From contig LT635553.1 of NCBI GenBank assembly GCA_900120395.1, forward strand, positions 486,186 through 550,185: a stretch of 64,000 nt of DNA, written 5' to 3'. A program made the translations under genes and the position numbers. Source of the DNA: Porphyromonadaceae bacterium FC4. Its GTDB lineage: Bacteria > Bacteroidota > Bacteroidia > Bacteroidales > Porphyromonadaceae. Below, piece after piece: positions 1 to 64,000 of this stretch; the first letter of the stretch is position 1; every line of letters starts with the position of its first letter. The notes beneath the pieces are model-generated. The model was given only the letters and a program-made list of their open reading frames with translations. It was not told the DNA's origin and ran no database searches.

Positions 1-55
1 GGGCGCCTTTGTACGCAAGGGTGAGGTCATTGCTTACCTCGCAGCCAAGGAATGA
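1..55 (+). CDS. C-terminal fragment of an unidentified protein
   Basis: An open frame enters from the left edge and ends at the TGA at 53-55; the visible tail reads GAFVRKGEVIAYLAAKE. Its stop overlaps the ATG of the next gene (ATGA), so the two are probably translationally coupled. Too little is present to name the product. Confidence 0.55.
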   Translation, partial: GAFVRKGEVIAYLAAKE

Positions 56-471
56 GTGCGGAGCTGCCCGGGACGATCTTTGACCCAATCAGGCAACAAC
101 GCGTAAAGCTGACACCGGAGGAGCGTGTGCGCCAAGCGATGGTGTACACGCTCATCCACTCCTATGGCTATCCCCCGGAGCTCATGGCAAACGAAGCATG
201 CATCACGGTGGGAAAGGTCAGCCGACGCTGTGACACCGTCGTCTACTCGCGGGAGCGGCGGCCGCTCATGATCCTGGAGTACAAAGCTCCGACTGTCCCG
301 CTGACGCAGGATGTGGTGGTGCAGGCCTTTCAGTACAACAGCGTCCTCTGCGTCCCCGTCATCGTGCTTACCAATGGACACGAACTGCTTGCCTACCACA
401 TAGGGTACGACGGTGCACCGACCACGCAGTTGCCCGAGCTACCTACTTACGCCGCACTGCTTAGTCTGTAG
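52..471 (+). CDS. HsdR N-terminal-like (PD-(D/E)XK nuclease fold) protein
   Basis: 139 residues, resembling the stand-alone 'type I restriction enzyme R protein N-terminal domain' family (HSDR_N_2) common in Bacteroidetes. The Asp of RRCDTVVYS (about residue 62) followed by ILEYKAP (about residues 74-80) fits the D...ExK nuclease core; VQAFQYN follows as in the family. No hsdM or hsdS is nearby, so it is not part of a type I restriction system here. The start overlaps the upstream stop by ATGA. The true substrate of this family is not established; nuclease activity is inference. Confidence 0.75.
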   Translation: MSAELPGTIFDPIRQQRVKLTPEERVRQAMVYTLIHSYGYPPELMANEACITVGKVSRRCDTVVYSRERRPLMILEYKAPTVPLTQDVVVQAFQYNSVLCVPVIVLTNGHELLAYHIGYDGAPTTQLPELPTYAALLSL

Positions 472-518
472 TTTGTGCCTCTCCGGTGGGTTTTATCCCG
501 AAGACTCATGTATCGAAA

Positions 519-563
519 TAAAAGAGAAGCGTACTTGATTCTGTCAGGCACGCTTCTCTTTTC
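519..563. terminator. Bidirectional terminator between convergent genes
   Basis: A 13-bp stem (AAAAGAGAAGCGT at 520-532, ACGCTTCTCTTTT at 550-562) sits between the plus-strand HsdR-N-like gene and the minus-strand pfp. A-rich and T-rich flanks make it usable in both directions. Confidence 0.8.
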
Positions 564-591
564 TGCGTATAGTGCTAGATGACTGTCGCCT

Positions 592-2235
592 TTACTCGTG
601 CTCCAGCTTGAGCGTCTCAGTAGGCATGTCGCACACGCTCTCCGGTCCGAAGTACTGGATGGGTCCGGGGTAGATGTAGCAAGTCTTCCTTGCCCACTCG
701 CCTCTGTTCGCTGCAAACGTCTTGAAAGGCTTGCCCTCTAGGTCTACCAGCGCCTTGCGGATCACCGGCTTTTGCTCGCCATGGCGACGCTCGATATTCA
801 TCATCATGGTGATGGGGATACCTCCGGGGATCCACTCCTTCACGCTCTTGGTGAGGTTGCGGACGGAGCTCATGTAGCCGGTCTTGCCGGATGCGATGAG
901 CTGAGAAGCGGTATAGCCCAGTGAGTAGCAGTAGTCGGAGTCAAAGTTGGAGGGCGCAGCGCAGCGGCCTTCGTAGCCAAAGAAGTGGCGCTGTACGGCA
1001 AACTTCCCCGTGTACTTACCTTCCTTCTTCCACTTAGCCAGCTTCTCCTCTACCAGTGTGGCGAGCAGCTTCTCTGTCTCGATCAGTGATACCTGTACGT
1101 TGCCGTGGGGGTCGCGGTCAGCAGTGAGCTGCTGAGCAACCTCTGCGGGTAGCTCTGAGAGGATCTCGGCGTTCTTCTCTGAGAGGTACTTGATCACCTC
1201 CTTTGGAAGATCTTCCTTGGAGACTCCTGCCAGCTCCGCTTCCTTCTGAGCCAATACATCATTGAGCTCGCTGATGAGAGCTCTCATGGCGGGGATGAAC
1301 TCGATCAGCCCCTCCGGGATCAGGACGGTACCAAAGTTGTTGCCATCCTCTGCACGCTCAGCGACGGCAGTAGCGATCTGCTTGACGATGTCGTCCAGGC
1401 TCTGCTCCTTTGCCTCCACCTCTTCGGAGATGATGCAGACGTTGGGCTGAGTCTTGAGAGCACACTCCAGTGCGATGTGGCTGGCGGAGCGTCCCATGAG
1501 CTTGATGAAGTGCCAGTACTTGCGTGCCGAGTTGCAGTCACGCTGGATATTACCGATCACCTCTGAGTAGACCTTGGTCGCGGTGTCAAAGCCAAACGAA
1601 GTCTCGATCTGCTCATTCTTCAGGTCGCCATCGATGGTCTTGGGACAGCCGATCACCTGTACGCCGGCATTGATCTCCTTGTAGTACTCAGCGAGGACAC
1701 AAGCATTGGTGTTGGAGTCGTCTCCACCGATGATCACGAGTGCGCTGATGCCCAGTTCGTGGAGGATGGTCAGCCCCTTGTCAAATTGCTCCTTAGTCTC
1801 CAGCTTGGTGCGTCCGGAGCCGATGATGTCAAAGCCACCGGTATTTCGGTATTCGTCAATAATGTCTGAGGTCAGCTCGATGTACTTGTGGTCGATCAGC
1901 CCTGCAGGTCCCATCAAGAATCCGTACAGCTTGCTCTCCTTGTGGATGTTCTTGATCCCGTCAAAAAGTCCAGCGATCACGTTGTGCCCGCCCGGTGCTT
2001 GTCCACCGGATAGGATCACGCCTACATTGATCGGCTTCTTCTCCTCTGCCGTTGCTCCGGCTTCGAAGGTAACGGTAGGCAGACCATAGGTGTGAGGAAA
2101 CAGCTTCTTCACCTCGTCTCTATCTGCCACTGACTCCGTAGCTTTTCCGTCTACGGCATGCAGGTCATGTTGTAGTACCGGCGGCATCTTTGGTTGGTAC
2201 GCCGCACGCTCTTTTTGTAGCGAACTAATCTTCAT
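592..2235 (-). CDS. pfp: PPi-dependent 6-phosphofructokinase
   Basis: 547 residues, the long form of diphosphate-fructose-6-phosphate 1-phosphotransferase. It phosphorylates fructose 6-phosphate with pyrophosphate, a reversible cytosolic step of glycolysis. Visible motifs are GGQAPGGHN (about residue 77), GGDDSN (about 170) and PKTIDGD (about 198). The second Asp of GGDD and the Lys of PKTIDGD are the known marks of PPi rather than ATP use. The ATG overlaps the stop of the upstream small membrane protein by 4 bases (ATGA). An ATP-type enzyme with GGDGS is also encoded in this window (39991-41022), so the cell has both types. Confidence 0.96.
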
Positions 2236-2477
2236 ATTTTATTATCCTTTGAGTTATAGTGGTTACGTGGTTTGGGCCTTCTCTTGTCATTGACCCGCAC
2301 AAACCCATACATCAGCAGTAGGTTGGCAGCGATGATCAAGCAGCAAAGGCTGAAAAATGTCTGTCTCAAGCCATCCAGGGTCACGTAGCAGACGACTGCC
2401 GCTACTATAGCTGCAGCAGCTAGGATCAGGAGGACTTTCTTGAGGGTTGCCCAAAACTTGGGCGATGGAGATGCCAT
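2232..2477 (-). CDS. Small two-helix membrane protein upstream of pfp
   Basis: 81 residues with two hydrophobic segments (about 14-32 and 38-57) and a basic C-terminal tail (KRRPKPRNH). It overlaps pfp by ATGA and follows a TAnnTTTG promoter, so the two genes are probably co-transcribed. I do not recognise a named family; function unknown. Confidence 0.7.
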
Positions 2478-2526
2478 GATGGACGTCTTATTAGTATGCA
2501 GGGATGACCCTATTTTCTTTCAGGTA

Positions 2527-2534
2527 CAAATATA
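2527..2534 (-). promoter_or_regulatory. -7 promoter element for the small membrane protein/pfp unit
   Basis: On the minus strand this reads TATATTTG, a perfect Bacteroidetes -7 box (TAnnTTTG), about 50 bases before the gene start at 2477. No clear -33 TTTG is seen; the region lies close to the end of truA. Confidence 0.55.
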
Positions 2535-2547
2535 ACGAAAATAGCCC

Positions 2548-3363
2548 TTAGTGCCGCTCTCCGACACGATACGTTCCCGCCTTTTCTTCAGAGCTGTATG
2601 GATCAGCCTCCACAAAGAGATCCAGAGGATAGCGGATGTACTCCAAAAACAGCCCCTGTGCCGGAGCCGATGTCGCCGCCAGTGAGCGGTCCTGCCGTGC
2701 CAGGTAGTGCGCCGGTGCCTCGGGACTGATCTTACCTCTGCCCACCTCTATGAGTGTCCCCACTATGGCTCGCACCATGTTTCGCAAAAAGCGGTTGCTG
2801 GAGATATGAAAGACCCACTCCTCTCCGGGTCCTATCCTCTGCCACTCTGCCTCGCTGACCGTACAGAGGTGGGTGTGGACATTGCTGTGCTTCTTGCTGT
2901 AGGTGGTGAAGTCATGCGTCCCGATGAGTCCGGCTGCCGCCTCATTCATGGCTGCGAAGTCGAGCTCAGGCACGGTCACCTGCAGATGGCGCCCGAAGGG
3001 ACTCGGACACGTCCGCACGTAGTACCCGTATCGGCGCTCGGTGGCATCAAAGCGTGCATGAGCATCATCCTTCACCGGGTAGAGCCCGTAGAGGGTGATG
3101 TCCGGTGGGAGAAAACGGTTGGCACGAAAGAGCAGATCGGGCGGGGTCACTCCTTCGGGGAGCACAAAGTCGGCATGACACGCCATCCAGCGGGCATGCA
3201 CCCCTGCATCGGTCCGGCCTGCGCCGGTGACTGCGATCTCCTGTCGGAGTAGGATGCTCAGTCGATCCTCCAGTACGCCCTGGACGGTCCTCCCGGTCGG
3301 CTGAGACTGCCAGCCCAAAAAGTCGGTCCCATCGTACCCCAGAGTCAGGAAGTACCTAGTCAT
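2548..3363 (-). CDS. truA: tRNA pseudouridine synthase A
   Basis: 271 residues, normal length for TruA, which makes pseudouridine at positions 38-40 of the tRNA anticodon arm. The catalytic Asp lies in GAGRTDAGVHA (about residue 52); FLRNMVRAIVGT near the C terminus is the second family motif. The gene starts 8 bases inside the end of rlmH, so the pair is probably coupled. Last gene of the unit that begins at 4767. Confidence 0.96.
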   Translation of the reverse strand: MTRYFLTLGYDGTDFLGWQSQPTGRTVQGVLEDRLSILLRQEIAVTGAGRTDAGVHARWMACHADFVLPEGVTPPDLLFRANRFLPPDITLYGLYPVKDDAHARFDATERRYGYYVRTCPSPFGRHLQVTVPELDFAAMNEAAAGLIGTHDFTTYSKKHSNVHTHLCTVSEAEWQRIGPGEEWVFHISSNRFLRNMVRAIVGTLIEVGRGKISPEAPAHYLARQDRSLAATSAPAQGLFLEYIRYPLDLFVEADPYSSEEKAGTYRVGERH

Positions 3364-3832
3364 GGTGGTAAGGGTGGTGGTTGATGATGGTCAGTGCACG
3401 GTACACCTGCTCTACGGCAAAGAGCCGCACCAGCTGATGGCTCAGGGTCATCTTGCTGAGGGAGAGGCGCAGCGGTACTTGGCGGTATACCTCCTCCGAA
3501 AAGCCATAGGGGCCGCCAACGATCAAGAGCATTCGCCTGGGGATGGTCTGCATCTTTTTCTGCAGAAAGTCAGCAAACTCTCGGGAGCTGTACTCTCTTC
3601 CCCGCTCGTCCAGGAGGATGGCTTCGTCCTGTGGCCCGATGGCACCCAGGATCGCTGCCCCCTCCAGTTGCTTTTGCTTCTCCCTGCTGTCCTTCTTGGA
3701 GAGCCTGACCTCCGGCAAGACCTTCACCTCCACCGGTAGGAATCGGTTGGCACGCTTGAGGTACTCATCCACGAGTGCCCGCACATGCTCAGAGTCCGTA
3801 TTGCCGACCAGTAGTATGGTGATACCCTGCAT
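3356..3832 (-). CDS. rlmH: 23S rRNA pseudouridine-1915 N3-methyltransferase
   Basis: 158 residues, a SPOUT-class methyltransferase of usual length. The knot region LLIVGGPYGF (about residues 103-112) binds S-adenosylmethionine, and the C-terminal LSLSKMTLSHQLVRLF...EQVYRALTI with final HPYHHD is typical of RlmH. It methylates a pseudouridine in helix 69 of 23S rRNA. It overlaps truA by 8 bases; both modify pseudouridine-containing RNAs. Confidence 0.97.
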   Translation of the reverse strand: MQGITILLVGNTDSEHVRALVDEYLKRANRFLPVEVKVLPEVRLSKKDSREKQKQLEGAAILGAIGPQDEAILLDERGREYSSREFADFLQKKMQTIPRRMLLIVGGPYGFSEEVYRQVPLRLSLSKMTLSHQLVRLFAVEQVYRALTIINHHPYHHD

Positions 3833-3858
3833 CTTTGCCGGGTGTTGGTGGGGAGGGT

Positions 3859-4470
3859 TTAGTCTTTCTTGGCAGCGTACTGCTTATTCATGTACTCGAT
3901 CACCTCGGCGGTAATGTCGTACAGGTCATCCGAGTAGAGGATGTTGTCGTTGAGAGAGTTGGACAGGATCAGCTGATAGTGGCCATAGAGCGCGTTGTAG
4001 GTCTTTACCTGGCTCATGATGGTATCTCTCAGGGCGATGTTCATGGCGTTCTGATCCTGGAGCATCTGGTTATTTAGCTTCTGATTGAGCTCCTGAAACT
4101 CCTGCTGACGCTTGAGGATACGCTCCTGCTCTCTTTTGGCGCGATCTTGGTCAAAAAAGGCATTGTTCTCCACTTTTCTCTGAAAATCCCGCATCTCTGA
4201 CTCCAGTGCACGTCCCTGCTCATTGAGGGTCGCTTGGTTGGACTCTGCTTTTTTCATGAATTCGTCCTGAAGATACTTGGAGTACTCGTAGTTGGTCAGA
4301 AGGGAGTCCAGATTGATGTAGGCAAGCGGCATCACCGCAACCGCTGAGTCACCCGCCGCAACTGTACGCGGCGCCGGTGCGCTATTTTTGTCGGTGAAGT
4401 GCAGTACAAATAGTACCACGACACATATTGCCAAAATGACCGAAATAATCGTATTGGTGGAGTTCTTCAT
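3859..4470 (-). CDS. OmpH/Skp-family periplasmic chaperone-like protein
   Basis: 203 residues. An N-terminal hydrophobic segment (about 8-26) is followed by MPLAYINLDSLL, the usual start of the OmpH/Skp domain, then a long charged coiled coil (about 65-150). No signal-peptidase site is obvious after the hydrophobic segment, so it may be membrane-anchored rather than soluble. Skp proteins carry unfolded outer-membrane proteins through the periplasm; that role is by family. It sits 26 bases upstream of rlmH. Confidence 0.82.
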   Translation of the reverse strand: MKNSTNTIISVILAICVVVLFVLHFTDKNSAPAPRTVAAGDSAVAVMPLAYINLDSLLTNYEYSKYLQDEFMKKAESNQATLNEQGRALESEMRDFQRKVENNAFFDQDRAKREQERILKRQQEFQELNQKLNNQMLQDQNAMNIALRDTIMSQVKTYNALYGHYQLILSNSLNDNILYSDDLYDITAEVIEYMNKQYAAKKD

Positions 4471-4548
4471 TTGTTTTATTGGATAAAAACTACTTATTCG
4501 TTTGTATTGAGAGTTTCAGTGATGATAGCCTGTGCTCAGAGTCTGCGG

Positions 4549-4767
4549 TCATGCCTCTTGCTCCTTGATCCGGTCAAAGAGGTTTTTGTAGTGCTGAGCT
4601 TCCCGATGCTGATTCCTGTGGCAGGTCATCCCACGCTTGCGCAGCTCAGGTTGGTCGTCAACATGAGAGGAGGGAAAGCCCCAGCGCTTCGTGAAAAACA
4701 CGCGCACCCCCAGAAGGAGTACAGACAAGCCTACCAATAATAGTGTTATGATGAGTAACTGTGACAT
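4549..4767 (-). CDS. Small single-helix membrane protein
   Basis: 72 residues: an N-terminal transmembrane helix (about 4-25), then GFPSSHV, RKRGMTCHRNQHREAQ and an acidic end. This layout matches a small Bacteroidetes membrane protein family with a FPxTHV...G..C..Q..EA pattern; its function is not known to me. First gene of the unit leading to ompH, rlmH and truA, with a good promoter just upstream. Confidence 0.65.
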   Translation of the reverse strand: MSQLLIITLLLVGLSVLLLGVRVFFTKRWGFPSSHVDDQPELRKRGMTCHRNQHREAQHYKNLFDRIKEQEA

Positions 4768-4798
4768 CTCTTGTGTTTGTAGAGGTTACCTCTGCCTA

Positions 4799-4829
4799 CA
4801 AAGATAAGTCTTTTCTCCACTACCACAAA
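4799..4829 (-). promoter_or_regulatory. Bacteroidetes-type promoter for the 4767-2548 unit
   Basis: On the minus strand, TTTG (complement of 4826-4829), 19 bases, then TATCTTTG (complement of 4799-4806). Both boxes and the spacing match the Bacteroidetes consensus. Confidence 0.75.
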
Positions 4830-4956
4830 ACAATTTTCTTTTGTTAGGAGTTTCGTCCTCCTCGGGACCCGAACTCCTTTTTGCCTTCATCCCGAAGCGA
4901 AAATGTGAGCTTTGGAGTCCGAAAGCAAGCGAAAAATAATTCTCTGTATACGATGC

Positions 4957-5100
4957 TGATAAACAGATGGTTGTGGTTGCCGAAAAAATCAATACCTAAA
5001 GCCCAAAAGTTTCCTACTGGAAACTTTTCGCTACTATCCGTCAAACCGTTCTCTTTCCTACTGGAAACTTTTCGCTACTATCCGTGAAACTTTTTTGTCC
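4957..5100 (+). repeat. Interspersed 44-bp double stem-loop repeat, copy 1 (full length)
   Basis: Left arm starting TGATAAACAGATG (4957), then cores TTTCCTACTGGAAA at 5010-5023 and 5054-5067, each followed by CGCTACTATCCGT, and a T-run at 5091-5096. The first core extends to 10-base arms AAAAGTTTCC/GGAAACTTTT with a TACT loop. It fills the gap upstream of the small membrane protein, beyond the terminator of the galactose operon. Confidence 0.95.
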
Positions 5101-5109
5101 CTGTTGTCG

Positions 5110-5160
5110 AATAAAAAATCCACGGTAGGATCCCCTATCCGTGAGAGTCCTACCGTGGAT
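5110..5160 (-). terminator. Rho-independent terminator of the galactose operon
   Basis: Perfect 13-bp stem (5118-5130 and 5148-5160, arm ATCCACGGTAGGA) followed on the minus strand by TTTTTTATT. It lies 45 bases after the decarboxylase stop. Confidence 0.9.
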
Positions 5161-5204
5161 GCTGTTGCTCTGCTGTATGCTCTGTCCCTTCCGGGGGACG
5201 GGGC

Positions 5205-6575
5205 TTAGTGCATGGTGGTGTCGAGTAGGCGGATCACCCTGTCGACGTCCGTGTCGGGGTTGAGAAACGCCAGTCGCAAGATGGTCTCGCCGTCGTGCTT
5301 GGTCGGTACGCAGAGCATCTCTGCGGCGGATGCACGGGCTTGGCTCCAGGCGTGGTAGTCGCTGTCGCTCCAGCCGATCCTGCGGAAGATCACCACGCTC
5401 AGCTCCGGCTGCATGATCAGCTCCAGGTGGTCGGAGCTCCGGATGTAGTCTGCGCACCGGCGGGCGTTGTCCAGGCAGGTCTCGATGGCTTGCGTGTACT
5501 TTTTGGTGCCGTGGGTGACGAGTGAGTACCAGAGCGGGAGCCCGCGTGTGCGCCGCGACAAGTGTATCGCAAGCTCGGAGGGATCTACCTCTGACTGGGT
5601 CGCCGCCTCGAGGTACTCGGCATGCTGACCAAAGGTCTGCCTAGCATAGCCGGGCTCTCTGTAGAGGACGGCGCAGCAGTCGTAGGGGGCAAAAAGCCAC
5701 TTGTGGGGGTCGACGATGAAGGAGTCCACCTCCTCGATCCCATCGAAGCGATGACGGACGCTGGGGGCTGCGAGTGCCGCACCACCATAGGCTCCGTCTG
5801 CATGGACCCATACGCCGCGCTTGTGCGCTTCGCGAACAATGTCTGCCACATCGTCTACGATCCCTGCGTTTGTCGTGCCGGTGGAGAGGACAACGGCAAA
5901 GACACCGGGGTTTTCCTCCAGAGCCTGCGCTACCATCTCGCCGGTGAGGTGCCCTCGTTCGTCGACCGGTATGCTGACCACCTCGACGTCCAGCACGTTT
6001 GCGATGGCACGCACCGAGGAGTGTGCCGTATTGGCACAGGCGAGCTTGAAGCCGGTGAGGGGCTTGCCGTTTTGAAAACGTCCCGACCGGTTCCACCGCT
6101 GCTTGATCGTATGGCGGGCGGTGGCGAGGGCGGAGAGGTTGCCCATCGTACCTCCGGATACGAAGGTCCCGGCTGCCGTATCCGGCCAGCCGAGGAGCGA
6201 CTTGATCCAGTCCAGTACTTGGTTTTCGGCAAATATGGCTCCGGCGCCCATCTCCCACATGCCGCCAAAGACGTTGGCTGCGGAGACAGCGGTGTCAAAG
6301 GCTACGGCAGCCCTGGTGGGCGCACCAGGTATGAAGGCGAGCGCCATGGGGTCATCTGCCGAGCGGGTAGCAGGGTTGAGTATGTCGGTGTAGATCCGTA
6401 TCGCCTCCGCCGCGCCAAGACCTTCGGCTGTGATGCAGTTGCCTGCATCGGTCTGAAGCTCTTCGGCGCTGCGAAAGGTGGTCTTGGGATCACTGCCACT
6501 GACGGTGTGCTCTTTTGCCCATGAGAGCGCCAGATCGACCGCCTGAGTTTCGTCACCCCATACTTTGCTAATCAT
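5205..6575 (-). CDS. Group II PLP-dependent amino acid decarboxylase
   Basis: 456 residues, DDC/GAD/HDC superfamily. Motifs: SGGTMGNLSAL (about 140), the PLP-binding HADGAYGG (about 258-265) and DPHKW, where the Lys (about 293) would form the Schiff base. It could act on glutamate, an aromatic amino acid or another amino acid; the sequence alone does not tell which. It follows galK by 42 bases and precedes the operon terminator, an unexpected partner for galactose genes. Confidence 0.88.
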   Translation of the reverse strand: MISKVWGDETQAVDLALSWAKEHTVSGSDPKTTFRSAEELQTDAGNCITAEGLGAAEAIRIYTDILNPATRSADDPMALAFIPGAPTRAAVAFDTAVSAANVFGGMWEMGAGAIFAENQVLDWIKSLLGWPDTAAGTFVSGGTMGNLSALATARHTIKQRWNRSGRFQNGKPLTGFKLACANTAHSSVRAIANVLDVEVVSIPVDERGHLTGEMVAQALEENPGVFAVVLSTGTTNAGIVDDVADIVREAHKRGVWVHADGAYGGAALAAPSVRHRFDGIEEVDSFIVDPHKWLFAPYDCCAVLYREPGYARQTFGQHAEYLEAATQSEVDPSELAIHLSRRTRGLPLWYSLVTHGTKKYTQAIETCLDNARRCADYIRSSDHLELIMQPELSVVIFRRIGWSDSDYHAWSQARASAAEMLCVPTKHDGETILRLAFLNPDTDVDRVIRLLDTTMH

Positions 6576-6617
6576 AGAGATTGGTTGAGTTGTTCTTTCT
6601 TGGGTGTTTGAAATAAA

Positions 6618-7778
6618 TCACTGGAGCCTGCGCGCGCCGTCGCTGATGACGACGTCGTAGACTTTTGGTGCGTGACCAAACTTCTCGGTGAAGCGCTTCA
6701 CCGCATCCTCGACAAACGAGTCGTGAAGCTCCTCCTTGACGAGGTTGATGGTACAGCCTCCGAAGCCGCCGCCCATTACTCGCGATCCGGTGACGCCGTT
6801 GTCCCGAGCAATGTCGTTGAGCACGTCCAGCTCTTCGCAGGAGACTTTGTACAGCTTGCTCATGCCGTGGTGGGTCTCGTACATCTTCTGACCAACCAGC
6901 TCGTAGTCGCCTCTCTTGAGTGCGTCCGATACGTCCATCACGCGCTGGATCTCCTCGATCACATACTCAGCGCAGAGATAGTCCTCCTGGCTCACCTCGC
7001 TCTTCACCTCTTGCAGCATGGCGAGGGTCGCATCGCGGAGCGCCTTGACCTCGGGGTGGTTCTTTTGGATGTGTGCCACGACGTTTTCGCAAGACTTGCG
7101 GCGGTCGTTGTAGGCACTGGAGGCGAGTTCGTGCTTTACCACGGAGTCGAGGAGTACCAGACGGTAGCCTTTTGGATCAAAGGGGAAGTACTCGTACTCG
7201 AGCGAGCGGCAGTCGAGGCGCATGATATTGCCTGCCTTGCCGTGTATGCTGGCAAACTGGTCCATGATCCCGCAGTTGACGCCGACGTAGTTGTGCTCCG
7301 TCTTTTGTCCCACGATGGCGAGCTCAAACTTCTCGATCTTGCCGTCGGCAAAGAAGTCGTTGAGGGCAGTGGCGTAGCAGCTCTCGATGGCTGCAGAGGA
7401 GGACATCCCGGCACCTAGGGGGACGTCGCCGGCAAAGACGGTGTCGAAGCCCTTGACCTCAACCCCGCGCTTGATCAGCTCCTGAGCCACACCGTAGAGG
7501 TACTTTGCCCAGCCCTCCTTGGGAAGGTCGTCTTTGCCGAGACCAAAGGAGCTGCTCTCCTTTAGGTCGATGGCGTAGGCATTGACCTGGTCGGTACCGT
7601 TGGGGCATATCGCTGCAGTGATGCCCTTGTCTACCGCACCGGGAAATACGAAGCCGTCGTTGTAGTCCGTATGTTCGCCGATGATGTTGATGCGCCCCGG
7701 TGCGAAGTATACGCTGTACTCCGGAGTGGCACCAAACTTTTCTTCAAAGCATTTCTTTATTTCTTGTACGCTGTTCAT
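6618..7778 (-). CDS. galK: Galactokinase
   Basis: 386 residues, normal length. The N-terminal galactokinase signature GRINIIGEHTDYNDG (about 28-42) and the GHMP motif PLGAGMSSSAA (about 124-134) are intact; the C-terminal GSRVMGGGFGGC is also present. It phosphorylates galactose to galactose 1-phosphate with ATP. The start overlaps the upstream permease stop (ATGA). No galT or galE is in the window, so the rest of the Leloir pathway must be elsewhere. Confidence 0.97.
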   Translation of the reverse strand: MNSVQEIKKCFEEKFGATPEYSVYFAPGRINIIGEHTDYNDGFVFPGAVDKGITAAICPNGTDQVNAYAIDLKESSSFGLGKDDLPKEGWAKYLYGVAQELIKRGVEVKGFDTVFAGDVPLGAGMSSSAAIESCYATALNDFFADGKIEKFELAIVGQKTEHNYVGVNCGIMDQFASIHGKAGNIMRLDCRSLEYEYFPFDPKGYRLVLLDSVVKHELASSAYNDRRKSCENVVAHIQKNHPEVKALRDATLAMLQEVKSEVSQEDYLCAEYVIEEIQRVMDVSDALKRGDYELVGQKMYETHHGMSKLYKVSCEELDVLNDIARDNGVTGSRVMGGGFGGCTINLVKEELHDSFVEDAVKRFTEKFGHAPKVYDVVISDGARRLQ

Positions 7779-9103
7779 AATGCTTGTTTATCTTGGTTTG
7801 AAATTTTACTGGTTACGAGTGCGTAGTATAGGATCACTGCTTCGCAGACGAGCACGATCAGCCAGGTCCAAGTCCAGGAGCCCAGATATCCTGCAAGTGC
7901 GCCCTGAAGAACCGGGAGCACCGCCCCTCCGAAGCAGCCCATGATGACCAGACCGGAGCCCTTTGCGGTATATGGTCCGAGCCCATCGACAGAGAGTGCA
8001 AAGATGGCGGACCACATCACAGAGTGAAAAAAGCCCATGCCACAAAACAGCCAGGGATTGTGTATCAATAGAGCCACGAGCAGGAGTAGTGCAGCTCCGC
8101 TTGCTCCGACAGCCAGCTGAGTGCGGGCTGATACGTTGCTCAAAAATGAGCCCAATAGACGTCCCGCAAGCATTCCGCACCAATAGAGGAATGCCATTTG
8201 AGCCGCTACTCCGTAGGTGAAGCTCAAGTCCTCTGTCGCGTATAGGACAATGTTTGCCCCTAGGCAGACCTCCATCCCGACGAGACAAAAGAGGGCTATG
8301 AAGCCCCATCGCACATGACGGAAGCTCCAGATGTGTCTCGGCAACTCTTCATCCCCGGCGGAGACACTCTCTATCTCCGGTAGCTCCAGGAAGCGAAGAG
8401 TGACCAGCAGTATGGCTACGAAGATTAGGAGCACCGTCATCGGGAGATAGAGCGAGGAAATCTCCACGTCTACGCCCTCCTTTTGTTGGAAGATGACGTA
8501 CGCCACGAAGAGGGGAACCAGGGTTGTCATCAGAGAGTTGCCCGTTCCCGCGATGTTTTGCCTCTGCACACCCGACGTTCCGGGAACCTCGCAGGCGACT
8601 AGGTAGGGATTGATGGCAGCTTGTATGAACGTCAGGGCGGAGCCCGATGCAAATGCTGCAACCAAAAAGACCCAGTACGCTGTGGGAAGCACGGTCTTGC
8701 CTGTGTACTCAAAAGCATCACCCTCTACCCGGGCTTGGTCGATGACCGACTGGAAGCGGCTGATGTCAAAGGTCTCAAAGACCCACGCCGATACCATGTA
8801 GAGTGCAAAGCCGATAAGCAGCACCCCCAGCCCGGTACTGAGGGTTTTCTTGTAGCCGTGCTTCTGGATGTAGCGTGCTCCGGTACCGCCCATCACGAGA
8901 TAAGCGACAAAGAAGGCGAAGTTTAGAAGCGTCGCCCAGAAGTTTGCCATCTGACCTGTCTGGATCAGGTAGGCAGCTTTCATGGGCACTTGAAACTGCT
9001 GATTGAGGCTAGTGATAAGACCCACTAGCGACATGAGCACTACCATGATGATGAATGGCGCTATGTAGCTAGTGGGTCGGTTTTGGATCGTTGCTTTTTG
9101 CAC
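7775..9103 (-). CDS. MFS sugar permease, FHS (fucose-galactose-hexose) type
   Basis: 442 residues with about 12 hydrophobic segments. The layout and sequence resemble the FucP/GluP branch of the major facilitator superfamily (sugar:H+ symport). It lies between a second FHS-type permease and galK, with a 4-base overlap to galK. It is the more diverged of the two permeases and carries a hydrophilic insert at about residues 117-142. Substrate by context: galactose or a related hexose. Confidence 0.85.
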   Translation of the reverse strand: MQKATIQNRPTSYIAPFIIMVVLMSLVGLITSLNQQFQVPMKAAYLIQTGQMANFWATLLNFAFFVAYLVMGGTGARYIQKHGYKKTLSTGLGVLLIGFALYMVSAWVFETFDISRFQSVIDQARVEGDAFEYTGKTVLPTAYWVFLVAAFASGSALTFIQAAINPYLVACEVPGTSGVQRQNIAGTGNSLMTTLVPLFVAYVIFQQKEGVDVEISSLYLPMTVLLIFVAILLVTLRFLELPEIESVSAGDEELPRHIWSFRHVRWGFIALFCLVGMEVCLGANIVLYATEDLSFTYGVAAQMAFLYWCGMLAGRLLGSFLSNVSARTQLAVGASGAALLLLVALLIHNPWLFCGMGFFHSVMWSAIFALSVDGLGPYTAKGSGLVIMGCFGGAVLPVLQGALAGYLGSWTWTWLIVLVCEAVILYYALVTSKISNQDKQAL

Positions 9104-9126
9104 GTCTGGTGAGCGAGCGGGTTATT

Positions 9127-10413
9127 TTATTCTACAGGGATGTCCTTGTTGACGTTTTTGCTACCTACAAGTGCGTAAAAGAGTAGGTATGCCAGGCCTA
9201 TGGCCATCACCCAGTAGCTGGTCATGTAGTCGGTCTTGTCGGCTACGAATCCTTGTATGGCCGGTACGATACCACCACCACACACCATGATCATAAAGAG
9301 TCCGGAGGCAGCAGCGGTGTACTTGCCAAGACCCTCCACAGCGAGGTTAAAGATACCGCCCCACATCACGGAGGTGCAGAGACCTACCAGCACGAGGAGC
9401 ATGATCGAGAGAGGGATCTGTACCATGCCAAATGAGATGTCCGACTGGAATACCGGCATGCTCACCAGGTTGGTCGCAGGAGTGAAGATTGCTGATACCA
9501 CGAGGATGATACCCACGAGTGAAACCACCGTGAGCATGGTCTTGCTGGATACCTTTCCGCCAATCGCTGCACCGATGGTACGGCCGATGAGCATCAAGAA
9601 CCAATAAGTACCAACTACCGAACCTGCTATGGTGGTATTGTAGCCTAGTCCGCCCTTGTCGATTGCGTCGGTCATGTAGGGGTTGATGAACATCTGGATG
9701 CCGACCTCTACACCTACGTATAGGAAAATAGCGATCATACCGAGGACAAAGTGGCGGAACGCCAGCGGGCTGTGCTCATGCTTGATGTGCTTGTCAGCTG
9801 CACCGGTATTGGGCTCGGGGATGTTGGTGAGGACGAGTACCAAAAAGGCAACTGCGAAGATACCCATAGCGAGGAACAGTGCGGGATAAGCGTCAGAGAT
9901 CTGAGCCTTCTCCACGTTCGCTCCGATGAGGTAACCCACGAGTACCGGGACGATGGTCGCCATGAGGGAGTTGAAGGTGCCACCAATCTGGATGAGCTGA
10001 TTACCCTTGTTGCCACCACCACCTAGAGTGTTGAGCATAGGATTGACTACGGTATTGAGCATACACATAGAGAATCCGGCAACAAAAGCACCGGTCAGGT
10101 AGATACCAAAGCTACCCATCACGCCTGACAGGTACATGATCCCTACACCGGCAAAGCCGACAGCCACTGCCCATAGAGCCGTCTTCTTGTACCCGATGCG
10201 CTGGAGCATCTGCCCTGCGGGATAGCCCATGAAGGCGTAAGCAATAAAGTTGGCAAAGTAACCCAGAGTGGACATGAAGTTGGAGGTCGCAAACTGGTTC
10301 TTCACGATGACGCCCATGGGATTAGCCAGCCCCGTGACGAAGGAGATCATACCGAAGAGCAGGATCATCACAAGGATGGGGAGCGTGTAGTTCTTCTTTT
10401 CTGTTGAAGTCAT
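9127..10413 (-). CDS. gluP: Glucose/galactose MFS transporter
   Basis: 428 residues, about 12 membrane helices, FHS family. GMISFVTGLANPMG near the N terminus and FINPYMTDAIDKGGLG in the middle match the GluP-type glucose/galactose transporters of Bacteroidetes and Proteobacteria. Located 35 bases after galM and 23 before the second permease. The symbol is assigned by resemblance only. Confidence 0.87.
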   Translation of the reverse strand: MTSTEKKNYTLPILVMILLFGMISFVTGLANPMGVIVKNQFATSNFMSTLGYFANFIAYAFMGYPAGQMLQRIGYKKTALWAVAVGFAGVGIMYLSGVMGSFGIYLTGAFVAGFSMCMLNTVVNPMLNTLGGGGNKGNQLIQIGGTFNSLMATIVPVLVGYLIGANVEKAQISDAYPALFLAMGIFAVAFLVLVLTNIPEPNTGAADKHIKHEHSPLAFRHFVLGMIAIFLYVGVEVGIQMFINPYMTDAIDKGGLGYNTTIAGSVVGTYWFLMLIGRTIGAAIGGKVSSKTMLTVVSLVGIILVVSAIFTPATNLVSMPVFQSDISFGMVQIPLSIMLLVLVGLCTSVMWGGIFNLAVEGLGKYTAAASGLFMIMVCGGGIVPAIQGFVADKTDYMTSYWVMAIGLAYLLFYALVGSKNVNKDIPVE

Positions 10414-10448
10414 TTTAGAGTTCTTGTTAAATTATGGATGGTTCTGAT

Positions 10449-11522
10449 TTATTCTTTTACGCTAAATCCGAAGCAGGTCTTGCTGCGGAGGGTCTCGCCC
10501 GGGCGAAGCACCGTGGTCGGGTACTCGGGCTTATTGGGACTGTCCGGGTAGTGCTGGGTCTCAAAGCAGACTGCCGCACGTGCCGGGTAGCGCGACTCCC
10601 CTTTGCCTCTCATGTTGCCGGTCATCCAGTTGCCGGTATAGAGCTGCATGCCGGGCTGGTCGCTCCTGACGGTCATCTCGATGCCGGTCTTGGGGCTTGA
10701 GCAGACCGCATGCACGCCCATTGTACCAACGGGCTTGTCGATGATGTACGTGTGGTCGTAGCCTCTCGCCCAGGTGAGCTGCTCGATGTCGGTGTCGATA
10801 CGCTCACCGATGAGGTGAGGTGTCGTGAAGTCAAAAGGAGTCTCTGCCACCTCCTCCGGGGCACCATACGGGATAGCAGTCTCGTCGGTCGGCAGGTAGG
10901 TCCGGGCGTTGATCTGCAGCGTGTGGTCATGCACTGAGGGGTCGCCCTCTCCTGAGAGGTTGAAGTAGGAGTGGTTGGTCAGGTTGATCACCGTCGGCTT
11001 GGTCGTGGTCGCCCCGTATTCGATTTGGAGCTCACCATTATATAAGGTGTAGGTCACCGTCACGTGCACCTCGCCGGGAAAACCCTCCTCGCCATCGCAC
11101 GAGACAAGGGAGAGGACGAGATGGCTCTCGCTACGCTCGACGATGTCCCATACCTTGGCGTTGAAGCCCTTGACTCCTCCGTGCAGGCAGTTGGGTCCGT
11201 TGTTGATCGGGAGGTCAAACGTCTCCCCGTCTATTTCAAAACGACCACCGGCTATTCGGTTGCCATACCGTCCGATGATGGATCCAAAGTACTGCTCCTC
11301 GCTCCGGATGTAGTCCGCCAGGGAGTCGTGCCCCAGGACCACGTCCACCGGCTTGCCGTCGCGGTCGGGCGTGATCAGTGTCACGATCTTACCGCCGTAG
11401 TTGGTGACGTCTGCCTGCAGACCTTTGCCATCGCTCAGGTGGATGAGTTCCACCTCTTTTCCGTCGATTATTCTGTGAAAGTTCTCTGCTCGGAGCGCAG
11501 AAGATTGTGGATAGCTATTCAT
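10449..11522 (-). CDS. galM: Aldose 1-epimerase (mutarotase)
   Basis: 357 residues. It interconverts the alpha and beta anomers of galactose/glucose, feeding galactokinase. Family motifs: GRYGNRIAGGRF (about 83-94), NLTNHSYFNL (about 184), and FETQHYPDSPN near the C terminus. No signal peptide is seen, so it is probably cytosolic. First gene of the five-gene operon running to 5205. Confidence 0.95.
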   Translation of the reverse strand: MNSYPQSSALRAENFHRIIDGKEVELIHLSDGKGLQADVTNYGGKIVTLITPDRDGKPVDVVLGHDSLADYIRSEEQYFGSIIGRYGNRIAGGRFEIDGETFDLPINNGPNCLHGGVKGFNAKVWDIVERSESHLVLSLVSCDGEEGFPGEVHVTVTYTLYNGELQIEYGATTTKPTVINLTNHSYFNLSGEGDPSVHDHTLQINARTYLPTDETAIPYGAPEEVAETPFDFTTPHLIGERIDTDIEQLTWARGYDHTYIIDKPVGTMGVHAVCSSPKTGIEMTVRSDQPGMQLYTGNWMTGNMRGKGESRYPARAAVCFETQHYPDSPNKPEYPTTVLRPGETLRSKTCFGFSVKE

Positions 11523-11769
11523 AAATTGAGAATTGATTGCTGTGGAGCCTAACTAAAAAGTGCTGATAGTCGGGCAGGTTCGTGATAGTCAAAGTTACTA
11601 AAGAAATACGGAAGTAAAAACAAAAATAAAAGGAGATCCTTTTTCGTTTTGCCGTGAGACAAAGTGCCCGCACCCCTTTCTTATACGCAAAAACGAAGTG
11701 TATGTTTTTGGAAATGAGCCCGGTATATTCGTCTCCACCGCCCTCCGAAAAAGCCGGACACCTGAGGGC
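11523..11769. other. Intergenic segment upstream of galM without a gene
   Basis: Besides the candidate galM promoter, a short AAAAGGA-GA-TCCTTTT palindrome is visible near 11629-11645. No convincing coding region is seen up to the repeat that begins at 11770. Confidence 0.5.
11590..11597 (-). promoter_or_regulatory. Candidate -7 box for the galactose operon
   Basis: Reads TAACTTTG on the minus strand (TAnnTTTG), about 70 bases before galM. A TTTG lies 23 bases further upstream (complement of 11621-11624), slightly longer than the usual spacer. Confidence 0.5.
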
Positions 11770-11882
11770 AAAAAGTTTCCAGTAGGAAAGAGATCGCTTC
11801 TATCCGTGAAACAGTTCTCTTTCCTACTGGAAACATTTCTCTTCTATCCGTCAAGTTTTTCGGCTCAATCCTTAGGGAGCGG
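11770..11882 (+). repeat. 44-bp double stem-loop repeat, copy 2
   Basis: Cores at 11776-11789 (TTTCCAGTAGGAAA, inverted loop) and 11820-11833 (TTTCCTACTGGAAA), 44 bases apart; tails CTTCTATCCGT; right arm diverged (TTTTTCGGCTCAATCC). Lies in the divergent gap between galM and the alpha/beta hydrolase. Its first 60 or so bases match copy 3 exactly. Confidence 0.93.
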
Positions 11883-11951
11883 TAACGTGTCTGTCAGAGC
11901 TATGTTCATTATACTCTGAGTGCGAGAAAGCACGGTGCCTTCTTTTTGAGT

Positions 11952-11984
11952 TTTGCCCTGTAATTGGGCAAATGTGTATCTTTA
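11952..11984 (+). promoter_or_regulatory. Candidate promoter for the alpha/beta hydrolase
   Basis: TTTG at 11952-11955, 21 bases, then TATCTTTA at 11977-11984 (one mismatch to TAnnTTTG). Confidence 0.5.
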
Positions 11985-12143
11985 GTGTGCGGTTAGTTGA
12001 CTCATATCTTGGTATTCATACGACCGACCAAGATAATAATGATCCGCTTCAGCAGGAGCCACCAGGAGAGCTTTTGTCTCTCTCTGCTCTTAATAGAATA
12101 TCCACCTAAGCCTACCCACAGACTCAAAAAAGACAATACAGCT

Positions 12144-13079
12144 ATGAGTATTACCTACAGCGTGGCAGCCTCGATCGTGAGACTTCTAAATATCAAGAAG
12201 CTCTTTAGAAAGTCAGAGACAGAGATCCTCTCTTTTGCGACTAAACAGATCAAGAAGTTCAAACTTCCACTAGGTCAATTCAAGGGCTACCACTACTCCA
12301 TAGAGGAGATTGACGGCTTCAAGTGTCTCAGGCTACAAGCTGCTCTCAAGCCCACCACAAAAGCTGTCCTGCAGCTCTATGGCGGAGGATATGTTACGCC
12401 ACCGGATGCGAGGGACTTCAAGCTGGCCAAGAGAATTGTCGACCAGACCGGGAGCGATGTCTGGTTTTTCCTCTATCCCCTCATCGTGGATCAGACGCTT
12501 GATGTGACCTTTGAGAAGACGAACCGGCTCTACCAGCATATGCTCGAGCAGTACGATCCTGAGCAAATATCGATCCTCGGCTTCTCTTCAGGAGCTTGCC
12601 TCGCTATTGGGCTAGGGCAATATAATAATGAGCAGCCCCGGCGGTTGCCTAGCCCAAGGCAAATCATAGCGGTCTCTCCCGGTGGCATCCCCCTCTCACT
12701 CTGCGATGAGCATCAGGTGGTGTCAGGCGAAGATGCTGACTTCATCGCCTCTCTGCGGGCACTCTCGGCGCAGGATGTAATCATTGATTACCATTACTTT
12801 GACACCGTCGCCTCGATGCTGAACCGAACCAAACGACTGCCTGACTATATGATCAATAGCTGTGTAGGCGACTTCTCGCACTTTCCCAAGACCTATCTCT
12901 ACTATGGGTCTCATGAGTGTCTCTACGCCTGTGCCCCATACTATGAGCGTGCATTCGTGCAGTATGGTGTTCCCTATGAGATACATGTCGGTGAGGGGCT
13001 GTGCCACTGCTATCCGCTCTTCCGATTCTTCCCCGAAGGGCGTAAGGCTCAAGACGAAATCATCAACCTCCTAAGGTGA
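12144..13079 (+). CDS. Alpha/beta hydrolase, HSL-like esterase
   Basis: 311 residues from the ATG at 12144; an in-frame ATG at 11997 would add a poor-quality 49-residue stretch, so the later start is preferred. LYGGGYVTPP (about 77-86) corresponds to the HGGG oxyanion motif of hormone-sensitive-lipase-like esterases, with Tyr in place of His. GFSSGAC (about 147-153) holds the nucleophile Ser; YGSHE and CHCYP near the C terminus may supply the acid and the His. Base composition is visibly lower in GC than the flanking operons. Natural substrate unknown. Confidence 0.75.
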   Translation: MSITYSVAASIVRLLNIKKLFRKSETEILSFATKQIKKFKLPLGQFKGYHYSIEEIDGFKCLRLQAALKPTTKAVLQLYGGGYVTPPDARDFKLAKRIVDQTGSDVWFFLYPLIVDQTLDVTFEKTNRLYQHMLEQYDPEQISILGFSSGACLAIGLGQYNNEQPRRLPSPRQIIAVSPGGIPLSLCDEHQVVSGEDADFIASLRALSAQDVIIDYHYFDTVASMLNRTKRLPDYMINSCVGDFSHFPKTYLYYGSHECLYACAPYYERAFVQYGVPYEIHVGEGLCHCYPLFRFFPEGRKAQDEIINLLR

Positions 13080-13433
13080 GCGCAGAGCACCTTCCTGAGC
13101 GAATAGGCTTCGTATTGACCTCTAGCATCTCATCATGTATCGAGCACGGACTTTCAAAAGGCTTTCAATCTCACTCCTTCAGCTTGAAATGCGATTCAAA
13201 CTCATTCCAAAGCTCATCACTTGATTGCTTAACCCTCTTAAACGGGGACTTCTCTACTTCTTCACCCATACTCGTTTTCCCTTCTGCTACTTGTTTTAAC
13301 TTACTCCTCCAAATACACAATTAGCAGCAAGCAATAGCATTTCTAAAGTCCTATCAATATACCTTTAAGTAGGTATTGTGACAATGGGCCTGTTTGGGGA
13401 ACTTTGCTTATCGGATTTATCAAAATTAAGATT
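13080..13433. other. AT-rich gap with only a marginal small frame
   Basis: No strong gene is seen. A 32-codon minus-strand frame (13269 to 13171, beginning MGEEVEKSPFKRVKQ) has a protein-like, charged composition and extends further upstream without a start, so it could be the tail of a lost gene. A plus-strand frame at 13076-13324 looks non-coding. Confidence 0.3.
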
Positions 13434-14264
13434 ATGATGACAGATAGAAAGAAAGTAAACTTTGATGCGGTGGAGGAGACACTTTTAATTCCACTATTGA
13501 TGAGGTGGAAGGATGCTGAGACCCCTCACCCAATACTTGGCGACCGTGTAGCGATTGAGGTCGCTAATCAAATCGACTTCAACTGGGATAAATATGGTGG
13601 CTGGAATAAGATGAGCTACTATGGCTGTCTCGTTCGAGCAGGGTATTGCGACAGTGAAGCCGTGAGAGTAGCCTTAGAGCACTCACCAGAGTCTATCTTG
13701 TTGGTGAATGCCGGTTGCGGGCTTGACACTCGATGGCATAGGACGCTCTCATCCCTCTCAAACTACCAGAGGGTGGATCTTGACCTTAAAAGGGTAATGA
13801 ATATAAGAAAAGAGGTGGTGCCATCTCTCAATGGGGTTACGAGTGTCACTTCCGACCTTACGTCACCTGATTTTATCGAACAAGTAAAAGGTATGACGAC
13901 ACCCACCACACATATTGTTTTGGTCATTGAAGGGGTACTTATGTATTTCACAGATGCAGAGATCAGAGAGCTACTGGAGCGGCTTTATGCCGCATTCGGT
14001 GAAAGAGTGACTTTGGTGGGTGATTTATTGAATAATACCGTTGTGAAGCATCAGCGGGAGCACGATACCCTGCGCCACTCACAGGCGGTATTCAGGTCGG
14101 GCTATGATAATATCTCCGAAGTCGAAGCTCTGCATCCCCAGTTGAAGGTGCTTTGCCGTCGCTCTGTGATAGATATGATGAAGCCTCATATATTCATTGC
14201 ACGTCTGCTTGCTTTGCTCCCTTCAATGCGTTGGAATACAACGGTATATACTCTGGGCTTTTGA
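13434..14264 (+). CDS. LCM-family class I SAM-dependent methyltransferase
   Basis: 276 residues starting at MMTDRKK; an ATG ten codons earlier is possible. NAGCGLDTRWHR (about 97-108) is the SAM-binding motif of the leucine-carboxyl-methyltransferase/Tcm-like family, and IEGVLMYFTDAEI (about 163-175) is its second hallmark. Members methylate carboxyl groups of proteins or small molecules; the substrate is unknown here. Like the preceding hydrolase it has lower GC than its surroundings, and the two lie between repeat copies 2 and 3. Confidence 0.82.
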   Translation: MMTDRKKVNFDAVEETLLIPLLMRWKDAETPHPILGDRVAIEVANQIDFNWDKYGGWNKMSYYGCLVRAGYCDSEAVRVALEHSPESILLVNAGCGLDTRWHRTLSSLSNYQRVDLDLKRVMNIRKEVVPSLNGVTSVTSDLTSPDFIEQVKGMTTPTTHIVLVIEGVLMYFTDAEIRELLERLYAAFGERVTLVGDLLNNTVVKHQREHDTLRHSQAVFRSGYDNISEVEALHPQLKVLCRRSVIDMMKPHIFIARLLALLPSMRWNTTVYTLGF

Positions 14265-14276
14265 AGTGACGTGTAC

Positions 14277-14384
14277 TAAAAAGTTTCCAGTAGGAAAGAG
14301 ATCGCTTCTATCCGTGAAACAGTTCTCTTTCCTACTGGAAACTTTTCGCTTCTATCCGTCCAATTTTTTTGCCCCGAACTGAGG
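14277..14384 (+). repeat. 44-bp double stem-loop repeat, copy 3
   Basis: Cores at 14284-14297 (AGTA loop) and 14328-14341 (TACT loop), spacing 44; right arm TTTTTTTGCCCCGAACTG. It begins 12 bases after the methyltransferase stop. The first half is identical to copy 2, including the inverted first loop. Confidence 0.95.
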
Positions 14385-14444
14385 TGTAAAAACGCCGATG
14401 GCACCAACCTTCTTTGCAAGGTGAGTGAGGTAGCGGAAAAAAGG

Positions 14445-14452
14445 TACATTTG
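14445..14452 (+). promoter_or_regulatory. -7 box for the oxidoreductase-fkp-radA operon
   Basis: TACATTTG matches TAnnTTTG, 28 bases before the chosen ATG at 14481. It supports that start over the earlier in-frame ATG at 14421. Confidence 0.6.
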
Positions 14453-14480
14453 TGTAGTTAATAAGTCAGACAAGAACGTT

Positions 14481-15017
14481 ATGAAAACATTAGTAGTCGT
14501 GGGACACCCCCACATCGCCACCTCTGTGGTCAACAAAGCTTGGACGGAGGCGGTACAGAGCCTTCGGAGTGAGGACGTGATGGTACACGTCCTGGAGGAT
14601 GCCATCCGTGCGGATGGTACCTTTGACCTGCGAGCCGAGCAAGAGCTGATCTCCGCTGCGGACCGGATCATCCTACAGTTTCCCCTGTACTGGTACATGC
14701 CACCCGGTATCATGGTGGAGTGGATGGACACGGTCTGGGCTGAGCACTGGGCGTGGGGCGAGGGGGGCGATGCCATGGTCGGCAAACGCATAGATGCCGC
14801 GGTGTCCTGCGGTGCGCCGGAGGTGGCTTTTCGCGCCACCACTCTGCGAGAGTACCTGGCGTTTGTCAAGGGGTCGGCAGCCTTTGTTCGCGCTGAGGGC
14901 GGGTGCTTTCACGCCTTCTACGACGCCGAGGGAGAGCGGGTGGAGGAGCGGCTGACCGCTAATGTCGAAGAGTATAAAAGGTTTGTTTTGGACCAAACAA
15001 GTGGAGATAAACTATGA
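14481..15017 (+). CDS. NAD(P)H-dependent quinone oxidoreductase, flavodoxin-like fold
   Basis: 178 residues. MKTLVVVGHPH at the N terminus and LQFPLYWYMPPGIMVEWMD (about 75-93) are the FMN-binding and dimer motifs of the NQO1/MdaB/KefF family. Expected to reduce quinones or other electrophiles with NAD(P)H. The start at 14481 is chosen because a promoter box lies between it and the upstream in-frame ATG. It overlaps the next gene by 4 bases. Confidence 0.88.
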   Translation: MKTLVVVGHPHIATSVVNKAWTEAVQSLRSEDVMVHVLEDAIRADGTFDLRAEQELISAADRIILQFPLYWYMPPGIMVEWMDTVWAEHWAWGEGGDAMVGKRIDAAVSCGAPEVAFRATTLREYLAFVKGSAAFVRAEGGCFHAFYDAEGERVEERLTANVEEYKRFVLDQTSGDKL

Positions 15018-15928
15018 TCAAGCTACACATCACCAACGAAAACAGCGTACTCCGAAAAGTGGTCGTGGGACTGGGGAACGACAATGGACCTGTGCCCACG
15101 CTGGACGAAGCCTACGACGCCAAGTCGTACAGCACCATCATCGCCGGCGAGTATCCGTCGGATGAGGAGCTCAACCGTGAAGTGGAGGGACTGGCGAAAG
15201 CCATCGCCGACGAGGGAGTGGAGGTGCTCCGACCCAAGGGGCTGGCGGGAGTGAACCAGATCTTCTCCCGGGACGTGGCCTTTGTGCTGGAGGATAAGAT
15301 CATCCGGGCTAATATCATCCCTGACCGTGAGGCGGAGATGCGGGCGTACGACGAGATCTTTGCACAGATCCCGGAGGATAAGGTGGTGACGCCGCCGGAG
15401 TATGTACACATCGAGGGCGGGGATGTGGTCATGCTCGGAGACAAGATCTTTGTCGGCTGCTACCTCAGCCCGGACTACAGTGAGTACTCTATGGCGCGAA
15501 CCAATAAGTACGCGATCGGCTTCCTCAAGAGCCTTTTTCCGGAAAAAGACATCATCCCGCTGGAGCTGATCAAGCACGACACGGACCCCTATACAGGCGT
15601 CCTGCACCTGGACTGCGCCTTTCAGCCGGTGGGGGGAGATAAGTGCATCCTTTTCCCCGGAGGATTCAGACACACGGAGGACTGGGAGTACATCATGGAT
15701 CTCTACGGGATCGAGAATACCTGCATCATCAGCCGGGAGGAGATGTATGAGATGAACCCCAACGTCTTTAGCCTATCGCCGACCAAGGTGATCCTGGATG
15801 AGACCTTTACCCGACTACGCAGCTGGCTGGAGTGTCGAGGCGTCACCTGCATTCCCCTGCCGTACCGTCAGGTGAGCAAGCTGGGCGGACTCTTTAGGTG
15901 CACCACGCTGCCTCTCTACCGAGACTGA
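15014..15928 (+). CDS. Amidinotransferase-fold (guanidino-modifying) enzyme
   Basis: 304 residues related to arginine deiminase, dimethylarginine dimethylaminohydrolase and amidinotransferases. Visible active-site parts: NQIFSRDV (about 77-84), HIEGGDVVML (about 133-142), GVLHLDCAF with a likely catalytic His (about 198) and the nucleophile Cys (about 296) in GGLFRCTTLP. It probably hydrolyses or transfers a guanidino group, but whether the substrate is arginine, a methylated arginine or another compound cannot be read from sequence. Coupled by ATGA to the preceding oxidoreductase. Confidence 0.8.
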   Translation: MIKLHITNENSVLRKVVVGLGNDNGPVPTLDEAYDAKSYSTIIAGEYPSDEELNREVEGLAKAIADEGVEVLRPKGLAGVNQIFSRDVAFVLEDKIIRANIIPDREAEMRAYDEIFAQIPEDKVVTPPEYVHIEGGDVVMLGDKIFVGCYLSPDYSEYSMARTNKYAIGFLKSLFPEKDIIPLELIKHDTDPYTGVLHLDCAFQPVGGDKCILFPGGFRHTEDWEYIMDLYGIENTCIISREEMYEMNPNVFSLSPTKVILDETFTRLRSWLECRGVTCIPLPYRQVSKLGGLFRCTTLPLYRD

Positions 15929-15958
15929 TATTTTTTATCCAAAAAGTCCCACGAGATC

Positions 15959-18559
15959 ATGAAGATATACGTCAGCCTGCCGAAGGAGACAGAGACTTAC
16001 TTCAGGACCCTGTACCCGAGTGAACGCTACATCACGGGGCATGATCCCGAGGGGCAAAAGGTGGGCAGCGGGGGAGCGCTGAGGTATCTGCTTGAGGACC
16101 ATCCTGCTGGGGAGCGCTGCATCGTGATCAATGCCGGAGGAGAGAGTCGCCGTCTGCCCGCCTATGCGGCGTATGGCAAGGTGCTGCTCCCCATGCCGGT
16201 GATGAAGTGGTCTCGGGGGCAACGGCTGACCCAGCGGCTACTGGAGCTGCAGGAGGACTACCTGACGCAGCTTGCCACCAAAGCCCCAAGCCGTACCACG
16301 GCACTGGTGGCGAGTGGTGATGTGCTGCTATCGCTGCCGACCGATCTGCCACCCGTGCCGGATGCCGATGTGGTGCTGGTGGGGCTATGGAGCGATACCG
16401 AGACGATGACTCGGCACGGGGTCTTTTTGTGTGACCCGGATGATCCGGAGCGACTTGCCGGCATGGTGCAAAAGCCAACGTCGGCTGAGCTGGAGGAGCT
16501 TGGCAAGCAGCACCTGCTGATGATCGACAGTGGCGTGTGGCTCCTCTCCGACCGCGCACTGGACCGCCTACGGAGCATGGAGGGGTATGTGGATCTGTAC
16601 ACCGACTTTGCCCGCAACCTCGCCGGGCTGGATGTGGCGGTGTACCCCCTCAGCGAGGCGGGCTTTCACCACTTTGGGAGCACGGCTGACCTGGTCGAGA
16701 GTACCCGGCGCATGCAAAACCGCAGCCTCGACCAGCGCAATCTCCTCTCCGCACGCTGGAAGCGACATGGCTCCATCGTGGCACTAAATGCCCGGATCGA
16801 CCGACCCTTTGACGACCAACAGCACCACATCTGGGTGGAGAACAGCCACCTACCCGGGGGACTTCGGCTCACGAACCATAATGTGGTGACCGGACTGCCG
16901 GTGAATGACCTGAGCCTGACCCTGGAGCCGGGTGTCTGCCTGGACATCGTGCCGGTACGGCAGGGAGGGTATGGTGTAAGGGTGTATCGGTATGAAGATA
17001 CCTTCAAGGAAGGTAGTTATATGGGGCGGGAGCTGGACGAAGACCCCTACACGGCAGCACTCTTTCCGCACATCGACCGGGTGGAGGAGCTACCCGGCGT
17101 GCTGGATCGGCTGCTGAAGGGCGAGGAGCCGCAAGGACGCTGCTACTCTGCTGCCGAGCTCATCACCGTGACGGACTGGGAGAGAGTCGAGCAACAAAGG
17201 ACTTCTTTCCTAAAGGAGAACATGCTCCGCATGCAGGAAAACTACGAGCAGAGTGTCTTTTACCACTCGGATCTCTCCGTGGCAGCCGGGCTGATGACCG
17301 ACCTCCCGGAGCCGCTTCCGGCTACTGCTCCGTTGGTGGTGCGGCTAAACGATGCAGCGTTTCGCTACGCCTTGACCGGGCAGGAGCGCTACGCCGCTGC
17401 TGCGGATGACTGTCTGGGCGAGCTTCTTTCGCCTGCCAATGCCAGTGCTCCGACGCCCTACCGAGCCGTCTACCCCGATCAGATTATCTGGGCGAGAGCG
17501 CCGATGCGTATCGATGTCGCAGGTGGGTGGAGCGATACCCCCCCCTACTGTATCTACGAGGGTGGGGCAGTGGTCAACTTTGCACTGACCCTCAACGGTC
17601 AGGAGCCGCTACAGGTCTACATCCGCCCCAATCCCTCCGGGCAAATCGTCCTCCGCTCCATCGATATGGGCTTGCAGGAGACCATCACAGCACCCGACCA
17701 ACTGCTCGACTACCGTCGTCTGGGTAGCCCGTTTGCGATCCCCAAGGCTGCCCTTTGTCTTTGTGGCGTGTACCACAGGGATGAGTCCCTCGGAATGCTC
17801 TTGGATCGTATAGGCGGAGGGCTTGAGCTCACCCTGCTATCCGCCGTGCCCGCAGGCTCGGGGCTTGGGACCAGCTCCATACTCGGTGCCACCGTCCTGG
17901 GTGCTCTCAGCGAGTACTTCGGTCTCGGCTGGACTAAAGACGAGCTGGCAGCCCGGACGTTGCTACTGGAGCAGATGCTCACGATCGGTGGCGGCTGGCA
18001 AGATCAGTGGGGCGGTATCTTTGGCGGAGTGAAGCTGATCACGACCGGCAGAGGTGTTCAGGAGCCTCGGGTGCAGTGGTTGCCGGATACCGTCTTTAGG
18101 GATCCGGAGTGCCACATCCTCTACTATACCGGACTCACCCGCCATGCAAAAAGTATACTGGGGGGCATCGTTCGCCGGATGATGCTCAATGAACACGACA
18201 CGCTGACCCGGCTCCGACAGATCAAGCAGCTCGGGCATGCCATGGCAGCGACAGTCGGCTCGGGAGATACCGGGGCTTATGGCAGGCTCCTGACCGAGTC
18301 GTGGCAGGCTAATAAGCGACTGGACGAAGGCGCCACGACTCCGGAGATCGAGGCAATCATTTCGCGGATCAAGGACTATGCTCTGGGCTACAAACTCCCA
18401 GGCGCAGGGGGTGGTGGCTTTTTGTACATCGTCGCCAAAGATCCCGAGGCAGCCCGACGTATCCGCACGCTACTCTCACAAAACAACAACTCCAACAGCA
18501 CCGCACGACTGGTGGATATGCGCTTGTCGGATGACGGTCTCATCATTACTCGATCCTGA
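15959..18559 (+). CDS. fkp: Bifunctional L-fucokinase/fucose-1-phosphate guanylyltransferase
   Basis: 866 residues, somewhat shorter than Bacteroides fragilis Fkp. The N-terminal half carries the nucleotidyltransferase motifs KVGSGGALRYLLE (about 36) and INAGGESRRLPAYAAYGK (about 59); the C-terminal GHMP kinase starts near residue 505 with ARAPMRIDVAGGWSDTPP, and PAGSGLGTSSILG (about 630) binds ATP. It turns L-fucose into GDP-fucose by the salvage route, for fucosylated surface glycans. It overlaps radA by one base. Confidence 0.93.
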   Translation: MKIYVSLPKETETYFRTLYPSERYITGHDPEGQKVGSGGALRYLLEDHPAGERCIVINAGGESRRLPAYAAYGKVLLPMPVMKWSRGQRLTQRLLELQEDYLTQLATKAPSRTTALVASGDVLLSLPTDLPPVPDADVVLVGLWSDTETMTRHGVFLCDPDDPERLAGMVQKPTSAELEELGKQHLLMIDSGVWLLSDRALDRLRSMEGYVDLYTDFARNLAGLDVAVYPLSEAGFHHFGSTADLVESTRRMQNRSLDQRNLLSARWKRHGSIVALNARIDRPFDDQQHHIWVENSHLPGGLRLTNHNVVTGLPVNDLSLTLEPGVCLDIVPVRQGGYGVRVYRYEDTFKEGSYMGRELDEDPYTAALFPHIDRVEELPGVLDRLLKGEEPQGRCYSAAELITVTDWERVEQQRTSFLKENMLRMQENYEQSVFYHSDLSVAAGLMTDLPEPLPATAPLVVRLNDAAFRYALTGQERYAAAADDCLGELLSPANASAPTPYRAVYPDQIIWARAPMRIDVAGGWSDTPPYCIYEGGAVVNFALTLNGQEPLQVYIRPNPSGQIVLRSIDMGLQETITAPDQLLDYRRLGSPFAIPKAALCLCGVYHRDESLGMLLDRIGGGLELTLLSAVPAGSGLGTSSILGATVLGALSEYFGLGWTKDELAARTLLLEQMLTIGGGWQDQWGGIFGGVKLITTGRGVQEPRVQWLPDTVFRDPECHILYYTGLTRHAKSILGGIVRRMMLNEHDTLTRLRQIKQLGHAMAATVGSGDTGAYGRLLTESWQANKRLDEGATTPEIEAIISRIKDYALGYKLPGAGGGGFLYIVAKDPEAARRIRTLLSQNNNSNSTARLVDMRLSDDGLIITRS

Positions 18560-19941
18560 TGGCAAAAAGCAAGACAAAAACCGTATACCTCTGCACCGAG
18601 TGTGGTGCGGACTTCCCCAAGTGGTCGGGCAAGTGTCCCTCTTGTGGTGAGTGGAATACCCTCAAGGAGTACAAGGTCGGATCGGACGAACCGGGCGTCC
18701 GTATCCGAAAGGATCGCCTAGCGTCCGACAACTACCCCACGCCCCTCTCCGAAGTGTCCGGTGAGTCGGCACCCAGGATGGACCTCAAGGATGGCGAGCT
18801 CAACCGTGTACTGGGTGGCGGCTTGGTCCGTGGCTCTCTGGTCTTGATTGGTGGCGAGCCGGGCATTGGCAAGAGCACCCTCATCCTGCAGAGCGTGGTG
18901 CGCAATCCCGACCTCAAGACCCTATACGTCAGTGGCGAGGAGAGCCCCGGGCAGATACGCCTGCGGGCGGAGCGGCTCATCGATGCCGACACCGTAGACC
19001 ACTGCCTGCTCTACAGCGAGACACAGCTCGACGTGATCCTAGAGACCGCCATGGAGGTCATGCCCGACCTCCTCGTCCTAGACTCGATACAGACCATGCA
19101 AAGCTCCCGCTCCGACTCCTCCCCCGGCAGCCCCAGCCAGGTGCGCGAGTGTACCGCTCAGATGCTCACCTTTGCCAAGGAGTACGACATCCCGGTCATC
19201 ATCGTCGGGCATATCACCAAGGACGGATCCATTGCCGGTCCCAAGATCATGGAGCACCTCGTGGATACCGTCTTGCGCTTCGAGGGGGATCAAAACCACC
19301 AGTACCGCATCCTCCGAGCGATGAAAAACCGCTTTGGCAACACCTCAGAGATAGGCTTGTACGAGATGTTGCGCAACGGACTGCGCCAAGTGGTCAATCC
19401 CTCCGAGATGCTCCTCACCGGCAACGACTCTTCGCTCAGCGGCATCTGCATCGGGGTCAGCGTCGAGGGCCAGCGACCCCTTTTGCTCGAGATACAGGCG
19501 CTGGTCAGTTCGGCTGTCTACGGTACGCCCCAGCGATCCAGCACCGGTAGCGACCTCCGCCGGGCAAACATGCTCCTTGCGGTACTGGAGAAGCGTGCCA
19601 ACTTCAAACTGATCCAAAAGGACGTTTTCCTAAACATCGCCGGAGGGCTCTACGTGACCGATACGGCGATTGACCTGGCGATACTCAGTGCCATCCTCTC
19701 CTCCAGCCTCGACATCCCCATCTCCCGCGACATCTGTGTCACCGGGGAGGTCGGGCTCAGTGGCGAAGTTCGGGCAGTCTCGCATATCCTGCCCCGCATC
19801 AAAGAGGCGGCAAAGATCGGGTTTCAGACGATCATCGTCCCCGCCGACAATACCAAAGGACTGGACCTCGCCGAGCTACCCATCCGCGTCATCCCCGTCA
19901 GTCGGGTGGACGAAGCCTTTCGCACTCTTTTCAGATCCTAA
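18559..19941 (+). CDS. radA: DNA repair protein RadA
   Basis: 460 residues, full length. Order of domains: C4 zinc finger (CTECGADF...CPSCGEW, about 11-32), Walker A GGEPGIGKST (about 97-106), the RadA-specific KNRFG (about 256), and a C-terminal Lon-like domain. RadA is a RecA-like helicase that drives branch migration in recombination. The ATG overlaps the fkp stop (TGATG), which couples repair and fucose genes, probably by chance of operon packing. Confidence 0.97.
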   Translation: MAKSKTKTVYLCTECGADFPKWSGKCPSCGEWNTLKEYKVGSDEPGVRIRKDRLASDNYPTPLSEVSGESAPRMDLKDGELNRVLGGGLVRGSLVLIGGEPGIGKSTLILQSVVRNPDLKTLYVSGEESPGQIRLRAERLIDADTVDHCLLYSETQLDVILETAMEVMPDLLVLDSIQTMQSSRSDSSPGSPSQVRECTAQMLTFAKEYDIPVIIVGHITKDGSIAGPKIMEHLVDTVLRFEGDQNHQYRILRAMKNRFGNTSEIGLYEMLRNGLRQVVNPSEMLLTGNDSSLSGICIGVSVEGQRPLLLEIQALVSSAVYGTPQRSSTGSDLRRANMLLAVLEKRANFKLIQKDVFLNIAGGLYVTDTAIDLAILSAILSSSLDIPISRDICVTGEVGLSGEVRAVSHILPRIKEAAKIGFQTIIVPADNTKGLDLAELPIRVIPVSRVDEAFRTLFRS

Positions 19942-19965
19942 CCAAGACATCCACTACACCACACG

Positions 19966-21204
19966 ATGAGTACCACCGGACTACCTTTCGCACGACCTCT
20001 CTATGTGATGGCAAAGCCTGCCGGCTCCTACTGCAATCTCGCCTGCACCTACTGCTACTACCTCGAGAAGTCCAACCTCTACAGCGGGCGCGCCTCACAG
20101 CAGGTCATGAGCGACGAGCTTCTCGAGCGCTACATCCGGGAGTACATCACCAGTCAGACCACTCCGGAGGTCCTCTTTACCTGGCACGGAGGAGAGGCGC
20201 TCATGCGCCCCATATCGTTTTACCAAAAAGCACTGGAGCTCCAAAAGCGCTACGCCAAGGGCAGACGCATCGACAATGCCATCCAGACCAACGGCCTGCT
20301 CCTAAACGATACCTGGTGTGAGTTTTTCAAGAAAAACAACTTCCTCGTGGGCATCTCCATAGACGGTCCCAAGGAGGGGCACGACACCTACCGCATCACC
20401 ACCGCCGGACACCCCACTCATTACCGGGTCTTGAAGGCGATCAACCTCCTCAAAAAGCACGGAGTGGAGTACAACGCACTCGCCGTGGTCAACAACATCA
20501 ACGTCAAGGACCCCGTAGGGTTTTACCGCTTTTTCAAGGAGATAGAGTGCCACTACATACAGTTTACCCCCATCGTGGAGCGACTACAGCCCCATGCAGA
20601 CGGCACTCAGCTGGTCAGTGTGCGGGAGGAGGGAGATCTGGCACCCTTCTCCATTACCCCCCGGCAGTGGGGTGACTTCCTGATCGGTCTCTTCGATGAG
20701 TGGATCAAGGAAGATGTGGGGACCTACTACATCCAGCTCTTCGATGCTACGCTCGCCAACTGGGTCGGGGTCACCCCCGGCGTCTGCTCCATGGCGCAGT
20801 ACTGCGGGCATGCCGGCGTGATGGAGCACAATGGCGATGTCTACAGCTGCGACCACTTCGTCTTTCCCGAGTACAAGCTGGGCAACATACACTCCAAGAC
20901 CCTGGTGGAGATGATGTACAGCGAGCGGCAGCAAAAGTTTGGTCGGGACAAGTACGACACCCTCCCGCGCCAGTGCCGCGAGTGCGAGTACCTCTTTGCC
21001 TGCTGGGGTGAGTGCCCCAAGAACCGCTTTGTCGAGGACGAGTATGGCAACCCCGGTCTCAACTACCTCTGCTCCGGCTACTTCCGCTACTTCCGTCACG
21101 TCGCCCCCTATATGGACTTCATGAAGAGCGCCTACCTCGCCGGTCGTCCCCCCGCCTCCGTCATGACCGAATTTTCCGCTCCGGATCGGTCTGAAACAAT
21201 TTGA
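19966..21204 (+). CDS. Anaerobic sulfatase-maturase-type radical SAM/SPASM protein
   Basis: 412 residues. CNLACTYCYY (about 25-34) binds the radical-SAM 4Fe-4S cluster. The C-terminal cysteines (CSMAQYCGHAG, YSCDHFVFPEYKLGNI, CRECEYLFACWGECPKN) form a SPASM domain as in enzymes that oxidise Cys or Ser to formylglycine in sulfatases. No sulfatase gene is in the window, so it may act on enzymes encoded elsewhere. The last dozen or so codons (FSAPDRSETI and stop) come from a truncated interspersed repeat at 21172-21212. Confidence 0.88.
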   Translation: MSTTGLPFARPLYVMAKPAGSYCNLACTYCYYLEKSNLYSGRASQQVMSDELLERYIREYITSQTTPEVLFTWHGGEALMRPISFYQKALELQKRYAKGRRIDNAIQTNGLLLNDTWCEFFKKNNFLVGISIDGPKEGHDTYRITTAGHPTHYRVLKAINLLKKHGVEYNALAVVNNINVKDPVGFYRFFKEIECHYIQFTPIVERLQPHADGTQLVSVREEGDLAPFSITPRQWGDFLIGLFDEWIKEDVGTYYIQLFDATLANWVGVTPGVCSMAQYCGHAGVMEHNGDVYSCDHFVFPEYKLGNIHSKTLVEMMYSERQQKFGRDKYDTLPRQCRECEYLFACWGECPKNRFVEDEYGNPGLNYLCSGYFRYFRHVAPYMDFMKSAYLAGRPPASVMTEFSAPDRSETI

Positions 21205-21212
21205 CGGATAGC
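21172..21212 (-). repeat. Truncated copy of the 44-bp stem-loop repeat inside the radical SAM gene end
   Basis: TTTTCCGCTCCGGATCGG followed by AATTTGACGGATAGC matches the right arm and tail of the repeat in reverse orientation (compare copy 4 at 21804-21837 and the complement of copy 9). Both stem-loop cores are missing. The stop codon of the radical SAM gene (21202-21204) lies in the tail. Confidence 0.85.
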
Positions 21213-21222
21213 TCGTTATCTA

Positions 21223-21717
21223 TTAGGTAGTTAGGTCACTTCTACCACTTTTGTCACAAACAATCTGGTAGGACCCATTCATTACGACGGTTTTACCATC
21301 ACTCTTGCGAGACAGAGCGAGTAGATCGCCTTTCTCATCGGTGACGTACGAAGAAAAGAAACCCAGTTTTTTCGAATAAAAAAGTCCGACAAAACCCATG
21401 AAGCCACCTGACCCAAATACCCTAATAGAATTGGACATCTGAGGCTTGGTAGTGCTTTCTATGTTGTATTCTTCAAAAGGGAAAAAGAGATCGGGACTAA
21501 AGAAACGGGTTAGTCTCAGACCATCATTGGTTACGACCCAGTAGCGCGGACTTATAGCGGCAAAGTATAGTGTGATGACCACGACCATCAAATTGATGCA
21601 AATAATCCACCACTTGTCGTATGGATAAGTGAACACCAGCATAAGTGTTACAGCTAAAATAAAAAGAGCCGTGACGATTGTTGTGGTCGCAGACCATCTG
21701 AATTTATACTTTTCCAT
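21223..21717 (-). CDS. Membrane protein with bacterial PH-like domain
   Basis: 164 residues: two transmembrane helices (about 13-30 and 36-54), then ISPRYWVVTNDGLRL and RVFGSGGFMGFVGLFYSKKLG, which resemble the bacterial PH domain seen in Bacteroidetes membrane proteins. Its base composition is clearly poorer in GC than its neighbours. It lies between a truncated and a complete copy of the interspersed repeat, both in the same orientation. Function unknown. Confidence 0.7.
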   Translation of the reverse strand: MEKYKFRWSATTTIVTALFILAVTLMLVFTYPYDKWWIICINLMVVVITLYFAAISPRYWVVTNDGLRLTRFFSPDLFFPFEEYNIESTTKPQMSNSIRVFGSGGFMGFVGLFYSKKLGFFSSYVTDEKGDLLALSRKSDGKTVVMNGSYQIVCDKSGRSDLTT

Positions 21718-21801
21718 TTGGTGTTACTTATCCTGATTTTAACACTTAAAGATACTAATTTTTAGCCCTTTTCGTTCGGTTATGAAGAAGGCTAGAAGTT
21801 T

Positions 21802-21958
21802 CCGCGCCGGATCGAGCCGAAAAATTTGACGGATAGCAGCCAAAAGTTTCCAGTAGGAAACAAAACGATTTGACGGATAGTAGCGAAAAGTTTCCTACTG
21901 GAAACTTTTCCCCCTCCACCACCCCTGTTTTTAGGTAGATGTATCTATTTGTTTATCA
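21802..21958 (-). repeat. 44-bp double stem-loop repeat, copy 4 (full length, reverse)
   Basis: Reading on the minus strand: left arm TGATAAACA (complement of 21950-21958), core at 21891-21904 (AGTA loop on this strand), tail, core at 21847-21860 (TACT loop), tail, right arm with the complement of GCGCCGGATCGAGCCG. Core spacing 44. It lies in the divergent gap before the SusC/SusD locus. Confidence 0.95.
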
Positions 21959-22206
21959 GTGTTGTAGGTTGGTTCTGTCTGCCTCGATTGGAGGTACACC
22001 GGAGCTGAACGACAGTATACGGTTCTGTTAATTTTTAGAGTCATATAGTAAAATCTCAACATTTTTTTGTTACTTTGGCGACACAAGGTGGTGCTGCTAT
22101 CTGCCCGGGGTGTACCCACGTTGTTTATTTCTACTACATACAGTGTCGCACTTGTACTCTTGCTCCGGGCTGCAGTGCAAAAAAGCTATAACAAGACATC
22201 ATTATT
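21959..22206. other. Leader region of the SusC/SusD locus
   Basis: Contains TTACTTTGG at 22070-22078, one mismatch from a -7 box, about 130 bases before the TlpA-like gene. No gene is seen. Confidence 0.35.
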
Positions 22207-23382
22207 ATGAACGCCGTAAGAAATTCTTTTTATGGGTGGGGGCTCGTAGTACTGACGCTTACCCTCATGGTCGGCTGTGTCAAGAAGGAGGACGAAAACT
22301 TTGTCCTCACAGCAAGCAGTCTTCCCGAAGCGCTAAACGGATCCTCTGCGTTTTTACTCAACACCAATAAGGAGGTGATCGGTCAGGCTGCTATCGAAAA
22401 CGGGGCATTTGAGTACCGTGCCAAGGCGGATCCGGAGGCACTCTTTTTGCTGGCGTTGAGAGAGCAGTCGAACATCGTGGTGCCGGAGATGGTGCTGCAG
22501 GGTAGGGGCGAACTCTATACCCGCAAGATAACGCCTACAGTAATGGAGCCGGACAAAGATACGGAGTACGATATCCGCTGGAGCGGGGAGAGCGGATCTG
22601 AGCTCAACCTGGAGCTGCAGTCTTTCCGACAAGAGCTGGCAAAAGAGGTGGCTCCCCTGGAAGCCAAGCTGAACGAGATCGGCTACGATAGGCTCTGGAA
22701 GAAAGATCAGCCGGAGGTGGTAGACAGTCTCGACAGAGAGTACGACCGGATCGCACAGGAGGCAGAGCAGCTGCACCGCCAAATCACCTCCGACTACGCA
22801 AGCCGACACACTGATGATGCCGTGGGTATTGTGGTCTTCGACGAAGTGGGCTACCGGGGCGAAGCAGACTACGTGCAGAAGTATGAGTCTGCCGGAAAGG
22901 TGGTCCAGAGTGATCCCAAGCTCAAGCAGAAGTACGACAGCTACTTGGTGATTGTCGAGACCTCGGAGGGGCACCCCTTCAAAGACGCTACCATGGACGA
23001 TGGAGAGGGGACGCAGGCAAAGCTGAGTGACTACCGTACAGATGGAGCGTACCTACTGATCGACTTTTGGGCGTCGTGGTGCGGACCCTGCCGCAAAGCG
23101 ATGCCGGTATTGGCAAACCTGTACGAGAAGTATGGGGACAAAGGACTCAGGATACTGAGTGTCGGCGTCTCCGAAGAGAGCAAGGAAGCCAACGAACAAG
23201 CGGTCCGTGAGGTAGGCATCACCTGGGATCATTTCTACGACGCATCCTCTGCAAGCGCAGATGCCTACGGTGTCCTGACCATACCGGTAGTGGTGCTGAT
23301 CGCACCCGATGGGGAGATTTTGCTTCGTGGCAATCATGCAGACAAGGTGGAGGAGATACTAGCTCAGAGAATAGGTAACTAA
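22207..23382 (+). CDS. TlpA-like thioredoxin-fold lipoprotein
   Basis: 391 residues. A lipobox-like MVGC (about residue 24) follows a hydrophobic stretch. The N-terminal part resembles the DUF4369 domain often fused to TlpA in Bacteroidetes; the C-terminal thioredoxin domain has LIDFWASWCGPCRKAMP, with the CxxC redox pair. It should act in the periplasm as a disulfide reductase or isomerase. It lies 15 bases before the susC-like gene and seems to be the first gene of the locus. Confidence 0.88.
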   Translation: MNAVRNSFYGWGLVVLTLTLMVGCVKKEDENFVLTASSLPEALNGSSAFLLNTNKEVIGQAAIENGAFEYRAKADPEALFLLALREQSNIVVPEMVLQGRGELYTRKITPTVMEPDKDTEYDIRWSGESGSELNLELQSFRQELAKEVAPLEAKLNEIGYDRLWKKDQPEVVDSLDREYDRIAQEAEQLHRQITSDYASRHTDDAVGIVVFDEVGYRGEADYVQKYESAGKVVQSDPKLKQKYDSYLVIVETSEGHPFKDATMDDGEGTQAKLSDYRTDGAYLLIDFWASWCGPCRKAMPVLANLYEKYGDKGLRILSVGVSEESKEANEQAVREVGITWDHFYDASSASADAYGVLTIPVVVLIAPDGEILLRGNHADKVEEILAQRIGN

Positions 23383-23397
23383 AAGAATACAGTACGT

Positions 23398-26300
23398 ATG
23401 AAGACGAAAATACTTACCTGCCTACTGCTCGCACTCCTACCGATGGGAGGTGCGCTGGCTCAGTCTGCCGGGAAGAGGGTCAATATCGCCCTTAGCGAAG
23501 CAACGGGTGAGGCCTTTTTTGAAGCCTACCGCAACGCCACCGGCAAGACGGTCATCTACAGTGCAGATCAGGCGAAAAGGTTTCACAAAATCACCCTGCT
23601 CTCCAAAGACGAAGACTCGGAGGAGCTGCTCCGTCGTGTCCTCCACGACACCGGTCTGGGCTACGAGGTCAAGGACGATGGCATCCACATCACCACCGAG
23701 AGAAATGCCCCCGGGGAGGTGGTCGTAGAGGGACTCGTCTATGATGACCTCGGCTACCCGCTGACCGGTGCACCGGTGATGGCAAAAGAGTACAAGGTCA
23801 TGCAGGTGACGGATGCCGGGGGCTACTACAGTTTTAGAATCCCGAAGAATACTACGGTCCCGGTGGTGGTCTCCTTTGTCGGAAGCCAACCCTACAACTA
23901 CAAGGTAAGCTCACCCGGCGGAAAAGTGATCTACGACCTTACGCTAAAGACCTCTGAGCTACTGGAGGAAGTCGTGGTCACCGGTATCTATACTCGCAAG
24001 CTGGGCAACTTTACCGGAGCATCAAGCTCTATCGACAGCAAGCAGCTCAATACGGTCGGCAATCAAAACATCCTGAACAGCCTCTCAACTATAGATCCCT
24101 CCATACAGGTGGCTACAAATCTACTGGGCGGATCCGACCCTAATGCTCTGCCCGACCTATCTATGCGCGGTGTATCCAGCATCGCAGATCAGGCAGGATC
24201 GCTCCGCAGTGATTTTGCAAACAATCCCAACCAACCACTCTTTATCCTGGATGGCTTTGAGACCAGTATCCAGACCATCGTGGATATGGATATGAACCGT
24301 ATCGAATCGGTGACGGTACTCAAGGATGCGTCGGCAAAGGCACTCTACGGATCCAAGGCCGCCAATGGAGTGATCGTCGTCGAGACCAAAAAACTGGCAG
24401 GAGACCGTCAGCGCGTGACGTACAATGGAGATGTCTCGCTTGAGCTGCCCGACCTCACCAGCTACAACCTCACCAACAGCCTGGAGAAGCTGGAGGTGGA
24501 GATGTTGGACGGATACTACGACAGCAATACACAGTCCGGACTGGTCATGAACCTCCAGAAGTACAACGAACGAAAGAAGAAAGCTCTGGAGGGGCTCAAC
24601 ACCTACTGGCTGGCTAAGCCGCTACGTACAGGGGTGGGGCACAAGCATAGCCTGAGCGTGGAGCTGGGAGATGCCAAGAGCCTGAGGGCAAACATAGACC
24701 TGACCTACAACCAGATAGGCGGAGTGATGAAGGGGTCTGACCGAAACAATCTCTCCACCACAGCCAATATCTCCTACCGAAGAGACAATCTGCTCTTTAG
24801 AAACGCACTGACCATCCTCTCCAACAAAGGGGTGGACTCACCCTACGGAGCATTTTCGGACTACTCCAGGATGAACCCCTACTGGGAGGCGGTGGATGAG
24901 CAGGGAAATGTGAAGCGCTTTGCCGCCATAGACGATGACGGAGAGAAGATCCCCAACCCCATGTACAATGCGATGATCGGGACTCACTCGTCCAGTAAGT
25001 ACTACGACTTTGTAGACAACCTCTATGCCGAGTGGCAAACGACTAGCAGCCTGAGGACCACCCTACGTATCGGATGGAATAAAAAGCTAAGCGAGGACAA
25101 CCAGTTTTATCCGGCTGATCACTCGCGCTTTGTCCACTACTCCAACGATCGAAGCGATGAAAAGGGAGAGTACATCCTCACGAACGGTCAGAGCGAACGC
25201 ATCTCGGCTGACCTCAATGCCAACTACAACCAAGCCTTTGGGAAGCACAGCCTCTTCCTCAACGGAGGTGTTTTTGTGGCACAGCGCTCCTCATCGTCCT
25301 ACAGCCATAGAGCAGTGGGCTTCTCCAATAGCTCCATTGCGGACATCACCTTTGCGAAGCAGTATGCCAAAGGGAGTACCCCCTCGGGAGGATCGAGTAT
25401 CCAGCGTGAGCTGAGCTTCCTACTCTCCGGCTCATATGACTACGACAACAGGTACCTCTTTGACAGTACATTCCGCAGAAGTGCATCGTCCCTATACGGT
25501 GCCAATAACCGCTGGAGCAACGCTTGGTCGCTCGGACTCGGATGGAACGTCCACAATGAGCACTGGATGACCTTTGAGCCACTGCAACAGCTCAAGCTCA
25601 GAGCATCAGTAGGACTGACCGGGAACCAAAACTTCCTCACAAATACCGCGGTGGCGACCTATAGGTACTACTCCGGTATCACCTATGGAGGGTTCACCGG
25701 TGCCTACATCACCAACATGCCCAACCCCGACCTCAAGTGGGAGCAAAAGCTGGACAAGAACATCGGTATGGACCTGAAGCTATGGGGGCTGAGCCTGACA
25801 CTGGACCTCTACCAGGCAGATACCCGCAACATGCTCACCGACCTCACCATCCCTACCTCTACCGGATTTTCGGTGGTGAAGGACAACCTCGGACTGGTGC
25901 GAAATACCGGTGTCGAAGCTCGCCTGATGTACGGACTGTGGAGGGGGACTGATGGATTTGTAAACATCTACGGCTCCGTAGCACACAACAAAAACTACAT
26001 CGTCAGCCTGTCCGAGAGTCTGCGCGAATACAACGAGCGCATGATGAACGAATCAACCAAAGGAAACGGTTCCGGGCGTCCCGTACAGCTCTACCAAGAT
26101 GGTCAGTCCATGACAGCTATATGGACCGTCCCGTCTGCCGGCATTGACCCGATGAGCGGGCGCGAGGTCTATATCAAGAAGGACGGCCAACTGACCTATG
26201 AGTACGACCCGTCCGACCTAGCCCCCATGGGCGACTCGGCTCCTCTTGTCCGTGGTAACGCCGGACTCAGTGCCGAGTACAAGGGAGTAGGGTTCAATGT

Positions 26301-26691
26301 GACCCTCACCTATGAAGCCGGAGGGCAGGCATACAACTATACTCTGGTCAATAAGGTAGAGAATGCCAATATCTACTACAACGTAGATAAGCGACTGGCA
26401 GAGGGACGATGGAGGCAACCGGGACAGGTGACGAAGTACAAAAAGTTTGAGAGCGGTACCATGACCCACCCAACATCGCGCTTCATCCAAGACCGAAACG
26501 ACCTCAACATTTCCTCCATCTCGCTCTACTATTTATTCCCGAAAGCGATCACCGACCCCCTCAAGATGGAGAGACTGCGTCTCGCACTCTTCATGAACAA
26601 CATTGCTACCTTCTCAAGCATCGAGGTAGAGCGAGGGTTGGCTTATCCTTTTGCACGTAGAGTCTCCTGCTCCATTTCCGCTACATTCTAA
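23398..26691 (+). CDS. SusC/RagA-type TonB-dependent receptor with STN domain
   Basis: 1097 residues. A signal peptide (about 1-21) precedes an STN domain (about 25-103, starting VNIALSEATG), a carboxypeptidase-regulatory-like domain (about 110-195), the TonB plug region (EEVVVTGIYTRKLGNFTG, GVIVVETKK) and a large beta-barrel ending in Phe. It imports a nutrient through the outer membrane with its SusD partner. STN domains normally signal to an anti-sigma factor, but none is encoded nearby. No carbohydrate-active enzyme is in the locus, so peptide or cofactor uptake is as likely as glycan uptake. Confidence 0.93.
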   Translation: MKTKILTCLLLALLPMGGALAQSAGKRVNIALSEATGEAFFEAYRNATGKTVIYSADQAKRFHKITLLSKDEDSEELLRRVLHDTGLGYEVKDDGIHITTERNAPGEVVVEGLVYDDLGYPLTGAPVMAKEYKVMQVTDAGGYYSFRIPKNTTVPVVVSFVGSQPYNYKVSSPGGKVIYDLTLKTSELLEEVVVTGIYTRKLGNFTGASSSIDSKQLNTVGNQNILNSLSTIDPSIQVATNLLGGSDPNALPDLSMRGVSSIADQAGSLRSDFANNPNQPLFILDGFETSIQTIVDMDMNRIESVTVLKDASAKALYGSKAANGVIVVETKKLAGDRQRVTYNGDVSLELPDLTSYNLTNSLEKLEVEMLDGYYDSNTQSGLVMNLQKYNERKKKALEGLNTYWLAKPLRTGVGHKHSLSVELGDAKSLRANIDLTYNQIGGVMKGSDRNNLSTTANISYRRDNLLFRNALTILSNKGVDSPYGAFSDYSRMNPYWEAVDEQGNVKRFAAIDDDGEKIPNPMYNAMIGTHSSSKYYDFVDNLYAEWQTTSSLRTTLRIGWNKKLSEDNQFYPADHSRFVHYSNDRSDEKGEYILTNGQSERISADLNANYNQAFGKHSLFLNGGVFVAQRSSSSYSHRAVGFSNSSIADITFAKQYAKGSTPSGGSSIQRELSFLLSGSYDYDNRYLFDSTFRRSASSLYGANNRWSNAWSLGLGWNVHNEHWMTFEPLQQLKLRASVGLTGNQNFLTNTAVATYRYYSGITYGGFTGAYITNMPNPDLKWEQKLDKNIGMDLKLWGLSLTLDLYQADTRNMLTDLTIPTSTGFSVVKDNLGLVRNTGVEARLMYGLWRGTDGFVNIYGSVAHNKNYIVSLSESLREYNERMMNESTKGNGSGRPVQLYQDGQSMTAIWTVPSAGIDPMSGREVYIKKDGQLTYEYDPSDLAPMGDSAPLVRGNAGLSAEYKGVGFNVTLTYEAGGQAYNYTLVNKVENANIYYNVDKRLAEGRWRQPGQVTKYKKFESGTMTHPTSRFIQDRNDLNISSISLYYLFPKAITDPLKMERLRLALFMNNIATFSSIEVERGLAYPFARRVSCSISATF

Positions 26692-26702
26692 GGACGAACA
26701 AT

Positions 26703-28226
26703 ATGAAAAAGACAATCATTAATAGAGTACTCCCGGTCCTTTCACTCGCAGCACTAAGCGTCCTCTCGGGGTGCGACAAGTGGTTCGATGTCACTCCGAG
26801 CTCCGAAATACGCAAACAGCAACACTATAGCACCGTGAAGGGCTTTCAGCAAACACTCACCGGCTGCTATATATCCATGGTCGGAGAGCCGCTCTATGGC
26901 AAGAGCCTTACCTGGCATATGCCCGAAGTGCTGGCGCACCAGTACCTGGAGACAAGCAACCCGACGGATAGAGCGTACTACAACCACCGGTACAAGGAAG
27001 AAGCTACCGTAGTGTCCTCCCTGGAGCAGACTTGGGCAAAGATGTATAATGTCATCGTCAATGCCAATGACGCACTCGATGAGCTGGAGGTAAAGAAAGA
27101 AACACTACAGTCTCTGGAGTATGGGATCCTCAAGGGCGAGTTCCTGGCGATACGAGCGCAGCTGCACTTTGATCTCCTGAGACTATATGGCTATGGCGAC
27201 TATGCCCATCGTGCCGGCACGCTGGATAATAAGCCGACGCTGCCATACGTCACCCGCCTATACAAAGACGCGGAGCGGCAATACACCGGGAAAGAGTACT
27301 ACCAAATGCTGATCAAAGATCTTGGAGAGGCAGAAGCTCTACTCAAAGAGTACGACCCTATCGCCAATACCGAAGTAGATAAGACGAGCTTCAGCATCGC
27401 CAATGTCGAGGGCTATTACAATAAGCGACACTTGCACCTCAACTACTATGCCGTGAAGGCGATCGAGGCACGGGTGCATCTCTGGTTTGGAACAGAGGAA
27501 GCGTGCCAAAGAGCAAAAGAAGCAGCCCTCGAGGTGGTCACGGCAGCCGAGGATGGTACGCTCAACAAAAACAAAAGCATAGAGACGAACATCCATCTGA
27601 TGAAAGCCGGGGAGATCAAGGGGCAAAACCTCTCCTACATTCCGGAGGCTCTCTTTTGCATGGATGCCCCAAAGCTCAATACGTCTACTGCAGTCTACCT
27701 AAAGCCCTCATACAGAGTAGGAGATGCCTACGCTTTTGCCATCTCCTCGAGCCGCATCAAGTCACTTTTTGGCAAAGACGAAAAGGATGTCCGGCTCACT
27801 CAGTCGCTGGTGGAGAACACAAGCACCAAGGGCTTTGTCCCCATCAAATATGCTAACCCCGATCACACCAATAACCGGATCAACATCATCCGCCTGCCGG
27901 AGGTCTACTATATCCTGGCAGAGGCATCCGCCCGCCTGGGACAAATGGGAGAAGCGATCCAAGTCCTCAATAAGATACGCACCTCACGCGGTCTCTCAGC
28001 ACCACTGGACGACGGACTGACAGCTGCGCAGGTGATGGAGGAGATCTACGCCGAGTATGAGCGCGAGTTTATCTCGGAGGGTGTCCTCTTCTTTGCTCAA
28101 AAAAGACTCGGAAAGAAGTACATCCCGACACAGGGCGAAGGGCAATCGGGGCAAAAAGAGATGTCCGACAAAGAGTACGTCCTGCCTTTCCCCAACTTCG
28201 AACTACAAAATGGCAGAATACAGTAA
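26703..28226 (+). CDS. SusD/RagB-family surface lipoprotein
   Basis: 507 residues. Lipobox LSGC (about 22-25) then DKWFDVTPSSEI, the usual SusD start; the C-terminal LPEVYYILAEASARLGQ and REFISEGVLFFAQKR regions are typical of the family's TPR-like and C-terminal parts. It forms the lid and ligand-capture subunit of the SusC channel. Follows the receptor by 11 bases. Confidence 0.94.
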   Translation: MKKTIINRVLPVLSLAALSVLSGCDKWFDVTPSSEIRKQQHYSTVKGFQQTLTGCYISMVGEPLYGKSLTWHMPEVLAHQYLETSNPTDRAYYNHRYKEEATVVSSLEQTWAKMYNVIVNANDALDELEVKKETLQSLEYGILKGEFLAIRAQLHFDLLRLYGYGDYAHRAGTLDNKPTLPYVTRLYKDAERQYTGKEYYQMLIKDLGEAEALLKEYDPIANTEVDKTSFSIANVEGYYNKRHLHLNYYAVKAIEARVHLWFGTEEACQRAKEAALEVVTAAEDGTLNKNKSIETNIHLMKAGEIKGQNLSYIPEALFCMDAPKLNTSTAVYLKPSYRVGDAYAFAISSSRIKSLFGKDEKDVRLTQSLVENTSTKGFVPIKYANPDHTNNRINIIRLPEVYYILAEASARLGQMGEAIQVLNKIRTSRGLSAPLDDGLTAAQVMEEIYAEYEREFISEGVLFFAQKRLGKKYIPTQGEGQSGQKEMSDKEYVLPFPNFELQNGRIQ

Positions 28227-28248
28227 ACCAATCAGCACTCATAGAACC

Positions 28249-29106
28249 ATGAAAACTCCTCTAAAACTCGTGTTACTCACCCTGATTGCGTTTACCTTCG
28301 GGAGTTGCAGACAGAGCGAGATTCCCAACTACGATGCCCGATACAATGCGGTACGCTTCCCCTACCGGACGCAGGAGAAGAGCAACAAAGAGCCCGCAGG
28401 CTACTCCGTCGACCGTCAGGCTTTCCTCGTAAGCTACAGCTTCTTTGGAAACGAGTCTGCTCCCGCACATACCCTCTCCATCCCGCTCTACCTGATAGGC
28501 TACGAGAGTGACCAGGACCGCCAAGTGCGCATCGAGCCGGTGAAGGATGAGTTCACCGCTCCCCTGGATGGTGTCATCGTAAAGGAGGCGGTGATTCCCG
28601 CCAAGTCCTCCGTAGGGCACCTCCTGGTAGAGGTAAAAAACCTCCCCGTACTCCGCAAGCAAAGCGTAGAGGCGGTCTATAGGATTGTATCCTCCGATGA
28701 TCTGCAGGCGGGACCGCTACAGCACAGCAAGGTCATCCTGTCCTGGGGTATACGGCTGCCACAGCCCACCTCGGAGGACTACATCGAGACCTACAACCTC
28801 CTCATCGATGCAGCGCCATCACCTGCCGACAGGACACTTGATTACTTCAGTCTAAACGCCCTTGAAGTGATTGTGCATGCCCTGGGCTGGACCGACTGGG
28901 ACAGCAAAGAGAAGCATGGAAAGCAGTACAACTCTGACGGCTATAAGTACCTGCCCTATGTAGGGTATATAGACAGAAAAAGCAGAGCCCTCGCACGGAC
29001 AATAGACGACTACATCCGGGAGTACAATGCAAAGAACCCCGATGCCCCTCTTATTCACGATGGTGGCAAGCTGCAAGGACAGCCGATACGCGCCCGACTA
29101 AACTAA
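28249..29106 (+). CDS. DUF4843-type lipoprotein
   Basis: 285 residues from MKTPLKLVLL; the frame is open further upstream, but that part overlaps the susD-like gene and the lipoprotein signal (FGSC, about residue 20) fixes the start. NAVRFPYRT and the repeated strand pattern fit the DUF4843 family, which commonly follows SusD in such loci. Probably a surface or periplasmic accessory lipoprotein; its biochemical role is unknown. Confidence 0.82.
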   Translation: MKTPLKLVLLTLIAFTFGSCRQSEIPNYDARYNAVRFPYRTQEKSNKEPAGYSVDRQAFLVSYSFFGNESAPAHTLSIPLYLIGYESDQDRQVRIEPVKDEFTAPLDGVIVKEAVIPAKSSVGHLLVEVKNLPVLRKQSVEAVYRIVSSDDLQAGPLQHSKVILSWGIRLPQPTSEDYIETYNLLIDAAPSPADRTLDYFSLNALEVIVHALGWTDWDSKEKHGKQYNSDGYKYLPYVGYIDRKSRALARTIDDYIREYNAKNPDAPLIHDGGKLQGQPIRARLN

Positions 29107-29219
29107 CCAACTACGAAGTAGTGTTTTGAGCCGACTCCTGACGCTTTCAGCCTTGTGACCTTGTCCCTCCTGACAGCCAAGCCCGGCTCCAAAACCATAA
29201 CCAACCTACCGATGAGAAA

Positions 29220-30908
29220 ATGGACAGAATCATAAAAACCGTATTCGGCACCGCATACCTAAGACTATTAGGCTCCGGTCTCCTCATACTGATCATCTCA
29301 GCTCTGCTGACCGGCTGCTACAAAGATATGAGCACGCTGGCTACCAATCCCATAGCGGACCTCAGTCTCGACACCACCGGGATCAGCAAAAACCTCTACG
29401 TCGAGTACCTGGATGAGCTGGTACTCGAACCGAAACTACAGAGTGAAGAGGGACTGACGTTCAAGTGGGAGCTCTTTGCCGCCAACGACGAAAATAACCT
29501 CAAGCGGGAGCTGATCGGAACGGATCTAAAACTCCGGCACACCATCGACAAGCCCCAGAGCAATACCCCCTACCGTCTACTCCTCACCATCACCGACACT
29601 AAGCACGACAACCTTGAGTCCCTCTACAGTTGGTCGGTCACTGTACAGGGGTCCATACTATCGGGACTCCTGGTGGCAGAGACTTCGGACGGTGAGACGA
29701 CCGAGCTCTCCTACATCAAAGACCGCAACGTCACAGTCAAGTACGACCGAGAGCCAAAGGTCTTCCGACAGATGCTCAAGGCTACTCCTACAGGTCCCGT
29801 CAAGGGCCTGGTGAACAATATGGTGTACACCTATTTTGGGTACAGGGGCTGGATGTCTCCGGGTACCGTCGTTTGGGTGACTACAGAGGATGGACAGCTG
29901 CTGCAGCTCGACCACAAAGACTTTAATCTGCTAGCCGACCTCTCGACCGAAAAGCTGGTAGCCTACAAGCCCGACCCCAACCTCAAGGCTAAAAACCTAC
30001 ACCTCTCTGCCCGGTCCCTTTTCCTGGACAGCAGTGCCGGCTACTACGGGATCAACAATGTCAACGGGGGAGCCTACTACAGGGAAGCACCCTTCTTCGC
30101 AGATCCGGATCCTCTGCTCGCCAATGTACACATGAGCAACGGAGTGGCGGGCTGCTATTCCGATGGCAACCCCAGCTCTATGATCCTTTGGTACGATGAT
30201 ACGACCGGGGAGATCCGGACCATCTGTGAGAAGAACTATGTACTTGAGGTAAGCGGTTATCTCAAAAACGCAACCTTTGACCCGGATAATCTCCCGGGGC
30301 AAGAAGCAGTCGCCATTGCCTACACTGAGGATGGCAAAGGGGGACGTTTGTTGCTCCGATCCAAGAGCGACCGCTTCTACAGGCTCTATACCGTCATACA
30401 CTATGTCCCCGAGAAAAAAGACTGGAGAACCAAGGAGATTATCCAGTACGAGGCTCCTGCTTCTGCCAATAGAGCGTACACCATTTCGTCTGAGGGCGCT
30501 GCAATTCTCCGACAGGCAAAGTCCGTTTTCTTCGCCGAGCGAAATAACGTTTTCTACGCCGTTACCGATCAGGCAGTCTACGCTTTCACATACGGTCTGA
30601 GCGATGAAGTGACTACTCCGACAGCTCCGGTCTACACGGCGCCGGCAGGTGAGACTCTCACCATGGGGCGCCTTTTTGTCCAGGGAGACTATGCTCAGTA
30701 CAAGGCAATGATGAAAAAGAGCCAGCTCCCCTGGAACGAAGCTGCTCTCATCTTGGTGTCCCAAAAAGGGACCGGCAAGGGCAGCGGTACCGTACGGATC
30801 GTACCGATCGACCCGGATCGCGCAGCCGCCGGTACACTGCTGACGTCACAAGCCATCGAATACACCGGTTTTGACAAGATCCTCAACGTCACACATATCG
30901 GCGACTAA
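29220..30908 (+). CDS. PKD-like family lipoprotein
   Basis: 562 residues. A hydrophobic segment ends in LLTGC (about residue 35), a lipobox, then PKD-like strands (about 45-140) and a longer C-terminal region that may fold as a propeller-like domain. It resembles the PKD-like lipoproteins that accompany DUF4843 proteins. The 113-base gap from the previous gene is the largest in the locus. Ligand binding at the cell surface is inference. Confidence 0.78.
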   Translation: MDRIIKTVFGTAYLRLLGSGLLILIISALLTGCYKDMSTLATNPIADLSLDTTGISKNLYVEYLDELVLEPKLQSEEGLTFKWELFAANDENNLKRELIGTDLKLRHTIDKPQSNTPYRLLLTITDTKHDNLESLYSWSVTVQGSILSGLLVAETSDGETTELSYIKDRNVTVKYDREPKVFRQMLKATPTGPVKGLVNNMVYTYFGYRGWMSPGTVVWVTTEDGQLLQLDHKDFNLLADLSTEKLVAYKPDPNLKAKNLHLSARSLFLDSSAGYYGINNVNGGAYYREAPFFADPDPLLANVHMSNGVAGCYSDGNPSSMILWYDDTTGEIRTICEKNYVLEVSGYLKNATFDPDNLPGQEAVAIAYTEDGKGGRLLLRSKSDRFYRLYTVIHYVPEKKDWRTKEIIQYEAPASANRAYTISSEGAAILRQAKSVFFAERNNVFYAVTDQAVYAFTYGLSDEVTTPTAPVYTAPAGETLTMGRLFVQGDYAQYKAMMKKSQLPWNEAALILVSQKGTGKGSGTVRIVPIDPDRAAAGTLLTSQAIEYTGFDKILNVTHIGD

Positions 30909-30965
30909 GGTGTGAGGGGCTGATTTAGTTGGATATGAGCGAGTTAAGAAACAGCGGCTTGACAG

Positions 30966-31080
30966 CCAAAAATTTCCTACTGGAAACAGATCGCTTCTAT
31001 CCGTCAAATCGTTTTCTTTCCTACTGAAAACATTTCGCTACTATCCGTCAAATTTTTTTCGAGTGAGCGGGAGGGAAAAA
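30966..31080 (+). repeat. 44-bp double stem-loop repeat, copy 5
   Basis: Cores at 30973-30986 (TTTCCTACTGGAAA) and 31017-31030 (TTTCCTACTGAAAA, one base off), spacing 44; tails CTTCTATCCGT and CGCTACTATCCGT; T-run at 31052-31059. Lies between convergent genes, next to the sialidase terminator. Confidence 0.94.
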
Positions 31081-31082
31081 AG

Positions 31083-31118
31083 AGAGAGGGTGTGTCAAAA
31101 TTTTGACACACCCTCTCT
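31083..31118 (-). terminator. Perfect 36-bp palindrome, terminator of the sialidase operon
   Basis: Arm AGAGAGGGTGTGTCAAAA (31083-31100) and its exact complement (31101-31118). Located 22 bases after the sialidase stop. On the minus strand the right flank gives CTTTTTTCC, a T-run fitting a terminator. Shares its core with hairpins at 48138-48185 and 62455-62484. Confidence 0.8.
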
Positions 31119-31140
31119 TGGTATATCTGTGGCGGACGCT

Positions 31141-32679
31141 CTAGCGGAAGAGGTCGGCGACGGGGAGGGCGATAAAGGTGAGGGTCATCTGATCGTCTTC
31201 CTCGACGAAGTAGCCGATGGTCTCATTGTCCAACAGGGTCATGTCGGAGTAGGCACTCATGCCGGGGTTGACGATGTACGGCTCCGACCACTTTTGGGTA
31301 GCGGGGTCGTAGTGGTAGATCGCTCCGTCCCAGCGAGAGCGGGGCCCCTTTGGCAGTGAGTGGAGCAGGACGCTCTTGCCTTGGTGCTTGACCAGTAGCG
31401 GTGTGCCGTTGCAGGCAGGGTCATGCAGTCCGGCGTAGGCATCGGCCCCCAGCTCTTCCCAGGTGGCTCCATCGTCCCGGCTCACCCTAAAGATCCGATC
31501 GTTGCGGTGGGGGTTGCGGATGCTCATCAGTATTGTCCCGTCGGGTAGTGGAAGGACTTTGGACTCGTCTCCTCCCTTGTACGCAAGGTCGGATACCTGC
31601 CAGGTCTCCCCTTCGTCATCGGAGTAAATCAGGTAGTTGTCCAGCTTGTACTCCTTCGTGGTGCGCATCGCCGCCACGAACATGATCCGCCCCGTGGCGG
31701 AAACAGCTCCCTGTCCTGAAGCACAGAACGAGCTGAGGAAACGGCTGCGTACAGGATCCGGGCAGTCTTTTCCGTAGAGGAAGTGGGTGATGTCCCTAGC
31801 CTCCGACCAGGTGGCGCCATCGTCGTCGCTGGTCATGACGTAGGTGGGCATAGGCTCCTCGGGTGTGGAGTGCCACAGCCCTTGCCCCCCGATGAAGACC
31901 ATCACGAGCTTGCCACTGGGGGCTTGTACGAGTGCGGCATCGCCGTAGCCGTGGCCGTGGCCGTAGCCCTCGATCACGAACTGTGTGCCACTCCAGTTCT
32001 TGCCGTCATCAAAGCTTCTGCGGATGACGATGTCGATGTCCTCGGGGATGTCGACTTGGTTGAACTTCCGTCGGTCTGCCGCCACTATCAGTGTCCCACT
32101 TTTGGTCTTGAGGATCGCGGGGATGCGGAAGTTTTTACTGCCCGTATCGCCCGGCACAAAGAGCGGCTTGTAGACCGAGAAGACCCTCCGCTCGGCAGTA
32201 TGGCCGTATCGGTTGCCCGCCTTGATCGGGAGGTTCTTTTCGCCGACACGGACCGATGCCAAGCCCGCACTCAGTAGCGACCCAGGCAACACATCCTCTG
32301 CCACATCTGTCACGATGTAGGCGACGGCTCCCGGCTCGGCCTCAAAGGAGAGAGTAGGGTAGCCGCCGGTCACCTCTACAGCCCGGTAGGGAAGGCGCCC
32401 CTTGTAGTCGTCCGGGTCGCGCACATCCAGAGAGTCGGAAAGCAGTACACCCGGTCGGCACCCGGCGATGGCGGAGTGCGCCGGCAGGGTGAGCGTCAAC
32501 TCTACTGTCTTACCCGGGAGGTTCTCAGGAAGCCTCAGGGCAAAGAGGGTGCGCCGTGCTGCACCGGGCTCCAGACCGTGGCGACTGGGGTAGACGACGA
32601 CGCTGTCGCCCTGAGCGTAGAGAGAGAGGCATCCGGCTAAGAGGATGAAAATGGTGGCTAGGCAGCGTCTCATGGTCAT
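31141..32679 (-). CDS. Secreted exo-alpha-sialidase
   Basis: 512 residues. Signal peptide about 1-22. KNFRIPAIL (about 183) is the FRIP motif of sialidases, and Asp boxes are visible: SFDDGKNW, SDDDGATW, SDDEGETW and SRDDGATW. It removes terminal sialic acid from host glycoproteins. An N-terminal domain (about 25-160) precedes the six-bladed propeller. It overlaps nagB by one base (TAATG), linking sialic acid release with amino sugar breakdown. Length is close to the Porphyromonas gingivalis enzyme. Confidence 0.94.
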   Translation of the reverse strand: MTMRRCLATIFILLAGCLSLYAQGDSVVVYPSRHGLEPGAARRTLFALRLPENLPGKTVELTLTLPAHSAIAGCRPGVLLSDSLDVRDPDDYKGRLPYRAVEVTGGYPTLSFEAEPGAVAYIVTDVAEDVLPGSLLSAGLASVRVGEKNLPIKAGNRYGHTAERRVFSVYKPLFVPGDTGSKNFRIPAILKTKSGTLIVAADRRKFNQVDIPEDIDIVIRRSFDDGKNWSGTQFVIEGYGHGHGYGDAALVQAPSGKLVMVFIGGQGLWHSTPEEPMPTYVMTSDDDGATWSEARDITHFLYGKDCPDPVRSRFLSSFCASGQGAVSATGRIMFVAAMRTTKEYKLDNYLIYSDDEGETWQVSDLAYKGGDESKVLPLPDGTILMSIRNPHRNDRIFRVSRDDGATWEELGADAYAGLHDPACNGTPLLVKHQGKSVLLHSLPKGPRSRWDGAIYHYDPATQKWSEPYIVNPGMSAYSDMTLLDNETIGYFVEEDDQMTLTFIALPVADLFR

Positions 32680-33470
32680 TATAGATTGTCTTTTTCGATG
32701 TCCTTGAAGTAGCGGTAGGTCCCCACCTTTAGGTCGGCGCAGGCATCCTCATCCACTACGAGTACACCCTTGCGGTGGAGCTGGAGGGCAGAGATGGTCC
32801 ACATCTGGTTCACGGCACCCTCCACTGCGTGGTAGACTGCACGCGCCTTGCCGTGTCCGTTGGCGAGGATCATCACCTCCTTGGCATCCAGGATCGTACC
32901 GACGCCCACGGTCACAGCCGTGCGGGGTACTTGGGTCAGGTCGTTGTCAAAGAAGCGAGAGTTGGCGATGATGGTGTCCGTCGTCAGCGTCTTTACTCTG
33001 GTGCGAGAGGAGAGTGAGGAGCCCGGCTCGTTGAAGGCAATGTGCCCGTCCGGTCCGATGCCTCCTATGAAGAGGTCCACCCCTCCTACTGCCTTCATCG
33101 CCTCCTCGTACGCCCGGCACTCCGCCTCGATGTCCTTGGCGTTGCCGTCCAGTAGGTGGGCGTTCTCGGGCTTGATATCGATGTGGCTAAAGAAGTTGGT
33201 CCACATGAACGTGTAGTAGCTCTGCTCGTGATCGCGAGGGATGCCGATGTACTCATCCATATTGAAGGTCACCACATGCTCAAAGGAGACCTTTCCCTCC
33301 TTGTGCATCCGGATCAGCTCTTTGTACATCCCCAGAGGAGTAGAGCCGGTAGGCAGACCGAGCACAAAAGGCTTGTCCGCCGTGGGCTTTGCTGCATTGA
33401 TACTGTTGGCTACATGAGTAGCTGCCCAGAGGGCGAGCTTGTTCTTGTCGGGTTGAATGATTACTCTCAT
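32679..33470 (-). CDS. nagB: Glucosamine-6-phosphate deaminase
   Basis: 263 residues. It converts glucosamine 6-phosphate to fructose 6-phosphate and ammonia. Motifs: [13 protein letters not shown] (about 38-50), FNMDEYIG (about 69-76), and [19 protein letters not shown] (about 134-152) with the catalytic residues. It lies 45 bases after the flavodiiron gene and is coupled to the sialidase. The intermediate steps from sialic acid (NanA, NanE, NagA) are not in the window. Confidence 0.97.
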
Positions 33471-33515
33471 CGTTTAATCTGATTCTATCTGGTTTTTGAA
33501 AATATTCGATTGGTA

Positions 33516-34709
33516 TTACTCGGCAAGGATTGCTTCTGCCAGTCTCTTGCCCATCTCCCATAGTTGAGCCTCCACCTCATCGCTCATGCCACACTGCATG
33601 ATGACCGGGTCGGCAGCTATAGGCCAGCCGAGTCGCTCCGCCACGCCGCCAAACTTCTTCTCCACGGCACCATTCCACGCTCCGGAGCCAAAGAATCCGA
33701 GGACACGGTTCGGGACACCTCGGTCCGAGATCTTAGTGACCATGTCTGCGATGGGTGGCCAGAGCTCCATGTTGTAGGTCGGAGACCCGATGATCACCCC
33801 TTTGTACCGAAAGACATCTGCCAGTGCATACGAAGAGTGGCTCACCCCCATGTGGTGGAGGCGCACCTTCTTCACCCCGTGTGCGCTGAGCGAGCGGGCC
33901 AGTAGCTCTGCCATCTGTTCGGTATTTCCGTACATGGATCCGTACAAGATCGTCGCACCGGGAGCAGCCTCATACTTGCTGATGCGGTCGTAGATGTCCA
34001 GGATCTCATGGGCGTGCTTGCTCCACACGGGGCCGTGCGTGCTGCAGATCATCTCGATGTCGATCTCTGCCGCCTTCTTGAGCGCACGCTGGACCTGAGC
34101 ACCGTACTTGCCGACGATATTGGAGTAGTAGCGGTACACCTCGTCGAGAAATCCCTCACGGTCCACCTCCTCATCCAGTACGCCGCCATCCAGCGTCCCA
34201 AAGGAGCCAAACGCATCGGCACTAAAGAGCGTCTTCGTCAGCGGGTCGTACGTGAACATCACCTCCGGCCAGTGCACCATCGGCGCCATCACGAAGCGCA
34301 GCGAGCGGCTGCCGATGTTGAGCTCGGTAGACTCATCCACCTCCAGGATCGAACTGTCAATGTGCTGAAAGCCCTTCAGCATCGGCATGGTACGCTTATT
34401 GCCCACGATCACCACGTCGGGGTACTTGTTTTTGAGTAGGGCGATGGATCCCGAGTGATCCGGCTCCATGTGGTTGACCACCAGGTAGTCCAGCTTCCTG
34501 CCGTCTAGGGCTTTGTCCAAGCGGTGCAGGAAGACATCTGCGTAGCAGACATCCACAGTATCCATCAGGACGGTCTTCTCGTCCACGATCAGATACGAGT
34601 TGTACGCCACACCGTTGGGGATCGGCCAAAGGTTCTCAAAGCGTGCTTTTACACGGTCGTTCACACCCAGATAGTAGGTGCTGTCATTCACTTTGGGGAT
34701 ATGTATCAT
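33516..34709 (-). CDS. Flavodiiron protein (A-type flavoprotein, FprA)
   Basis: 397 residues from MIHIPKVND; a further upstream ATG would add an unlikely extension. The metallo-beta-lactamase-like domain carries the diiron ligands (NHMEPDHSGS, about 77-86), and the C-terminal flavodoxin domain starts at ILYGSMYGNTEQMAE (about 250). These enzymes reduce O2 to water or NO to N2O and protect anaerobes. First gene of the unit that continues to nagB and the sialidase. Confidence 0.94.
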   Translation of the reverse strand: MIHIPKVNDSTYYLGVNDRVKARFENLWPIPNGVAYNSYLIVDEKTVLMDTVDVCYADVFLHRLDKALDGRKLDYLVVNHMEPDHSGSIALLKNKYPDVVIVGNKRTMPMLKGFQHIDSSILEVDESTELNIGSRSLRFVMAPMVHWPEVMFTYDPLTKTLFSADAFGSFGTLDGGVLDEEVDREGFLDEVYRYYSNIVGKYGAQVQRALKKAAEIDIEMICSTHGPVWSKHAHEILDIYDRISKYEAAPGATILYGSMYGNTEQMAELLARSLSAHGVKKVRLHHMGVSHSSYALADVFRYKGVIIGSPTYNMELWPPIADMVTKISDRGVPNRVLGFFGSGAWNGAVEKKFGGVAERLGWPIAADPVIMQCGMSDEVEAQLWEMGKRLAEAILAE

Positions 34710-34820
34710 GGTCTCTATACGATAGGTAGTTATGTGACTAAAAATGTACTGCAGCAGGTCCCAAAAACAGCGCCCCCCTCTCCCCATGATGCTGTTTTTG
34801 AGCTATTCTCCACAGCTTTG

Positions 34821-34828
34821 CAAAGATA
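34821..34828 (-). promoter_or_regulatory. -7 box for the flavodiiron operon
   Basis: TATCTTTG on the minus strand, about 110 bases before the chosen start, leaving a long leader. No clear -33 box. Confidence 0.5.
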
Positions 34829-34929
34829 ACACTATTATTCCACAACCCTATCCGTTGATTTTGTCGATCCCCGACAGGATAGAGCGCCCTAATTTTTCTG
34901 GGATTTTTTGGCTCGTATAAGAGAGAAAA

Positions 34930-35060
34930 AATGACGGATAGTAGCGAAAAGTTTCCAGTAGGAAAGAAAACGATTTGACGGATAGAAGAGAAATGTTTCC
35001 AGTAGGAAACTTTTCGCTAGTATCCGTCTAATGTTTTGTCCGAATCCGGGGGCGGAAAAA
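34930..35060 (-). repeat. 44-bp double stem-loop repeat, copy 6 (double-ended)
   Basis: Cores TTTCCAGTAGGAAA at 34952-34965 and 34996-35009, spacing 44. Reverse-strand tails (GACGGATAG) lie left of each core, but a forward tail (CGCTAGTATCCGT) and a right arm (CCGAATCCGGGGGCGG) also follow the second core, so both ends look like tail ends. Confidence 0.93.
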
Positions 35061-35126
35061 TAATAGGGATTTTTGCGCCGTATTTTCGGCAGTGTTATGT
35101 CGCTCTGATGTGACCTGTAGGCAGCT

Positions 35127-35489
35127 TTATGGGTGCTCGAGGATCCAGTCTCTTAGGATCAGGGCATGATTGCAGGTGGTTGAACGGGCACCGTAGACAA
35201 GGGTCACATTTCCGTTGGTCAGGAGCTCTTCGCAGTGCTTAGCAAAGGCGAAGGCTTTAGGGTTGGCATCCAGCTCTACGAGGTATTGTTCTCGGAACTT
35301 ATTGAAGTTCTCCTCTTTGTGACCAAACCACTTGCGGAGCTCAGTGGAGGGGGTGATTTCTTTTGCCCATTCGTCGACGGCAGCTGCCTCTTTTGTAACC
35401 CCACGAGGCCACAGACGATCAACGAGTATTCGGTACCCATCTTCGGGTCCTGCATCGATGTATGCGCGCTTGATCTTTAGTGTTCCCAT
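35127..35489 (-). CDS. DUF488 family protein
   Basis: 120 residues, about the usual length of the YeaO-like branch. LVDRLWPRGVTKE (about 22-34), WFGH and LVYGARSTTCNHA (about 97-109) are family hallmarks. Function is not established. It stands alone between repeat copy 6 and the tRNA genes. Confidence 0.9.
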   Translation of the reverse strand: MGTLKIKRAYIDAGPEDGYRILVDRLWPRGVTKEAAAVDEWAKEITPSTELRKWFGHKEENFNKFREQYLVELDANPKAFAFAKHCEELLTNGNVTLVYGARSTTCNHALILRDWILEHP

Positions 35490-35708
35490 CTTTTCTTAAA
35501 TCTACTTTTTCTAACTCCAAAATCTATGGCTTGATAAATATAGTGATAAGTTGTGTATCTTGTTTAGCTCACCTTGCCGAGTCCTGTAGTAGCCAGGGTG
35601 ACCTTAGGTCTACGATCGTAGCACTTTGAAATGAGCCTGTTGATAGGACTTGTGTGGTGGAGGTGTAAATTTGTGACGGAGTTTCTTGGTGGGTTGAAAA
35701 AATGGTGG

Positions 35709-35716
35709 TATCTTTG
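35709..35716 (+). promoter_or_regulatory. -7 box for the tRNA-Leu pair
   Basis: TATCTTTG, a perfect TAnnTTTG, 64 bases before the first tRNA; a second candidate, TAAATTTG, is at 35666-35673. Confidence 0.55.
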
Positions 35717-35780
35717 CTTCCACAAATGGGACGCTTGGATAGGTCCAAGCTTGGTGCAGAGCCTGCCTTGTGCTGCCTAT

Positions 35781-35864
35781 GCCCGGGTGGCGGAATTGGT
35801 AGACGCGCTAGTTTCAGGTACTAGTGGTAGCAATGCCGTGCAGGTTCGATTCCTGTTCCGGGCA
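35781..35864 (+). tRNA. tRNA-Leu (anticodon CAG)
   Basis: 84 bases. Acceptor GCCCGGG pairs with TCCGGGC (35857-35863). Anticodon arm CTAGT-loop-ACTAG has loop TTCAGGT, anticodon CAG. A long variable arm and GGTTCGATTCC T loop fit a class II leucine tRNA. CCA is not encoded. Confidence 0.95.
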
Positions 35865-35901
35865 CTTAACTTTCATAAGACGGGGGAAGCACCAAATCCT
35901 T

Positions 35902-35986
35902 GCGCAGATGGCGGAACTGGTAGACGCGCTACTTTGAGGGGGTAGTGCCCGTTTTGGGTGTGTGAGTTCGAATCTCATTCTGCGCA
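35902..35986 (+). tRNA. tRNA-Leu (anticodon GAG)
   Basis: 85 bases. Acceptor GCGCAGA pairs with TCTGCGC (35979-35985). Anticodon loop TTGAGGG gives GAG. Long variable arm; CCA is not encoded. It lies 37 bases after the CAG tRNA and is probably co-transcribed with it. Confidence 0.95.
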
Positions 35987-36041
35987 CTTCTTTTGTTTAT
36001 AAAGTTTTAGTTAGTTAAGATTGTAGGTCTTCGCATCCTAA

Positions 36042-36087
36042 CAAAAAACGGGAGCACTATATATAAGGTATAGTGCTCCCGTTTTTG
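36042..36087. terminator. Bidirectional terminator after the tRNAs and the CBM9-like gene
   Basis: Stem ACGGGAGCACTATA with its complement TATAGTGCTCCCGT, flanked by AAAAAA on the left and TTTTT on the right, so it can stop transcription from both sides. Confidence 0.88.
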
Positions 36088-36107
36088 TATCGTGTCGGGT
36101 GGTGTTT

Positions 36108-36779
36108 TTATTTCTTTCGTTTGCCGAAATCGAGTGTCAGGAAGGACTCCGGACGGTGGAAGTCGGGCTCGGGTGCCTCGACCTTGTGCCAGCTGGCAAA
36201 GTGGGGGATGGTGGTGTCGTCGCCACACTTGTAGAAGTTTGCCTTGATGGTGGCGGGGATCTCCTCGGGCTTTTCGATGCCAAAGATCTTGAAGTCTAGC
36301 TTGACGGAAACGGTGAAGTAGTGGATGCCGAGCGGGCGCTCAAATAGGACGCCTGCGCGCTCACTGATCGCCCGACCAATGTAGCCGTACTGGGTCGCCG
36401 TGAAGGGGGTGTTCTTCTCCCGGCTCAGGCGGTGACCGGCGTCGCAGGTGCCGATGCAGTTGAACTCAAAGTTGTAGTACCGCTCGTCCCCGGGGAGCTG
36501 GAGGAATGCCTCGACGCAGCTGTCGCGGTGCACGGGGTCTCCATCCTTTCCGTACTGTGCCCTCAGTCCTTTGCCCCGGCTCAGAAAGCGGAGGTAGAGA
36601 CCGGTGTCGGTGTAGGCGACGTCTACTGCCGTGAGGGGAATGTAGGGGTATTGGTCGGGCCAGCTGTTGTGCATGATGGGCAGTCTGAGTGACTGCTCCT
36701 CCATGATGATCTCATTGGACGACAGGTCGAGAGCATCGAGCACCGGTACGTAGGGGATCGTGTACTTTGATGTGTTCAT
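36108..36779 (-). CDS. CBM9-like (carbohydrate-binding) family protein
   Basis: 223 residues, no signal peptide. DVAYTDTGLYLRFLS, HRDSCVEAFLQLPGDERYYNFEFNC-type strands and the final FLTLDFGK fit the CBM9-like beta-sandwich proteins of Bacteroidetes. Without a signal it would be cytosolic, so a role in glycan binding is uncertain. It follows nth by 12 bases and ends at a terminator. Confidence 0.75.
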   Translation of the reverse strand: MNTSKYTIPYVPVLDALDLSSNEIIMEEQSLRLPIMHNSWPDQYPYIPLTAVDVAYTDTGLYLRFLSRGKGLRAQYGKDGDPVHRDSCVEAFLQLPGDERYYNFEFNCIGTCDAGHRLSREKNTPFTATQYGYIGRAISERAGVLFERPLGIHYFTVSVKLDFKIFGIEKPEEIPATIKANFYKCGDDTTIPHFASWHKVEAPEPDFHRPESFLTLDFGKRKK

Positions 36780-36791
36780 AGTTCGGGTACT

Positions 36792-37475
36792 TTATTTTTG
36801 TGGTCTTTTATCACCTGGTGTGGCTGCAAGCTTCCTGGTCTGCTGCTCGTGGTACTTGCAGTAGTCGGATACACCGCAGTCGTGGCACTTGGGCTTGCGT
36901 GCGGTGCAGACGTAGCGGCCGTGCAGGAGGATCCAGTGGTGGGCGTCTGCGAGGTACTCCTCCGGTATGACGCGCATGAGCTTTTCCTCCACCTTGAGTG
37001 GGGTGTTGGCGGTGCGCGGCACCAAGCCTATCCGCCGGGATACTCTGTAGACGTGGGTGTCTACGGCTATGCGGGGCTGGTCGTAGATGGCGCTGAGGAC
37101 GACGTTGGCTGTCTTTCGCCCCACGCCGGGGAGCTTGACCAGCTCGCGGGGGGTGTCGGGGACGATGCCGTCGTAGGTGTCGCAGAGCATCTGTGCCATG
37201 CCGACCAGGTGCTTGGACTTGCTATTGGGGTAGGTGACGCTGGCGATGTACTGCCGGATCTCCTCCGCTGTGGCGTGTGCCATGGTGCAGGCGTCCGGGT
37301 ACCGCTCAAATAGAGCGGGGGTCACCATATTGATCCGCTTGTCGGTACACTGGGCGGAGAGCATGACTGCCACCAGTAGCTGAAAGGGAGTGTCGTAGTG
37401 CAGCTCCGTCTTGACTACCGGTCGCTCCCGGCGAAACCACGCCAGGACCTTGTCTGCTCGCTCACGCTGTCTCAT
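36792..37475 (-). CDS. nth: Endonuclease III
   Basis: 227 residues from MRQRERADKVL; upstream frame extension lies inside pheS and is discarded. Helix-hairpin-helix KLPGVGRKTANVV (with the catalytic Lys), VDTHVYRV (catalytic Asp) and a C-x6-C-x2-C-x5-C iron-sulfur loop near the C terminus are all present. It removes oxidised pyrimidines from DNA. Overlaps pheS by ATGA. Confidence 0.96.
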   Translation of the reverse strand: MRQRERADKVLAWFRRERPVVKTELHYDTPFQLLVAVMLSAQCTDKRINMVTPALFERYPDACTMAHATAEEIRQYIASVTYPNSKSKHLVGMAQMLCDTYDGIVPDTPRELVKLPGVGRKTANVVLSAIYDQPRIAVDTHVYRVSRRIGLVPRTANTPLKVEEKLMRVIPEEYLADAHHWILLHGRYVCTARKPKCHDCGVSDYCKYHEQQTRKLAATPGDKRPQK

Positions 37476-38506
37476 CGTACCGACTTGAACTGCTCTAGGA
37501 AACGGATGTCGTTTTCGGAGAAAAGACGGAGGTCGTTGACGCTGTACTTGAGGTTGGTGATGCGCTCGATGCCCATGCCGAGTGCGTAGCCTGAGTACTT
37601 TTCGCAATCAATGCCGCACGCCTCAAGGACGTTGCGGTCCACCATGCCGCAGCCGAGTATCTCCACCCAGCCGGTGTGCTTGCAGAAGCTACAGCCCTCT
37701 CCGCCACAGATGTTGCAGGAGATGTCCATCTCTGCGGACGGTTCGGTGAAGGGGAAGTATGAGGGACGCAGTCGGATCTTGGTGTCCGGACCAAACATCT
37801 GCTGTGCAAAGTGTAGGAGGACCTGACGAAGGTCTTGGAAGGTGACATGCTCCGCAATGTATAGAGCCTCAACCTGGTGGAAGAAGCAGTGCGCCCGGGC
37901 GGAGATGGACTCGTTGCGGTAGACGCGACCGGGGCAGATAATCCGGATGGGGGGCTCCTGCTCTTCCATGATGCGTGTCTGGACCGACGAGGTGTGGGTG
38001 CGGAGCAGGATGTCCGGGCTGTGGCTCACGAAGAATGTGTCCTGCATGTCTCGTGCCGGGTGGTCGGGAGCGAAGTTGAGCGACTCAAAGACGTGCCAGT
38101 CATCCTCGATCTCGGGGCCCTCAGCGATATTGAAGCCGAGGCGGGCGAAGATACTGATGATCTGATCCCGAACGATGTTGAGTGGGTGCCTCGACCCCAA
38201 AGGAAGGGGGTAGGGTGTCCGCGTGAGGTCCATAGCATCGAGCTCCGAAGAGCGGCTGTTCTGCTCCAGCTGATGCTTGAAGTGCTCGATGCGGGTCATT
38301 ACGAGCGTCTTGAGCTCATTGACCTGCATGCCGAGTTCGCGTTTGCTCTCCTTGGGCACCTCCTTGAAGTCCTTGATGACATCGTTGAGGGCACCCTTTT
38401 TACTCAAATATTTTAGCCGTAGCTCCTCCAGTCGTTCTTGGTTCTCCGGCTGAGTGAGACTATTGATTTCCTTGGTTATTTCCGCTATTTTTTCTTGTAT
38501 CGTCAT
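37472..38506 (-). CDS. pheS: Phenylalanyl-tRNA synthetase alpha subunit
   Basis: 344 residues, standard length. Coiled-coil N-terminal arm (about 1-90), then the class II core with MQDTFFVS, HTSSVQTR (motif 2 area), GRVYRNE and GYALGMGIERI (motif 3, about 310-320). It pairs with PheT, which is not in the window. First gene of pheS-nth-CBM9. Confidence 0.97.
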   Translation of the reverse strand: MTIQEKIAEITKEINSLTQPENQERLEELRLKYLSKKGALNDVIKDFKEVPKESKRELGMQVNELKTLVMTRIEHFKHQLEQNSRSSELDAMDLTRTPYPLPLGSRHPLNIVRDQIISIFARLGFNIAEGPEIEDDWHVFESLNFAPDHPARDMQDTFFVSHSPDILLRTHTSSVQTRIMEEQEPPIRIICPGRVYRNESISARAHCFFHQVEALYIAEHVTFQDLRQVLLHFAQQMFGPDTKIRLRPSYFPFTEPSAEMDISCNICGGEGCSFCKHTGWVEILGCGMVDRNVLEACGIDCEKYSGYALGMGIERITNLKYSVNDLRLFSENDIRFLEQFKSVR

Positions 38507-38526
38507 GGTCGTGTGTACGCATTACT

Positions 38527-38552
38527 TGTAGTTCCATTGAGGTAGAACTACA
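38527..38552 (-). promoter_or_regulatory. Small hairpin in the pheS leader
   Basis: An 8-bp stem (TGTAGTTC/GAACTACA) with a 10-base loop lies 20 bases before the pheS ATG; a TACTTTGG-like -7 box lies further upstream (complement near 38596). Could be a leader structure; no T-run and no leader peptide were found. Confidence 0.4.
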
Positions 38553-38681
38553 CATGCGAAGTTACCTTAAATATTCCAAAGTATTCAATTATTCCATAAA
38601 AAACTTTACGGAGTGGTTGAATTTGTTGTTGTTCACACCGAAGTGCTTGTCTATAGTGACGAGGGATGTCGTCTCTGCCGG

Positions 38682-39953
38682 TCAGCGTTTTTTGAGGATG
38701 CTGTTGAGGACTCGCACCGAGCAGATCACTTCGTCCGTTTCGGAGAAGATATCGACGTTCCATACATGGGTGCTGCGTCCCCTGTGGATGATGGTAGCGA
38801 CGCCCTTGACCACATCCCCCTCGTGGGCGGCTCTGATGTGGTTGCCACTAACCTGCATGCCGACCTGTATCTCGTTATTCTTGAGCAACATGATCGACCC
38901 ATAGCCTGCGAGCGTCTCGGCTAGTGCCAGGGATGCTCCGCCGTGCAGGATCCCCATGGGTTGGCGGGTGCGTCGGTCCACCGGCATAGTGGCTTCGACG
39001 TAGCCCTCTGCCAGCTTGGTGACCGTGATGCCGAGGCTCTCCATGAGTGTGTTTTTTTGCATCCGGTTCATGAGGTCGACCGATATCGGCTCCTCTTTTT
39101 CCTCCGGATAGAGGAGGTGCTTATTGATGAAGTGGCGTATGCCGTCCTCGTTGTTGGAGAGGGTGACGTAGTCAGCCACCCGCTTCACTGCCTCGGTGGC
39201 ATTTGCCATGGCTACGCCCAGACCTGCTACTTGCAGCATGCGTAGGTCGTTGTAGTTATCACCTACGGCTATGGTCTCCTTGCGTGTCAGGTGCAGATCC
39301 TGCAGGAGAAAATCCAGGCTGTAGCCTTTGTCTACCCCTGTCGGCACCACCTCGATGAAGTGCTCTGCCGAGACAAAGAAGGTGAGTCGGCGCTCAAAGC
39401 GTGTCTCCAGTTCGACCTTCAGAGGACGGAGGCTCTCCTTGTTGCCCACGAGAGCGCACTTGAACGGTGCTCTCGTGATGGCGTCCGGCAGTGAGGCGAC
39501 CTCCCGGATCGGCATCCCAAAGTCCACCTTGCTCTCCGCCTGTACGTAGGGGTTGTCCTTGTTCTCCGCTATGATCTCCTCCCGGGTGTAGGTGATCATG
39601 CTGACGCCCTCTCGATCCTTGATAGCATCGTAGAGCTCATGCACCACTTTTGTCGGTATGGTCTTGCGCCCCAGTACCTGCCCGTCGACACAGGAGGTGA
39701 TCTTTCCTCCGTTGTAGGACATCAGGTAGCCACCGTACTTGTCCATCTGTAGTTGGCGGGCAATAGGCGCACAGCCGTAGGTTGGTCTGCCGGAAGCGAT
39801 CACCAGGGTCATCCCGGCACGCTGTACCTCCATCAGGGCACTGTAGGTAGAGGGGTGCATCTTTTTCTCGTCATCCAGTACTGTCCCATCTAGGTCAAAA
39901 GCCAGTATACGGTAGGGAAAAGGATAGTCTTTTGGCGAATATTTAGGGTTCAT
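38682..39953 (-). CDS. HAD (Cof-type) phosphatase fused to a hotdog thioesterase
   Basis: 423 residues from MNPKYSPKD. The N-terminal part is a Cof/HAD-IIB phosphatase: AFDLDGTVLDDEKK (about 17-30), VIASGRPTYG (about 54), and AVGDNYNDLRML (about 236). From about residue 290 a PaaI/MenI-like hotdog domain follows, with GILHGGASLALAETLAGYG as its core motif. The two domains are joined without a frameshift. The hotdog part may hydrolyse an aryl- or acyl-CoA, for example 1,4-dihydroxy-2-naphthoyl-CoA in menaquinone synthesis; this is inference. It follows pfkA by 37 bases. Confidence 0.88.
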   Translation of the reverse strand: MNPKYSPKDYPFPYRILAFDLDGTVLDDEKKMHPSTYSALMEVQRAGMTLVIASGRPTYGCAPIARQLQMDKYGGYLMSYNGGKITSCVDGQVLGRKTIPTKVVHELYDAIKDREGVSMITYTREEIIAENKDNPYVQAESKVDFGMPIREVASLPDAITRAPFKCALVGNKESLRPLKVELETRFERRLTFFVSAEHFIEVVPTGVDKGYSLDFLLQDLHLTRKETIAVGDNYNDLRMLQVAGLGVAMANATEAVKRVADYVTLSNNEDGIRHFINKHLLYPEEKEEPISVDLMNRMQKNTLMESLGITVTKLAEGYVEATMPVDRRTRQPMGILHGGASLALAETLAGYGSIMLLKNNEIQVGMQVSGNHIRAAHEGDVVKGVATIIHRGRSTHVWNVDIFSETDEVICSVRVLNSILKKR

Positions 39954-39990
39954 TTTTTGTCTGTCTCTATAGTGATTTGCTGCGAGCTGC

Positions 39991-41022
39991 TTAGAGTGCA
40001 AGGACGTTGAGCACACGGTAGTCGTTTTCGGAGACCGCCTTGTCATCCTTGATGGCTCGTGAAAAAGGCACGTTGATCAGTTGTTCGTTTTGGACACCGA
40101 TCATGATGTTTCGCTGTCCGTCCAGTAGCGCATCCACGGCAGCCACACCCATGCGGCTGGCGAGGATACGGTCTTGGGCGCAGGGGCTGCCTCCCCGCTG
40201 TATGTGCCCGAGGATCACGACCCGGGCTTCGTACTCCGGGTGAGCCGCCTCTATTCGCTCGACGATTCCCATTGCACCACCGGTCTTCTCGCTCTCGGCG
40301 ACAAGGATGATGGCGCTGTTTTTGCTCTTCCGAAAGCCACTGCTGATCATCTTGGCCATCTGCTCCTCCGATGCCTTATACTCCGGGATGACCGCCACCT
40401 CGGCTCCGCTGGCTATGGCTCCGTTGAGAGCCAAAAAACCGGAGTCTCTGCCCATCACCTCCATCACAAAGAGGCGGTCGTGTGAGCTGGCGGTGTCCCG
40501 CAGCTTATCCACCGCCTCCATGATGGTGTTGAGAGCGGTGGCATAGCCTATGGTCTTGTCGGTGCCGGAGAGGTCGTTGTCGATGGAGGCAGGGATACCC
40601 ACGATGGGGACATCGTACTCACCGGCAAAGATCCGAGCACCGGTCAGCGACCCATCTCCACCGATCACCACGAGCGCATCGATACCTTCGGCGCACATGT
40701 TTTCGTACGCCTTCTTTCGTCCCTCCTTGGTCTGAAATTCTTTGCTTCGAGCCGTCTTGAGCATGGTCCCACCCCTCTGGATGATGTTGCTGACGTTCTC
40801 GGTCTGCAGCTCTTGGATCGCACCATCGATCAGTCCTTTGTAGCCACGGTAGATGCCCTTCACGGACAGGCCGTAGGCGATGGCACAGCGTGTCACGGCA
40901 CGAATGGCAGAGTTCATCCCCGGGGCGTCACCGCCGCTGGTCAGGATCCCTATGCATCGGATTCCCCTGTACAGTTTGTCTCTCTCGGGTGCTGCCGCTG
41001 TTAGGTCGTTCTTTTCCTCCAT
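39991..41022 (-). CDS. pfkA: ATP-dependent 6-phosphofructokinase
   Basis: 343 residues. Motifs: [17 protein letters not shown] (about 27), [10 protein letters not shown] (about 120), [10 protein letters not shown] (about 143), [11 protein letters not shown] (about 188) and GHIQRGGSP (about 273). GGDG with Gly and ASIDND instead of KTIDGD indicate ATP as donor, unlike the PPi enzyme at 592-2235. The N terminus is about 20 residues longer than in Escherichia coli PfkA. Confidence 0.96.
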
Positions 41023-41087
41023 GATCTAATCTCTATCTAATGCTTATATTCTTTGTGAAATTTATCTGTTGTCCGATCACCTAATAC

Positions 41088-41942
41088 TTACCTGGTCAGT
41101 CGCATCGCCACCCACTCTCCGGAGGGGATCACCTGCTCCCGCACCATCCAGCCATGCTCCAAGAGTGCCTGCTTGATGAGGGGGACATCCGTCGCCAGGA
41201 ACCCACTCAGGAGCAGGTCTCCGCCGGGCTTGAGTGCAGCCACATACCTCTTGCAGTCCTCGAGGATGATGTTTCGGTTGATATTGGCGAGGAGGATATC
41301 CACCGGCTCCCTGCCGTCCAGGAGAGACGCATCCCCCAGTAGTACATCTACAGATACTCCGTTTAGTCCGGAGTTGTATACTGCGTTTTGGACCGATGAC
41401 TCGTCTATATCTATACAGAGGCAGTGCTTAGCGCCTCGCATCGCTGCATAGATGCCGAGGATACCGCTGCCACAGCCCATGTCTATGACCTTCCTGCCCT
41501 CTATAGGGATGCGGCTCAGTAGCTGCAGCATGCCTAGGGTGGTGGCATGGTTGCCGGTGCCAAACGCCATCTTGGGGTCTATGATGATCTCCATCCGTGC
41601 CGGAGGTGCCGACTCGTGAAAAGAAGCCCGTACCACCAGCTCACCGGGGATCACCTCCACGGGAGCGAAGTAGTGCCGCTCCCAGACCTTATTCCAGTCC
41701 TCCGAGGGGACCCTGCTGTACCGGTAGGTGATCTCGTAGGGCGAGACCAGAGGGTCCTCGTTCAGTAGGTACCACAGCTTGTCTTCACTAAAGGCAGACT
41801 CCTGCACGTAGGCACTGTAGACCCCGGTTTCGTCCACATAAAAAGACTCGTATCCCAGCTCCCCAAGCAGATAGGAGAGCGTGTCTTGTAGGTCGTGCGA
41901 CTCCTCTTGCGGTAGGTCAAAGCTCACTTGGATATAATTCAT
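41088..41942 (-). CDS. prmA: Ribosomal protein L11 methyltransferase
   Basis: 284 residues. MAFGTGNHATT (about 128-138) and VIDMGCGSGILGIYAA (about 154) form the SAM-binding core, and LLANINRNII (about 219) is the NxNx motif area. PrmA methylates ribosomal protein L11. Upstream member of the prmA-pfkA-HAD unit (65-base gap to pfkA). Confidence 0.95.
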   Translation of the reverse strand: MNYIQVSFDLPQEESHDLQDTLSYLLGELGYESFYVDETGVYSAYVQESAFSEDKLWYLLNEDPLVSPYEITYRYSRVPSEDWNKVWERHYFAPVEVIPGELVVRASFHESAPPARMEIIIDPKMAFGTGNHATTLGMLQLLSRIPIEGRKVIDMGCGSGILGIYAAMRGAKHCLCIDIDESSVQNAVYNSGLNGVSVDVLLGDASLLDGREPVDILLANINRNIILEDCKRYVAALKPGGDLLLSGFLATDVPLIKQALLEHGWMVREQVIPSGEWVAMRLTR

Positions 41943-42004
41943 GGCGATCGCTACTTAACTTTTTATGGAAAAATGCAGCCGGTCCGCTCATCCGGACCAT
42001 ACTC

Positions 42005-42012
42005 CAAAGTTA
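42005..42012 (-). promoter_or_regulatory. -7 box for prmA
   Basis: TAACTTTG on the minus strand, about 60 bases before prmA; matches TAnnTTTG. No clear -33 element. Confidence 0.5.
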
Positions 42013-42115
42013 CACAAAATTGGGACGGCTGAAAAGCATCCGACATACGGCACTCAGACAGCCAGCTCGGCGGGCTCATGCTCAGTGCGTCGAGCTCGAA
42101 ATACTTTGCACTTTT

Positions 42116-42226
42116 TTTCGCTGCGAATCCGTCCAAGAATTTCACGGATAGAAGCGAAAAGTTTCCAGTAGGAAAGAAAATGATTTGACGGATAGTAGCG
42201 AACGGTTTTCAGTAGGAAACTTTTTG
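42116..42226 (-). repeat. 44-bp double stem-loop repeat, copy 7 (reverse)
   Basis: Cores at 42162-42175 (TTTCCAGTAGGAAA) and 42206-42219 (TTTTCAGTAGGAAA), spacing 44, each preceded by a reverse tail (CACGGATAG, GACGGATAG). The right arm (reverse) GCTGCGAATCCGTCC is diverged. Lies in the divergent gap between prmA and the YtxH-like gene. Confidence 0.92.
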
Positions 42227-42447
42227 TCCTCAGGTGCCCGTTATTTGTGGGGTGTGTATGCGTCTGATTGTCAGTGGTGTACGGCGGATTTGAGTGTTGC
42301 TCCTGTTTCGAGATCTCGATGTTTGCTTTTCTCAGGGGATATAATCCGGCTCTGCCATCTGAGAGTCGGAGCTTGTTTTTTCTGTGGAGGTGAGGATGGC
42401 TTTCCTTGTGATGAGTTGAGCGTCATAGCCTTCTCGGTGGGGGAGTT
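42227..42447. other. Intergenic segment without a recognised feature
   Basis: Between repeat copy 7 and the next promoter. No frame with coding character and no strong hairpin are seen. Confidence 0.4.
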
Positions 42448-42477
42448 TTTGTCTTTTGGAAGAAATCGGTATATTTG
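42448..42477 (+). promoter_or_regulatory. Promoter of the YtxH-like gene cluster
   Basis: TTTG at 42448-42451, 18 bases, TATATTTG at 42470-42477; ATG 53 bases further. Confidence 0.75.
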
Positions 42478-42530
42478 TTGAAGCAGTAGATTTTGAATTA
42501 TAAACTAACCAAACAAGATAAGACTATTTT

Positions 42531-42947
42531 ATGAGCAACAATAGAAACGGACTCAAGGTGCTGATCGGTGTAGCACTTGGTACAGCAATAGGTGCATGTA
42601 TCGCTTATTTTTCAGACGAAGAGAAGCGCAATCGCTTCATCGACGACCTCTCTGACAAGACGGAGCGCGCCGGGGATGAGCTAAAGGATGCATACTACGA
42701 AGGTCGCATCCGTGCCCGCAAGGCTGGCCGTGACTTTAGTCGCAAGTTTGCTGACGTGAAGGGCGACGCACAGAGCGCTATCAACGACGCCATGGAGTCG
42801 GCACGCAACCTGGGTAAGAAAGGTAAGGCGACGTTTGAGGAGCTGTCCGAACTGACCAAAGAGGAGCTTGAGGAACTGAAGAAACAGGCCCAGAAGGAAG
42901 GGAGAGAGATCTCTGAGGAACTGAAGGAAGCCCTCGATCAAAAGTAA
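42531..42947 (+). CDS. YtxH-domain protein
   Basis: 138 residues: one N-terminal transmembrane helix with glycines (VLIGVALGTAIGACIAYF, about 9-26) followed by SDEEKRNRFIDDL and a long charged helical region. This is the YtxH pattern, found in envelope- or stress-related proteins. It starts a three-gene cluster with a holin-like membrane protein and a basic protein, a common Bacteroidetes arrangement; exact role unknown. Confidence 0.85.
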   Translation: MSNNRNGLKVLIGVALGTAIGACIAYFSDEEKRNRFIDDLSDKTERAGDELKDAYYEGRIRARKAGRDFSRKFADVKGDAQSAINDAMESARNLGKKGKATFEELSELTKEELEELKKQAQKEGREISEELKEALDQK

Positions 42948-43101
42948 TAAGCCCCATCGGTGCTACTAAATCTGAGACCTATGAGTGAAGGCAGTGGGTG
43001 TATACCCCGCCGCCTTACTCGTGGGTTTTTTGATTGATCCGCAGTGCGCCATTACTTCATTGGAGCCGCTGCATTCACTTAGAATAGATAGAATTTAAGA
43101 T

Positions 43102-43578
43102 ATGGCGAAGACTTTCAAAGCACTTCTCTCCGAGACAACCGATGACCTGAGGGCTCTCGTCCGGAGCTATACCAGCCTGTACAAGCTGCAGGCTCTGGAG
43201 AAAGGTGTCCCCGCGGCAGTTCGAGGGATTTACACGGCACTGATGGCACTGGTAGGAGTCACTGTACTGATCTTTTTGCTACTGACCGCTGCTTTTGCCT
43301 TTGGACTCATTTTCGCACAAGGAGAGCCCTACGTGGTCCTCCGTGGGCTGACGCTGGGCTTTTTGTGCACGGCAGGTGTCCTGCTCCTGATCGTGCTGAT
43401 CATGCTGGGCATACGCAGTAAGGTGTGTGAGAGCATCACTGCCAAGATCATCAGCCGCGAGCTTGACGAACTTGAGGAAAAAGAAAAAGCGGAAGCTGCA
43501 CTCCAGACCACAGAGGTCTCTGAGGGGACGAGCGGCTACGACACTCATGTCGATACCGACATCGTGCAGTTGGACTAA
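43102..43578 (+). CDS. Holin-superfamily-like two-helix membrane protein
   Basis: 158 residues: an amphipathic start (about 1-45), two transmembrane helices (about 51-75 and 85-110), and an acidic C-terminal tail. It resembles the 'phage holin family' (YqjE/Hol-E-like) proteins that occur next to YtxH genes in Bacteroidetes; no phage genes are nearby, so it is not a prophage holin. It lies 154 bases after the YtxH gene. Confidence 0.75.
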   Translation: MAKTFKALLSETTDDLRALVRSYTSLYKLQALEKGVPAAVRGIYTALMALVGVTVLIFLLLTAAFAFGLIFAQGEPYVVLRGLTLGFLCTAGVLLLIVLIMLGIRSKVCESITAKIISRELDELEEKEKAEAALQTTEVSEGTSGYDTHVDTDIVQLD

Positions 43579-43599
43579 AACGAATACCGGGAAAACACT

Positions 43600-44097
43600 A
43601 TGACGAATAAGACATCCAAACAAAAGAACCTCTACAAACAACGCCTAGAGGCTCGCAAGGAGCAACTCCGGCGAGAGGCTCAGGAAAACCAGATGCGACT
43701 CCAGAATAACGCCCGCTATACCGTGAAGAATGGAGCGGCAATGATCGGGGCGTCCGTGTCGGAGTCTATCGCACAAAAAAATCCTAAACTTGCCCGCTTG
43801 GTAGGTAAGCTCGGTTTTGGAGGAGGCTCAGGTGCCACACAGCCGAACACTCCCATAGATCCACCGCATGGCTACCCAGACCGTGCGAGCAGACCAGAGG
43901 TGGGACAGAAGAGCCTTGCCGGAAGGATCAACTGGATCAAGCTGGTGGAGAACCTCGCACTGCCCCTCCTACTGACGATGGGCAGACGGCAGATGCTGGC
44001 GATGGGACTCAAGGGAGGTGGAAAGCTGGCGGGGTCGATACTGGGGACGCTCACGAGAGGACTTTTCGGACGAAAGAAGAAAAAGAGAAGAAAGTAA
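43600..44097 (+). CDS. Basic hypothetical protein of the YtxH cluster
   Basis: 165 residues with a strongly basic N terminus (about 1-30), a glycine/proline-rich middle and a very basic C terminus (GRKKKKRRK). A weak hydrophobic stretch (about 118-150) may contact the membrane. Family not recognised. It follows the holin-like gene by 21 bases and probably shares its transcript. Confidence 0.65.
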   Translation: MTNKTSKQKNLYKQRLEARKEQLRREAQENQMRLQNNARYTVKNGAAMIGASVSESIAQKNPKLARLVGKLGFGGGSGATQPNTPIDPPHGYPDRASRPEVGQKSLAGRINWIKLVENLALPLLLTMGRRQMLAMGLKGGGKLAGSILGTLTRGLFGRKKKKRRK

Positions 44098-44150
44098 CCG
44101 GCACAAAAAGCGAGCGTGCACGGCGAATCGTAAGCCGGCAGGGCGATGTA

Positions 44151-44200
44151 AGTCGGGCAGGAAGCAGCCACTGAGTGGAGACTTCCTGCCCGGCTTATTT
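44151..44200. terminator. Hairpin between convergent genes
   Basis: 14-base arms (AGTCGGGCAGGAAG at 44151-44164 and CTTCCTGCCCGGCT at 44182-44195, with a G-T pair) 54 bases after the basic protein. Only TTATTT follows, so termination is likely but not certain. Confidence 0.6.
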
Positions 44201-44248
44201 GCTAGGGGCAGTGCTGCGAAAGGCGGATACCACGGGTATCTGTATGGA

Positions 44249-44959
44249 TTATTGGGGTAGGAGGGTGGCGAAGGTCCGGCGGAGGTCTCGTGCAAGCTGC
44301 TCCAAGGAAATGCCTAGGGCAGCCGCCGCCCGTCTGTAGCTCGCGGGCAGTGAACCGGTCTCCTCGTCAGTCTCGAGTAAAAAGGCACTCGACCGAGGCG
44401 TTCCCTCCCAGGAGAACCGAGGAGAGAGACTGACAAAAAGACCCGCTTCCTGAAGCTGGCACAGCAGCATCGCCTTGCCCCTGAACCCGTGCACCCACCA
44501 AGGCGTATGGGGCGAGCGTCTTCGGTGCTCTGCCATCAGTAGATCCCAGTGCCCGACCATGTGAAAGACCACCGGCAGAGATAGTTCTTCTGCCAGATCC
44601 AACTGCCAAGAGACCAGCAGCGACTGCTCTCTTGGAGAAAGCGTTGACGAACGTTTGTCCCAACCCAGCTCGCCCAGAGCCAAAAGCGGAGCGGAGCATC
44701 GGTCCCGTTTCTCTATAACGACGGACCTGAGTAGCTCCGGACCTCCATCGAGGATCTCGGTCGCAGCGGGCGTGTCCATCGGATGAACGCCGGTGGTGTA
44801 GTAGTCTGCCCGAGGATGCGGAGACTCGTGTAGAAAAGTACTCTGTACGACGATGGTGTCTGTCCCCTGGTAGCTCGCACAGCCGCAGCTGTGCGTGTGA
44901 AAGTCGATCAGTCCGAGTCTCTCGTTTGTCTCAGTATGCTGATTCTTCTCCTCCTCCAT
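44249..44959 (-). CDS. TatD-family metal-dependent hydrolase (diverged)
   Basis: 236 residues. LIDFHTHS (about 17-24), GELGWDKR (about 97-104), VFHMVGH (about 129) and LLETDEE (about 195) follow the TatD metal-site order (HxH, E, H, H, D). The sequence is shorter and more diverged than typical TatD DNases, so the substrate may differ. Last gene of the ybeY operon, 13 bases after yidD. Confidence 0.82.
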   Translation of the reverse strand: MEEEKNQHTETNERLGLIDFHTHSCGCASYQGTDTIVVQSTFLHESPHPRADYYTTGVHPMDTPAATEILDGGPELLRSVVIEKRDRCSAPLLALGELGWDKRSSTLSPREQSLLVSWQLDLAEELSLPVVFHMVGHWDLLMAEHRRRSPHTPWWVHGFRGKAMLLCQLQEAGLFVSLSPRFSWEGTPRSSAFLLETDEETGSLPASYRRAAAALGISLEQLARDLRRTFATLLPQ

Positions 44960-44972
44960 GGTCTACGGATGC

Positions 44973-45206
44973 TCAAGGTACAGGGTCATAGCCGCTACCA
45001 CCCCAAGGATTACAGCGCAAGATACGCCATACGGCAAGCGCAAAGCCCTTGATCGGGCCATGCTTGCGCAGGGCTTCGATGGCATACTGGCTGCAGGTGG
45101 GAGTGAAGCGGCACGCAGGCGGGAAGAGGGGACTGATATACTTCTGGTAGCCCCGGATCGGTAGAATCAGCAGCCGAGATATGAGTGCGCCTATTTTACT
45201 CATCAT
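44973..45206 (-). CDS. yidD: Membrane protein insertion efficiency factor YidD
   Basis: 77 residues from MMSKIGALI; the open frame continues upstream, but that part is a translation of the rnpA repeat. [41 protein letters not shown] and [14 protein letters not shown] are family signatures. It helps insertion of membrane proteins together with YidC. The start lies inside the last codons of rnpA. Confidence 0.95.
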
Positions 45207-45651
45207 CTTGCAGTCTCCTGAGAAGCTTGTCGCAGTCGCTTGAGGTGCTTGTTGCTGTCTCTTGAGAAGCTTCTTGCAGACGTTTGAGAAGCTTGTCGAG
45301 TGCACTCCGGGTACTCTTGAGCGCTTGGGGATAGGTGCAGACCTCATCGGAGAGGTAGATCATCCCGACCAGGAGTGTCCCCTTTTGCAAGGTGCGGACT
45401 TGGTCGACCAGCTCGTGTTTGTTGACCCTGTAGCACTCCCGGTAGAGTCGTTTGATGCGATTTCGTACTACCGCATGCTTGTGTAGACGCTTGGGGACGC
45501 TGATGAGGATCCGCACTGCGCTCTCCTCGGAGGGCAGAAGGGTATAGACCACACGGATCGGGTAGCTCACGAAGCTCTTTTTACCGGCAAAGAGGGTATT
45601 GATTTCCTCCTTGAGGTAGATTCGCTCTTGCTTAGCCAACCCATTGTGCAT
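45196..45651 (-). CDS. rnpA: Ribonuclease P protein component
   Basis: 151 residues, longer than the usual 115-130. The conserved RNA-binding block [24 protein letters not shown] (about 52-75; shown in part) fits RnpA, the protein subunit of RNase P that matures tRNA 5' ends. The extra C-terminal part (about 115-151) is encoded by a 22-bp minisatellite, giving LLKRLQ and LLRRLQ 22 residues apart. Overlaps yidD by 11 bases. Confidence 0.94.
45204..45300. repeat. 22-bp minisatellite at the rnpA-yidD junction
   Basis: Four full units (45204, 45226, 45248, 45270) and a partial fifth, of consensus CTTGTTGCAGTCTCTTGAG plus AAG. As 22 is not a multiple of 3, successive units are read in different frames and the frame returns after three units. 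The array encodes the rnpA tail and ends at the yidD start codon. Confidence 0.9.
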
Positions 45652-45659
45652 GGTCTTGG

Positions 45660-46412
45660 TCAGTGCTTTTTGAGCGCAGCCTCGAGTGCTGCGGTCATGC
45701 TGGGAAACTGGGGTGTGGGTGCCATGATATCCACTCTCAGTCCTTGCTCCTCCATCGCCTGCTTGGTCCCCTCACCGAGGCACCCCATGAGCCGCTTGCC
45801 CTGCGCGAAGTCAGGATAGTTGTGAAAGAGTGAGTCCACACCATTGGGGCTGAAAAACAGGATCCCGTCAAAAGCATCCAGCTCCTCACGAGTAAAAGAA
45901 GTGTAGGTGGTACGAGTGATCACGTAGCGACTGTAGTCGATGCCTTCCTCGTCCAGGCGGGCAAAAAAGTCCTCCTTTTGTTGTCCCTCGGTCGTCGGTA
46001 TCAGGAAGCGCTCTTTTTTGCGCTTGATGATCAGGTCGATCAGTTCTTCTTGGTTCCCGTTATTCTCGGGGGTGTATACTTTTCGCTTGCGTACGGTGAT
46101 GAACTTCTGTAGGTAGCCCACGATCATCTCGGAGAGGCAGTAGTACTTGTAGCTGTCATCCAGCTCGATACGCATCTCTTTGAGCTGAGTAAAGAGATGG
46201 TCCGTCATCGTCCTAGAGGTGAGGACCAGTGCTGTAAAGTCATTTGGGTCGATCTTCTGGTCACGCAGTTCGCGTGTGGATACCGGCTCCAGAGAGAAAA
46301 GTGGACGAAAGGTCAGCTCGACCCCATATTTCTTTTCTAGATCGAAGTAGGGAGATCTGGGGGAAGAAGGCTTGGGCTGAGAAACGAGGATGCGTTTGAT
46401 GTCTTTTGGCAT
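45660..46412 (-). CDS. hemD: Uroporphyrinogen-III synthase
   Basis: 250 residues from MPKDIKRILVSQ; the open frame upstream overlaps the DUF4271 gene and lacks family character. ILVSQPKP at the start, FTALVLTSRTMTDHLF (about 88) and ILFFSPNGVDSLF (about 193) fit HemD-like proteins of Bacteroidetes. It closes the linear tetrapyrrole in heme, siroheme or cobalamin synthesis. No other tetrapyrrole genes are nearby. Confidence 0.87.
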   Translation of the reverse strand: MPKDIKRILVSQPKPSSPRSPYFDLEKKYGVELTFRPLFSLEPVSTRELRDQKIDPNDFTALVLTSRTMTDHLFTQLKEMRIELDDSYKYYCLSEMIVGYLQKFITVRKRKVYTPENNGNQEELIDLIIKRKKERFLIPTTEGQQKEDFFARLDEEGIDYSRYVITRTTYTSFTREELDAFDGILFFSPNGVDSLFHNYPDFAQGKRLMGCLGEGTKQAMEEQGLRVDIMAPTPQFPSMTAALEAALKKH

Positions 46413-46447
46413 TGGGCAAGCGTTGTTGTTATTGCTGTACACGAGCG

Positions 46448-47152
46448 CTACCGTCCCACTATGATATTGCCGAGAAAGAGAATGGGCAGCAGTTCGCACC
46501 CGCAAAGGTACCAAATAATATGGAAAGGGTGTCGCTTTACCCTGCTGATCACCGCCGTCCCCCGCCAGACAACCCATGCCCGATAAGCCAAGTAGAGCAG
46601 TCCTCCCACCACCGGTACTGCCTTGCTTCCGGGGAGAGTCAGAGCCAGCAGCAGAGGCAGGGCGAGTGTACCAAACCAGAGTGTCGAGAGGAGCAGATAG
46701 TTGAAGATCCACAGACGAAACTCGAAGCTCTCACCAAAAGAATAGGAGATCCAGATCTGGAGAAGTAAGCTGAGCAGATACAGTACCAGAACATACACCG
46801 AATAACGGGCTGCACCTGCCCAAAATAAAGACACGCTCGCGGCACCACCTGTGCTCTGTACATCGAGAAGCATGGCCAAAATACCCGCCAAGACAGACCC
46901 CAGCACGATACCGGCGAAGAGCGTCCATCCCCCGGGAGGGTGCTCTGAGATGCTGCGGATCGTGCCCGGTCGCAGAGTGATGAGCTGGAGTGCCTGCGAG
47001 CGTCCCTTTCGCCCGAGCGAGGAGTAGAGAGCGGCGCTGACTGCCAGTAGGATGATGAGCACCACGATGAGGCTGTCCCAGTAGTCCGGAGTAGAGACTA
47101 CGGTCGTTCCCTCGTATCGCTCGTCAAAGATGGGCCAAGTGAGTGTCCACAT
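46448..47152 (-). CDS. DUF4271 membrane protein
   Basis: 234 residues with about six hydrophobic segments (about 28-45, 75-97, 103-125, 145-165 and others). TPDYWDSLIVVLIIL near the N terminus matches the start of Bacteroidetes DUF4271 proteins, which usually precede hemD, as here (35-base gap). Function unknown. Confidence 0.83.
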   Translation of the reverse strand: MWTLTWPIFDERYEGTTVVSTPDYWDSLIVVLIILLAVSAALYSSLGRKGRSQALQLITLRPGTIRSISEHPPGGWTLFAGIVLGSVLAGILAMLLDVQSTGGAASVSLFWAGAARYSVYVLVLYLLSLLLQIWISYSFGESFEFRLWIFNYLLLSTLWFGTLALPLLLALTLPGSKAVPVVGGLLYLAYRAWVVWRGTAVISRVKRHPFHIIWYLCGCELLPILFLGNIIVGR

Positions 47153-47177
47153 GAGACCGGGATAGGTATTGGAGCGC

Positions 47178-47615
47178 TCACATCCAGAGGTCGTCCGGTA
47201 GCTTAGCGAGGGCTCTGTCTTCGGCGGCTCTCATCGCCGCCTCTTCTTCCGGAGTGCCATCATCGAGTCCGCACAGATGGAGGATGCCGTGGATCATCAC
47301 CCGCATCACCTCTGTGTGAAAGTCTGTCTCGTAGTCCTCTGCATTGATGCGGACCTGATCCACGCTAATGACAATGTCTGCAATAATGAGATCCCCCTGT
47401 GGCTGACCAAAAGTGATGATGTCCGTGTAGTAGTCGTGATCGAGGTACTTCCTATTGAAGTCCAGGATGGTTTCGTTATCACAAAACTGATACGCCACAT
47501 CAATCACCTCCATACCGTAGTCCCCGGCTACAGTACGTAGCCAGTTATTTACCTTGCGACGGCGAAAGTTGGGGACCTTGACGCCTTCTCCCTGACTGTA
47601 ATAACTAATTGCCAT
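47178..47615 (-). CDS. ybeY: Endoribonuclease YbeY
   Basis: 145 residues. It acts in rRNA maturation and ribosome quality control. The zinc site reads HGILHLCGLDDG: the first two His of HGxLHLxGxDH are kept, but the third position is Asp instead of His, as in other Bacteroidetes YbeY proteins in my knowledge. First gene of the ybeY-DUF4271-hemD-rnpA-yidD-tatD operon. Confidence 0.93.
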   Translation of the reverse strand: MAISYYSQGEGVKVPNFRRRKVNNWLRTVAGDYGMEVIDVAYQFCDNETILDFNRKYLDHDYYTDIITFGQPQGDLIIADIVISVDQVRINAEDYETDFHTEVMRVMIHGILHLCGLDDGTPEEEAAMRAAEDRALAKLPDDLWM

Positions 47616-47682
47616 ATACTCCCTATTCGATTATCCAATACTGCTCCAAAGTATAAGTGCATCAGGAGCACCTCGTTTTGCA

Positions 47683-47690
47683 CAAAGTTA
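47683..47690 (-). promoter_or_regulatory. -7 box for the ybeY operon
   Basis: TAACTTTG on the minus strand, about 70 bases before ybeY. No clear -33 box. Confidence 0.5.
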
Positions 47691-47773
47691 ACCTTTTTTC
47701 TGAGAATCCCACACCCGGGCATCGTCAGTTTGGAACAAGCGCATCCGGTGCTTCCAAGTGTCACGGCTTAGAA

Positions 47774-47946
47774 GAGACTGTTGCACGAAGGCGATCTGCT
47801 GCGTTGCTTTCGGAATTCGGCTTCGGTCACGTACGTGAGTACGCTCCCTTTAGCCTCATCCTCAGCGCCTTGCATCTCATCCTTCGTTCAAAGTCTCAGC
47901 ACATTTGCATCAAATGTGCGAGAATGGCACTTCGTGCAACATTCTC
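47774..47946. mobile_element. MITE-like element, 173 bp
   Basis: Terminal inverted repeats GAGACTGTTGCACGAAG (47774-47790) and its complement with one mismatch (47930-47946), flanked by a direct repeat TAGAA (47769-47773 and 47947-47951). Inside are further palindromes, for example GCACATTTG-CAT-CAAATGTGC (47899-47919). No transposase is encoded, so it would need one from a related insertion sequence. It abuts repeat copy 8. Confidence 0.88.
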
Positions 47947-47982
47947 TAGAAATGAGCTCCGGGAACTTGTCCTTTTATCTCG

Positions 47983-48122
47983 TTGATAAACAGATGAATA
48001 TGGGTGTCGTAAAAACAGGTGCCTGATCGATAAAAGTTTCCTACTGGAAACCTTTCGCTTCTATCCGTCAAATCGTTTTCTTTCCTACTGGAAACATTTC
48101 GCTACTATCCGTCAAATTTTTT
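47983..48122 (+). repeat. 44-bp double stem-loop repeat, copy 8 (full length)
   Basis: Left arm TTGATAAACAGATG (47983), cores TTTCCTACTGGAAA at 48037-48050 and 48081-48094, spacing 44, tails CTTCTATCCGT and CGCTACTATCCGT, T-run to 48122. It begins 32 bases after the MITE-like element's target duplication. Confidence 0.95.
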
Positions 48123-48137
48123 GGCCTGTCGGTCAGG

Positions 48138-48185
48138 CATGAGAGAGGGTGTGCAAAACCGTAGTCTTGCACACCCTCTCTCATG
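48138..48185 (-). terminator. Terminator of the rnr-ruvB-flippase-dpp7 operon
   Basis: 19-base arms (CATGAGAGAGGGTGTGCAA at 48138-48156 and its complement at 48167-48185) 19 bases after the dpp7 stop. Shares the GAGAGGGTGTG core with the sialidase terminator. No T-run follows on the minus strand. Confidence 0.7.
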
Positions 48186-48204
48186 GTCTGTACCGCAGAC
48201 TGGG

Positions 48205-50316
48205 TTAGTCGGCTATGGTCAGTTCGTTCATCAGGTTGGAGGCTTTGCCCCAGACGTCGATGAAGTAGAGGACGTAGCGGATGTCCACGCAGATGCAGCG
48301 CTGGAGGTCGGGCTCAAACTCGATGTCACCACTCATCGCCTCCCAGTTGCCGTCAAAGGCGAGTCCGATTAGGTCTCCGTCGCCATTGAATACTGGGCTG
48401 CCGGAGTTGCCACCGGTGATGTCGTTGTTGGAGATGAAGTTGACGTGGAGGTTGCCATCCTCGGGGTCTGCGTAGCGGCTGTAGCTCTCTTTGTCGGAGA
48501 GGAGCTGTAGGATCTCGGGCTGGACGGCGTACTCGTAGACATCGGGGTCTTGCTTCTCAAAGACGCCCCTCTGTGTGGTGTAGTAGTCGTACCAGGCAGC
48601 GTCGTAGGGGCTGTATCCGCCCACCTGTCCGTAGCTGAGGCGCATGGTGAAGTTGGCATCGCTGGGGAGGGCACGGTCGGGCCACATCTCCTGGAGTCCC
48701 CGGAAGAAGGCTCGGTCACCTTTCATATAGGGGAGCATATTGGCTTGGACCTCTGCCGCTTGTTCGCGGATAGCCGTGCCAAAGCTTTGTACCAGGATGA
48801 CTGCCGGGTCTGTGGGGTATGCCGCCTCGAGGGCGTCATAGTTTTCGAGAGCCTTGAGGAGTCGGTCTTGGGTGACGAAGACGGAGTTGTCGTAGAGGTA
48901 GTCGGCGTACTTCTCATAGTCTCCACCGAAGTCGCTGTCGATCTTTTGGTAGATGGAGGGTAGCGCATCGGGGGTGACGTTTTGCCTAGCTACGCGGAGC
49001 ATGACCGGTAGGGTGGCGCGTCCGACAGCCGTACTAAAGTCTTTGTAGAGCTTGCCGGCATCAAACGCCTTGATGTCCTGTGGCGGCATGGCGATGAGTG
49101 GGCGTAGCTCCATGCCGCTGAGAGCCTCGGAGAGGATGGTGATGTTGCGCTTGGCGCCTGCCATCTGCTCGAGAGGGATGCGCAGACTGTCGAGTACGAA
49201 TCCGTACTCAGCCTGCCGTGCGGGGTTGGCGTTGACCCACTCGGTGAACTCCCGCTCGATCTCCTGCTTGGCGGCAACGACGTTGAGGCGCTTGAGACCG
49301 CGGTTCATGCCGATGAAGTTTTTCCAGTAGTTGGAGCTGCGTGCGTACTTGGAGGCGTACTGTATGCGGGTGGCTTGGTCGTTTGCCATGTGGGCTTTCC
49401 AGACGTCCTGCTTGGCACCGCGGACGAGGATGGTGGGTTCGTTGGTGTTTTGGATGCGGTCGATGACACCCCATGAGCTGAGGTAGCGGCTGGTGCTGCC
49501 GGGGAAGCCGATGGTCATGGAGAAGTCCTTTTCCTTCACGCCCTTGAGTGAGATCTTGGCAAAGTGGCGCGGGGTGTAGGGCTTGTTGTCGGGAGCGTAG
49601 TCTGCGGGTTGGTTGTCCTTATCGGCGTAGACCCTGAAGACGCTGAAGTCGTTGGTGTGGCGCGGCCACATCCAGTTGTCGGAGTCGTGCCCAAACTTTC
49701 CTACCGAGCTGGGTGGGGCAAAGGCGAGGCGGACATCGGAAAAGACGTCGTAGATGACGAGGTAAAACTTGTTGTTGTTATAGAAAGGGTAGACCTGTGC
49801 ACTGAGGTGCTTGCGGTCTTGGTAGGGCTTTTCGATCTCCTCGATGGCTGCCATCTGTGCCTGGATGCGCTCCATCGTATTGGTGAGGCCTTCGGCAGCT
49901 GCCAGAACTTGATCCGTGACGTCCACAAACTCGCGGAGGTACTGCACCTGCAGCCCGGGGATGGGCAGCTCTTCGCTCTTTTGGTGCGAGATGAAACCGT
50001 CCTGCAGATAGTCGTGCTCCACGGTGCTCTGGCTCTGGATGGCTTCGTAGCCGCAGTGGTGGTTGGTGAAGATCAGACCTTCGTCGGACACGGTGATGCC
50101 GGTACAGCCACCACCAAAGATGACTACGGCGTTGGCGATGCCGGGGTCGTCGAGGTCAAAGAGCTTCGTGGGGTCGATGTTGAGCCCCATCGCTTTCATG
50201 CGTTCGATATTCTCCTTTTTGAGCTCGTTGATGAGCCACATGCCCTTGTCTGCACGTGCCATGGGTATCGCTAGGATACAGGCAAGGAGGGCGAAAGTGA
50301 GTCGTTTTAGTTTCAT
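48205..50316 (-). CDS. dpp7: S46-family dipeptidyl-peptidase, DPP7 type
   Basis: 703 residues from MKLKRLTFALL; a longer upstream frame overlaps the flippase gene and is rejected. Signal peptide about 1-22 and mature start ADKGMWL. The catalytic triad is visible: His in FTNHHCGY, Asp in DNWMWPRHTNDF, Ser in TGGNSGSPVF. FDGNWEAMSGD after the Ser has Gly where DPP11 has Arg, which points to the DPP7 preference for hydrophobic residues. It releases dipeptides from host peptides in the periplasm. Confidence 0.93.
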   Translation of the reverse strand: MKLKRLTFALLACILAIPMARADKGMWLINELKKENIERMKAMGLNIDPTKLFDLDDPGIANAVVIFGGGCTGITVSDEGLIFTNHHCGYEAIQSQSTVEHDYLQDGFISHQKSEELPIPGLQVQYLREFVDVTDQVLAAAEGLTNTMERIQAQMAAIEEIEKPYQDRKHLSAQVYPFYNNNKFYLVIYDVFSDVRLAFAPPSSVGKFGHDSDNWMWPRHTNDFSVFRVYADKDNQPADYAPDNKPYTPRHFAKISLKGVKEKDFSMTIGFPGSTSRYLSSWGVIDRIQNTNEPTILVRGAKQDVWKAHMANDQATRIQYASKYARSSNYWKNFIGMNRGLKRLNVVAAKQEIEREFTEWVNANPARQAEYGFVLDSLRIPLEQMAGAKRNITILSEALSGMELRPLIAMPPQDIKAFDAGKLYKDFSTAVGRATLPVMLRVARQNVTPDALPSIYQKIDSDFGGDYEKYADYLYDNSVFVTQDRLLKALENYDALEAAYPTDPAVILVQSFGTAIREQAAEVQANMLPYMKGDRAFFRGLQEMWPDRALPSDANFTMRLSYGQVGGYSPYDAAWYDYYTTQRGVFEKQDPDVYEYAVQPEILQLLSDKESYSRYADPEDGNLHVNFISNNDITGGNSGSPVFNGDGDLIGLAFDGNWEAMSGDIEFEPDLQRCICVDIRYVLYFIDVWGKASNLMNELTIAD

Positions 50317-50339
50317 AAAAAGGTGGTTGGTAAGTGAAT

Positions 50340-51839
50340 TTATGTATGCGATCTTATTTTTGCCAAAGCTTTCGACCAAGCCTGGGGAACCAGCAGGCTC
50401 CCTCCCAGGATGACTGCGGTAACCACGAGCCATAGGGTGCGCTTGAGGAGGAGCAGGGGTACGGTGTGTGCCGTCATGCCCATACCCACCTGGTAGACCA
50501 GTGCCGAGATGGTGAGGAAGAGGAGGATCCGCCAGGTGTCGTACTCAATAGGGTGGTAGATCCGCCCAAGTATGTAGGAGAGGAGGAGCATCACGCTGTT
50601 GCAGGTGACTGCCGCCCAAGCGCAGGCGATGATGCCGTAGCGGGGGACGCCCCAGACGATCATGCTCACGGTGATGATGAGACCAATGACGGAGAAGATG
50701 GCGCCGAAGTAGGTGCGGTCGCTGAGCTTGTACCAGATGGAGAGGTTGTAGTAGATGCCAAAGATGATCTCACTCAGCATCATGTAGGGTACGATGATGA
50801 GCCCCGAGTAGTAGTCCGGGCGGACGATGTGCTTGAAGAGATCCATCCAAAACATGACGAAGAGGAAGATCACCACCGCAAAAAAGACAAAGCCGTTCAT
50901 GGCTACACGGTAGGCGGTGGGGGCGTCCTTCGCCTTCATCTTGGAGAAGACAAAGGGATCGTAAGCAAAGCGAAAAGCCTGCAGGAACATCACCATCACC
51001 ACGGATATCTTTAGGTTGCCGCCGAAGAGCCCGACCATGCTCATCCCCTCCTCAGGCGTGCTAAAGAGCTTGGGGATGAGAATCTGCCCTGCCATCTTAT
51101 TGAAGTTGCCGGCAAGCCCGAGCAGTACGAGTGGGGCACAGTAGTAGGTGAGGCGGCGCACCAGGGCGCGATCGAAGCGTGCCTGTAGTGCCGGTCGGAA
51201 TACCGGTGCCATCGCCAGTGCCTCGATGCCGGAGGCGAGAAGGTTGGAGACAAAGATATAGCCGACGCCGTACCCCGGGGTGTAGAGCCAAGAGGGCAGG
51301 GTATAGCCTTGCTTCGTCAGGTAGGGAAAGAGGACGAGGAAGATGAGGTTGAACAGGATGTTGAGCCCGACGAATAGGAACTTGTAGAAGGAGAAACGGA
51401 GCGGCCTCTTCTCGTACCTCAGGTAGGCAAAGGGCAGGGACATCAGAGCGTCGAGGCTGACAATCACGATGAATATGGCTACAAATTCACTGTTTCCGGG
51501 GTGTCCGATGAATGCCGCAATGTCGCCTACGAAAACCATCCCTACAATCATGAAGGCAGCTACAGCGATCGACAAGATCCGCAGGCAGGTGCTGTAGACG
51601 CGGTTGGGCTCATCCTCGGTGCTCATGAAGCGGAACAACCCGGTCTCCAGCCCCAGTGTCAGCACCACCAGTACCACGCTCACCCAGGCGTAGAGGTTGG
51701 TGACGATGCCGTACTCCGCAGTATCTGCCAGCACACGTATATAGAACGGCGCCAGCAGCCAGTTGAGGAATTTGCTGACGATATTGGTCAAGCCGTAGAT
51801 GACTGTGTCCTTTGCCAGTCCCTTGATACCACTAGCCAT
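50340..51839 (-). CDS. Polysaccharide/lipid-linked oligosaccharide flippase (Wzx-like)
   Basis: 499 residues with about 14 membrane helices. The N-terminal LAKDTVIYGLTNIVSKFLNW is typical of the polysaccharide transporter branch of the MOP superfamily. It would flip a lipid-linked glycan across the inner membrane. It lies 11 bases after ruvB and 23 before dpp7, away from any glycosyltransferase cluster. Confidence 0.88.
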   Translation of the reverse strand: MASGIKGLAKDTVIYGLTNIVSKFLNWLLAPFYIRVLADTAEYGIVTNLYAWVSVVLVVLTLGLETGLFRFMSTEDEPNRVYSTCLRILSIAVAAFMIVGMVFVGDIAAFIGHPGNSEFVAIFIVIVSLDALMSLPFAYLRYEKRPLRFSFYKFLFVGLNILFNLIFLVLFPYLTKQGYTLPSWLYTPGYGVGYIFVSNLLASGIEALAMAPVFRPALQARFDRALVRRLTYYCAPLVLLGLAGNFNKMAGQILIPKLFSTPEEGMSMVGLFGGNLKISVVMVMFLQAFRFAYDPFVFSKMKAKDAPTAYRVAMNGFVFFAVVIFLFVMFWMDLFKHIVRPDYYSGLIIVPYMMLSEIIFGIYYNLSIWYKLSDRTYFGAIFSVIGLIITVSMIVWGVPRYGIIACAWAAVTCNSVMLLLSYILGRIYHPIEYDTWRILLFLTISALVYQVGMGMTAHTVPLLLLKRTLWLVVTAVILGGSLLVPQAWSKALAKIRSHT

Positions 51840-51850
51840 GAGTCTCGTCT

Positions 51851-52936
51851 CTATAGATCGTCCTCAAAAAGCCCCTGGGGACGCATGAGTTCGTCCCTAC
51901 CAAAGTGGCGGTAAGCCTGGGAGGTAACCTCTCGTCCCCGTGGTGTACGCTTCAGGAATCCCTCCTTGATCAAGAATGGCTCGTACACATCCTCCACGGT
52001 GCCGGCATCCTCTCCGATGGCTGTCGCAATGGTGCTGAGCCCTACCGGACCACCGGCAAACTTGTCCATGATAGCCAGCAAGAGCTTGTGGTCGATCTGA
52101 TCGAGTCCGTGCCGATCGATATTGAGCGCCTCGAGTGCGTAGCAGGCGATCTCTTTGTTGATCCGTCCCGTCCCCTTTACTTGAGCGAAGTCGCGCACTC
52201 GACGGAGTAGGGCATTCGCAATACGCGGGGTACAGCGACTCCGCTGAGCAATCTCGTAGGCAGCGTCCGCATCACAGTCGATGCCGAGGATGCGTGCACT
52301 GCGGAGCACGATTTTCTGCAGGGTCTCGATGTCGTAGTACTCCAGGTGCATGTTGATCCCAAACCGTGCTCTTAGCGGTGCGGTGAGGAGTCCGCTGCGT
52401 GTCGTCGCACCGATGAGGGTAAAGGGCTCCAGCTCGATCTGAATGCTTCGCGCCCCCGGCCCCTTGTCGATCATGATGTCGATGCGGTAGTCCTCCATGG
52501 CTGAGTAGAGGTACTCCTCCACTACCGGGGGCATGCGGTGTATCTCGTCGATAAAGAGGACATCGTTTTTCTCCAGCGAGGTGAGTACTCCGGCGAGGTC
52601 TCCTGCCTTGTCGAGCACCGGTCCAGAGGTGACCTTGATGCCGACCCCCAGTTCGTTGGCGATGATCTGGCTTAGGGTCGTCTTGCCCAGCCCGGGTGGT
52701 CCGTGGAGCAGGACGTGGTCGAGAGCCTCTCCCCGGAGCTTAGCTGCTTGTACAAAGACCTCCAGGTTGGCGACCACCGAGTCCTGTCCCTGAAAGGAGT
52801 CAAAGGAGAGAGGTCTCAGCAGGCTGTCCGTGTCATCCTTGATGCCGGGGCTGCCCTTTTGCTTGAGCTCGCCGCCCTCTACTCCTCGGATATCAAACTC
52901 CTCCAGACCATCTATGATTCGGTCGTCATCTCTCAT
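51851..52936 (-). CDS. ruvB: Holliday junction branch-migration helicase RuvB
   Basis: 361 residues. Walker [11 protein letters not shown] (about 79-88), Walker B LFIDEIHR (about 127-134), [18 protein letters not shown] (about 177-194) and the C-terminal winged helix with QGFLxRTPRGR-like [11 protein letters not shown]. It drives Holliday junction migration with RuvA. The start overlaps the rnr end by 4 bases. Confidence 0.97.
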
Positions 52937-55134
52937 TGCTCACTCTCTGCCAGGTCAAAGTCCAACTGTCTTCTCCCGAGATCCGCACGAGCCACACGTA
53001 CCCTGATCTTGTCTCCCAGAGCGTAGCGACGCTTGTGGTTGTAGCCCACGAGTGCATAGGTCTTCTCGTCCAGCTCGTAGTAGTCATCGTCCAGCTCGCG
53101 GATCGGCACCAGTCCTTCGCAGCCGTTCTCGGTCAGCTCCACAAAAATCCCAAAGTCCTTCACTCCGGAAATCACGCCCTCAAACTCCATCCCGAGCCGC
53201 TCCTGCATGTACTCCACCTGCTTGTACTTGATGGAGGTGCGCTCGGCATCACTGGCGAGGTTCTCCATCTCGGAGTCGTGCTTGCAGATCTCATCGAGTT
53301 CCTTCTTATTCACGCTTGGCTTCCCCGCCATGTAGCGGGTGAGGAGTCGGTGGACCATCATGTCCGGGTGCCGGCGGATGGGGCTGGTGAAGTGGGTGTA
53401 GTCCGCAAATCCCAGCCCAAAGTGTCCGATGTTTTCTGTCTGATAGACCGCCTTAGCCATAGTGCGGATGGTGAGGACTTCGATCATGTTTTCCTCCGGC
53501 TTGCCCTGGATCTCCTCGAGGAGCCGGTTGATAGCGGCGGCTATACTGTCGTGCTCTCCGGTGTAGTCGAGCCGGTAGCCCATGCGCTGTACAAACTCCG
53601 ACAGCTCATGCAGCCGATCCTCATCGGGGCGATCGTGCACGCGGTACACAAAGGCGGGAGGGGTCTTCTCGCCCCTGATGTGCTGTACAAACTGTGCCAC
53701 AGCTTGGTTGGCTAGGAGCATGAATTCCTCAATCAGCTTATTTGCCTCCAGGCTGTGCTTAACATACACCTCCAGTGGTTTGCCCTTCTCGTCCAGCTCA
53801 AAAGCCATCTCCGTCCGGTCAAAGTCTATAGACCCGTTCTTCATCCGTCGTTGGCGCAGTTTTTGTGCCAGTGTGTTCAGGTTGCGGACCTCCTCGGCAT
53901 AGTCTCCCTCAGCCCCGGTGATCATTGCCTGCGCCTCCTCATACGCCATGCGGCGGTTGCTGTTGATGACGGTGCGGGTGATCCGGTAGTCCAGCACCTT
54001 TGCCTGGTCGTTCATCTCAAAGATGACCGAGTACGCCGGTCGGTCCACGCCCTCTCGCAGGCTGCAGAGGTCGTTGCAGAGCCGCTCCGGGAGCATCGGC
54101 ACCGTGCGGTCGACCAGGTAGACACTGGTGGCGCGCTCGGCAGCCTCCTTGTCGATCGGGTCACCCGGTCTGACGTAGGCGGTGACGTCTGCTATGTGTA
54201 CGCCCACCTCCCAATGGCCGCTCTTCATCCGTCGGATGGATAGGGCATCATCGTAGTCCTTGGCATCCGCCGGGTCGATCGTGAAGGTCGGTGCATCTCT
54301 AAAGTCCTCGCGCTCAAACTCGTCCGACAGCGCCACCTGCTCGTCCAGCCCGTCGGCATACTCCTCTACGCTCGAGGGGTAGACGTAGGGCAGGCCGTAC
54401 TCCGCCAGTATGGCATGCATCTCGGTATCGTTGTCGCCCGGTGTCCCGATGATGGCGAGCACCTCGCCCACGGGGTTTTTGGCACGCTCGGGCCACTCCA
54501 GCACACGCACGACCACTTTCTCGCCATCCTTGGCACCGTTGAGGTTGCGCTCAGGGATTAGGATGTCGTTGTTCAGCTTGTTGCTGTCTGTGATCAAAAA
54601 GGAGAGACCGTGGTTGATCGATATCACGCCCACAAAGGTGCTCTCCACCCGCTCGGTGATCTCGATCACTTCGCCCTCCGCCTCCTGACCGCGTCGCACC
54701 GCCAGCAGCTGCACCCGTACGCTATCTCCGTCGAGAGCATGGCCGGAGTTGCGCTCCGCCACGCGTATCGGGTCGCTCCCGTCGTCGGGGAAAAAGAAGT
54801 TGTGCCCCTTACCGGCTTTGCGTCTAAACTTCCCCTCCATCACCTTGCTCTTGTGCTCGTAGTAGTAGCTCTTTCGAGACTTGCCACGACGCAGGACGCG
54901 CTCCCGCACAAACTGCTCCAGGATCTCCTCCACCAGGTCAAACGCCAGCGCATCTGCTGCGCCGACCGCCTCACCCACTTCGCGGGTGTGGATATCCTCC
55001 TTCTCATGCTGGCGGACATACTGCAGCACCAGCACGCGGATCTGACCCAAGCTCTTCGTCTGGTGGCGGCTCTTCGTCTGGTGGCGTGGTTTGGATGGGT
55101 GTCTCTTCTTTATCTCTTTTTTTCTTTTTCTCAT
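52933..55134 (-). CDS. rnr: Ribonuclease R
   Basis: 733 residues from [11 protein letters not shown] very basic N terminus with a duplicated RHQTKS motif is followed by a winged-helix domain, cold-shock domains, the RNB catalytic domain ([16 protein letters not shown], about 275-290, with the acidic metal ligands) and a C-terminal S1 domain ending near residue 725. It is a 3'-5' exoribonuclease for structured RNA. First gene of the rnr-ruvB-flippase-dpp7 operon. Confidence 0.95.
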
Positions 55135-55174
55135 GGTCGCTTTTGATATCAATCCTACCTCCTCCCTAATACCA

Positions 55175-55182
55175 CAAAGGTA
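55175..55182 (-). promoter_or_regulatory. -7 box for the rnr operon
   Basis: TACCTTTG on the minus strand, about 40 bases before the rnr ATG at 55134; it also supports that start over an upstream in-frame ATG. Confidence 0.6.
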
Positions 55183-55294
55183 ATAAAATAATGTGGAGCT
55201 GTCTCGCTCTCTTTTCGCCCGTAGCACCTCCCACGCCTTCACGCCCCGACGAGACCCTCCGGCATCGGGTTAAGACACCTCGCTCCACATGTTG

Positions 55295-55458
55295 TTGAAA
55301 AACAGATAGTTGCTTATGCTGAAAAATTTAGTACGTGATCGCCAAAAGTTTCCTACTGGAAACATTTCTCTTCTATCCGTGAAACATTTCTCTTTCCTAC
55401 TGGAAACTTTTCGCTACTATCCGTCTAATTTTTTGCCCCGATCCGGAGCGAAGAAAAG
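55295..55458 (+). repeat. 44-bp double stem-loop repeat, copy 9 (full length, best example)
   Basis: Left arm TTGAAAAACAGATA (55295), cores TTTCCTACTGGAAA at 55349-55362 and 55393-55406, spacing 44, tails CTTCTATCCGT and CGCTACTATCCGT, T-run, right arm GCCCCGATCCGGAGCG. Lies in the divergent gap between rnr and the outer-membrane barrel gene. Confidence 0.96.
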
Positions 55459-55503
55459 GAGGACCTCTTAGCACTGTTGATTGGTTAAGGTCCGCAGTCA
55501 ATG

Positions 55504-55531
55504 TTGATATTAACAAAAAAAAGTAAATTTG
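55504..55531 (+). promoter_or_regulatory. Promoter of the outer-membrane barrel gene
   Basis: TTG at 55504-55506, 17 bases, TAAATTTG at 55524-55531. It lies downstream of an in-frame ATG at 55501 and so supports the start at 55570. Confidence 0.65.
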
Positions 55532-55569
55532 TGACTGTTCGAATGCAAACCCATACTCAAGTGCCGATT

Positions 55570-57879
55570 ATGAGAAAGACCCTTGTCAAAGTATTGCTCA
55601 TCACCTTGGTTGCTTCGTTGCCTTCCATAAATGGTTTTGGCAGAAGCTACCAAAGCATCCTCAAAGATAAAGCCACCGGCAAAGCAGTGGAGGCAGCTAC
55701 GGTCTTGCTGCTTGACTCGGACTCCACCTCGATCGCTGTGACGGTCTCCGATGATACCGGGGCGTTCGCGATCGAAGGTGATCAAGCCCTGTGGCTCCTC
55801 GTGAATCACCTGATGTATCAGTCTCTGAGAGTGGAGCTGAGCGGTGCGCTTCCGGATACTCTGTACTTGGAGCCAAAGACGGAGTTTTTGGACGAGATAG
55901 TGGTCCGATCCGATCGCCCGGTGATGAAGCTGCTGGAGGGAGGTGTCCCGAGCTACGATATCGATGCGCTCTTTGGTGAAAGTACGGTCACCACTGCCTA
56001 TGAGATGCTCAGTAAACTGCCCGGCATGGGGATGCAAAATGGAGAGCTGACGCTGGTCGGCACCCCCGGCTTCACCCTCGTCATGAACGGCAAGCCCTCC
56101 GATATACCCCGGACACAGCTGCTGGAGCTCCTCAAGACGATCCCGGTGCAGATGGTGGCAAGCGTGGAGATCTCCTATGCGCCGATAGCTAGGTATCGTG
56201 CCAAGGGCGCTTCGGTCAATGTGGTCCTGAAGCAACAGCCGCACGAAAGAGGAGCGAGCAACCTCGCCGGTCAGCTCTATGGGACCTATGCCAACCGGTA
56301 CTACAGTACCTACGAGGCAGGAGGGAGCATCAGCTACAGCAGCGGTAGTGGCTTCTCTATGAGAGGCAGCTACACCGGGGAAAAGAGCACCTCGTACAAC
56401 GACATGACCTTTGACACGGCACCCTTTGGTACCAACACCGGCTTTCACATCAACAACAAGGGAAAGTCCACCCTGCGCAGTCATACCGCCTTTCTCGACC
56501 TAGGCTATGCTCAGGAGAAGCACCGAGTCTCTGTCGGCTACTACGGTACTTTTCACCCGGATACGAGATTTGCGGAGCAGAACAAGCGAAGTACGGACCC
56601 GCTGGATCGAATCCAGCGATCCATCTCCAATACCCACCACGCAAGCCTGGAGTACACCTACGATGAGCACTTGATGCTGGGTGCCTTTTACACGCACTAC
56701 GATGAACACAAGGATGTCGCCTACGGTGTCGAGCGGGATCCACTGCCCGGGAGAGCTTTTTCCTACTATACGTCTCAGAGGTCTCAGGTGTTTGGGGCAC
56801 ACATCGACGACAGCCGTACCCTGGGGCAGGGCTGGCGGGTGGAGTATGGGAGCAAGTTTTCGCACTCCCGGACAGTCAATGCCCAGCAGTATACGATCGC
56901 AGAGGGAGCCGAGGTCTCAGCCGATCCGTCGGAGCGAACCGCACGAGAGTTCCTCGCGGATGTCTACGTCGGTGTAGGCAAGCAGATCTCTCCCAAGCTC
57001 AGTGCCAAAGCGACCCTCATAGGAGACTACGCTAAGTACTACGGACGTGAGGAAAAGGTACAGCTCATCCCTCAGGTCAACCTCACCTACATACTGTTCG
57101 CAGGAAATATGCTGCAGCTGTCGCTCGCTTCGGAGAAGAGCTACCCCGCATACTTCGAGCGTGAGCCCTTCACCACGATCCACAGCGAATATCAGCAGTG
57201 GAAGGGTAACCCCGATCTCAGACCTTTTGTCTCCTACCGGGCGCAGCTGCTCTATGTCCTCAGAGGACAGTATATATTCATCCTCGGGAATACCTACACC
57301 CCCGGTCACTTCAAGCAGCTCATGTACCTGGATCCCAAGATCAATCAGATCGTCTACAAGACCTGGAACTGGGACTACCACAATCTCCTGAATGCCACCG
57401 CAGTGCTTCCCCTCCCCAAGACCGACCGGTGGCAGGGCAAGCTGACCCTAAATGGTCAGCTCAACTCGGTCAGGACCGAGGTCCCCTACGCAGAGACCCT
57501 CGAGCGGCACAAGCCGATGCTGTACGCCGGGCTGGATAATGAGTTTACCCTCAGTGAGCGGTACCACCTCACTGCGGGGGCGGATCTGGGCTACGTTACC
57601 GGAGGAATACAGGGGTACTACTCCTTTTCGGATATGGTCATGCTCAACCTCCGTGCCAAGTGGGTTAGCTCCGACAAGAAGTGGAGCGTGACCCTCAGAG
57701 GAGATGACCTCCTCAATAAAGCCACACCCAAGATCAGGGTGGACTACGGCATTCATCGCTTTGACTTCTCCCCGAGCTCGTTCAACCGCAGGGTATCCCT
57801 CGACATCCGGTACACTTTTGGTAGCTTCAAGAGCGAAAAGAAGCCCGCGCAGCTCAAGACCGACCGCTTCGGAATGTGA
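55570..57879 (+). CDS. TonB-dependent-receptor-like outer-membrane beta-barrel protein
   Basis: 769 residues from MRKTLVKVLL; signal peptide about 1-23. A carboxypeptidase-regulatory-like domain (about 27-110), a plug-like region (DEIVVRSDRP, MNGKPSDIP) and a large barrel (about 210-769) follow. This is the TonB-receptor-related 'outer membrane beta-barrel family' layout without a SusD partner. Ligand unknown. The earlier ATG at 55501 is rejected because it would lie upstream of the promoter. Confidence 0.87.
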   Translation: MRKTLVKVLLITLVASLPSINGFGRSYQSILKDKATGKAVEAATVLLLDSDSTSIAVTVSDDTGAFAIEGDQALWLLVNHLMYQSLRVELSGALPDTLYLEPKTEFLDEIVVRSDRPVMKLLEGGVPSYDIDALFGESTVTTAYEMLSKLPGMGMQNGELTLVGTPGFTLVMNGKPSDIPRTQLLELLKTIPVQMVASVEISYAPIARYRAKGASVNVVLKQQPHERGASNLAGQLYGTYANRYYSTYEAGGSISYSSGSGFSMRGSYTGEKSTSYNDMTFDTAPFGTNTGFHINNKGKSTLRSHTAFLDLGYAQEKHRVSVGYYGTFHPDTRFAEQNKRSTDPLDRIQRSISNTHHASLEYTYDEHLMLGAFYTHYDEHKDVAYGVERDPLPGRAFSYYTSQRSQVFGAHIDDSRTLGQGWRVEYGSKFSHSRTVNAQQYTIAEGAEVSADPSERTAREFLADVYVGVGKQISPKLSAKATLIGDYAKYYGREEKVQLIPQVNLTYILFAGNMLQLSLASEKSYPAYFEREPFTTIHSEYQQWKGNPDLRPFVSYRAQLLYVLRGQYIFILGNTYTPGHFKQLMYLDPKINQIVYKTWNWDYHNLLNATAVLPLPKTDRWQGKLTLNGQLNSVRTEVPYAETLERHKPMLYAGLDNEFTLSERYHLTAGADLGYVTGGIQGYYSFSDMVMLNLRAKWVSSDKKWSVTLRGDDLLNKATPKIRVDYGIHRFDFSPSSFNRRVSLDIRYTFGSFKSEKKPAQLKTDRFGM

Positions 57880-57913
57880 GAAAAGACTGTGGGCAGACCT
57901 TTTTCCACGCACG

Positions 57914-57941
57914 TTTGAAATGAAAAAAAGTAGTATATTTG
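57914..57941 (+). promoter_or_regulatory. Promoter of the DUF3575-like barrel gene
   Basis: TTTG at 57914-57917, 16 bases, TATATTTG at 57934-57941; ATG 49 bases later. Confidence 0.6.
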
Positions 57942-57989
57942 TGAACTTAAATGTGCTATTTTTTAACACTAAACAATTGAACCAGTCGT

Positions 57990-58571
57990 ATGAAAAAGAC
58001 TTTATTCATAGCTCTTGTAGCTCTGCTCAGTACCGGAGCCTTCGCTCAGGCACCTACGGCAGATGAGGAGCAGCTCGAGCGCAGGCACGAGGTGAAGGTG
58101 AACCTGATCTCGACGATCATAGGCCGTGCACCCGAAGTAAGCTACGAGTATGCCCTCAATCAGAACATGGGCGTGGGGACCCGTGCGACCTTTTCCCTAT
58201 CTGACAATTGGTACGGCGGTAACCACTCCTTTATAGCAAGCCCTTACTTTCGGTGGTATTTTCCGTTCTGGTTTTACAGACCTTTTGACTCCATTGATCG
58301 CAATGCTTCCGGGTATTTCGTAGAGATAAATACAGGGATCGGTGCCCTACGGGACGAGTATGTGTCGTCCTCCGTGGATGGGACGTCGTCCGGCAGAACC
58401 GGAACGGACAGCTCCATGCTCTTCGGAATGGGTGTCGGGACCGGCTACCGGCTAGTGATGAAGCGCGGCTGGAGCTTTGAGGGTTTTGGATCAATTGGTC
58501 GCGACTTTCTCCACGCTGACGATATGGGATTTTATGGAACTGCCGGGATCACGATCGGCTACATGTTTTAG
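57990..58571 (+). CDS. Small outer-membrane barrel protein (DUF3575-like)
   Basis: 193 residues with a signal peptide (about 1-19, AFAQ end). HEVKVNLISTIIGRAPEVSYEYAL and alternating strands ending in YMF fit the DUF3575/OmpW-like small barrels of Bacteroidetes. It has its own promoter and is followed by a strong terminator. Function unknown. Confidence 0.78.
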   Translation: MKKTLFIALVALLSTGAFAQAPTADEEQLERRHEVKVNLISTIIGRAPEVSYEYALNQNMGVGTRATFSLSDNWYGGNHSFIASPYFRWYFPFWFYRPFDSIDRNASGYFVEINTGIGALRDEYVSSSVDGTSSGRTGTDSSMLFGMGVGTGYRLVMKRGWSFEGFGSIGRDFLHADDMGFYGTAGITIGYMF

Positions 58572-58636
58572 GTCACAATCCTCCCTCCCCGGTGGCATAT
58601 GAACCCGCCGGTGTACAGAGCATACCTAATAAAACA

Positions 58637-58682
58637 ACGCATCCCCACATCTAGCTACCTAGATGTGGGGATGCGTCTTTGC
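58637..58682 (+). terminator. Terminator after the DUF3575-like gene
   Basis: 18-base perfect arms (ACGCATCCCCACATCTAG at 58637-58654 and its complement at 58659-58676) followed by CTTTGC. Confidence 0.85.
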
Positions 58683-58833
58683 TCGGATGGGGGGCAAAAA
58701 GAGTCGAAGTGGGTTTTTACATGATCGGTAGATATGTGCCAGCCTAGTAGTTAGCGGATTTGTTACAATGGACCAGCCCAAGTCAGCGAATGCAACTATT
58801 AAAGAAAAAAAGTAAGAGTAAAGTCCCCATTTC

Positions 58834-58864
58834 TTGCTATCCACTAATATTTGAATTAGATTTG
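58834..58864 (+). promoter_or_regulatory. Promoter of the frd/sdh operon
   Basis: TTG at 58834-58836, 20 bases, TAGATTTG at 58857-58864; the ATG of the cytochrome b gene is 62 bases further. The rest of the 355-base gap shows no gene. Confidence 0.65.
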
Positions 58865-58884
58865 TCAAGTGTTAGCTGTGACAA
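58862..58884. promoter_or_regulatory. Inverted repeat at the frd/sdh transcription start
   Basis: TTGTCA, 11 bases, TGACAA, overlapping the -7 box and the expected start point. It could be an operator or a leader stem-loop. Confidence 0.4.
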
Positions 58885-58926
58885 GTCAAGTAATATCAAA
58901 AATTAACAGTTCAACTAGATCAACTT

Positions 58927-59622
58927 ATGTGGTTATACAACTCATCTATCGGTAGGAAGGTGGTGATGAGCCTCAGTGGGCTTTTCCTTTTCCTATTCCT
59001 CCTCTTCCACGGTACCATGAACGTGGTAGCAGTGTTCTCACAGTATGGGTACGATCAGATCGTGCACTTCCTGGGCACCAACGCAGTGGTGCAGCTAATG
59101 GTGCCGGTGCTGGCGCTGTTCTTCATCATTCACATCGTGTACTCGATCATCCTCACGATCCAAAACCGCAAGGCACGTGGTACCGATCGCTACGCAGTGG
59201 TAGGCAAGAGCCCTGTCGAGTGGTCTGCCAAAAACATGTTTGTCCTCGGACTCATCGTCCTCATCGGTATCGTGATGCACTTGTACCACTTCTGGGCAAA
59301 GATGCAGCTGATGGAGTGGACAGGCCGTGAGGCTGCCGACGGATATGAGCTGATCGTGAAACTCTTCTCCGACCCGGTATACGTGTGCATCTATCTGGTG
59401 TGGTTCGTAGCCATATGGTACCACCTCTCGCACGGGATCTGGAGTGCTTTTCAGAGCATGGGATGGAACAACACCATCTGGTATCCGCGTCTGAAAGTGA
59501 TCGGCATCGTGTTTGCAACGTTGGTATGCCTGATGTTTGCCTTTGTTGCGATTGCTTTTTACATGCACAGTCTGGGGTGGTTTGATAGTATCGGACAGCT
59601 CTGGCAGCTGGGCGTTCACTGA
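58927..59622 (+). CDS. sdhC: Fumarate reductase/succinate dehydrogenase cytochrome b subunit
   Basis: 231 residues with five membrane helices, the single-subunit type that binds two hemes b and quinone. SIGRKVVMSLSGLFLFLFLLFH near the start and HGIWSAFQSMG (about 178) with conserved His residues are typical of Bacteroidetes. It anchors the FrdA/B subunits and moves electrons from menaquinol. Operon start; 41-base gap to the flavoprotein. Confidence 0.95.
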   Translation: MWLYNSSIGRKVVMSLSGLFLFLFLLFHGTMNVVAVFSQYGYDQIVHFLGTNAVVQLMVPVLALFFIIHIVYSIILTIQNRKARGTDRYAVVGKSPVEWSAKNMFVLGLIVLIGIVMHLYHFWAKMQLMEWTGREAADGYELIVKLFSDPVYVCIYLVWFVAIWYHLSHGIWSAFQSMGWNNTIWYPRLKVIGIVFATLVCLMFAFVAIAFYMHSLGWFDSIGQLWQLGVH

Positions 59623-59663
59623 CCTTGTAGGCTTGGATAATCTTTAAATACTGAAAGCATATT

Positions 59664-61613
59664 ATGGAGAATATAAAGAAGATAGACGCTAAAATACCCG
59701 AGGGACCACTGGCGGAGAAGTGGAGCAACTACAAGGCTCACCAGAAGTTGGTCAACCCTGCCAATAAGCGCCGCCTGGACGTGATCGTCGTAGGCTCCGG
59801 TCTGGCAGGTGCTTCTGCTGCTGCTACGCTGGCAGAGCAGGGATTCAATGTGGAGTGTTTCTGCATACAGGACTCGGCACGCCGGGCACACTCGATCGCT
59901 GCACAGGGAGGTATCAACGCAGCCAAGAACTACCAAAACGACGGAGACTCGGTGTACCGACTCTTTTACGATACCATCAAGGGAGGAGACTACAGGGCTC
60001 GTGAGGCCAACGTTTATCGCCTGGCAGAGGTGTCCAATGAGATCATCGACCAGTGCGTGGCTCAAGGTGTTCCTTTCGCTCGTGAGTACGGTGGTACGCT
60101 CACCAACCGCTCCTTTGGTGGCGCGCAGGTATCCCGAACCTTCTATGCCCGCGGACAAACCGGTCAGCAGCTCCTGCTCGGCGCCTACTCTGCACTGATG
60201 CGCCAGGTAGGACTGGGTAAGGTGAAGATGTACGCTCGCCACGAGATGGTGGACCTCGTTCTTGTAGATGGCAGGGCACGTGGTATCATCGTTCGCGACC
60301 TGGTCACCGGTAAGCTGGAGAGACACGCAGCACACGCAGTGGTGATCGGTACCGGTGGCTACGGAAATGCGTACTTCCTCTCCACCAACGCCATGAGCTC
60401 CAACGGCTCAGCTGCTTGGCAGTGCTACAAAAAGGGCGCATTCTTTGCGAACCCCTGTATGGCACAGATCCACCCGACCTGTATCCCGCAGCATGGCGAC
60501 TTCCAGAGCAAGCTCACGCTGATGTCCGAGTCCCTACGTAATGACGGACGCATCTGGGTGCCCAAGCGCAAGGAGGATGCTGAGGCGATCCGTGCCGGTA
60601 AGCTCAAGCCTACCGAGATCAAGGAGGAAGACCGCGACTACTACCTCGAGAGAAGGTATCCGGCCTTTGGTAACCTCGTCCCCCGCGACGTGGCGTCTCG
60701 CGCTGCTAAGGAGCGTTGCGATGCCGGGTACGGAGTAGGTACAGGCTTGGCAGTCTATCTGGACTTCGACGATGCGATCAAGCGCCTCGGCAAGGACGTC
60801 GTAGAGGAGAAGTACGGCAACCTCTTCCAGATGTACGAAAAGATCACCGCGGACAACCCCTACGAGACCCCGATGATGATCTTCCCCGCCATCCACTACA
60901 CGATGGGTGGGCTATGGGTAGACTACGAGCTGCAGACGACCATCCCCGGACTATTTGCCATCGGTGAGGCAAACTTTAGTGACCACGGAGCCAACCGCCT
61001 CGGTGCATCGGCGCTGATGCAAGGCTTGGCAGACGGTTACTTCGTCCTCCCCTACACGATCCAAAACTACCTCTCCGATCACATCCAGGAGCCGCACTTC
61101 AGTGTGGATCTGCCCGAGTTTGAGCAGACAGAGAAGGCGCTCCAGGCACGCATCGACAAGATCATGTCCATCAAGGGCAAGCGAAGCGTGGATGATATCC
61201 ACAAGGAGCTCGGTCATGTCATGTGGGAGTATGTTGGTATGGGACGCGACAAGCAGGGGCTCGAGACCGCGATCAAGAAGCTCGAAGAGATCCGCAAGGA
61301 GTTCTGGAGCGATGTCTATGTTCCCGGTCGTGCCGATGACCTCAATATTGAGCTCGAAAAGGCACTCCGCCTGGCAGACTTCATCGAGATCGGCAGCCTG
61401 ATGGCGCACGATGCACTCGACCGTGAGGAGTCTTGCGGTGGTCACTTTAGGCTGGAGCACCAGACCGAGGATGGCGAAGCACTGCGCCACGACGACCGCT
61501 TCATGTACGTATCGTGCTGGGAGTACCAGGGCGAAGGAAAGGATCCTGTCATGTACAAGGAGGACCTCAACTACCAGTTCGTAGTTCCACAAACCCGCAA
61601 CTACAAGAAGTAA
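59664..61613 (+). CDS. sdhA: Fumarate reductase/succinate dehydrogenase flavoprotein subunit
   Basis: 649 residues. [13 protein letters not shown] (about 36-48) binds [13 protein letters not shown] (about 78) carries the His for covalent FAD; the substrate site contains HPTCIP and a downstream [20 protein letters not shown] lies near residue 450. It interconverts fumarate and succinate. In a fermenting Bacteroidales this complex mainly reduces fumarate. Confidence 0.97.
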
Positions 61614-61650
61614 TCCCCATAACTACCCTATTTTTAGAACCCAAAGAACA

Positions 61651-62406
61651 ATGGACAAAGATATAGATATAAAAGTAAAGGTATGGAGGCAGCGTAGCGC
61701 TACCGAGAAGGGACGCTTCGAGACGTACGAGCTCAAGGGTGTGTCCCAGTCCGCTTCTTTCCTCGAGATGTTGGATATCCTAAATAACCAGCTGGTACAC
61801 GAGGGTGTCGAGCCGGTGGTATACGACCACGACTGCCGCGAAGGTATCTGTGGCACTTGCTCCCTGTACATCAACGGACACCCCCACGGACCGGATACCC
61901 AGATCACCACTTGTCAGCTCCACATGCGTCACTTCAACGACGGCGATACCATCACGGTAGAGCCGTGGCGCTCTGCGGGCTTTCCCGTGATCAGAGACCT
62001 GATGGTGGATCGCTCCTCTTTCGATAAGATCCAGCAGGCGGGTGGCTTCGTATCGGTCAATACCGGTGGTACGCCCGATGCCAACTCCATCCCCGTGCCC
62101 AAGCACAAGGCAGAGCTCTCTATGGATGCTGCCGCTTGCGTAGGCTGTGGAGCATGCGTCGCTGCATGCAAAAACGGCTCCGCGATGCTCTTCGTCAGCG
62201 CCAAGGTCAGCCAGTACGCACTCCTGCCGCAGGGACGACCCGAGGCCAAGAAGCGTGCGAAAGCCATGCTTGCCAAGATGGATGAGCTGGGATTTGGCAA
62301 CTGCACCAACACCCGTGCGTGTGAGTTAGAGTGCCCGAAGGGTGTTTCCATCTCCAACATCGCGCGACTCAATCGCGAATTTATCGGCGCCAAGTGCTCC
62401 GACTGA
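61651..62406 (+). CDS. sdhB: Fumarate reductase/succinate dehydrogenase iron-sulfur subunit
   Basis: 251 residues. [12 protein letters not shown]...TTCQLH ligates the 2Fe-2S cluster, [14 protein letters not shown] the 4Fe-4S cluster and [14 protein letters not shown] the remaining cluster ligands. It passes electrons between the cytochrome b subunit and the flavoprotein. Third gene of the operon, 37 bases after sdhA. Confidence 0.97.
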
Positions 62407-62454
62407 TACACCAGTAGCCCGGCTCTCTTGCAGAGCAGGGTTAGGATAGCCGGT

Positions 62455-62484
62455 GAGGGTGTGCCAAAGTTTTGGCGCACCCTC
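62455..62484 (+). terminator. Hairpin after the frd/sdh operon
   Basis: Arms GAGGGTGTGCCAAA and TTTGGCGCACCCTC with a GT loop and one G-T pair, 48 bases after sdhB. It shares the GAGGGTGTG core with the terminators at 31083 and 48138. No strong T-run. Confidence 0.65.
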
Positions 62485-62636
62485 GCTGCTTTGGTATGCC
62501 ATGACCGGCGAGGAGCGAAAAGTCCTGCGCCGGTCCTTGCGCTTATCTCTGCGCTTCACCCCGGAGGCAGACTCCATATATATAGGTGCAAAACGTTAGC
62601 TATCCGCCAATGATGGGCGAAAAGCACTTCCGGCTA

Positions 62637-62667
62637 TTTGGTACTTTGTACTTTTTTTATACCTTTG
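62637..62667 (+). promoter_or_regulatory. Promoter of the lipoprotein gene
   Basis: TTTG at 62637-62640, exactly 19 bases, TACCTTTG at 62660-62667. Textbook Bacteroidetes promoter; ATG at 62729. Confidence 0.8.
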
Positions 62668-62728
62668 CGCGCTAAAGCGGCAAAGGGGGCTTCCCCGCTG
62701 CCACTCACTTTTACAAGTTTACTAAAGT

Positions 62729-63217
62729 ATGAATTCAAACACTTTCTACCGGATACTACTCGGTCTCCTCACTACCGTCCTCCTCATCTCTTGCGGAAGC
62801 AAGGGGAGCAACAACCCCGACCACAAGCAACCCTTTCCTGAAAAAGGGGCGATCTACCTCTTCAAGGTGCCCATAGAGCATCAGTCGAAGACCGACTCCT
62901 CCGCTGAGGGAATCTGCTTCTTGGGAAATGGCATGGGCGAACTTATTGTACTCCAAAGAGAACCCGACGATAAGGTTGGCTCCTATATGCCCTGCAAGGT
63001 GAGCTACGACTCCGCCCAAAAAGTGCTGACGATGACCTTCACCAACTATGGCGCGGAAGAGGATGAGCCGAAAGAGCGGATGGCGCAGTTTAAGTACGAC
63101 GAGGTCAATGATACGCTTAGTCCGATCTCAAGTGAGCCAACAGACGTGAGGGTGGTGATGAAGCGCAGCCACCTCAAGCGCTCTGACCTCATCCTGACCG
63201 ATCGACGCGAGCTCTAA
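62729..63217 (+). CDS. Small lipoprotein of unknown function
   Basis: 162 residues. A hydrophobic stretch ends in LLISCGSKG, a lipobox with Cys at about residue 22. The mature part is soluble and strand-rich, with no domain I recognise. Monocistronic: own promoter, and repeat copy 10 starts 6 bases after the stop. Confidence 0.75.
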   Translation: MNSNTFYRILLGLLTTVLLISCGSKGSNNPDHKQPFPEKGAIYLFKVPIEHQSKTDSSAEGICFLGNGMGELIVLQREPDDKVGSYMPCKVSYDSAQKVLTMTFTNYGAEEDEPKERMAQFKYDEVNDTLSPISSEPTDVRVVMKRSHLKRSDLILTDRREL

Positions 63218-63222
63218 GGAGG

Positions 63223-63338
63223 GCAAAAAGTTTCCTACTGGAAACCGTTTGCTACTATCCGTCAAATCATTTTCTTTCCTACTGGAAATATTTCGCTACT
63301 ATCCGTCAAATTTTTTTGCTCGGCTCGAAGCGCAAAAA
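63223..63338 (+). repeat. 44-bp double stem-loop repeat, copy 10
   Basis: Cores TTTCCTACTGGAAA at 63231-63244 and TTTCCTACTGGAAA at 63275-63288, spacing 44; tails TGCTACTATCCGT and CGCTACTATCCGT; T-run then GCTCGGCTCGAAGCGC as right arm. Confidence 0.95.
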
Positions 63339-63458
63339 TACCCATGGCGTCACTACCCGAGTAGATTCGCCTGATGACATACCTCAAGCTGACCGAGTAC
63401 AACCTCTAAGGTGACTCCTCTCGAGGTACATCTGCGGTGTCCTCGATTGAATAAAATG

Positions 63459-63497
63459 AGTGCCGACCCCCATAGCACGGGGATCGGCACTTTTTTG
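63459..63497 (+). terminator. Rho-independent terminator before the TrmH-like gene
   Basis: Stem AGTGCCGA.CCCC with GGGG.TCGGCACT (one mismatch), followed by TTTTTTG. It would end transcripts coming from the lipoprotein gene and repeat copy 10. Confidence 0.82.
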
Positions 63498-63505
63498 TAA
63501 CTTTG
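63498..63505 (+). promoter_or_regulatory. -7 box directly before the TrmH-like gene
   Basis: TAACTTTG, only five bases before the ATG at 63511. The transcript would start at or next to the ATG, so the mRNA may be nearly leaderless. Confidence 0.5.
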
Positions 63506-63510
63506 GGTGT

Positions 63511-64000
63511 ATGGCTCGCAAACTATCGATAAAGGAGATGAAGCGACTCACACCAGATGAGTATGCTTCTGCAGATAAGCTTCCGATTGTGACGGTCGTG
63601 GACAACGTCCGTAGCCTGCATAATGTCGGCTCACTCTTTCGTACCGCAGACTGTCTCGGGCTTCGTCGCCTCTGCCTCTGTGGAATAACCGGCACTCCGC
63701 CCCATGCTGAGCTGCACAAGAGTGCCCTGGGGGCGGAGGAGGTGGTGGAGTGGAGCTATTTCGAAAACACCGCCGACGCAGTCCGAGAGCTCCATCGCCT
63801 GGGCTACACCACGCTTGCTCTGGAGCAGGCAGAGGGTAGTCTCAAGCTCGGGGAGGTCGATCTCGAGGAGGTGCTCGGCACCTCGGAGGGGATCGCACTG
63901 GTCCTGGGAAACGAGGTGGACGGTATCCCACAGGAGGTCATCGACCTCTGCGACCACTGTCTCGAGATTAGGCAGTATGGCACCAAGCACTCCATGAACG
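63511..64000 (+). CDS. SpoU/TrmH-family RNA methyltransferase (cut by window edge)
   Basis: 163 residues are visible and the frame runs off the right edge. Motif 1 (VDNVRSLHNVGSLFRTAD, about 29-46), motif 2 (LVLGNEVDGIP, about 131-141) and the start of motif 3 (IRQYGTKHSMN, about 153) are present. It 2'-O-methylates ribose in tRNA or rRNA; which RNA is uncertain. The start is chosen because MARKLSIKEM aligns with the usual N terminus of these short family members. Confidence 0.9.
   Translation, partial: MARKLSIKEMKRLTPDEYASADKLPIVTVVDNVRSLHNVGSLFRTADCLGLRRLCLCGITGTPPHAELHKSALGAEEVVEWSYFENTADAVRELHRLGYTTLALEQAEGSLKLGEVDLEEVLGTSEGIALVLGNEVDGIPQEVIDLCDHCLEIRQYGTKHSMN

Follow-up and report, generated by a model that had tools for sequence, protein, structure and literature searches.

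The repeat described here lies on the plus strand of the window, i.e., the whole 64,000-nucleotide stretch of the Porphyromonadaceae bacterium FC4 genome that was analysed. Its core (55344-55434, 91 bp) consists of two A-B pairs of 22-bp units in the order A-B-A-B, and its arms reach out to about 55288 on the left and about 55457 on the right. The A units are palindromes in which two 6-bp half-sites flank a 4-bp centre. The first, GTTTCC-TACT-GGAAAC, occupies 55348-55363 (identity among copies 0.88), and the second is found exactly 44 bp further on at 55392-55407 (0.98). Both palindromes are followed by a box containing CTATCCGT: box B1, an asymmetric unit including CTATCCGTGAAA, spans 55364-55387 (0.82), and box B2, which closes with CTATCCGTCTAATTTTT, spans 55408-55434 (0.84). 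In element coordinates, which are counted relative to the second palindrome and in which the whole core runs from -49 to +41, the left inner arm (-72 to -50; 55321-55343, identity 0.37) carries an AAAAA tract at 55322-55326 and then a diverged GGTGCCTGATCGCC-like stretch. The left outer arm (-105 to -73; 55288-55320) contains TGAAAAACAGATA at 55296-55308, a motif found in 46 to 47 of 102 copies, and an A-tract at about -93 that follows a 22-23-bp register. In this copy, 35 bases separate CAGATA from AAAAG. The right arm (55435-55457, identity 0.375) is TGCCCCGATCCGGAGCGAAGAAA-like, reads GCCCCGATCCGGAGCG here and amounts to about one more 22-bp unit, while the left arm comprises about three units in the same register. 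The copy thus belongs to a larger unit of about 165-176 bp, or about eight 22-bp units.

Further copies are dispersed over the window. Plus-strand cores are located at 5005-5095 (copy 1, left arm present), 11771-11861 (copy 2), 14279-14369 (copy 3, with a second type of left arm, TGACGTGTACT), 30968-31058 (copy 5), 48032-48122 (copy 8, left arm present) and 63226-63316 (copy 10). Minus-strand cores are located at 21819-21909 (copy 4), 34924-35014 (copy 6) and 42134-42224 (copy 7), and at 21819 and 42134 a diverged left arm stands at the equivalent place. The original prediction had assigned a left arm to copies 1, 4, 8 and 9 at a distance of 35-36 bases. The distance between CAGAT(A/G) and AAAAG is indeed exactly 35 in the copies at 5005, 48032 and 55344; the arm of copy 4 is diverged, and the copy at 42134 had been overlooked. 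Some variation is also seen within the cores. Across 76 doublets, the cores are in direct order in 84%, and the centre of the first core is inverted in the remaining 16%; the B boxes of the doublets are direct. In the window, this inversion (AGTA for TACT) is observed at 11771, 14279 and 21819. The centre of the second palindrome, read in the orientation of the element, was never seen inverted. In copy 6 and a few others, the first palindrome has a B box in inverted orientation on its left, which creates a near-perfect palindrome of about 50 bp. When the window was searched with Rfam models, only two tRNAs were matched, and the element has no match to a curated Rfam model.

The larger unit was evaluated in an ungapped alignment of the copies, in which positions -49 to +41 (the core) hardly vary. 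Over 76 copies, columns between about -95 and -50 and between +42 and +64 carry more information than background, and the level falls to background past about -105 and +65. Moreover, AAACAGATG (with at most two mismatches) was present in the left arm of 46 of 102 copies taken genome-wide with 200 bases of flank each, vs a mean of 12.5 and a maximum of 21 in shuffled arms. Information above background in both arms, together with a left motif exceeding the shuffles, argues that the larger unit is real. The claim that the double hairpin is the middle of a full-length form of about 170 bp, with conservation beyond the cores and tails, was therefore confirmed. A/T tracts at about -93, -70, -48, -4, 17, 39 and 61 describe a register of about 22 bp that runs from the arms through the core, and the 22-bp amplitude of the left arm was above that of all 2000 shuffles. 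The copies without the expected left arm had been considered truncated or diverged. Diverged copies do occur; in some cases, a different arm is present instead. Indeed, two mutually exclusive left-arm types exist, TGATAAACAG in 47 copies and TTGACGTGTACT in 8, and in some copies of the TTGACGTGTACT type the right-hand homology extends past 100 bp. The shared T-run arm on the right likewise holds up to +64, at a weak identity of about 0.37.

Two other explanations of the arms were considered and abandoned. If the arms were conserved hairpins, halves from the same copy should pair better than halves from different copies, and they do not; a long outer stem gave one weak signal (P 0.03), which was taken as chance among 11 tests. 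As for a coding remnant, the YxxDKQxD-like reading lies in a frame that is not clearly longer than others upstream. Left arms (e.g., 55296-55340) nonetheless vary in a codon-like manner, giving YxxDKQxDxxxxxK and a stop, and no open frame enters them. The left arm is possibly the remnant of a gene end.

Mean pairwise identity drops from 0.82-0.98 in the core to about 0.37 in the right arm and the inner part of the left arm; it is 0.28 in the outer part of the left arm and 0.25 in the sequence further out. Such a difference between core and arms in the same copies is as expected if selection acts on the core, although concerted evolution could also keep the cores alike. The arm boundaries are gradual, and not the sharp ones that the original prediction had proposed to look for. 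No target-site duplications or direct repeats at any fixed register were detected around 40 full-length copies, and no terminal inverted repeats were seen at the element ends. The element lacks the two hallmarks of a unit that has moved recently, sharp ends and direct repeats at its flanks. We read the element as an old unit that was copied long ago and whose middle is kept while its ends decay.

The main rival to a function of the arrays is a selfish, non-autonomous repeat of the MITE or REPIN kind, served in trans by a transposase or recombinase. Target exclusion would then generate even spacing, and family replacement would produce species dialects. The homologous arms do show that the unit was copied. 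The nearest published element, BrickBuilt, also has tandem short units and is intergenic and dispersed. It is regarded as a MITE, with empty sites in some strains, and places up to 22.8 direct 23-nt repeats between a differing leader and tail, with IS5-like terminal inverted repeats; it has 19 copies and is known only from P. gingivalis and P. gulae (PMC4596501). The present element shares the tandem organization (a 44-bp pair of 22-bp units whose register enters the arms). It differs in its copy number of about 260, in 22-bp units that include palindromes, in its even spacing and in the lack of visible terminal inverted repeats or target-site duplications. The decay of the arms around a preserved core is, in addition, the reverse of what a recent burst would leave. 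We consider a selfish origin of the observed pattern rather unlikely.

REP, BIME and REPIN elements mobilized by RAYT proteins resemble the present element in being hundreds of intergenic, species-specific palindromes; the direct A-B-A-B order on a 22-bp pitch sets it apart. A single Y1 transposase was found in the genome; it is IS200/IS605-like, scoring over the cut-off for that model and under it for the REP-associated one. This gene (L081:1495-1914; G000:C4:787659-788000, G000 being the genome of the window) lies among numerous GACCCC..GGGGTC palindromes, which apparently form a REP-like family of their own, served by this transposase, and the nearest copy of the element stands about 750 bp downstream, beyond these palindromes. 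With a different palindrome family around the gene, a REP-RAYT origin finds no support. The NIME/dRS3 repeats of Neisseria are also numerous short inverted repeats in intergenic mosaics; they are not known to have a fixed 22-bp pitch. Membership of the element in known repeat families is in each case unsupported or unproven. An unrelated repeat was noticed in the sampled stretches of contig C4 (L125-L144), where about 28 copies contain GTCGCACCCCACATGGGGTGCGTGAATTGAAAC; it is probably a CRISPR array.

A pattern search returned 438 exact TTTCCTACTGGAAA cores in the organism's own genome (2.12 Mb, 4 contigs), vs 0 for the reversed control. In 864 kb, i.e., the window plus 800 kb of the same genome taken as 20-kb stretches, 105 elements were counted, which corresponds to about 258 per genome, or one per 8,000 bases. 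Of 103 elements, 101 lie between the genes predicted by a home-made hexamer-based caller, and the other two overlap called genes. Two long stretches without an exact core (G000:C3:100.8-124.8 kb and 36-52 kb) are unusual and could be acquired islands. The element was not found in viral contigs, plasmids or phages, which is weak evidence as these collections omit records of the organism's own genome and nearest relatives.

The position relative to genes bears on a role in local transcription control, in which the elements would be bidirectional terminators, insulators or upstream regulatory sites of their neighbours. Some cores do resemble weak terminators by score, and the RNA is predicted to fold more stably than shuffled sequences (z -3.0). 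Furthermore, the nearest start codon on the right side of an element is at least 84 bp away, with many at 100-190 bp. The distribution, with 37 of 101 elements between divergent, 49 between co-directional and only 15 between convergent genes, where these classes offer 25%, 56% and 19% of the eligible bases, is nevertheless wrong for terminators. The stem of 6 bp is weak and the arm hairpins lack covariation, so the earlier view that the repeat is not a simple terminator stands. In a small sample, the positions upstream of orthologous genes are not conserved, and the regularity at the kilobase scale would be left unexplained. Local transcription control is a lesser rival and, in our opinion, quite improbable.

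The spacing itself is more even than random placement allows. The coefficient of variation (CV) of the intervals is 0.55, and 5% of them are below 3 kb, compared to 0.90-1.30 and 28-45% for random intergenic placement. The excess evenness persists even when each intergenic region may be used only once, and the observed value was not attained in any of 2000 simulations. The elements show no strand polarity on the chromosome: 55 of 101 neighbouring pairs are co-oriented. Even chromosomal spacing is a known trait of uptake sequences, and the arrays may accordingly be compared to DUS and USS. They could be functional analogues, i.e., self-recognition sequences for natural transformation, with an uptake or recombination factor spreading the arrays and giving rise to dialects and even spacing. 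Species dialects are a known trait of DUS (PMC3630211). Natural competence is reported for P. gingivalis, which is probably a member of the family. Known uptake sequences, however, are asymmetric words of short length that occur in larger numbers and often lie within genes (PMC2346458). Here, palindromic arrays tens of bp long are found at about 260 loci, almost only between genes. An uptake function, the other lesser rival, seems improbable.

The comparison with relatives revealed a feature that could not be read from one window. The 22-bp A-B units, the register of the arms and the family-wide pitch had all escaped the original prediction, whose interpretation is partly supported. The exact core TTTCCTACTGGAAA is absent from 11 congeners and occurs once in the sister genus, as chance allows. 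Arrays in the intergenic DNA of 18 relatives, each sampled over 14-160 kb in total, accumulate at lags of 22 (55 arrays) and 44 (37), vs 11, 8 and 6 at lags 21, 23 and 45 and about 2 elsewhere. The coding DNA of the same relatives shows mainly multiples of 3 and no excess at lag 22 or 44. In 20 genomes that belong to the order but to other families, no array was present in non-coding DNA totalling 48.6 kb, whereas about 27 would be expected at the rate of the family. For G005, G011 and G037, the non-coding sequence is too short to judge. A looser correlation of palindrome centres gave peaks at 22, 33, 44 and 55 bp, plus CRISPR-like ones; the strict version has too few events and is dominated by 66-68-bp periods that look like CRISPR. 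Most sampled species of the family thus have the exact 22/44-bp pitch, with mostly unrelated, species-specific palindromes. A published description of this pitch was not found in the open-access literature searched, which is not proof of novelty.

The letters of the arrays differ from species to species. They read CTAATA-N4-TATTAG in G001 and G006, ACAGAA-N4-TTCTGT in G002, TCCACGTGGA in G012 and TTTCCA-N4-TGGAAA in G004, and others exist; TTTCCTATAGGAAA of G007 is the sole array word near that of the window. Whole-genome counts underline this specificity: CTAATAN4TATTAG occurs 114 times in G001, 221 times in G006 and at most once elsewhere, ACAGAAN4TTCTGT occurs 55 times in G002 and at most twice elsewhere, and TCCACGTGGA occurs 230 times in G012. 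The common geometry, though not that of every species, is a 6-bp half-site, a 4-bp centre, a second half-site and a 6-bp spacer (CTAATA-4-TATTAG-6-, ACAGAA-4-TTCTGT-6-, TTTCCA-4-TGGAAA-6-; GTTTCC-4-GGAAAC in the window). Dyad symmetry is significant (p<=0.05) in 37 of 91 arrays, and in few or none of those of G003, G009, G017, G021 and G023, so palindromes are not universal. Arrays on the 22-bp pitch without clear dyad symmetry were noted in G003 and G017, and in G017 lags of 23 and 46 bp occur as well, as would be expected from BrickBuilt.

Copies in G000 and G012 are homologous outside the palindromes, which indicates that the elements there spread as units; the G012 arrays are larger composites with a middle in common. 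In G001 and G006, the spacer letters vary and the spacer length does not, the number of palindromes is variable, and the flanks look unrelated. High copy number, confinement to one species and positions that differ between species would suit a selfish repeat. Arrays of variable palindrome number without evident common flanks fit it poorly, and it does not account for a 22-bp pitch that stays fixed while the letters change between species. Regular spacing is also seen in G001 (no interval under 6 kb, the shortest being 6.0 kb; CV 0.63) and in G012 (CV 0.67, P 0.003). The exact pattern in G002 gives a CV of 0.92 and no regularity; degenerate arrays and the species' second repeat family are not captured by this pattern. 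Regularity at the kilobase scale thus rests on three species so far (G000, G001 and G012). Conservation of array positions upstream of orthologues was not detected (odds ratio about 1), in a small sample with few cases.

Dispersed short palindromes of about 12-16 bp are also known from parS, the Noc binding sites (NBS), the SlmA sites (SBS) and matS, to which ParB, Noc, SlmA and MatP, respectively, bind as dimers. Those sites are mostly single and present in tens of copies, whereas the present ones form tandem arrays on a fixed 22-bp pitch at about 260 loci, with a putative binder. Within the ParB/Noc family, binding specificity can switch (PMC7383237). The observed anatomy, pitch, copy number, dialects, even spacing and differential conservation suggest to us, at somewhat less than an even chance, that each array is a platform bound by a dimeric protein which recognises a specific DNA sequence, co-evolves with it and marks or organises the chromosome. 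The protein is putative, its binding is predicted, and its chromosome-scale role is inferred. Each array would seat rows of putative dimers on the palindromic half-sites. At a distance of 22 bp, i.e., two helical turns, neighbouring dimers would all sit on the same side of the helix. With one array per 8 kb or so, the arrays would serve as marks on the chromosome or as anchors of loops or of topological (supercoil) domains. As the specificity of the protein drifts, the letters of the arrays would change and the pitch would stay, leaving one dialect per species. A fixed two-turn pitch, dyad half-sites, free spacers, dialects and even spacing are the expected trace of such a row of dimers. Because array positions are not conserved, a chromosome-scale role fits the spacing better than a gene-specific one; a selfish repeat also explains the non-conserved positions. 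Past dispersal by copying of the unit would be compatible with binding platforms.

Repeats scattered between genes tend to be classed as selfish or as having no known use, since interspecies sequence comparison finds nothing. Here, geometry is conserved where letters are not, the pitch in most sampled relatives and the kilobase spacing in three species, and geometry kept without sequence is a signature of a function at the DNA level. More tentatively still, the family may keep a chromosome-wide grid of fixed geometry (often 6-4-6, with a 22-bp pitch and about 8-20 kb between arrays), whose letters are rewritten together with a putative architectural or self-recognition protein. If true, chromosome organisation or self-recognition in the lineage would have a further layer that is encoded in sequence and evolves fast, and repeats of 22/23 bp, among them BrickBuilt in P. 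gingivalis, may find their explanation in it.
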